A DNA stretch of 22,931 bases from a virus: the IMG/VR virus record IMGVR_UViG_3300048017_000106, positions 1 through 22,931 of that record. One strand, written 5' to 3'. Each line of letters begins with the position of its first letter. Positions within the stretch are counted from its first letter, which is position 1. The position numbers and the translations under genes are program-made. This document shows, in pieces, positions 1 through 22,931 of this stretch. The notes beneath the pieces were generated by a model. That model was given only the letters and a program-made list of their open reading frames with translations, was not told where the DNA came from and did not search any database.

Positions 1-56
1 GCATATATTTCTGAATCCCTTTTGGACTTTTCGGCCCCGTATAGGTTTCTTTTCAT
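1..56 (-). CDS. N-terminal fragment of an unknown protein, cut by the window edge
   Basis: An ATG at 56-54 opens a frame that stays open to base 1 and gives 18 residues, MKRNLYGAEKSKRDSEIY. It begins 5 bases after the stop of the preceding gene, so it is probably the fourth gene of the small unit that starts at the 925-956 promoter. The fragment is basic and polar. It is too short to assign a family, and I make no functional call. Confidence 0.5.
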   Translation of the reverse strand, partial: MKRNLYGAEKSKRDSEIY

Positions 57-61
57 CTAGT

Positions 62-274
62 TTAGTTAAAATATTCGTCTATTTCTTCTTTTGTCAAGTC
101 AACAAAACTACCATTATCATTTAATTTTAACATTTTAAAACCTGAAACACCGTAACCAATATCAATTTTGTTAAAATCAAGGTTTAATTTTAATGTGCTT
201 TTCGGCTGCCGAATTGGCAAATAGTCCCCTTTTTTGGCAGCTATTGCCATCATTAAAAGTTTTTTATATTCCAT
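62..274 (-). CDS. Small unknown protein, 70 aa
   Basis: The frame stays open back to an ATG at 328, but the ATG at 274 is the better start. It lies one base after the TAA (278-276) of the upstream gene, a typical translational-coupling arrangement, whereas the 328 start would overlap that gene by 53 bases. From 274 the protein begins MEYKKLLMMAIAAKKGDY and ends EEIDEYFN. It is soluble, with a short helical start and a mixed, acidic C-terminus, and has no recognisable domain. It is the third gene of the small unit after the late terminator. The role is unknown; small accessory phage genes are common at such sites. Confidence 0.6.
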   Translation of the reverse strand: MEYKKLLMMAIAAKKGDYLPIRQPKSTLKLNLDFNKIDIGYGVSGFKMLKLNDNGSFVDLTKEEIDEYFN

Positions 275-275
275 A

Positions 276-662
276 TTAATATTCTGCTGGATTTCCATAT
301 TTACTTTCCGCCCATATATCATATTCACATTCTTTTTTATGGCATTCTAGCGCCTCAACTAAGTAGCTGTATGAGTTTTTAAGGCCTGCTATTATTTCGG
401 CTTTAGAACGCCCGTTTACGTCCTCCGTTGTAGTTGCGCTAAAGTCCGTTTCTTCGTCATTTATTGACATTTCATAATAATAACCTGAAATTGGATTAAA
501 TCGTAATTCGCATTCGATATAGTGGTGTTCGTATTGGTTGCCCAATAATTCAATTTCATGTTCAAATATACTGTCAATTTTAGAGGATCTTTTGTCCTCG
601 TGAACAGTTCTGCCGTTTAACGGGTTAATACTAGTTGTAAAGTGCCTTTTGTACGTTTTCAT
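276..662 (-). CDS. Unknown soluble protein, 128 aa
   Basis: This is an intact frame from ATG 662. A 13-base element identical to the one before the 882 gene ends eight bases upstream of the start. The product is polar and acidic in the middle, with several His and Tyr residues (HEIELLGNQYEHHYIECELR) and a C-terminal EALECHKKECEYDIW region holding two of its three cysteines. There is no signal peptide or membrane segment. I do not recognise a family. It is probably co-transcribed with its neighbours from the promoter at 925-956 and coupled to the gene that starts at 274. Confidence 0.65.
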   Translation of the reverse strand: MKTYKRHFTTSINPLNGRTVHEDKRSSKIDSIFEHEIELLGNQYEHHYIECELRFNPISGYYYEMSINDEETDFSATTTEDVNGRSKAEIIAGLKNSYSYLVEALECHKKECEYDIWAESKYGNPAEY

Positions 663-670
663 AATATGAT

Positions 671-683
671 TTGTTTAAGTTTT
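671..683 (-). promoter_or_regulatory. Repeated 13-bp start-leader element, copy 2
   Basis: On the minus strand this reads AAAACTTAAACAA and is followed by exactly eight bases and then the ATG at 662. It is identical, at identical spacing, to the element at 891-903. It overlaps the stop codon of the upstream gene (684-682). It may act in translation initiation, since Bacteroidota starts depend on A/T-rich leaders more than on Shine-Dalgarno pairing. It could also be a leftover of gene duplication. Confidence 0.45.
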
Positions 684-882
684 AAATGTCTTTTGTAAAT
701 GTAGCTATTTTATGGAAAACGATTTTCAATGCAGAATTTTGTTGTTTGTAAAGTCCATTTTCATTAAAAGTGTAATTTCCCTGGTTATTTACCTGATGTT
801 CATTTGAACCCATAAAGGTAATTTTACCTTCTATTTTTAAATTTTTTATTTCTTTTCCCGATATTGTTTTGATATTTTCCAT
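682..882 (-). CDS. Small unknown protein, 66 aa
   Basis: This is the first gene after the predicted promoter at 925-956. Its ATG at 882 gives a 5' leader of about 35-40 bases carrying the AAAACTTAAACAA element. The protein (MENIKTISGKEIKNLKIEGK at the start) is basic and apparently beta-rich, with GKITFMGSNE and GNYTFNENGLY stretches that suggest a small beta sheet. There is no signal peptide or membrane segment and no recognised family. The promoter-proximal position suggests it is well expressed. Confidence 0.65.
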   Translation of the reverse strand: MENIKTISGKEIKNLKIEGKITFMGSNEHQVNNQGNYTFNENGLYKQQNSALKIVFHKIATFTKDI

Positions 883-890
883 AATCTTGA

Positions 891-903
891 TTGTTTAAGT
901 TTT
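891..903 (-). promoter_or_regulatory. Repeated 13-bp start-leader element, copy 1
   Basis: This is a minus-strand AAAACTTAAACAA element, eight bases before the ATG at 882. It matches the element at 671-683 in all 13 bases and in distance from the start. It lies between the likely transcription start near 918-921 and the start codon, so it would be in the mRNA leader. Confidence 0.45.
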
Positions 904-924
904 GTTTAATTCCTAATTGTTGAA

Positions 925-956
925 CAAATATAACACCTTTATTTTGATTGTGCAAA
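925..956 (-). promoter_or_regulatory. Bacteroidota-type promoter
   Basis: On the minus strand TTTG (956-953) is followed after 20 bases by TATATTTG (932-925). This fits the known Bacteroidota consensus of a TTTG or TTG box near -33 and TAnnTTTG near -7. It stands in a 183-base noncoding gap just downstream of the late-operon terminator and 43 bases before the 882 start codon. It would drive the genes running from 882 to base 1. The spacing and exact boxes make it one of the better-supported sites in the window. Confidence 0.7.
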
Positions 957-995
957 CATTTTCACAATTATTTTTAAAATATTTTTAAAATACAC

Positions 996-1029
996 AAAAA
1001 AAACCGCTCACCAAACGGCGAACGGCTTT
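996..1029 (-). terminator. Rho-independent terminator of the late operon
   Basis: In the minus-strand RNA the arms at 1029-1017 and 1012-1000 form a 13-bp stem with a GUUU loop (1016-1013). All 13 positions pair, counting three G-U wobbles. The stem runs into a tract of eight U residues (1003-996). It lies 36 bases after the stop of the last appendage gene (1066-1485) and before the promoter at 925-956, so it separates two transcription units. Confidence 0.85.
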
Positions 1030-1065
1030 AATTAATCATTCTGAATCACTATTTCTCTAACCCTT

Positions 1066-1485
1066 TTACAAACTCATTAGATTATCGTAGTCGTCAAATA
1101 ACCCCAAACCATCAGCAACCAATATTCTTTGAACTATTAACACCTCTGGATTAATATCTTTTTTCAACAATTGGTTATTTAAGAAATTAAACTCTTTTGG
1201 CCCAACTATTGCAGGTGTTATATCGTTGCCATTTTCATCATAAATACTATCTGGAATGGGTATTTTTACACCTGTTGTATCATTCACTTGCCTGTCGTTG
1301 GTGATTTTAAACTGGCCGCTTACATTTGGTATCATTTTACCTAGCCTTTTGTTGTCCTGCCCAAAATGCAATATCTCAAATGGGCATACGGCCTCATTCT
1401 TATTGTAGTCAATTGTTATAACCCCGACCTTTATTTTCCTTTTTACGGGAAACATTTTATTTGTTGAAATGTCTATTAGTGCCAT
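1066..1485 (-). CDS. Unknown late-operon protein, 139 aa, likely structural
   Basis: This is the last gene before the terminator. The product starts MALIDISTNKMFPVKRKIKV and is a mixed, probably beta-rich soluble protein without signal peptide or membrane segments. It follows the 543-aa fibre gene by 11 bases. Membership of the fibre operon suggests an appendage component or fibre assembly factor, as fibre genes are often followed by a dedicated chaperone. No conserved motif confirms either, so the function stays open. Confidence 0.7.
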   Translation of the reverse strand: MALIDISTNKMFPVKRKIKVGVITIDYNKNEAVCPFEILHFGQDNKRLGKMIPNVSGQFKITNDRQVNDTTGVKIPIPDSIYDENGNDITPAIVGPKEFNFLNNQLLKKDINPEVLIVQRILVADGLGLFDDYDNLMSL

Positions 1486-1496
1486 ATGGTTTATTA

Positions 1497-3128
1497 TTAT
1501 GCTTTTCTTAAAATTATTTTTGGCGCAACATATGCTTGATAAATGTAATTAACATTGCTTCCCCAACTACTAGGTAATCCACCCGTTATAGAATCTATAT
1601 AATAACCAATTGAGGCCCCTTGGCTATAAGGGTCTCCCCCTGCAATTGAAGAATCTTCAAAAAGGTTTCGTCTTGATACACTAGGCGCAACTGATTGGCC
1701 TACGCCAACGATCCAAACTACACCACTAAGGCTTTGCGATATAGTTAAAAGGTTTGCGCCTGCTACTGCTGTATTTAGCTGCCCAAAATCCGTAATTAAT
1801 GCATCAGGAAAACCATTTGTGTCCGAATAAACCCCTAATCTAAGAAATGAGCCTGCTGATGCAAGGCACCCTATGCCTATACGGTCAAATGTTTGCCCAA
1901 CCGTGCCAACGTCAAACCGTTGGGCAAATAACCTATTAAGTGTAATTGTGCCAAATGATACCCCTGTTGATCCTGTTGGGTAATAATAAAGGCCTGATTT
2001 TCTTGGTATTTCACCTAAGTTAATATTCCCACTACCTAATAATGATGCAGTATTTATCGTTTTGATGTTAGTAGCTGAAACCAAAGTATCTTGCTTGCTC
2101 GATGCTAATCCTGAATATTGGCTATTTGTGGCATTGTCGCCAGTATTTGCCCCACTTGTATTGGCTATTAATGTTAAATTTGCATCCGTTACATACCTTT
2201 TATTTGCGCTGTCTGTAATATTTGCTGTTGTGCTTGTATCTAAGTTAGGAACATTTCCCAATCCTATACTATTTTTATCTATTAATAAGTTGCCTGGCCC
2301 TAAAATGCTGGTAGAATTTATTGTTTTAATGTTAGAACCACTAATTAGTGTGGACTGTTTTTGCGAATTATAATCCTCATGTATATAATTATAAATGCTA
2401 TTTTGCCAATATACTATTAAACTTTCACCATATATTAAAGTTACAATATCATTGCTTAACATATCTTTTATGGTAAGATTGTATATAGTTGCATTGTATA
2501 TTTTAACCGTAGTTTTTGTTGTTGAAGTCCATATTTGAACATTAATATTGGTAGCACTTCCACCTTGTGTAATTAGCACCGTATTATCGGAGTGTGTAGA
2601 ATTAAGCGTAATATTACTGCCATTATTTAGAACTTCAGAGTATTTTAAATAGTAGCTTGTTGCCCTGTTGTCTGGGTCGTAAACGGATTTCGACATTTTT
2701 AAATCTAATGCCGTTTGTTGTGCTGTGCTTACTGGTTTATTTACATCGCTTGTATTGTCTACATTTCCCAATCCAACTTGCGTCTTTGTAACGCTGTGTG
2801 GGTTGTTGGTAAGTCCTAAATGGTTTAATAAATTAGTCCCGTTGGTGCTTATCCATGTTACCGCTGAATTGTAGGCCGTTTCTAAAGCTGTGGTAAATAT
2901 TGCAGTTATGGAAGCAAGTTTGTTTTTTTCAGCTGTGGTGTAATTTTCATCTGAACCGCCACCGCCCCCTGTTTCATCTTGCCAAACAGTATCGTGATTT
3001 GTATTTGAGTTTTTCTTTAATACCTGCCCTGTGGTGCCTCCTGTTGGCACCCCAACGCCATCGGCTCCCGCTGGGCCTGTCGCTCCCGCTTGGTTTATCA
3101 ATACATCAACTTCAACTATTTTTACCAT
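1497..3128 (-). CDS. Tail fibre / receptor-binding protein with collagen-like start, 543 aa
   Basis: Fibre motifs are visible in order: a collagen-like GATGPAGAD at residues 15-23, GGTTGQVLKK near 30-39, a polyglycine hinge (TGGGGGSD, about 53-60), then HSVTKTQVGLGNVDNTSD (111-128) followed by NKPVSTAQQTALDLK. These motifs are widespread in phage fibre and tail-collar proteins. Two similar NIKTIN..S.LG.GN segments occur in the middle, pointing to a repetitive trimeric shaft. The last 170 or so residues lack repeats and look like a compact beta-rich tip, probably the receptor-binding head. The start codon overlaps the previous stop by one base (TAATG). Confidence is high for fibre and low for receptor type. 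Confidence 0.82.
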   Translation of the reverse strand: MVKIVEVDVLINQAGATGPAGADGVGVPTGGTTGQVLKKNSNTNHDTVWQDETGGGGGSDENYTTAEKNKLASITAIFTTALETAYNSAVTWISTNGTNLLNHLGLTNNPHSVTKTQVGLGNVDNTSDVNKPVSTAQQTALDLKMSKSVYDPDNRATSYYLKYSEVLNNGSNITLNSTHSDNTVLITQGGSATNINVQIWTSTTKTTVKIYNATIYNLTIKDMLSNDIVTLIYGESLIVYWQNSIYNYIHEDYNSQKQSTLISGSNIKTINSTSILGPGNLLIDKNSIGLGNVPNLDTSTTANITDSANKRYVTDANLTLIANTSGANTGDNATNSQYSGLASSKQDTLVSATNIKTINTASLLGSGNINLGEIPRKSGLYYYPTGSTGVSFGTITLNRLFAQRFDVGTVGQTFDRIGIGCLASAGSFLRLGVYSDTNGFPDALITDFGQLNTAVAGANLLTISQSLSGVVWIVGVGQSVAPSVSRRNLFEDSSIAGGDPYSQGASIGYYIDSITGGLPSSWGSNVNYIYQAYVAPKIILRKA

Positions 3129-4156
3129 TATACGTATTCTTCAACAATTGCATTTATAACAAAGTGAGTAGTTGCAGCGTTGGCTAAAACTACCTGTACC
3201 AATATACTTTCGTTTGCGTTTAAAATTAAAGGTTCATCTTGCCCAAATTCTTCTAATAAATCTAAATCTTGGTGAGCTATCCATCCTACCGCTGTGTATA
3301 ACCTATCTACATAACGAGTACATAAAACTGCCGTTCCTGCTGTTGCTGTAATGGCTGTTGCTGCCGCCCCGTCCGCTGTTGTTCCGTTCCTTACAATTGC
3401 TACTGTATTGGGCATTGTAGTATCCCATTTAACGGCTGTTAAAGTAGTGCCACCCGTTGGTAAGGCTGCTGGCCTTGATAGTTTAATGCTTGGTGAAACT
3501 GATACTAAAACCGCTGTCGAATCAACAAGTACCTCCAACTTTTTTATCGCCAATTTTTTAACCGACCCACTAGGGTTTTCAATGGTAAACAAGTTTTGTG
3601 GGGTTGCTGCCGTTCCAATAATTCTAAAACTCGAATACCCATACTGTCCTACTTTGTTTCTTGCGCTGTTTTGGGCTATTGCTACCTTAAAATTACCCTC
3701 GTTGGTTACCGCTGTCGGGAATGGTGGCATATTACCAAACCATGTATCTAAAACCAAGTTTGTTGTAGTAGAAGCACCCTCATTTTTAACGGTAACTTTT
3801 ATATAGTTGGCATTTACTTGTATAGTTTCGTTAAATGGCTGGTTGGCTAATCTTGTAAATGTCGAAGTAGCAACTAATTGCGTGCCACCTGAATCAATGT
3901 ACTGAAATATGTTTATAGTAGTCGGTTGGTCAACCCTTAAAGCAACCAATAGCCCTATTCCTGTAAGTAGGTTTTCAACCGTTCCCGTAAATGTAGAACC
4001 CGCTGTTAATTGCGCTGTGCTACTATTGCCTGTCGACTGAATAAAAGTTGTAGCCCCAATACTAATAGGCACGCCTGTTTGATTCGAAGCTATTACTACT
4101 GGCTCACTATTAGCCATTGTAGCTTGGCCGTTTGGATTACTTTTTTTGTATGCCAT
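3128..4156 (-). CDS. Phage appendage structural protein, 342 aa
   Basis: The N-terminus contains NPNGQATMANSEPVVIAS (residues 8-25), a signature I recognise from many structural and appendage proteins of environmental tailed phages. The rest is rich in Thr, Ala, Val and Asn, with repeated beta-strand-like stretches and no membrane segment, as expected for a beta-sandwich virion protein. It lies between two fibre-like genes and is joined to the next by a TAATG overlap, suggesting coupled translation. Its position in the appendage is unknown. Confidence 0.72.
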   Translation of the reverse strand: MAYKKSNPNGQATMANSEPVVIASNQTGVPISIGATTFIQSTGNSSTAQLTAGSTFTGTVENLLTGIGLLVALRVDQPTTINIFQYIDSGGTQLVATSTFTRLANQPFNETIQVNANYIKVTVKNEGASTTTNLVLDTWFGNMPPFPTAVTNEGNFKVAIAQNSARNKVGQYGYSSFRIIGTAATPQNLFTIENPSGSVKKLAIKKLEVLVDSTAVLVSVSPSIKLSRPAALPTGGTTLTAVKWDTTMPNTVAIVRNGTTADGAAATAITATAGTAVLCTRYVDRLYTAVGWIAHQDLDLLEEFGQDEPLILNANESILVQVVLANAATTHFVINAIVEEYV

Positions 4157-4160
4157 TATT

Positions 4161-4601
4161 TTACACTATTTTCCACTCTGTATTATTAGAAATTAAATCC
4201 ACGCTATCCTCAATAGCTACTTCAATCGTTGCCGTTCCTTCTATTGTTTCCGCACCCGCTCCATCTATTGTCAAAGTTCCCCCTATACATTTCACCGTAT
4301 ATCTGTTGGTATTTCCAACCGCTGTTGGCATTGTTAATGTTAAAGTTGACGTGCAAAAATATACGTAATCCGTTGCCCCTGAACTGCCTGCCGTTGTATT
4401 GCCTGAAATATTATTTACCGACCTTGTAATCCCACCGCCCCCACCTGTATCTAAGTCAGTAATTGATCCATTTTCTTTTTTTCTGAACTTGTTTAAGCTT
4501 AAATTATAAGTAATATCCCCGTTATTAACTGGCTCGCCCCCTGTTGTTGGCTTGACATTAATTCCCGTTGTACTAAGAAATAATTTACTAAATAAATCCA
4601 T
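4161..4601 (-). CDS. Short fibre-like protein with polyglycine hinge, 146 aa
   Basis: The N-terminal 75 residues hold a TTGGEPVNNGDITYN segment, a stretch resembling the short attachment modules of fibres (SLNKFRKKENGSITDL), and then a TGGGGG hinge. The second half (about residues 86-146) is a run of short beta strands such as TLTLTMPTAVGNTNRYTVK, ending in SNNTEWKIV, a pattern common in fibre tips with a beta-helical or jelly-roll trimer. It is probably a small appendage or a partner of the neighbouring fibres. The hinge DNA shares an 11-base G-rich word with the hinge of the 1497-3128 gene. Confidence 0.68.
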   Translation of the reverse strand: MDLFSKLFLSTTGINVKPTTGGEPVNNGDITYNLSLNKFRKKENGSITDLDTGGGGGITRSVNNISGNTTAGSSGATDYVYFCTSTLTLTMPTAVGNTNRYTVKCIGGTLTIDGAGAETIEGTATIEVAIEDSVDLISNNTEWKIV

Positions 4602-4603
4602 AA

Positions 4604-5803
4604 TTAACCAATTATTACAACCTTGTAAGCATTAGAAGCTGGTGCCACATCAAATTTAAAAGTCGTTGTATTACTTGCATACACAATATCTACCATTATT
4701 AAGGTATTTGTAGCTGCATCCCTGCATTGTGCAATTTTATCAATAGTTCCCAAGTTGTCGGAAACTACTAAATTGACTGTTGAACCATCACCAATTGTTG
4801 CTATTTTCTTAATAGGAAAATTAGTCAAGTCTTGTGGTGTTACTGCTTTTGTAGTTACTGACTTGGCCTCCGCCTCCGCTTGTGTTGCTAAAGTAACTAA
4901 CCCCAAAGTTGAAGTAGTCGCTGCATCAACATTATTTTGAACTATTGTCCAACTTGCTCCTACTGATGCGTGTGTGCCTGCTATTGCTGTTGTAAAACAA
5001 TGTAGCACATCACCAACGGTAACAGCCACGCCCGAACCTCCCCCAATTAAGCCCGCAACTGTAACTCTGTAAAATTCTCCTGCATTGGCCGCTGGATAGT
5101 TTGGGTTTGTTGAGCAATCAATACCGCCCATCGGCTTCGCAACACCTGAAACCGCTGCCGCAATAGCTGCTTTGGTTGCCTGTTGTGTTGCTATTCGTGT
5201 TGAGCTGTTAGCCGTCATTGCACTATCGTTATCAATAACACTAGCGGCAAAATCGGCTGTTTCTAAATTTGAAATTACGTTGCCCGTTCCATTTGCATCA
5301 ATTGTGGTATTTGTGAATACCTTTGTGCTAGCTGCATAGCCTGTAAATTTACCTTGTAGTTTGCCTATACCTTGTAAAATAGTATCCCCTGCTACTACAT
5401 CAGTTGTAGTTGCAAATGATATTCCAGTTAATAAGCCCGCTGCAATTCCCGAAGGAATAACATAATCGGTTCCACTTACTGAAATACTTACAACTCCGTT
5501 TGTATCAACTTTTATAATGCCACCCGCACTTGCAAAGTCTATAATTGTTTTATTTAACCCTGCTGAAACTTTTAAACGGTTCGCACTTCCTGAATTTGCT
5601 GTTTGCGTTACATCGCCTGTTCCTGCTACGCTTAAATAGACCCATGACCCGTTATGGTAGCACCCAAGCTGATTTAAAGTTGTATCATAATAGATTTGTC
5701 CATTTACTGGTGACCCTGGTGCCGAACCTAAATTCTGTACTTTTGCGTTTTGAATTTCGGATTTTGCTAGGTTAATCCCTGACCCGTACAATATTGCGCT
5801 CAT
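4604..5803 (-). CDS. Tail fibre-like protein, 399 aa
   Basis: The N-terminus has AKSEIQNAKVQNLGSAPGSP followed by NGQIYYDTTLNQLGCYHNGSWVYL (roughly residues 14-57), a module very common at the start of phage fibre and neck-appendage proteins. The middle is Thr/Ser/Ala rich, with LQGIGKLQGK and ATQQATKAAIAAAVSG stretches consistent with trimeric coiled and beta segments. The C-terminus (NTTTFKFDVAPASNAYKVVIIG) looks like a closed beta domain. The start is preceded by an A-rich leader without Shine-Dalgarno pairing. Confidence 0.75.
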   Translation of the reverse strand: MSAILYGSGINLAKSEIQNAKVQNLGSAPGSPVNGQIYYDTTLNQLGCYHNGSWVYLSVAGTGDVTQTANSGSANRLKVSAGLNKTIIDFASAGGIIKVDTNGVVSISVSGTDYVIPSGIAAGLLTGISFATTTDVVAGDTILQGIGKLQGKFTGYAASTKVFTNTTIDANGTGNVISNLETADFAASVIDNDSAMTANSSTRIATQQATKAAIAAAVSGVAKPMGGIDCSTNPNYPAANAGEFYRVTVAGLIGGGSGVAVTVGDVLHCFTTAIAGTHASVGASWTIVQNNVDAATTSTLGLVTLATQAEAEAKSVTTKAVTPQDLTNFPIKKIATIGDGSTVNLVVSDNLGTIDKIAQCRDAATNTLIMVDIVYASNTTTFKFDVAPASNAYKVVIIG

Positions 5804-5826
5804 AATCTTTTTTTTAAATATTAATA

Positions 5827-6120
5827 TTAACTACACAAAGCAACTCCGCTTGTGTTGCTGTCAAACCTTACTATTGAACTATTTATATTCACGTCTTCAA
5901 TTACAGTTACCATAAAATCACCTGCCGAATTTTTAACCCTAATATTTGGGTAAAACCCTAAATTGTGGGTTATTGTCCATTCATTGCTTGCTATATTTTG
6001 CTCATGTAAATAATAACCCCCTGTTCCATAACTATTAATAATAATATTTCCCGAAGCAAATAGCTCTGCATCCATTGTGGGAATGCTTTCTTGAATTATT
6101 ATTTCGTCCTCTGTTTCCAT
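5827..6120 (-). CDS. Small fibre-domain protein, 97 aa
   Basis: Residues 47-97 carry EWTITHNLGFYPNIRVKNSA followed by a strand-turn pattern and VRFDSNTSGVALC. This W-T-I-x-H-N-L-G-x-x-P motif is a known small beta domain in many phage fibre and baseplate-appendage proteins. Here it stands almost alone, with a 45-residue acidic N-terminus (METEDEIIIQESIP). It may be a separate subunit of a composite appendage or a tip domain split from a larger fibre. It sits between two appendage genes with short intergenic gaps. Confidence 0.72.
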   Translation of the reverse strand: METEDEIIIQESIPTMDAELFASGNIIINSYGTGGYYLHEQNIASNEWTITHNLGFYPNIRVKNSAGDFMVTVIEDVNINSSIVRFDSNTSGVALCS

Positions 6121-6124
6121 TATA

Positions 6125-6766
6125 TTAATATACTATCGCTAACCTCGTAAATACTGCCACCCCCTCAATGTCAAGTTCTGTATCGCCAATTACTGTAATT
6201 GTATCAGTTTGCACCCAATTGGCACCATTAAAAAGGCTTACAAATGGTGGCTTTGTCGTAAATAATGCGCCTGAAACCGTTACATTTTTCAATAATGTCG
6301 ATGCAAATGAACTTGTATAATAGTTGGCTTTTAAGTCCAACGTTTCTGGCAATAAATAAACCCCGTTAATTGTTATTAGATTATCGTAGGTATCTTGAAT
6401 ATCACAATTAGGCCTGACATCATTGGAAACGTCTAAAAAGCCTGCGTAAACACATCGTGTCCCTGCAACTCGAACGTAATTAATAACCCAATCATAACGG
6501 CCCTGCGGTAACGAGCCTAAATTTATATTGCAACTAATTAAATTGCCAACCTGACTAATTCCGCTTGCAAAATTAAACGATAATAATGCCGTTGTAAGTA
6601 AGGCCTCCCCTTGTGTATATACCTTAATTTCCACGTTGGTTAACGCCTCATTATTTGGAGTACCATCAAGAAACTTGTTCCGCAAAGTAAAAGACGTGCT
6701 TTGACCAACCCTTACATATCTGCTATATTCGGGTGGTCGCTCATCTATTCTGTAACCTATTGCCAT
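6125..6766 (-). CDS. Appendage or baseplate protein, 213 aa
   Basis: This is a soluble protein. Residues 1-115 or so look like an Ig-like or BppU-N-like beta sandwich: RVGQSTSFTLRNKFLDGTP, then TNVEIKVYTQGEALLTTAL and LPQGRYDWVINYVR. BppU-type domains anchor receptor-binding proteins to baseplates of siphophages, which would suit the first gene of a fibre block, but this link is only a pattern judgement. The remainder is a second beta-rich region. Its stop lies four bases before the ATG at 6120. Confidence 0.65.
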   Translation of the reverse strand: MAIGYRIDERPPEYSRYVRVGQSTSFTLRNKFLDGTPNNEALTNVEIKVYTQGEALLTTALLSFNFASGISQVGNLISCNINLGSLPQGRYDWVINYVRVAGTRCVYAGFLDVSNDVRPNCDIQDTYDNLITINGVYLLPETLDLKANYYTSSFASTLLKNVTVSGALFTTKPPFVSLFNGANWVQTDTITVIGDTELDIEGVAVFTRLAIVY

Positions 6767-7120
6767 TTATTTTAATATTAATATTGCTCCAATTCCTGCA
6801 ACTAATCCTGTTTTTAAATTGCCAAATAACTTGGCGTTTTTCACCTTTTTTAATTGCTTTCTATTGATCGCAATTAAACTATCTTTTTGAAAGTCGAAAT
6901 ATTTATCTTTGCTTTTGCCTAAATTTATCAATGCCTCATTTTCTTTTACCAAAATTGGATATTTTAAAATATATCCTTTAATTTCTGCGCTCTTTGATTT
7001 TGGTACTTTCCAAATCTCTAGGCTGTCATTTACTGATTTCAATTCCGTATTTTGACCGAAGCAATTCCACCCCGCTATCTGGATCAATACTAAGCAAACT
7101 ATCAATACTATTTTTTTCAT
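6767..7120 (-). CDS. Exported spanin-like protein with C-terminal hydrophobic segment, 117 aa
   Basis: The N-terminus MKKIVLIVCLVLIQIAGWNC followed by FGQ is a clear export signal and resembles flavobacterial signal peptides that end in FGQ or FAQ. C20 is preceded by GWN, which is not a canonical lipobox, so lipidation is doubtful. The middle is charged and helical (SKSAEIKGYILKYP, RKQLKKVKNAK). Residues 101-116 (NLKTGLVAGIGAILIL) are hydrophobic and could be a membrane anchor. Export signal, helical linker and C-terminal anchor match the layout of a unimolecular spanin, and location downstream of the endolysin fits. The first 95 bases overlap the previous gene in another frame, as in Rz/Rz1 pairs. 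Confidence 0.6.
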   Translation of the reverse strand: MKKIVLIVCLVLIQIAGWNCFGQNTELKSVNDSLEIWKVPKSKSAEIKGYILKYPILVKENEALINLGKSKDKYFDFQKDSLIAINRKQLKKVKNAKLFGNLKTGLVAGIGAILILK

Positions 7121-7310
7121 CTTGTATTATTTTTAATTTCAATGAATCGCTTTTTACTTGCTCCTTCGGTGTGATTTTCACATCATTTAAGGCTGTTATG
7201 CCATAGCCAATAAAAAAACAAATTAGGGCCAAAAATATGATAATTGCACCCCTCAATATTATTGGCAAACTTAAAAACTCTTTGTAACTATCCTTTATGA
7301 ATCTTATCAT
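7026..7310 (-). CDS. Small single-pass membrane protein, inner-spanin-like, 94 aa
   Basis: A basic N-terminus is followed by one hydrophobic segment at about residues 18-40 (ILRGAIIIFLALICFFIGYG) and a charged, helix-prone C-terminal half (PKEQVKSDSLKLKIIQDEKN). An N-in/C-out single pass with a periplasmic helical tail is the shape of an inner-membrane spanin (Rz type). Its C-terminal coding region overlaps the start of the exported 117-aa protein in another frame, which supports a spanin pair. It overlaps the upstream gene by 23 bases. No sequence family is recognised, so the call rests on topology and context. Confidence 0.58.
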   Translation of the reverse strand: MIRFIKDSYKEFLSLPIILRGAIIIFLALICFFIGYGITALNDVKITPKEQVKSDSLKLKIIQDEKNSIDSLLSIDPDSGVELLRSKYGIEISK

Positions 7311-7500
7311 TATTATCTTTTTTTGTATTTTTATATTTTATTCTTTCGTTTTGAATTTTGTAATAACCCCAAATCAAAAAAACTACTATAAAAATCGGTT
7401 CTTTTACTAATTTCAAAAATTCGACTACATTAAATAAAATAACTCCCAAAAAGCCAAAATCATGCAACCAACTAATTATTATATATGATGCTTTGGCCAT
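7288..7500 (-). CDS. Small membrane protein with basic tail, holin candidate, 70 aa
   Basis: There are two hydrophobic stretches, about residues 6-28 and 34-48 (EPIFIVVFLIWGYY). They are followed by a strongly basic and polar tail (NERIKYKNTKKDNNDKIHKG). Short length, two membrane segments and a charged C-terminus are typical of small class II holins, but several neighbours could fill that role. A GGAG sits five bases before the ATG at 7500, one of the few Shine-Dalgarno-like sites in the window. The gene overlaps both neighbours by 22-23 bases. Confidence 0.58.
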   Translation of the reverse strand: MAKASYIIISWLHDFGFLGVILFNVVEFLKLVKEPIFIVVFLIWGYYKIQNERIKYKNTKKDNNDKIHKG

Positions 7501-7793
7501 TTCTCCGTTATTATGAAAACCAAAATAATACCTGTAAGTATTCCGAAACCTTTTTCATCTAAATTATATTTGTAAAGTCCTATCAAAATTCCCACATTAT
7601 ACACCGCCCTTAATATTGCCAAATAAAAGGCTAATTTTAATAAGTTAGATTTTTGTCTATGCTCATAAAACAACAAAGCAAAACACAAATAAACTGAAAT
7701 ATACCATATATCTGTAATCCATTGCTGTCCATTATAGAATAAGTTAAACAATAGACTATTAATTACAAATAATACGCTGGCAATTTCTCTCAT
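7479..7793 (-). CDS. Multi-pass membrane protein, 104 aa
   Basis: Hydrophobic segments at about residues 4-19, 28-44, 52-74 and 82-97 predict three or four membrane passes, with a charged loop EHRQKSN between the second and third. No enzymatic or transport motif is seen. The ATG overlaps the stop of the 42-aa gene upstream (ATGA). Its place between an endolysin and spanin-like genes suggests a holin, antiholin or other membrane function in lysis. A superinfection-exclusion role is an alternative. I do not recognise the family. Confidence 0.6.
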   Translation of the reverse strand: MREIASVLFVINSLLFNLFYNGQQWITDIWYISVYLCFALLFYEHRQKSNLLKLAFYLAILRAVYNVGILIGLYKYNLDEKGFGILTGIILVFIITEKWPKHHI

Positions 7794-7918
7794 CTTGGAG
7801 GTGTGTTTGGCCTGTCTTCTTTTGTACTATATTTAACTGGCTGGGTTTTCTCTTTCAGCATTTCTAAGGCTTCTATGGCCTCCTGTATTGTTTTGTACTT
7901 GATTTTTAATGTTACCAT
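7790..7918 (-). CDS. Small helical protein in an overlapping frame, 42 aa
   Basis: An ATG at 7918 opens MVTLKIKYKTIQEAIEALEM, and the frame ends NTPPR at a TGA that overlaps the next start (ATGA at 7793-7790). The tight coupling to the next gene and the helix-forming TIQEAIEALEMLKEKT stretch support a real gene. It overlaps the last 86 bases of the 7833-8204 gene in another frame. That gene's tail (QNNTGGHRSLRNAERENPAS) is low-complexity and may be the passive partner. The role is unknown. Confidence 0.5.
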   Translation of the reverse strand: MVTLKIKYKTIQEAIEALEMLKEKTQPVKYSTKEDRPNTPPR

Positions 7919-8204
7919 GATTTTTTAATTTAGTGCCGTAATTATGATGCAACCAATAACAAAAATATATTGCTATCCCAAAACTCAATATAGAATTTAT
8001 AATTGTGGAATTATAATTATCAATAAGTTGATCTACTTCTATTTGTCTATTAAAAGCCCGTAGGCCAATAAACAAAATATTGCAAATAAATAAATCTATA
8101 ATTGGCTTGCTTTCAATATTAGGCATGTATTTAATTAAAAATACTGCTATTAACGAGGCGGCCATCCAATTACTAACTATTAATAAATTTTCCACAATTT
8201 GCAT
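7833..8204 (-). CDS. Membrane protein, 123 aa, holin-region
   Basis: The ATG at 8204 directly abuts the previous stop (TAA then ATG), so translation is probably coupled. Three hydrophobic segments at about residues 5-25, 35-50 and 67-86 are followed by a polar, basic C-terminal tail of about 35 residues that is shared, in another frame, with the 42-aa gene. There is no known motif. Three passes with a charged tail is the layout of class I holins, but four nearby genes look equally holin-like, so the assignment is open. Confidence 0.58.
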   Translation of the reverse strand: MQIVENLLIVSNWMAASLIAVFLIKYMPNIESKPIIDLFICNILFIGLRAFNRQIEVDQLIDNYNSTIINSILSFGIAIYFCYWLHHNYGTKLKNHGNIKNQVQNNTGGHRSLRNAERENPAS

Positions 8205-8735
8205 TTATCCTAATTTCGCTAAAAGTGATTTAACCCACTCCCTTACTTGCTTTTTCAGCATCGAAGCTGATTCGTCTGATGTTATATACTCAAACCCAAA
8301 ACCCAAAATTAAACCCACTAAAATAGTGCCTTCTTTCGTTTGCAAATATTTGATGTTTTCAGCAAAAACCCAATTTGGATTCGAAATTGAGTAACTTGTT
8401 AAAATTGCAAATACTACGACATTAAATATCGCTGCCATTATCGGCCTGAACGCTTTTAGAGTTAATTCACTTTTTGTAAATGGTTGTACACCCTCCACCT
8501 TTTCGACAAACTTTTTTTGTCTTCTGTATAACTCTAAAAGCGAATAAATTAAGTTAGCAATAAACCCATAAATAAACGCTTGGTAGCTAAATATGTGGAT
8601 CGGAAATATTGCATCTATTGACCACTCCGAAAGTAAATATGTTGACGCAAAGCTAAACCCAATTATTGCTATTTTTTCTTGTATCATGTCATTAAGTATA
8701 TTAAAAGCGGTATTCAATATATTACTTTTGTACAT
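8205..8735 (-). CDS. Four-pass membrane protein next to the endolysin, main holin candidate, 176 aa
   Basis: This gene immediately follows the M15 peptidase gene, the classic place for a holin in this gene order. Hydrophobic segments lie at about residues 21-38, 47-69, 98-118 and 135-151. Between the second and third is a charged cytoplasm-like loop (RRQKKFVEKVEGVQPF), and the C-terminal helix is basic (KKQVREWVKSLLAKLG). It is larger than most holins. Position and topology support a lysis role, and no specific holin family can be claimed from the sequence alone. Confidence 0.6.
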   Translation of the reverse strand: MYKSNILNTAFNILNDMIQEKIAIIGFSFASTYLLSEWSIDAIFPIHIFSYQAFIYGFIANLIYSLLELYRRQKKFVEKVEGVQPFTKSELTLKAFRPIMAAIFNVVVFAILTSYSISNPNWVFAENIKYLQTKEGTILVGLILGFGFEYITSDESASMLKKQVREWVKSLLAKLG

Positions 8736-8746
8736 TACCGTTTTTT

Positions 8747-9190
8747 TTATACTAGTTTGTATTGTGTTTTTCCGCCTTTTTTTGTCGCTACCATATTTTC
8801 ATTCCTATTTAATGCACTATTATAGCTGATATGAATCCAACTATCAAACTCCTGTATCAACTGGTCATAATTAATATTGCTTTTCTTAATTATCTCAAAT
8901 ACTTCCTGAACTGTTAATCCAATTACTTTAAAATCACAGGCTTTGCCCTCTACATGTTGGCTGGTTAAAGCCCCGCCAATCCCTTTATTAACTCTTTTGC
9001 ATCGGTATCCACTTGTAATTATTATCGGCTTTTTAATTATTTCCCTAATCGGTTCTAATACATTAATTGCCAACTTTTTAAGGTTCTGAATAACTGCATC
9101 GCTTACCCTCCATTGTTCCTCAATACTATGCCTAATTGCATACTCTGATACAGTTAACTCCTTTAATGTAAAGTTTTCGCTTATTTGCAT
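8747..9190 (-). CDS. M15-family zinc peptidase, endolysin
   Basis: The 147-aa protein cuts peptide cross-links of peptidoglycan, most likely as a D-Ala-D-Ala carboxypeptidase/endopeptidase of the M15 family, and should release progeny. The diagnostic motifs are SGYRC (60-64), SQHVEGKACDF (77-87) and WIHIS (118-122). H79, D86 and H120 are the expected zinc ligands, and an acidic residue before the WIH motif (E114 or D116) would be catalytic. There is no signal peptide, so it needs a holin to reach the periplasm. The length is normal for a single-domain M15 enzyme. It heads the lysis block, just after the structured gap at 9191-9366. Confidence 0.92.
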   Translation of the reverse strand: MQISENFTLKELTVSEYAIRHSIEEQWRVSDAVIQNLKKLAINVLEPIREIIKKPIIITSGYRCKRVNKGIGGALTSQHVEGKACDFKVIGLTVQEVFEIIKKSNINYDQLIQEFDSWIHISYNSALNRNENMVATKKGGKTQYKLV

Positions 9191-9200
9191 ATTTTATTAT

Positions 9201-9307
9201 TTAATGCAAAATATTAATAATCTTTTACGGATTTGATACCGTCTCAGGTAGATGCGCATGGAGCGAATCCGTTATTTCCGCCTGAACCCGTTAATACTTT
9301 GCATTAA
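9201..9307 (-). other. Nested inverted-repeat element, possible structured RNA with pseudoknot
   Basis: This lies in the 176-base gap between the 528-aa tail gene and the endolysin gene. The outer arms are 9201-9217 and 9291-9307, 17 bases with one non-Watson-Crick position that is a G-U pair in the minus-strand RNA. Inside, 9227-9235 can pair with 9264-9272 (seven contiguous pairs, one mismatch, one pair), and 9243-9248 with 9281-9286 (six pairs). These two inner helices interleave, so they would form a pseudoknot closed by the outer helix. An 8-base palindrome atgcgcat (9252-9259) sits in the middle. The centre is more GC-rich than its surroundings. No reading frame covers it. A regulatory RNA, a processing site or a DNA-level element are all possible, and I recognise no known class. 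Confidence 0.5.
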
Positions 9308-9366
9308 TCCAATTTAAAAGTTATTTTATACTTTCTTTTATTTTTTACGAATTTATACGAAATTAA

Positions 9367-10953
9367 TTAATACACCGCCCCACCCGTTAAATATTGCTTT
9401 CCTATAATCACGCCCGACCCATCTAATTGAAATGCCATGTTAAGGCTTGGCTCAAAATAGAAGCCTGCTGGCCCTGCTTTTGTTTCGTCCAATGGATTAT
9501 CGTTAACATATACAACACCGTCTATATCCCAAGTCAAGCTACTCCAAATTAAAGTATCTTTTGCTAATAATGTATTTGGCCCTCGTAATACTGCATCGGC
9601 TAAACTTGCATAAATTGTCTTAGTCGCTGGCGTTTGGTTCGTTGTATCAATTACATAGCCGCTCCAATAACTGTACGGCGTGCCTGCTGTGGCCCCGTTT
9701 GCGTTTTGGTCAATAATTAATACCGTATTTGTTGCCCCTGTTTTTAACCATATTCCATTTCCAACTACTGCTATATTATTTGCATCGCCATTATTGAAGT
9801 AATTAAAATAAAAATCATTTAAGTTAGCGTAATCGGTTACTGCGCCTGAATATAAATCTACGTTTTTAACATCAATCGAATATTCTCGCTCCAAATAGCC
9901 TGATATATTTCTGGTGTTATTCGTTGGAGTGAATATCAGTTTATTCTGCCTCATATCTTCTGCATCTGGCACGTAGGCAGGAACTTGTGGAAATACTTTT
10001 ACCTTTGCTGTGCAAAAACTTTCTCCAAAGCCATCACTTTGCGCACTGGCAACTATCCACTTTTCAGCAGGGTCTGTATTAATATCTAAAGACGAAAAAT
10101 TAAATTCTATTTCGCCATTATCAGCCGAAACTTGGCTCGAAATAATAGGGTCGCTTTTATAGGCTTTGTAACGATATTTTACATAAACTTTTCCCGAAAT
10201 TGTAACCGTTCCATCGGCAACCGCTGGATATAATGCCCCTAGCTTGGTATCATCCATTTGGAAGTTCCAATATATTCTGACTATATCGCCCTTTGTTGCT
10301 CTTACTTTTACTGTTGCCGTTGTATCAACATTTACCTTTTTGAATATTATTTGAGGTGAAATACTGTTGGCCTTGGATGGTAATGTTGCCAAATATGCAT
10401 TCAAATTCACATAATTACGGCTAACCTGTGGCGTGCCTGAACTATCCAACATCATTGTCCAAATGGTATAATCATTATGAGGCAAATATAAGGCAGGGTA
10501 GTTATTCTCATCGGCTGCCTGGTTTCTGTACCATTCTTTTCCAATCGAATAAACCGAAGTCGCATCTGGGTTCGTCACCCAAGCAACATCAACTTGAACA
10601 GATGTAGCGAACCTTTCTATAATATTTCTCGTCTGCCCTGCTCCTGTACCGCTTACAATATGTATTTTTGAATACCATATCCATTCAAATTCCGTTGCAT
10701 TAAATACCTTGCTTGTATCGTAAAGCCTATCACTTGTGCCACTTGTGGCCGTTCCTGCTACTGTTGGAGGTATCAAATCTGGAATATTGCCTGACCTAAA
10801 CATTAAATATTGGTTCTTAGGTTGTACGTCCAGAGTTGGATCACCCTGCATTTGAGCAAAAACTCCCAATTTCGTAAAATGGTGGTTTTTGCCCGACCCT
10901 ACATAAGGTTTGTAAGGCTCTAAATAATTTATTTGCGTTACTAAAGTTGGCAT
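9367..10953 (-). CDS. Large tail or appendage structural protein, 528 aa
   Basis: This is a soluble, beta-rich protein (MPTLVTQINYLEPYKPYVGS at the start) without signal peptide or membrane segments. Residues about 66-138 contain HIVSGTGAGQTRNI followed by VDVAWVTNPDATSVYSIG, a strand-turn module I know from many phage tail-fibre and virion proteins (G-A-G-Q-x-R...PD.TS.Y). The C-terminal part (GFYFEPSLNMAFQLDGSGV) suggests another beta domain. It is the last gene of the tail-tip block. It may attach to the tip assembly together with the two preceding gene products, but its exact role is unknown. Confidence 0.7.
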   Translation of the reverse strand: MPTLVTQINYLEPYKPYVGSGKNHHFTKLGVFAQMQGDPTLDVQPKNQYLMFRSGNIPDLIPPTVAGTATSGTSDRLYDTSKVFNATEFEWIWYSKIHIVSGTGAGQTRNIIERFATSVQVDVAWVTNPDATSVYSIGKEWYRNQAADENNYPALYLPHNDYTIWTMMLDSSGTPQVSRNYVNLNAYLATLPSKANSISPQIIFKKVNVDTTATVKVRATKGDIVRIYWNFQMDDTKLGALYPAVADGTVTISGKVYVKYRYKAYKSDPIISSQVSADNGEIEFNFSSLDINTDPAEKWIVASAQSDGFGESFCTAKVKVFPQVPAYVPDAEDMRQNKLIFTPTNNTRNISGYLEREYSIDVKNVDLYSGAVTDYANLNDFYFNYFNNGDANNIAVVGNGIWLKTGATNTVLIIDQNANGATAGTPYSYWSGYVIDTTNQTPATKTIYASLADAVLRGPNTLLAKDTLIWSSLTWDIDGVVYVNDNPLDETKAGPAGFYFEPSLNMAFQLDGSGVIIGKQYLTGGAVY

Positions 10954-10965
10954 ATTTTTTTTATT

Positions 10966-12384
10966 TTAAATATTTACTATTCCCCAAGTTGGCCAATCAC
11001 CGTTCAAAGTTGTGGATATTGTCCACGCTGCCCCTACTGGCCTAAATGATACATTTTCTACAACTTCATTGCATGGATTATAACACAAAACTAGAGCTTG
11101 CGTTCCATCCTCTGATAACTTGTAGCGAATAAAAGGCTCTTTGTATAAGCAAGCATAAGATATACGCTTTTCTAATCCTGTTCGCCAAACGTTGGCTTTA
11201 TTTGTTACGTTATATTCAGGTTCCGTCCACGCTGTACCCGCATATTCAATTATCTGTTTAATTGGCGCTTGGCTCATTTGCCACAATGCCAAATGAACGT
11301 AATTTAAACTCCCTGAATATTTATGAGGGTATCTTACTACTAAATTTTGCCCTTTATAAGTTTTTACAGCGTGTAGTGGTGTATTGCCTTGCGTTTCGCC
11401 CCAGCTGTATTTTATTTCATTGGTTGCAAATCTCCCCGTATCAAAGTGGTGCCATCCGTCCGTATACATGCCAAGTAATGCATCCATATAAACTCGACTA
11501 GCTGGCGTTTGGCCTCTTGCATAACCCACATAAGGCGTTTGCGCTGGCATTCCATACTCTGGAATAGCTGGAACGTTGTACTCGAACCTTTGTTGTGTTG
11601 CACCATCCACAGCCTCACTTTCAACCCATATAGTAGGGAGTGATTTAATAGTTGGCTTTAATAATTTCGCTAAATCGTGTGCCTCAATTACTTGATACCA
11701 TATTCTTGCTTCATTGTACATCGTATGGTAGTGAAAAGGTATTGACACCTCAAAACCTACTGTATTAACCAAAGTGTCCGTTCTTGCTTCAGGCGTGCTG
11801 TACATGTTTGCCCAATAAGCGGCTCCAGTTGCATCATAAGTATTTGTGCCAATATTCCACAACGGGGCTGGCCTTACTAATGCCTGTGCCCATAAGGATA
11901 ATATTTTACCCTCCGTTTTGGCTTTTACCCTCATTTGAATAAGTCTATTGTAATGACTTGAATCCAATAATGCAGGGTTTGTCTGCTCAAAATTCAAAAT
12001 TGAATGTTCTAAGTTGAACGGTAAATACCCATAATCTACCCATTTGCTCGCATTATACGGGTCGTTTAAATCCTGCCAAGTGCCATCGCCAATCAGCCCG
12101 CCTGTTTTTTCCTTTGCAGGATATTGCACAGGATTATCAACTACCAAGCAGCTATGCGCCGTATGCGTAAAACCGCATTCTAAAAGCGGTTGCCTACCGT
12201 TAATATAATCAATATCATAAGGCAATTTTAATTCACCTATAAATGTTTTATTACTTGGTGGCGACCAGTTCAATCCGCCATTCATTTTAGGGAAATTTGG
12301 ATTTGAAAAAAAGTCCGCCAATAAAAATCCTTCGCCTGGAATGCTGAACCAACTCGGTTTTGTCTGTGCTACAAATGTTGCCAT
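10966..12384 (-). CDS. Tail-associated protein, possible glycoside-hydrolase-like fold, 472 aa
   Basis: The protein has alternating hydrophobic strands and helices of TIM-barrel style (GYLPFNLEHSILNFEQTNP, ILSLWAQALVRP, TIWVESEAV, GMYTDGWHHFDTG). It ends in a beta-sandwich-like domain (SEDGTQALVLCYNPCNE, then VSFRPVGAAW). Acidic residues at strand ends (E128, E133, E255, E257, D309) could be catalytic, and the Trp content is high, as in polysaccharide-binding clefts. The upstream gene product has a ConA-like domain typical of carbohydrate-active proteins. A depolymerase acting on the capsule or cell-surface glycans is therefore plausible. I cannot place it in a named GH family. Confidence 0.6.
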   Translation of the reverse strand: MATFVAQTKPSWFSIPGEGFLLADFFSNPNFPKMNGGLNWSPPSNKTFIGELKLPYDIDYINGRQPLLECGFTHTAHSCLVVDNPVQYPAKEKTGGLIGDGTWQDLNDPYNASKWVDYGYLPFNLEHSILNFEQTNPALLDSSHYNRLIQMRVKAKTEGKILSLWAQALVRPAPLWNIGTNTYDATGAAYWANMYSTPEARTDTLVNTVGFEVSIPFHYHTMYNEARIWYQVIEAHDLAKLLKPTIKSLPTIWVESEAVDGATQQRFEYNVPAIPEYGMPAQTPYVGYARGQTPASRVYMDALLGMYTDGWHHFDTGRFATNEIKYSWGETQGNTPLHAVKTYKGQNLVVRYPHKYSGSLNYVHLALWQMSQAPIKQIIEYAGTAWTEPEYNVTNKANVWRTGLEKRISYACLYKEPFIRYKLSEDGTQALVLCYNPCNEVVENVSFRPVGAAWTISTTLNGDWPTWGIVNI

Positions 12385-12385
12385 A

Positions 12386-13417
12386 TTAATTTACTTGTAT
12401 TATTTGTTCGAACATCTTTTCTGTATCAAATTCGTTGATAAAATAGAATATCTTTGTAACTTTTATCGGATTTCCTAATAAATGTGATACACTTATTGCA
12501 GTTAATGCCGTTGTTTTCCAGTCCCCCATGTCGTTTATTTTCCACGCCCTCGTAGGTGTTGCCATCGCTGAACCGTTCCACATTGGCGGGTTAAAATCCC
12601 ACGCCAAATCTGTAATTGTCTTTGCTATGTCATCTGCTGTAATTTTCATTTGTAAGGTTGGTAGTGAAGTTTGGCTATAAAATAAACCTAATTTGCCTCC
12701 AAAACTCAAAACGCTATGTCCTACATTGGGAGTTATTGGGGGTGTTGTCCCCCCTCCTGCGCCTGGGTCTGATGCACTTCTAATACTAATAGTTTTGTTT
12801 ATTAAACCCGTTGGCTTATTAACACCGCCCCCTGTTGTTATCGTAGTTGCCGACTTCCAGCTAATTGTCTTATTTATTAACCCCGTTGGCTTGGTGTTTA
12901 CATATTCGGCTGTAAATGATACAAATTGAACGAAACAGCCTGCCGTATCACCAATCATTGAAAAGCAAAAGCCTATCTTTGAACCCGTTGCAAAAGTCAT
13001 TTGGGATGTTCCAAACTCTACAAAATCGCTACCATTATGATACCAGGCTTTTAACAGTCCGTTTTGGTTTGATAATTTAAACCTTTCAACTTCGTTTTTG
13101 TTGGGTAATGCTTGTACAATTACGGCTGTTCCACCTGTTGTGTTACGTGAAAAAGTCATTATCCACCCGTCTTTTTGTCGTACTATTGCAAAAAACTTAG
13201 AATTAGCTAATAGCGTTTCACGGTACATTATACCTGTCTTTGCGTTTGTGGCTATTGTTCCACCTCCTGCATCGGCTGTGGGCATTGATAATACACCCTC
13301 TAATGAACAATTACCGCCTTCCCTGTATAGGAAGCCGAAATTGTCCGCTTGGTTCCAAATATCTTGCCCCGTTGCCTCGACAATAAAAGTATTCAATAAT
13401 TTCCTAGCTGAACCCAT
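12386..13417 (-). CDS. Tail protein with N-terminal ConA-like beta-sandwich domain, 343 aa
   Basis: Residues about 10-170 follow the pattern of the ConA-like (DUF1349-type) beta sandwich found in secreted polysaccharide-active proteins: GQDIWNQADNFGFLYRE, then KTGIMYRETLLANSKFFAIV and a W-I-M-T-F-S-R strand. The middle holds two copies of KPTGLINKTIS (176-186 and 201-211) separated by a glycine-rich linker, and a second Gly/Pro hinge (about 219-230). The C-terminal 110 residues form another unknown domain. It lies directly after the LRR tip gene (three-base gap) and overlaps no gene. It probably binds surface glycans. Confidence 0.68.
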   Translation of the reverse strand: MGSARKLLNTFIVEATGQDIWNQADNFGFLYREGGNCSLEGVLSMPTADAGGGTIATNAKTGIMYRETLLANSKFFAIVRQKDGWIMTFSRNTTGGTAVIVQALPNKNEVERFKLSNQNGLLKAWYHNGSDFVEFGTSQMTFATGSKIGFCFSMIGDTAGCFVQFVSFTAEYVNTKPTGLINKTISWKSATTITTGGGVNKPTGLINKTISIRSASDPGAGGGTTPPITPNVGHSVLSFGGKLGLFYSQTSLPTLQMKITADDIAKTITDLAWDFNPPMWNGSAMATPTRAWKINDMGDWKTTALTAISVSHLLGNPIKVTKIFYFINEFDTEKMFEQIIQVN

Positions 13418-13420
13418 ATT

Positions 13421-16400
13421 TTAATTTGTTGTACAAGTTGCCCCTGTTGCCTGTATTATTCCCTTATCTGTCAATCCCGTTGCGCTTGGTGTTGCGTTAC
13501 CTGTGCCATTCGTTTGCAATGAATCACCACTTCCCAAAGTTGAAATAGTTTTATAACTAGCTAAAATAGAATCTACCGACCCTTGTGTTAATAGGTTGTT
13601 TGCAAAATCATAAGCATTGCTATTCGCTATATTTAGCCCAAACCCACCTGAAAAACCTGTTAATTGGTTGGTATTTAAAGCTAATATCCTTAGTTTTGTG
13701 TTACTACTAAAACTTGGAACCGTTCCTGAAAGTTGGTTAAAGTTTAATTGCAATACTGTTAAATTTGTATTACTTGAAAAACTTGGGATAGTTCCACTTA
13801 GTAAGTTACTATTTAAGTACAATGCTGTTAAATTTGTATTACTTGAAAAACTTGGGATAGTTCCACTTAGTAAGTTATTGTAAAGACTTACAACCTGTAT
13901 ATTACTTGCAAAGCTTGGGATATTGCCTGTTAATTGGTTGTTGTTTAATTGTATTTCGGTTAATCCTGTATTTGCATTAAAATTAGGTATAGTTCCTGTA
14001 AGTTGGTTATTGGGTAAATATAACCATACCAATGATGTGTTACTCGCAAAACTTGGAATTGTGCCTGTTAGCTGGTTATTGGTTAATATTAAATATTGCA
14101 AAGAAGCATTGTTGCTAAAGCCAGGGATTGCCCCCGTTAATTTATTATTTTGTGCGTTTAAAGATGTTAAGCTAGTCAATAAACTAACATTAAACGCACT
14201 TACATTATTACTACCTCCATTAAAGCTTAAAATAGTACCCCCCACAATATTAGAAACGCTGATATATCTTGGACCTGTTGTTGCGTAATTATGCTGATTA
14301 ACACCGTTTACCAAAGTACTAGAACTTCCATCGCCCCAATTTATAACTCCGCTTGTAGCATTTAGGCTAAACCATGCCCGACTTACACCCCCGTTTGAAC
14401 TATTTTCATCAATTCCCGTAATGCTAAATGTAAAGTAATTGCTAGGAATATCAACCCAAAACCAAGGCGGCTCTAATGCCGTGCTTGTAGGTGTTGTGCT
14501 ATATGGCACATTTCGCCGTATTGATTCTTTTACCCCCTCATTATAGATAAATATATCATAACTGATATTGCTAGCACTTTCAACAATTTCATAAGCTGTA
14601 ACCCTCATTTGTGCCGTTCTGTAATCCCTGTTTTGGATCGAACAAACCACAAACTCCATTCCTGCCATGTCGCTAAACCCGCTTGCATCAAATTTCATCA
14701 CATCGCCAACCTGTAACGTATGTGAAAAGCATTCTAACTGAACCTTTAAAAACGACCTGCTAAATTGAACCTGCTTTTCCAAAAGAGGTAATAACAACAT
14801 ATGTTCGGCAACTATCGAATCTAATGTGTATTGGCTTGTTTCTACGTTTGTTGCATCGTAAACAGAACAAGGAATTAAATCCAGCGAATTATCACAGAAA
14901 TACATATCTTGCTTTGGTGCTACTACTGTATGCTTTCCCGTGATTGTGCTTTCGTACGTAACTTCGTCAATTCCCTTTGGCAATTTAATAATGGTAACTA
15001 CTGGAGGATGAAATTGGAACAAATCGCCATGCTGTGAATCACTCGAATAAGTAGGATAAAAAAAAGGCTCAATTAATATTTGCAAATATCCATCTACAGG
15101 GCATGGTTGGCTATTATAATTTGCGCTTATTACAAGGTTTTGTGTATTGGTAGCATTTAACCCAGCTAATGTGTTATCCTGTTGTGTTGGGCTTGGGTTT
15201 GAATCAACATAAAATTTAAAATTACCCCTTTGTAATCTCAATCTGCCAAGCCCAAATACGTGCCATTCTCCATTTTCAAATAAATACCATTTTTCCCCTT
15301 CTTTCGTTTCAACAAAAACTTTAAACGCTAAATTATTTACTTGCCAAACGGATGCTTGTTTTAGTGAATGCCCATAAGGTACACTAAAATTTATTTCCGT
15401 TCCTTTTCTGATTTGGCTCTTACTAGATAGCAACCCTGCCCCCGCTGTTGATGTTGCTTTATTAATTACTAATACCTTGTTATTATATGGAAAACCTCCG
15501 TATTGCCTTGTGCCATCCAAGCTATCCCAAGAGGCTTTTAACGTACCCATATACTCGTCTGAAAATGTCAATAATGAACATTTTAACGTGCCTATGGTAG
15601 TCCAACCTGAAAATGATATATTGTTTTCTTGTGTGTCAACTCCTAATAATGTCGATAAAACTATTGGCTCACTTGCACCCGCTGTATAATATTCGAGTTG
15701 CTCGTTTTCAAATAATAATGTCTGATTAAACTTTGTCGATAAACTTACTCTTTTATATGGTGCATTAAAATATCTCTGTGCCGTTCCCGAAGCTAAATCC
15801 ACATCCTCACCATCGCCAACCATTTTATAAGTTGATTCTGTAATATCACTTTGGTACACCCCTGCATTATTATACAAGTTATAAACCCGTGTCGATTTTC
15901 TGTACTGGCTGAAAGGCACGAACCAAAAAGCGCCATCCTTTTGAAAGAAATGAGCAAAATCTTTTGTACAAAGTTGCTCTAATATTTTCTTGCAACTGAA
16001 AGGAGTTCGATCTGGATTAAAAAATCTTAACTGGCTAATTTTCTGCTTTTCTAAAACTCGCCCGCTTAAAGCTGGACTTGAAAAATTGCCCGCTGCAACC
16101 AAGTTTAACCCTAAACCCGTTATCCTGTTAATATTGCTTAATATCTCTATTATGGTAGCCTTGCCGTATAGTTTACGGTCTGAACTATCTCTATATTCTT
16201 GATTTTCTAAAGTACCAATACCATCTGAAAAAGTTAATTGTAAATCGCTAACCTTGGCATTAAATATTTCATTCGTACTTGATAAGTCAGTTAATAACCA
16301 ACCTTTGAACTTTACTGCGCCATCAAGTTTTAATGTACCTCTAAATTTACGTTCATCATCTGTTACAAAATTAATCAGCTTACTAAAGGCATTTGTATTT

Positions 16401-16636
16401 TTAATATTTACAATGCATTTTGTGCTTATTAATTGAAAGTCTTTATTTTCGGTGTCGGGTATCTGCTCAATTATAGGTGCTGTTGCCGACTTGAAAAAAT
16501 ACACATCATTATTCAATGGGTCTAGCTGCTCAATCTCAAATACTCCATCTTTGGCTACTGCACCATTCAATCCACGCCCTGCGCCTGTGGCACGGGTTTT
16601 AAACTCAATTTTATATTTCAGAACGTATACTCCCAT
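13421..16636 (-). CDS. Tail tip protein with C-terminal PKD-like domain and leucine-rich repeats, 1071 aa
   Basis: The gene directly follows the tape measure gene, where siphophages encode the distal tail or tail-hub (Tal/gp27-like) proteins. The first 150 residues include FRGTLKLDGAVKFKGWLLTD and VSDLQLTFSDGIGTLEN, a strand pattern seen in tail-hub proteins. A PKD-like domain (about 735-810) shows INWGDGSS (W767) and HNYATTGPRYISV. Residues 822-1003 are eight LRR units of about 23 residues with an LTGxIPSF core. A short tail rich in Gly/Thr follows. A hub carrying an LRR receptor-binding module is inferred. LRRs are common on Bacteroidota surfaces but less usual at phage tail tips, so transfer from a host gene is possible. 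Confidence 0.82.
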   Translation of the reverse strand: MGVYVLKYKIEFKTRATGAGRGLNGAVAKDGVFEIEQLDPLNNDVYFFKSATAPIIEQIPDTENKDFQLISTKCIVNIKNTNAFSKLINFVTDDERKFRGTLKLDGAVKFKGWLLTDLSSTNEIFNAKVSDLQLTFSDGIGTLENQEYRDSSDRKLYGKATIIEILSNINRITGLGLNLVAAGNFSSPALSGRVLEKQKISQLRFFNPDRTPFSCKKILEQLCTKDFAHFFQKDGAFWFVPFSQYRKSTRVYNLYNNAGVYQSDITESTYKMVGDGEDVDLASGTAQRYFNAPYKRVSLSTKFNQTLLFENEQLEYYTAGASEPIVLSTLLGVDTQENNISFSGWTTIGTLKCSLLTFSDEYMGTLKASWDSLDGTRQYGGFPYNNKVLVINKATSTAGAGLLSSKSQIRKGTEINFSVPYGHSLKQASVWQVNNLAFKVFVETKEGEKWYLFENGEWHVFGLGRLRLQRGNFKFYVDSNPSPTQQDNTLAGLNATNTQNLVISANYNSQPCPVDGYLQILIEPFFYPTYSSDSQHGDLFQFHPPVVTIIKLPKGIDEVTYESTITGKHTVVAPKQDMYFCDNSLDLIPCSVYDATNVETSQYTLDSIVAEHMLLLPLLEKQVQFSRSFLKVQLECFSHTLQVGDVMKFDASGFSDMAGMEFVVCSIQNRDYRTAQMRVTAYEIVESASNISYDIFIYNEGVKESIRRNVPYSTTPTSTALEPPWFWVDIPSNYFTFSITGIDENSSNGGVSRAWFSLNATSGVINWGDGSSSTLVNGVNQHNYATTGPRYISVSNIVGGTILSFNGGSNNVSAFNVSLLTSLTSLNAQNNKLTGAIPGFSNNASLQYLILTNNQLTGTIPSFASNTSLVWLYLPNNQLTGTIPNFNANTGLTEIQLNNNQLTGNIPSFASNIQVVSLYNNLLSGTIPSFSSNTNLTALYLNSNLLSGTIPSFSSNTNLTVLQLNFNQLSGTVPSFSSNTKLRILALNTNQLTGFSGGFGLNIANSNAYDFANNLLTQGSVDSILASYKTISTLGSGDSLQTNGTGNATPSATGLTDKGIIQATGATCTTN
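13628..14173 (-). repeat. Eight-unit leucine-rich repeat array (about 69 bp per unit)
   Basis: This encodes residues 822-1003 of the tail tip protein. Unit starts fall at residues 822, 845, 868, 891, 913, 935, 958 and 981; units 4 and 5 have 22 residues and the others 23. The consensus is xLxxLxLxxNQLTGTIPSFxSNT. Units 6 and 7 differ from each other more in the exposed strand positions (TALYLNS against TVLQLNF) than in the SGTIPSFSSNT core. This is as expected if the exposed face contacts a receptor. Confidence 0.85.
13756..13877 (-). repeat. Tandem 53-bp identical direct repeat inside the LRR array
   Basis: The 53 bases at 13756-13808 are identical to 13825-13877, one 69-bp repeat unit apart. 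Identity extends over silent positions, so the duplication is recent or kept uniform by recombination. The remaining LRR units are more divergent. Copy-number change by slippage or unequal exchange would keep the reading frame. Confidence 0.85.
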
Positions 16637-16639
16637 AAT

Positions 16640-18844
16640 TTACCCTCTTGAACGGTCGTAAACCGTCTGATTATAACTTGTGATAATGTCATTGCCTCGA
16701 ATTGAGTTGCTACCAATTAATTCTACGCTTATTCTTGCGCCATTGTTTGAACCCGTATTGGTGTATGGTGTGTAAATTGGTTGGTAGTTAGAAACGCTAC
16801 CTCTTGGAACTTGCTGATAGCCTCCTGAACTTCCTTTCGATGCGCTTGCTTTTAGTGCGGAACCCGCTGCAATTGCCGCCATGCCGACTGCAACAGCTCC
16901 AAAAGGATTGCCAAAAGCTAAATTTTCTAAAGCCTTTTTTATTCCAATTGATGTTATGGCAAAATTTATGGTCAATTTACCCATATTTATCAATATATCG
17001 CCAAAGATACCTTTCATTAAACTTCCTAAGTCTTTAAAAGATTTTACCCCAACGGCAAAAGCCCCCGCCCATTCTGCCATCCCAGAAAGTGCATCAACTG
17101 CCCCGCCTCTCATAACTTCTGCTAATTGGTTTTTGTACACTGCAACCCTTTTTATAAAATCGGGGAATGCCTCATTAATACCTTTTAATCCAATCATTTT
17201 GTCATATTTGCCAGCGTCTTTAAACTCTTCTTCTGTAACAGGTGATTTTGGTGGCTTTGCTAATTTTTCTATCTCCTCTTTAAAGCTTTTCAACCGCTTT
17301 ATCATATTCTTTGCTGAATCCTCAATTAAACTCATATTAGTTTTAACTGATCCCATTTTGGCTAATTCAATAGTCTTAAAATAATCATGGTGTGTTTTTG
17401 CTAGTGTATTTCTTAAAGCATTAAATGTTTTATCGTGGTCGCCAATTCTTTTTTGTGCGACTATTATTGCATCCTCTTTTTTCTTTGCGCTGTAATCATC
17501 TGCAAGCCCGTATTTCTCCAATAATATTTCATAATCTTTTAACCTTTGTTCTTGTGCTGCCTTTATCGCTGAATCATCACCTTTTCCTTTTACTGTTGGC
17601 CCACCTTTTGACATTTGCGACCGTCTTAATGCATCTTCCGCCTCAATTTCCTTTCGTAAATCATCTAATGATTGGTTTGCTTTTGGAAATACATATTTAA
17701 ACGGTGCTGCTCCTTTGCTTTTTAAATCCACTAAATCCCGCTCCGCATCTGTTGTATTTAATCCCAATACTTTGCCAAGCTGTATCTCTTTAATCTTGAC
17801 AAATATTCTGAACATATTACCCAATTTATCGACTAACTTACTAACCTTATCGGCCATTGAATCGAATAAATCGGCTTGTATTTTCCTGAATGCCTCCATG
17901 TGGCCACCTGCTACAACAAATGCCCCTCCAAGTGCTACAACTGCCGCTGTAACTGGAATTAGTAAAGCTCCAAATTTTACCATGAATAGCATAACTGGCC
18001 CTGCTGCAAATGCAAATGCTCCCAATCCAATTATTAATTTTTGCACTCCAGGATCGAGGTTTTTAAAACTTTCGGCTAATTCTGTTAGTTTTGCTGAAAT
18101 GCTGTCAAATATACCTGTCAAATCAATTGCTTTATCAATTGCCAAACCCATGTTTCCCGTAAACTTGAACCAAGCGTCTTGCATGTTTTCCAATGCATTT
18201 CCAATTCCGCCTGTGGCTTTTGGTAGTTTGCCAAGAACTTCAACTAATTTTTCAACTACGTCCTTGCCTGTAAATCCCATTTGGGCAATTAGTTCCGTGT
18301 TTTCTGTTCCAAATGCTTCTTTCAAAGCTCCCCCAACCTGTGGCACCCACGCCTTTAATATTCGCATATCCTCACCTACCGACCCCGTTCTGGTTGCCAT
18401 CTGTTGAAGTTGTTGATTAACAGAGCCTAAAGCACCTGTTTTGCCTAATACTCCCAATGCATTTCCAAAACTTTGAAGTGATTTTGTCGCCAATTCTGTG
18501 CTAAACCCTGCAGCCTTTAATTGTACAAACCCAGATAAGCTATCTTTAAAATTTAAACCTGGCAATTTTGCTACCTCATTAAGTATTTTAGTTTGCTTGG
18601 CCGCTGCTTCTGCTGAACCTGTTATCGCAATCATTGAACGATTTAACCCGTCAAGTTCTGCACCTGAATTTATGGCCGTTCTTGCCAATAGTGCCAAAGG
18701 AACAGTAAAGGCTGCCGTCATTGCCGTTCCTGCCCGTGTTGCTTTATCTGAAAATTCCTTTAATTTGTCGGCTGCCCTGTTAAGGTCTGCAACGTACTTG
18801 CTCGTAAGTGCTTCTAATTCGACCGATAATTTAGCTGTTGCCAT
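16640..18844 (-). CDS. Tape measure protein, 734 aa
   Basis: It sets tail length and is placed in the tail lumen during assembly. The N-terminal 240 residues resemble the tape-measure domain (ALTSKYVADLNRAADKLKEF, helical and Ala-rich, then AITGSAEAAAKQTKILNEVA). A long hydrophobic stretch at 269-314 is typical and may insert in the host membrane during DNA entry. A charged helical region follows (LRKEIEAEDALRRSQMSKGG), then a second hydrophobic Ala/Gly region near the end (FGAVAVGMAAIAAGSALKAS). No lysozyme or peptidase insert is seen. At about 1.5 A per residue the length suggests a tail of roughly 110 nm. The start overlaps the end of the frameshifted chaperone by 14 bases. Confidence 0.9.
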   Translation of the reverse strand: MATAKLSVELEALTSKYVADLNRAADKLKEFSDKATRAGTAMTAAFTVPLALLARTAINSGAELDGLNRSMIAITGSAEAAAKQTKILNEVAKLPGLNFKDSLSGFVQLKAAGFSTELATKSLQSFGNALGVLGKTGALGSVNQQLQQMATRTGSVGEDMRILKAWVPQVGGALKEAFGTENTELIAQMGFTGKDVVEKLVEVLGKLPKATGGIGNALENMQDAWFKFTGNMGLAIDKAIDLTGIFDSISAKLTELAESFKNLDPGVQKLIIGLGAFAFAAGPVMLFMVKFGALLIPVTAAVVALGGAFVVAGGHMEAFRKIQADLFDSMADKVSKLVDKLGNMFRIFVKIKEIQLGKVLGLNTTDAERDLVDLKSKGAAPFKYVFPKANQSLDDLRKEIEAEDALRRSQMSKGGPTVKGKGDDSAIKAAQEQRLKDYEILLEKYGLADDYSAKKKEDAIIVAQKRIGDHDKTFNALRNTLAKTHHDYFKTIELAKMGSVKTNMSLIEDSAKNMIKRLKSFKEEIEKLAKPPKSPVTEEEFKDAGKYDKMIGLKGINEAFPDFIKRVAVYKNQLAEVMRGGAVDALSGMAEWAGAFAVGVKSFKDLGSLMKGIFGDILINMGKLTINFAITSIGIKKALENLAFGNPFGAVAVGMAAIAAGSALKASASKGSSGGYQQVPRGSVSNYQPIYTPYTNTGSNNGARISVELIGSNSIRGNDIITSYNQTVYDRSRG

Positions 18845-19507
18845 CTTCTTGGATTAATTCTCTAAATTGCCTTGTGTATTCTTCTATATCAATTTTATCC
18901 GATTCAGTTTCGTTTTGTTCTATTTGGTCGTATGGTAACGGCATAAATTCCTGTTCCGTTGCTTCCATCCCACCCATACAACTAGCTTGCACAAATGCTA
19001 ATTTCCTTACCATTTCCCAATTTTCGGCTCTCCGTCTGTTAATGCCCATTGAATAGGCTACGTATTCGCCAAATGTCATTCTGTCAAACTCCCAAGGTTT
19101 TAAACCGCTATATATCGCAAATTGGCGAACCTCAAAAAAGTCTATTTCTTTTTCGGGCTCACCTTTTTTTTTGATTCGCCTGCTAGTTCATTGGCCTTTT
19201 GTAAGGTGTCTGAAATAACTTTTGACTGTGTGAATGTTTCCATTATGTTGAATATATCCACTTGCTTTACCTCCTCTTTTGCGTATGCCTCTAATAATTT
19301 CTCGTAGGTTACAACCTCTTTGCCATTCATTTCTGCAAAGGTGTACATTCCACAATAAATAACTTTTAGCATTGTAAAAATGCCACTAAATTCACTCCCG
19401 TTTAAAGGATTTAGCTTAAAACGAGAAACGGCCTCCATTATGGCTAAATTATTGAATATAATACCATAAGCTAGGCCGTCAATTTTAATCTCTGTTTTTC
19501 CTTGCAT
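18831..19507 (-). CDS. Tail assembly chaperone, long -1 frameshift product (gpGT-like), about 225 aa
   Basis: Ribosomes that slip -1 at the A AAA AAG heptamer (19169-19163) leave the 121-aa frame after residue 115 and continue as GEPEKEIDFFEVRQFAIYSG, then LKPWEFDRMTFGEYVAYSMG, to the stop at 18831. The -1 frame is open from the heptamer onward, without needing the internal ATG at 19079. The second half lies between the first chaperone gene and the tape measure gene, as in lambda G/GT and most siphophages. The known role of the family is to bind the tape measure protein and recruit tube subunits. The LKPWEF...T..EY region is typical of the T extension. Confidence 0.82.
19142..19507 (-). CDS. 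Tail assembly chaperone, short product (gpG-like), 121 aa
   Basis: This is the in-frame product of the chaperone gene. It is a mixed helical protein (LAIMEAVSRFKLNPLNGSEF, VTYEKLLEAYAKEEVKQVDI) of the usual length for this family, ending in a Lys-rich tail (SKKKVSPKKK) encoded by the slippery A-run and what follows. It lies immediately downstream of the tube protein gene and before the tape measure gene, the invariable place of this function. Most ribosomes should make this form and a minority the 225-aa fusion. Confidence 0.85.
   Translation of the reverse strand: MQGKTEIKIDGLAYGIIFNNLAIMEAVSRFKLNPLNGSEFSGIFTMLKVIYCGMYTFAEMNGKEVVTYEKLLEAYAKEEVKQVDIFNIMETFTQSKVISDTLQKANELAGESKKKVSPKKK
19163..19169 (-). 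promoter_or_regulatory. Programmed -1 ribosomal frameshift site, A AAA AAG
   Basis: On the minus strand nine A residues (19172-19164) are followed by G. In the chaperone frame the codons are TCA AAA AAA AAG, so the last seven bases form the canonical X XXY YYZ heptamer A AAA AAG, known from dnaX. The zero frame ends at a TAG only six codons later, and the -1 frame stays open for 110 codons. Downstream I see only a weak A/U hairpin possibility (AAAAAG with CTTTTT). Confidence 0.85.
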
Positions 19508-19508
19508 A

Positions 19509-19955
19509 TTACGCTGCTATTGATTGAACCAATGGCCCCGAACCTTTAAAGCTATATTTACTTGTTGCCAAAGTACCAACACCAGAATCTACTCCCAGCC
19601 CTGTTGATGCTACATTACCAGTTAGTAATAAGTCCCCTACATTTGGTACTGGCGTTGTAACATTTGTCATTATTGAGAACGTTGCTACTACAATAGTTTG
19701 TGCCAAATGATTAGCAACCAATACTGAATGAGTAGTTTTGTTAGCATTCGTTGTCATTGTAAGGTGCGCATCACAGTTCATTGTCCAGCTAATTTTACCA
19801 GCAATAAGCTCATCAAAATTTGCCGTGTCTTTGTTTAGCACTTCATTAAATTGGCTATCAATCATATAAGAGCAAGAAGTGGCTCCTAAAATTACTTTTC
19901 CACCTACTGCCATACGTAGGTTATTACCGTTAATCCAACCTGCTGTTGCTGCCAT
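19509..19955 (-). CDS. Major tail tube protein, 148 aa
   Basis: This is the tail shaft subunit. Position between the tail terminator and chaperone genes, length, and composition (Thr, Ala, Val, Gly rich, almost no charged clusters) all match the family. The strand-rich pattern MAATAGWINGNNLRMAVGGK, then ATSCSYMIDSQFNEVLNKDT and ISWTMNCDAHLTM resembles TP901-1-type tube proteins. The C-terminus STGLGVDSGVGTLATSKYSF forms the final strands. The start has the A-rich Bacteroidota-type leader (AAAATAAAATGG). Confidence 0.85.
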   Translation of the reverse strand: MAATAGWINGNNLRMAVGGKVILGATSCSYMIDSQFNEVLNKDTANFDELIAGKISWTMNCDAHLTMTTNANKTTHSVLVANHLAQTIVVATFSIMTNVTTPVPNVGDLLLTGNVASTGLGVDSGVGTLATSKYSFKGSGPLVQSIAA

Positions 19956-19961
19956 TTTATT

Positions 19962-20375
19962 TTAATTTTTAATGATGTAAAATTGAAAATTTAAAAATTT
20001 GTTTGATTGGTATTCATTCCCAAACTCTCTATTATCTGATAATGAACCTGCAATCGAATTATTTACTATTGTGTACCCTGTCAATGTTAAATTGTCAATT
20101 AGTAAGGTTTCAATTTGTTCGGAAATTTGGTCTGCAAATAAATCGCCACCATCACCGCCGATTGAACTTGTTCTTACTGCAATAGGTACGATTGTTTCGT
20201 ACTTTTTAGCATCCTTGTTTCCATTGTCTGAATTTTCGGACTGCCCTATTATCTCAATGAATGGTTTTATTGCCCCGTCTGGCACTTTGTGATATACAGG
20301 CACAACCTTCGAATTTAAAGTAACATTCCCTTGTAATGCCTCAAATATTGCTGTCCGTAATATCCTAGATACCAT
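19962..20375 (-). CDS. Tail terminator / completion protein, DUF3168-like, 137 aa
   Basis: The start MVSRILRTAIFEALQGNVTL, the YHKVPDGAIKPFIEIIG strand with KPFIEI, and the DQISEQIETLLIDNLTLTGY helix-turn pattern match DUF3168 (lambda gpU-like) tail terminators. These cap the tail tube and join it to the head. The gene lies just upstream of the tube gene, as usual. The length is normal. Confidence 0.8.
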   Translation of the reverse strand: MVSRILRTAIFEALQGNVTLNSKVVPVYHKVPDGAIKPFIEIIGQSENSDNGNKDAKKYETIVPIAVRTSSIGGDGGDLFADQISEQIETLLIDNLTLTGYTIVNNSIAGSLSDNREFGNEYQSNKFLNFQFYIIKN

Positions 20376-20377
20376 TA

Positions 20378-20608
20378 TTATTTTGCTATTTCCGCATAAC
20401 CACTTTTAACCAAACCTTCTACCCTGCTTTGTGGAGCGTTAAAAAATTCGCCTTTCATAGCTGTATTTGAGTACCCTGTTTTGTCTTCATTTTGATACCA
20501 ATAATTGCCTAATAAAGTTTGACACTCTTCCTCCCCTGGCCTTTTATAAAAGGTTAGTGATTCAAGTGCTACCATCTTTACCATTTCTGTATCTGCTTGT
20601 TTTGCCAT
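20378..20608 (-). CDS. Small unknown protein of the head-tail region, 76 aa
   Basis: The sequence begins MAKQADTEMVKMVALESLTF and contains EEECQTLLGNYWYQNEDKTG and a C-terminal SRVEGLVKSGYAEIAK helix. It is soluble, without signal peptide or membrane segment. It sits two bases before the tail terminator gene and six bases after the gp10-like gene. Small proteins at this place often belong to the neck. The last helix resembles that of the 42-aa protein at 21818-21943 (both have a LxxxGfxxe-like end), but I do not claim homology. Confidence 0.65.
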   Translation of the reverse strand: MAKQADTEMVKMVALESLTFYKRPGEEECQTLLGNYWYQNEDKTGYSNTAMKGEFFNAPQSRVEGLVKSGYAEIAK

Positions 20609-20614
20609 TTTGTT

Positions 20615-21028
20615 TTATTCTTTTAAAATTATTTCTACTTGCTCTTTGTAAATTTGTGAACCATTCAAAAACGCTGGAATTAAAAAAGGTTGTGGCGACA
20701 TCTGTATATTTTTTGCCCTCGTTGACCTTGACCCTTGATAAAATTCTATTGCCAACTCTTCAAAACCTGCTGGTATTTCAACTAGCCCACCCGTTCCAAA
20801 TTCTATATATGGGGCATAATCAGCATTAAAAGTAATTTTAGAATTATCTAAAGTATTATCTACCGTTCCGCTATTTCTAAGTTTCCCCGTCTGTTTTGGT
20901 GCTAACTTTTTGGCATAATTTAAAATATACCTTGCTGTTTTTACCCTAGCTTGTCTTATTTTCTTGGGTTTATCCTTAGAATAGTGTTCAAAAACATTTA
21001 AAGCACCTGCTAAACCTGTAACTTTCAT
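20615..21028 (-). CDS. HK97 gp10-like neck protein, 137 aa
   Basis: The diagnostic pattern is KKLAPKQTGKLRNSG (40-54) followed by ITFNADYAPYIEFGTGG (65-81), equal to the AP..TG.L......YA.Y.E.GT signature of the HK97 gp10 family. The terminal SPQPFLIPAF (111-120) matches the usual P-F-hydrophobic-P-A end. Members take part in head-tail joining and tail completion. The ATG overlaps the preceding stop (ATGA). Confidence 0.9.
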   Translation of the reverse strand: MKVTGLAGALNVFEHYSKDKPKKIRQARVKTARYILNYAKKLAPKQTGKLRNSGTVDNTLDNSKITFNADYAPYIEFGTGGLVEIPAGFEELAIEFYQGSRSTRAKNIQMSPQPFLIPAFLNGSQIYKEQVEIILKE

Positions 21029-21348
21029 GCGTACCCAACTATTTGAACTTTAGTTTTATTGCCTACAATTTCGCTCACTTCTAAATTTGAGTATATCGTT
21101 TCTCCGATTATCATTACTGCATTCGGTGCCAACATTTGCCTAATTGAGTTGTAAGCATGTACGATTATACCCTTTGTTTGCCTCATTGAACTACCTTCCA
21201 GAGTTTTGTCGGTTGTATGCTTAATCACTTGCACAAACGTATTCCCACAAGTTTTTGAAGTTCCAACTAGACTGCCATCTGGTTGCGTTGTGCTGTTTTT
21301 TATAACTATTTCAGCAACCATTACCGTGTAATTCTTTAGTCCATCCAT
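21025..21348 (-). CDS. Head-closure / head-tail joining protein, 107 aa
   Basis: This is a small beta-rich protein (YTVMVAEIVIKNSTTQPDGS, VQVIKHTTDKTLEGSSMRQT, then KTKVQIVGYA). Its place between the gp6-like connector and the gp10-like protein is where siphophages encode the head closure or stopper protein (SPP1 gp16 type). The sequence itself has no clear signature, so the function follows from gene order. It overlaps the upstream gene by 13 bases and the next by four. Confidence 0.65.
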   Translation of the reverse strand: MDGLKNYTVMVAEIVIKNSTTQPDGSLVGTSKTCGNTFVQVIKHTTDKTLEGSSMRQTKGIIVHAYNSIRQMLAPNAVMIIGETIYSNLEVSEIVGNKTKVQIVGYA

Positions 21349-21821
21349 GATGAATATGATCTAATTTCAGAATATAAACTAGGCTTGTAGGCTTCATCTC
21401 TAAACATACACTCAACCATCTTAACCAATGTTCTACGAATGTTGGCTGGAACCGTTGTATAACCCGCTGTAAATACTACCGTTTGTTTTTCGCCTGTTCC
21501 GCCTTCCAAGTAACTACCATCAATTGTAAAATCTGCAATTGGAGTTATCGCTACGTGTGGGCCAAATGGTAATTTATTACGCCCCTTAAAATATTGGTAA
21601 ATTACCGTTATCGTTTGAGGCAATACGCTAGTGCTGGTAATCCGTTCAAAGTCATAAATAGCATCAAAGCATAAAAGGCTTATTTTGTCGTTAAAGCTTT
21701 CATCTGTGATATATAGTGCTGTTTTTGCCTCGCTCAATAAATTGGCTGGCAAAGATGCAGGGGCTGTTATGACCTTGTTAAAAGTCATACCATACGCCCC
21801 ACATCTGCCATCTAATATCAT
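21336..21821 (-). CDS. Head-tail connector, gp6-like, 161 aa
   Basis: This is a mostly helical protein of the usual length and position (second gene after the capsid). A segment SLPANLLSEAKTALYITDES followed by FNDKISLLCFDAIYDFER matches the start of HK97 gp6-like connectors (hydrophobic helices separated by a D-D turn). A C-terminal helix region is NIRRTLVKMVECMFRDEA. Connectors form the ring below the portal. The ATG overlaps the stop of the small upstream gene (ATGA). Confidence 0.78.
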   Translation of the reverse strand: MILDGRCGAYGMTFNKVITAPASLPANLLSEAKTALYITDESFNDKISLLCFDAIYDFERITSTSVLPQTITVIYQYFKGRNKLPFGPHVAITPIADFTIDGSYLEGGTGEKQTVVFTAGYTTVPANIRRTLVKMVECMFRDEAYKPSLYSEIRSYSSWMD

Positions 21822-21943
21822 TTCTTTTCTTTAACTACTTTTTCACCTTCTTTTACAAACCCCAACTTTGCAAACTGTGCTAGTTGGCTTTCCTCAATTT
21901 CATGGCTTTCACCTTTTGAGTTGGTTACCTTAATCAAATTCAT
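21818..21943 (-). CDS. Small head-region protein, 42 aa
   Basis: From ATG 21943 the product begins MNLIKVTNSKGESHEIEESQ and ends KEGEKVVKKEKK, closing with a TGA that overlaps the next ATG. It lies one base after the capsid stop. The fold hint is a short strand, helix and GFVKEGEKV strand, reminiscent of small phage proteins found after the capsid gene. The tight coupling on both sides argues strongly for a real gene. Its role is unknown; it could be a capsid accessory or head-completion factor. Confidence 0.7.
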   Translation of the reverse strand: MNLIKVTNSKGESHEIEESQLAQFAKLGFVKEGEKVVKEKK

Positions 21944-21944
21944 A

Positions 21945-22931
21945 TTATGGTGCTGCTATAGCTAATTTGATTGTTCCTATTACACCTTTTAAGAACGCCT
22001 TTTCGTCCAAGTTCTTTACGTATGCATGTAGTCTTGATTCTCCAAGTATTACAAACTGGTTTTTGATAAAGTCATCATTTATCCACCCAATCTTAACATT
22101 ATAACCGACATAGTTAGTAATATTATATTTAGTCAAATCATAACATTTTATTTCACCAGTAGGCACATCAATATGTGGCATAACTGTAATGCCTCCCATG
22201 TTTACCGCTTGGAAAAGCTTTGCACTAGGGAAAAGTGGCAGACGATCTGCATCTTTTGCCGAAACAAATTGAACAAAGAAATCAATCGGGTTTACCAATA
22301 CTACGTTTGGAGTATATGGCATTTCATTAGTATAATTTCTAGTTGTGTAAATTGTTGTAATCATTGCGTTAATTACATCCATTATATTTGGCGTAGATAC
22401 CGACAAAGCTAAAGCCCCTGCACCTGTATAAGTTGTGGCATACGCATTAGCTCCTTTAATTCCAGTTGTACCATTTCCAGACCCAAACAATAATACATTC
22501 TCTTTTTTAAGATTATGCATTTTGAATAGGTAATCAGTTGCGATACCTTGCAACCCGCTTACATCTCTTACCGATTCTTCGGTCAATCGCTCCCAAGCTG
22601 CAATTTTGAAAACTGGCGCTTGTCTAGTTGTCCAACTGAAATCAATTTGCGGTTTAGCCACGCCCTCAGCAACTTCTAAAAATGCGCCTTCTTTTGGTAT
22701 TGCTTCCGAATAAGTGTGCAAAGCCTCGCCAGCTGATAGGTTATTAAATAACGAAATTAAACCCGTATCTCTCAAATTTATGTTTGAAAGTGGGGCTAAT
22801 TGCGTTCCTGACAAAACACCTAAAGCAGAAGGCAAAGTGCCCGAACCTCTCGATATGTCAGCAACCGCTTTTGTATCAACTTCAAATTCTACAATACCGT
22901 TACCCTTGTAGGCTCTTTGTATTTCTGATAG
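21945..22931 (-). CDS. Major capsid protein, HK97 fold, N-terminus cut by the window
   Basis: The frame is open from the window edge to TAA at 21947-21945, giving 328 visible residues. The TTG at 22835-22833 is not a plausible start, since coding continues upstream with LSEIQRAYKGNGIVEFEVDT. Capsid features include the segment KIAAWERLTEESVRDVSG, the L-F-G-S-G-N-G region, a long helix-rich P domain, PNVVLVNPIDFFVQFVSAKD and a C-terminal GWINDDFIKNQFVILGESRL typical of HK97-type capsids. It forms the icosahedral shell. The missing N-terminus would show whether a delta domain or protease site is present. Confidence 0.9.
   Translation of the reverse strand, partial: LSEIQRAYKGNGIVEFEVDTKAVADISRGSGTLPSALGVLSGTQLAPLSNINLRDTGLISLFNNLSAGEALHTYSEAIPKEGAFLEVAEGVAKPQIDFSWTTRQAPVFKIAAWERLTEESVRDVSGLQGIATDYLFKMHNLKKENVLLFGSGNGTTGIKGANAYATTYTGAGALALSVSTPNIMDVINAMITTIYTTRNYTNEMPYTPNVVLVNPIDFFVQFVSAKDADRLPLFPSAKLFQAVNMGGITVMPHIDVPTGEIKCYDLTKYNITNYVGYNVKIGWINDDFIKNQFVILGESRLHAYVKNLDEKAFLKGVIGTIKLAIAAP

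Follow-up and report, generated by a model that had tools for sequence, protein, structure and literature searches.

Why does the late operon of this virus open into a long gap directly before its endolysin gene, and does the large inverted repeat within that gap (positions 9201-9307) act as an RNA on the expression of the lysis gene? The window, by which we mean the whole stretch of 22,931 nucleotides analysed, is a virus record of 22.9 kb, whose minus strand carries the late operon: the gene of an HK97-type capsid (PF05065), those of the tape-measure protein and the tail, an M15 endolysin, with small genes following it. The nearest annotated relatives of the capsid belong to a Leeuwenhoekiella phage (53%) and to Cellulophaga phages, so the host is probably a member of the Bacteroidetes. 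Between the upstream late gene (9367..10953, minus strand), which is without family match, and the gene of the M15 peptidase (8747..9190, minus strand; PF08291, E=2e-23; PHROG 894 endolysin, E=3e-44) lies a gap of 176 nt (9191-9366). It holds no ORF of 60 aa, in agreement with the sequence-only reading of this DNA, which had seen no gene there. The same reading had called the gap the only long noncoding stretch inside the operon; it indeed is the longest, but a second one of 123 nt follows the capsid gene. A longer noncoding stretch (883-1065) lies beyond the late operon and comprises a terminator-like intrinsic hairpin with a T run, read by eye (996..1029, minus strand), followed by the Bacteroidetes-type promoter of the next operon (925..955, minus strand; TTG N20 TATATTTG), which together mark where the late operon ends and the next transcript begins. 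At 9191-9366 we found neither a promoter of this type, on either strand, nor an intrinsic terminator, i.e. a G+C-rich hairpin followed by a U run, and transcription would presumably run through the gap. Two further features of the operon should be mentioned here: the gene at 8205-8735, just downstream of the endolysin, contains a perfect 14-bp inverted repeat (8451-8464 / 8529-8542, 64 nt apart), and the tail protein of 1071 aa encoded at 13421-16636 (minus strand) has a leucine-rich repeat domain at its C-terminus (LRR_4, E=1e-17), an unusual fusion which may serve as a module for receptor binding.

The sequence does contain the outer inverted repeat. Outer arms of 17 bases had been reported, and 16 of the 17 positions do pair between 9201-9217 and 9291-9307, with 73 nt between them; no second repeat of this quality (16/17 matches, loop up to 100) exists in the window. 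Read on the minus strand, the 5′ arm (9291..9307) is UUAAUGCAAAGUAUUAA and the 3′ arm (9201..9217) stops 10 nt short of the start codon of the endolysin. The lone mismatch becomes a G.U pair on the minus (mRNA) strand and an A.C on the plus strand, slightly favouring an RNA read in the direction of the operon; judging from the letters, the rescue by G-U pairing is confined to the strand that would be transcribed. Enclosed by the arms is a core of 73 nt (9218..9290, minus strand), which with 48% GC is far GC-richer than the flanks (7-16%). Not one of 1500 shuffles of the whole gap matched the outer stem, and only 0.13% did so when the AT-rich flanks and the GC-richer core were shuffled separately; the chance of the outer stem arising within the gap is about 0.001. 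This low value, the composition of the core and the exactness with which the stem abuts the endolysin landing site speak against a fortuitous inverted repeat in an A/T-rich spacer, which would have no function and whose inner helices would be unremarkable short matches within GC-richer sequence. The probability of such an accident nevertheless is considerable. In dinucleotide-shuffled windows, 0.05 repeats of this kind are expected per window (3/60 shuffles), and the fold z-score, at -4.55 striking when taken by itself, is unexceptional for this genome, as the segment at 9201 ranks 15th of the 1141 scanned across the window.

What sets the hairpin apart is its place. The outer stem is predicted to be stable, with a probability of about 0.91-0.97 in the nested ensembles of several mRNA contexts. 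Folding 220 nt around each of the 29 starts in the window, we found the region -30..-11 of the endolysin to be the most structured of all (0.12 unpaired, as compared to 0.28 in the next and a median of about 0.5), while its positions -12..-1 are among the most open (0.83 unpaired in local folding). The landing site before the AUG (9191..9200, minus strand) consists entirely of A/T. By virtue of this stem probability and of the extreme value at -30..-11, a stable mRNA stem adjoins the initiation region, as is characteristic of the type of control known from gene e of phage T4. The control of lysis genes suggested by the sequence-only reading hence is plausible, a strong hairpin being situated directly upstream of the endolysin gene and occupying an extreme position among the starts; the pseudoknot that had been part of the suggestion finds no support on the mRNA strand, as detailed below.

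We therefore regard a hairpin that acts in cis to hold back or adjust the translation of the endolysin within the late operon as the best-supported reading, albeit a tentative one, closely followed by chance. The gap would encode this hairpin within the polycistronic late mRNA, with the 17-bp A/U-rich stem closing the GC-richer 73-nt domain and a small inner hairpin therein. The start itself would remain open and A/T-only, which would suit Bacteroidetes ribosomes initiating without the use of Shine-Dalgarno pairing. Lying where the initiating ribosome has its upstream edge, the stem would have to open transiently or be opened before initiation could be efficient, so that endolysin output may be held below that of the structural genes encoded on the same transcript, and this restraint could serve the timing of lysis. 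What tunes initiation in Flavobacterium johnsoniae is not Shine-Dalgarno pairing but the structure of the mRNA near the start, together with A residues upstream of it (PMC6847099), and a stem placed in this region is therefore likely to matter. In phage T4, structure over the start of the lysozyme gene e lowers gene e synthesis approximately 100-fold (PMC3014915). In both cases, a hairpin in a phage mRNA lies at the start of a lysis gene whose product degrades the cell wall, and is presumed to hold its translation back; however, the T4 helix sequesters the Shine-Dalgarno sequence or the AUG and late transcripts start inside it (PMC3014915), whereas the stem described here ends 10 nt before the AUG of a gene in the late operon with no visible internal promoter. 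The two hairpins show no sequence relation and are not homologous. Since the start codon is left uncovered by the stem, the degree of inhibition is uncertain.

The stem could also be put to other uses within the same transcript. It sits on the boundary between the tail and the lysis module, where a cut by RNase III or a block to exonucleases might give the tail portion of the transcript a half-life separate from that of the lysis portion, and the processing of phage mRNA at intergenic hairpins is established for coliphage T7. RNase III, though, prefers stems of roughly two helical turns, and the present one is shorter, A/U-rich and interrupted by one G-U pair; we consider a processing or stability element unlikely. 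Less probable still is translational coupling or attenuation by means of a putative leader ORF of 20 codons (9197..9259, minus strand; MRIYLRRYQIRKRLLIFCIK). This frame crosses the 3′ arm and its stop lies 6 nt before the endolysin AUG, so ribosomes translating it could open the arm and load onto the endolysin start immediately downstream, but twenty open codons are nothing unusual and the ORF shows no sign of conservation.

Inside the outer stem, two interleaved pairings had been proposed, and a minus-strand RNA was said to fit all three helices with G-U pairs. This is true for the outer stem and for candidate helix B (9243-9248 with 9281-9286), which fits the minus strand with one U.G, but not for candidate helix A (9227-9235 with 9264-9272), which is crossed by helix B: from the sequence and a crossing-helix search, helix A is complete on the plus strand with one G.U, and carries a C.A mismatch at its eighth pair on the minus strand. 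In the nested mRNA ensemble, helix A has a probability of about 0 and helix B of at most 0.27. To assess a possible pseudoknot, we searched the loop for the pair of crossing helices with the best stacking energy and compared this pair with shuffles. On the minus strand, this pair reached -22.8 kcal/mol of stacking and 5.8% of the shuffles were equally good; on the plus strand, it reached -27.4 kcal/mol and only 0.3% of the shuffles did as well. The MFE of the loop showed no improvement over shuffles (39%). A pseudoknot on the mRNA strand is not supported, and both the MFE of the loop and the minus-strand result for the crossing pair speak for a repeat that arose by chance.

The better fit of the crossing helices to the plus strand would speak for an element acting there or at the DNA level, be it an antisense RNA with a plus-strand pseudoknot or else a recombination site or short mobile element bounded by terminal repeats of 17 bp. 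Choosing the better of two strands post hoc weakens this test, however, and on the plus strand the outer stem has to accommodate the A.C; the gap holds no Bacteroidetes-type promoter. In addition, the paired arms are absent from all other IMG/VR contigs and recur nowhere else in the window, where only matches with 3 mismatches are found. Taken together, we judge an element of this kind improbable, more so than a processing site. The least probable of all the explanations considered is a phage-specific pseudoknotted RNA outside Rfam, which would switch conformations and so time endolysin synthesis in the late operon of a phage whose host ribosomes dispense with Shine-Dalgarno pairing.

The statement that the element matches no known RNA class held up under the covariance-model search which had been recommended along with it: Rfam 15 gave no match at gathering score in the whole window, and at E 10 only three chance-level matches (E 3.6-8.9) in 9150-9370. 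The crossing two-helix layout at first sight resembles the HDV-like (theta) ribozymes of phages (PMC10879173). Their nested double pseudoknot (P1-P2-P3-P1'-P2', with the catalytic C before P2') yielded no layout on the minus strand, though, and there is neither a tRNA in the window nor a ribozyme among the Rfam matches at E 10; on the plus strand, the descriptor returned 6 loose layouts, and the five printed do not use the reported helices. A hammerhead ribozyme (CUGANGA and GAAA core) was likewise rejected, as CUGANGA does not occur on either strand of 9150-9366. The leader of T4 gene 32 (PMC3014915) offers another parallel in being a pseudoknot-capable leader of a phage gene, but its pseudoknot is a protein-bound autoregulatory site, while the one considered here is unsupported on the mRNA strand.

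For a comparative test, we searched for relatives of the gap in Rfam, annotated phages, plasmids, IMG/VR, about 160 M15-peptidase loci and several hundred Bacteroidota genomes, finding no homologous gap in any of them. DNA similarity to phages and plasmids was restricted to short A/T-rich or coding matches, neither the exact core 22-mer nor the paired-arm pattern was found in IMG/VR, and the peptide reading of the core (plus-frame SFTDLIPSQVDAHGANPLFPPEPVNTLH) gave no match. The proteins of the upstream gene, the tape measure and the next tail gene led to no relatives. Through the capsid we reached 26 loci from distant phages; the best 13 revealed neither the tape measure nor the gap and just one M15 gene, and the lysis region of the annotated Leeuwenhoekiella relative differs. 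Two isolated matches, one of 18 nt in a distant capsid-relative locus and one of 22 nt to an arm in a Bacteroidota genome, were without partner arm and were dismissed as chance. The gap upstream of the gene could be measured at 158 M15-peptidase loci; its median is 2 nt, and a stem with 16 matches occurs at none of them. The few long upstream hairpins among these loci are unrelated to the one in the window. Most of the M15 relatives lack a gap altogether, so the structure does not accompany the endolysin gene as a conserved feature, and the hairpin is specific to this phage or to kin outside the collections searched. The absence of relatives in itself argues neither for nor against function, but it removes the argument from a conserved RNA. 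It is also in keeping with a chance repeat and, since no homologue means no covariation, it counts against a translation-tuning hairpin, as do the unexceptional rank of the fold z-score, the whole-window chance expectation of about 0.05 and the fact that most related M15 genes lack such a gap.

Taken alone, this single unreplicated hairpin changes little. If it does restrain endolysin translation, it would represent a clear-cut example of lysis being controlled by RNA where the host of the phage lacks Shine-Dalgarno-led initiation. The best-known examples bury the Shine-Dalgarno sequence and thus cannot simply be applied to such a host.

While testing the M15 loci, we came across a conserved noncoding element in Ignavibacteria MAGs (copies at L034:2204-2322, L035:2206-2324, L036:24-142, L037:2199-2330, L039:2168-2287, L041:2223-2342, L042:2143-2257 and in L200-L235), which is unrelated to the endolysin hairpin, as its covariance model R1 has no match in the window. 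Its core of about 119 nt comprises a two-part 26-bp stem with a GUUGGGACU-type loop, with more conserved sequence 3′ of these. The element had no match in Rfam even at E 1 and apparently is undescribed so far. Of the 164 genomes of one Ignavibacteria order, 34 contain this RNA according to R1, at 53 places, and in 36 aligned copies 94.8% of the cells pair. The covariation is strong: double-changed cells number 109, whereas shuffles gave 37 and slid controls no more than 27, counts which lean towards the model because the alignment was fitted to it. The RNA is not M15-specific, 12 of the 36 copies being near an M15 gene. In the non-M15 loci read, an SNase gene usually is found on one side, whereas the other side varies (Fic, AbiEii, DUF3800, DUF1016/YhcG nuclease), a placement reminiscent of the border of a site with variable cargo or defence genes.
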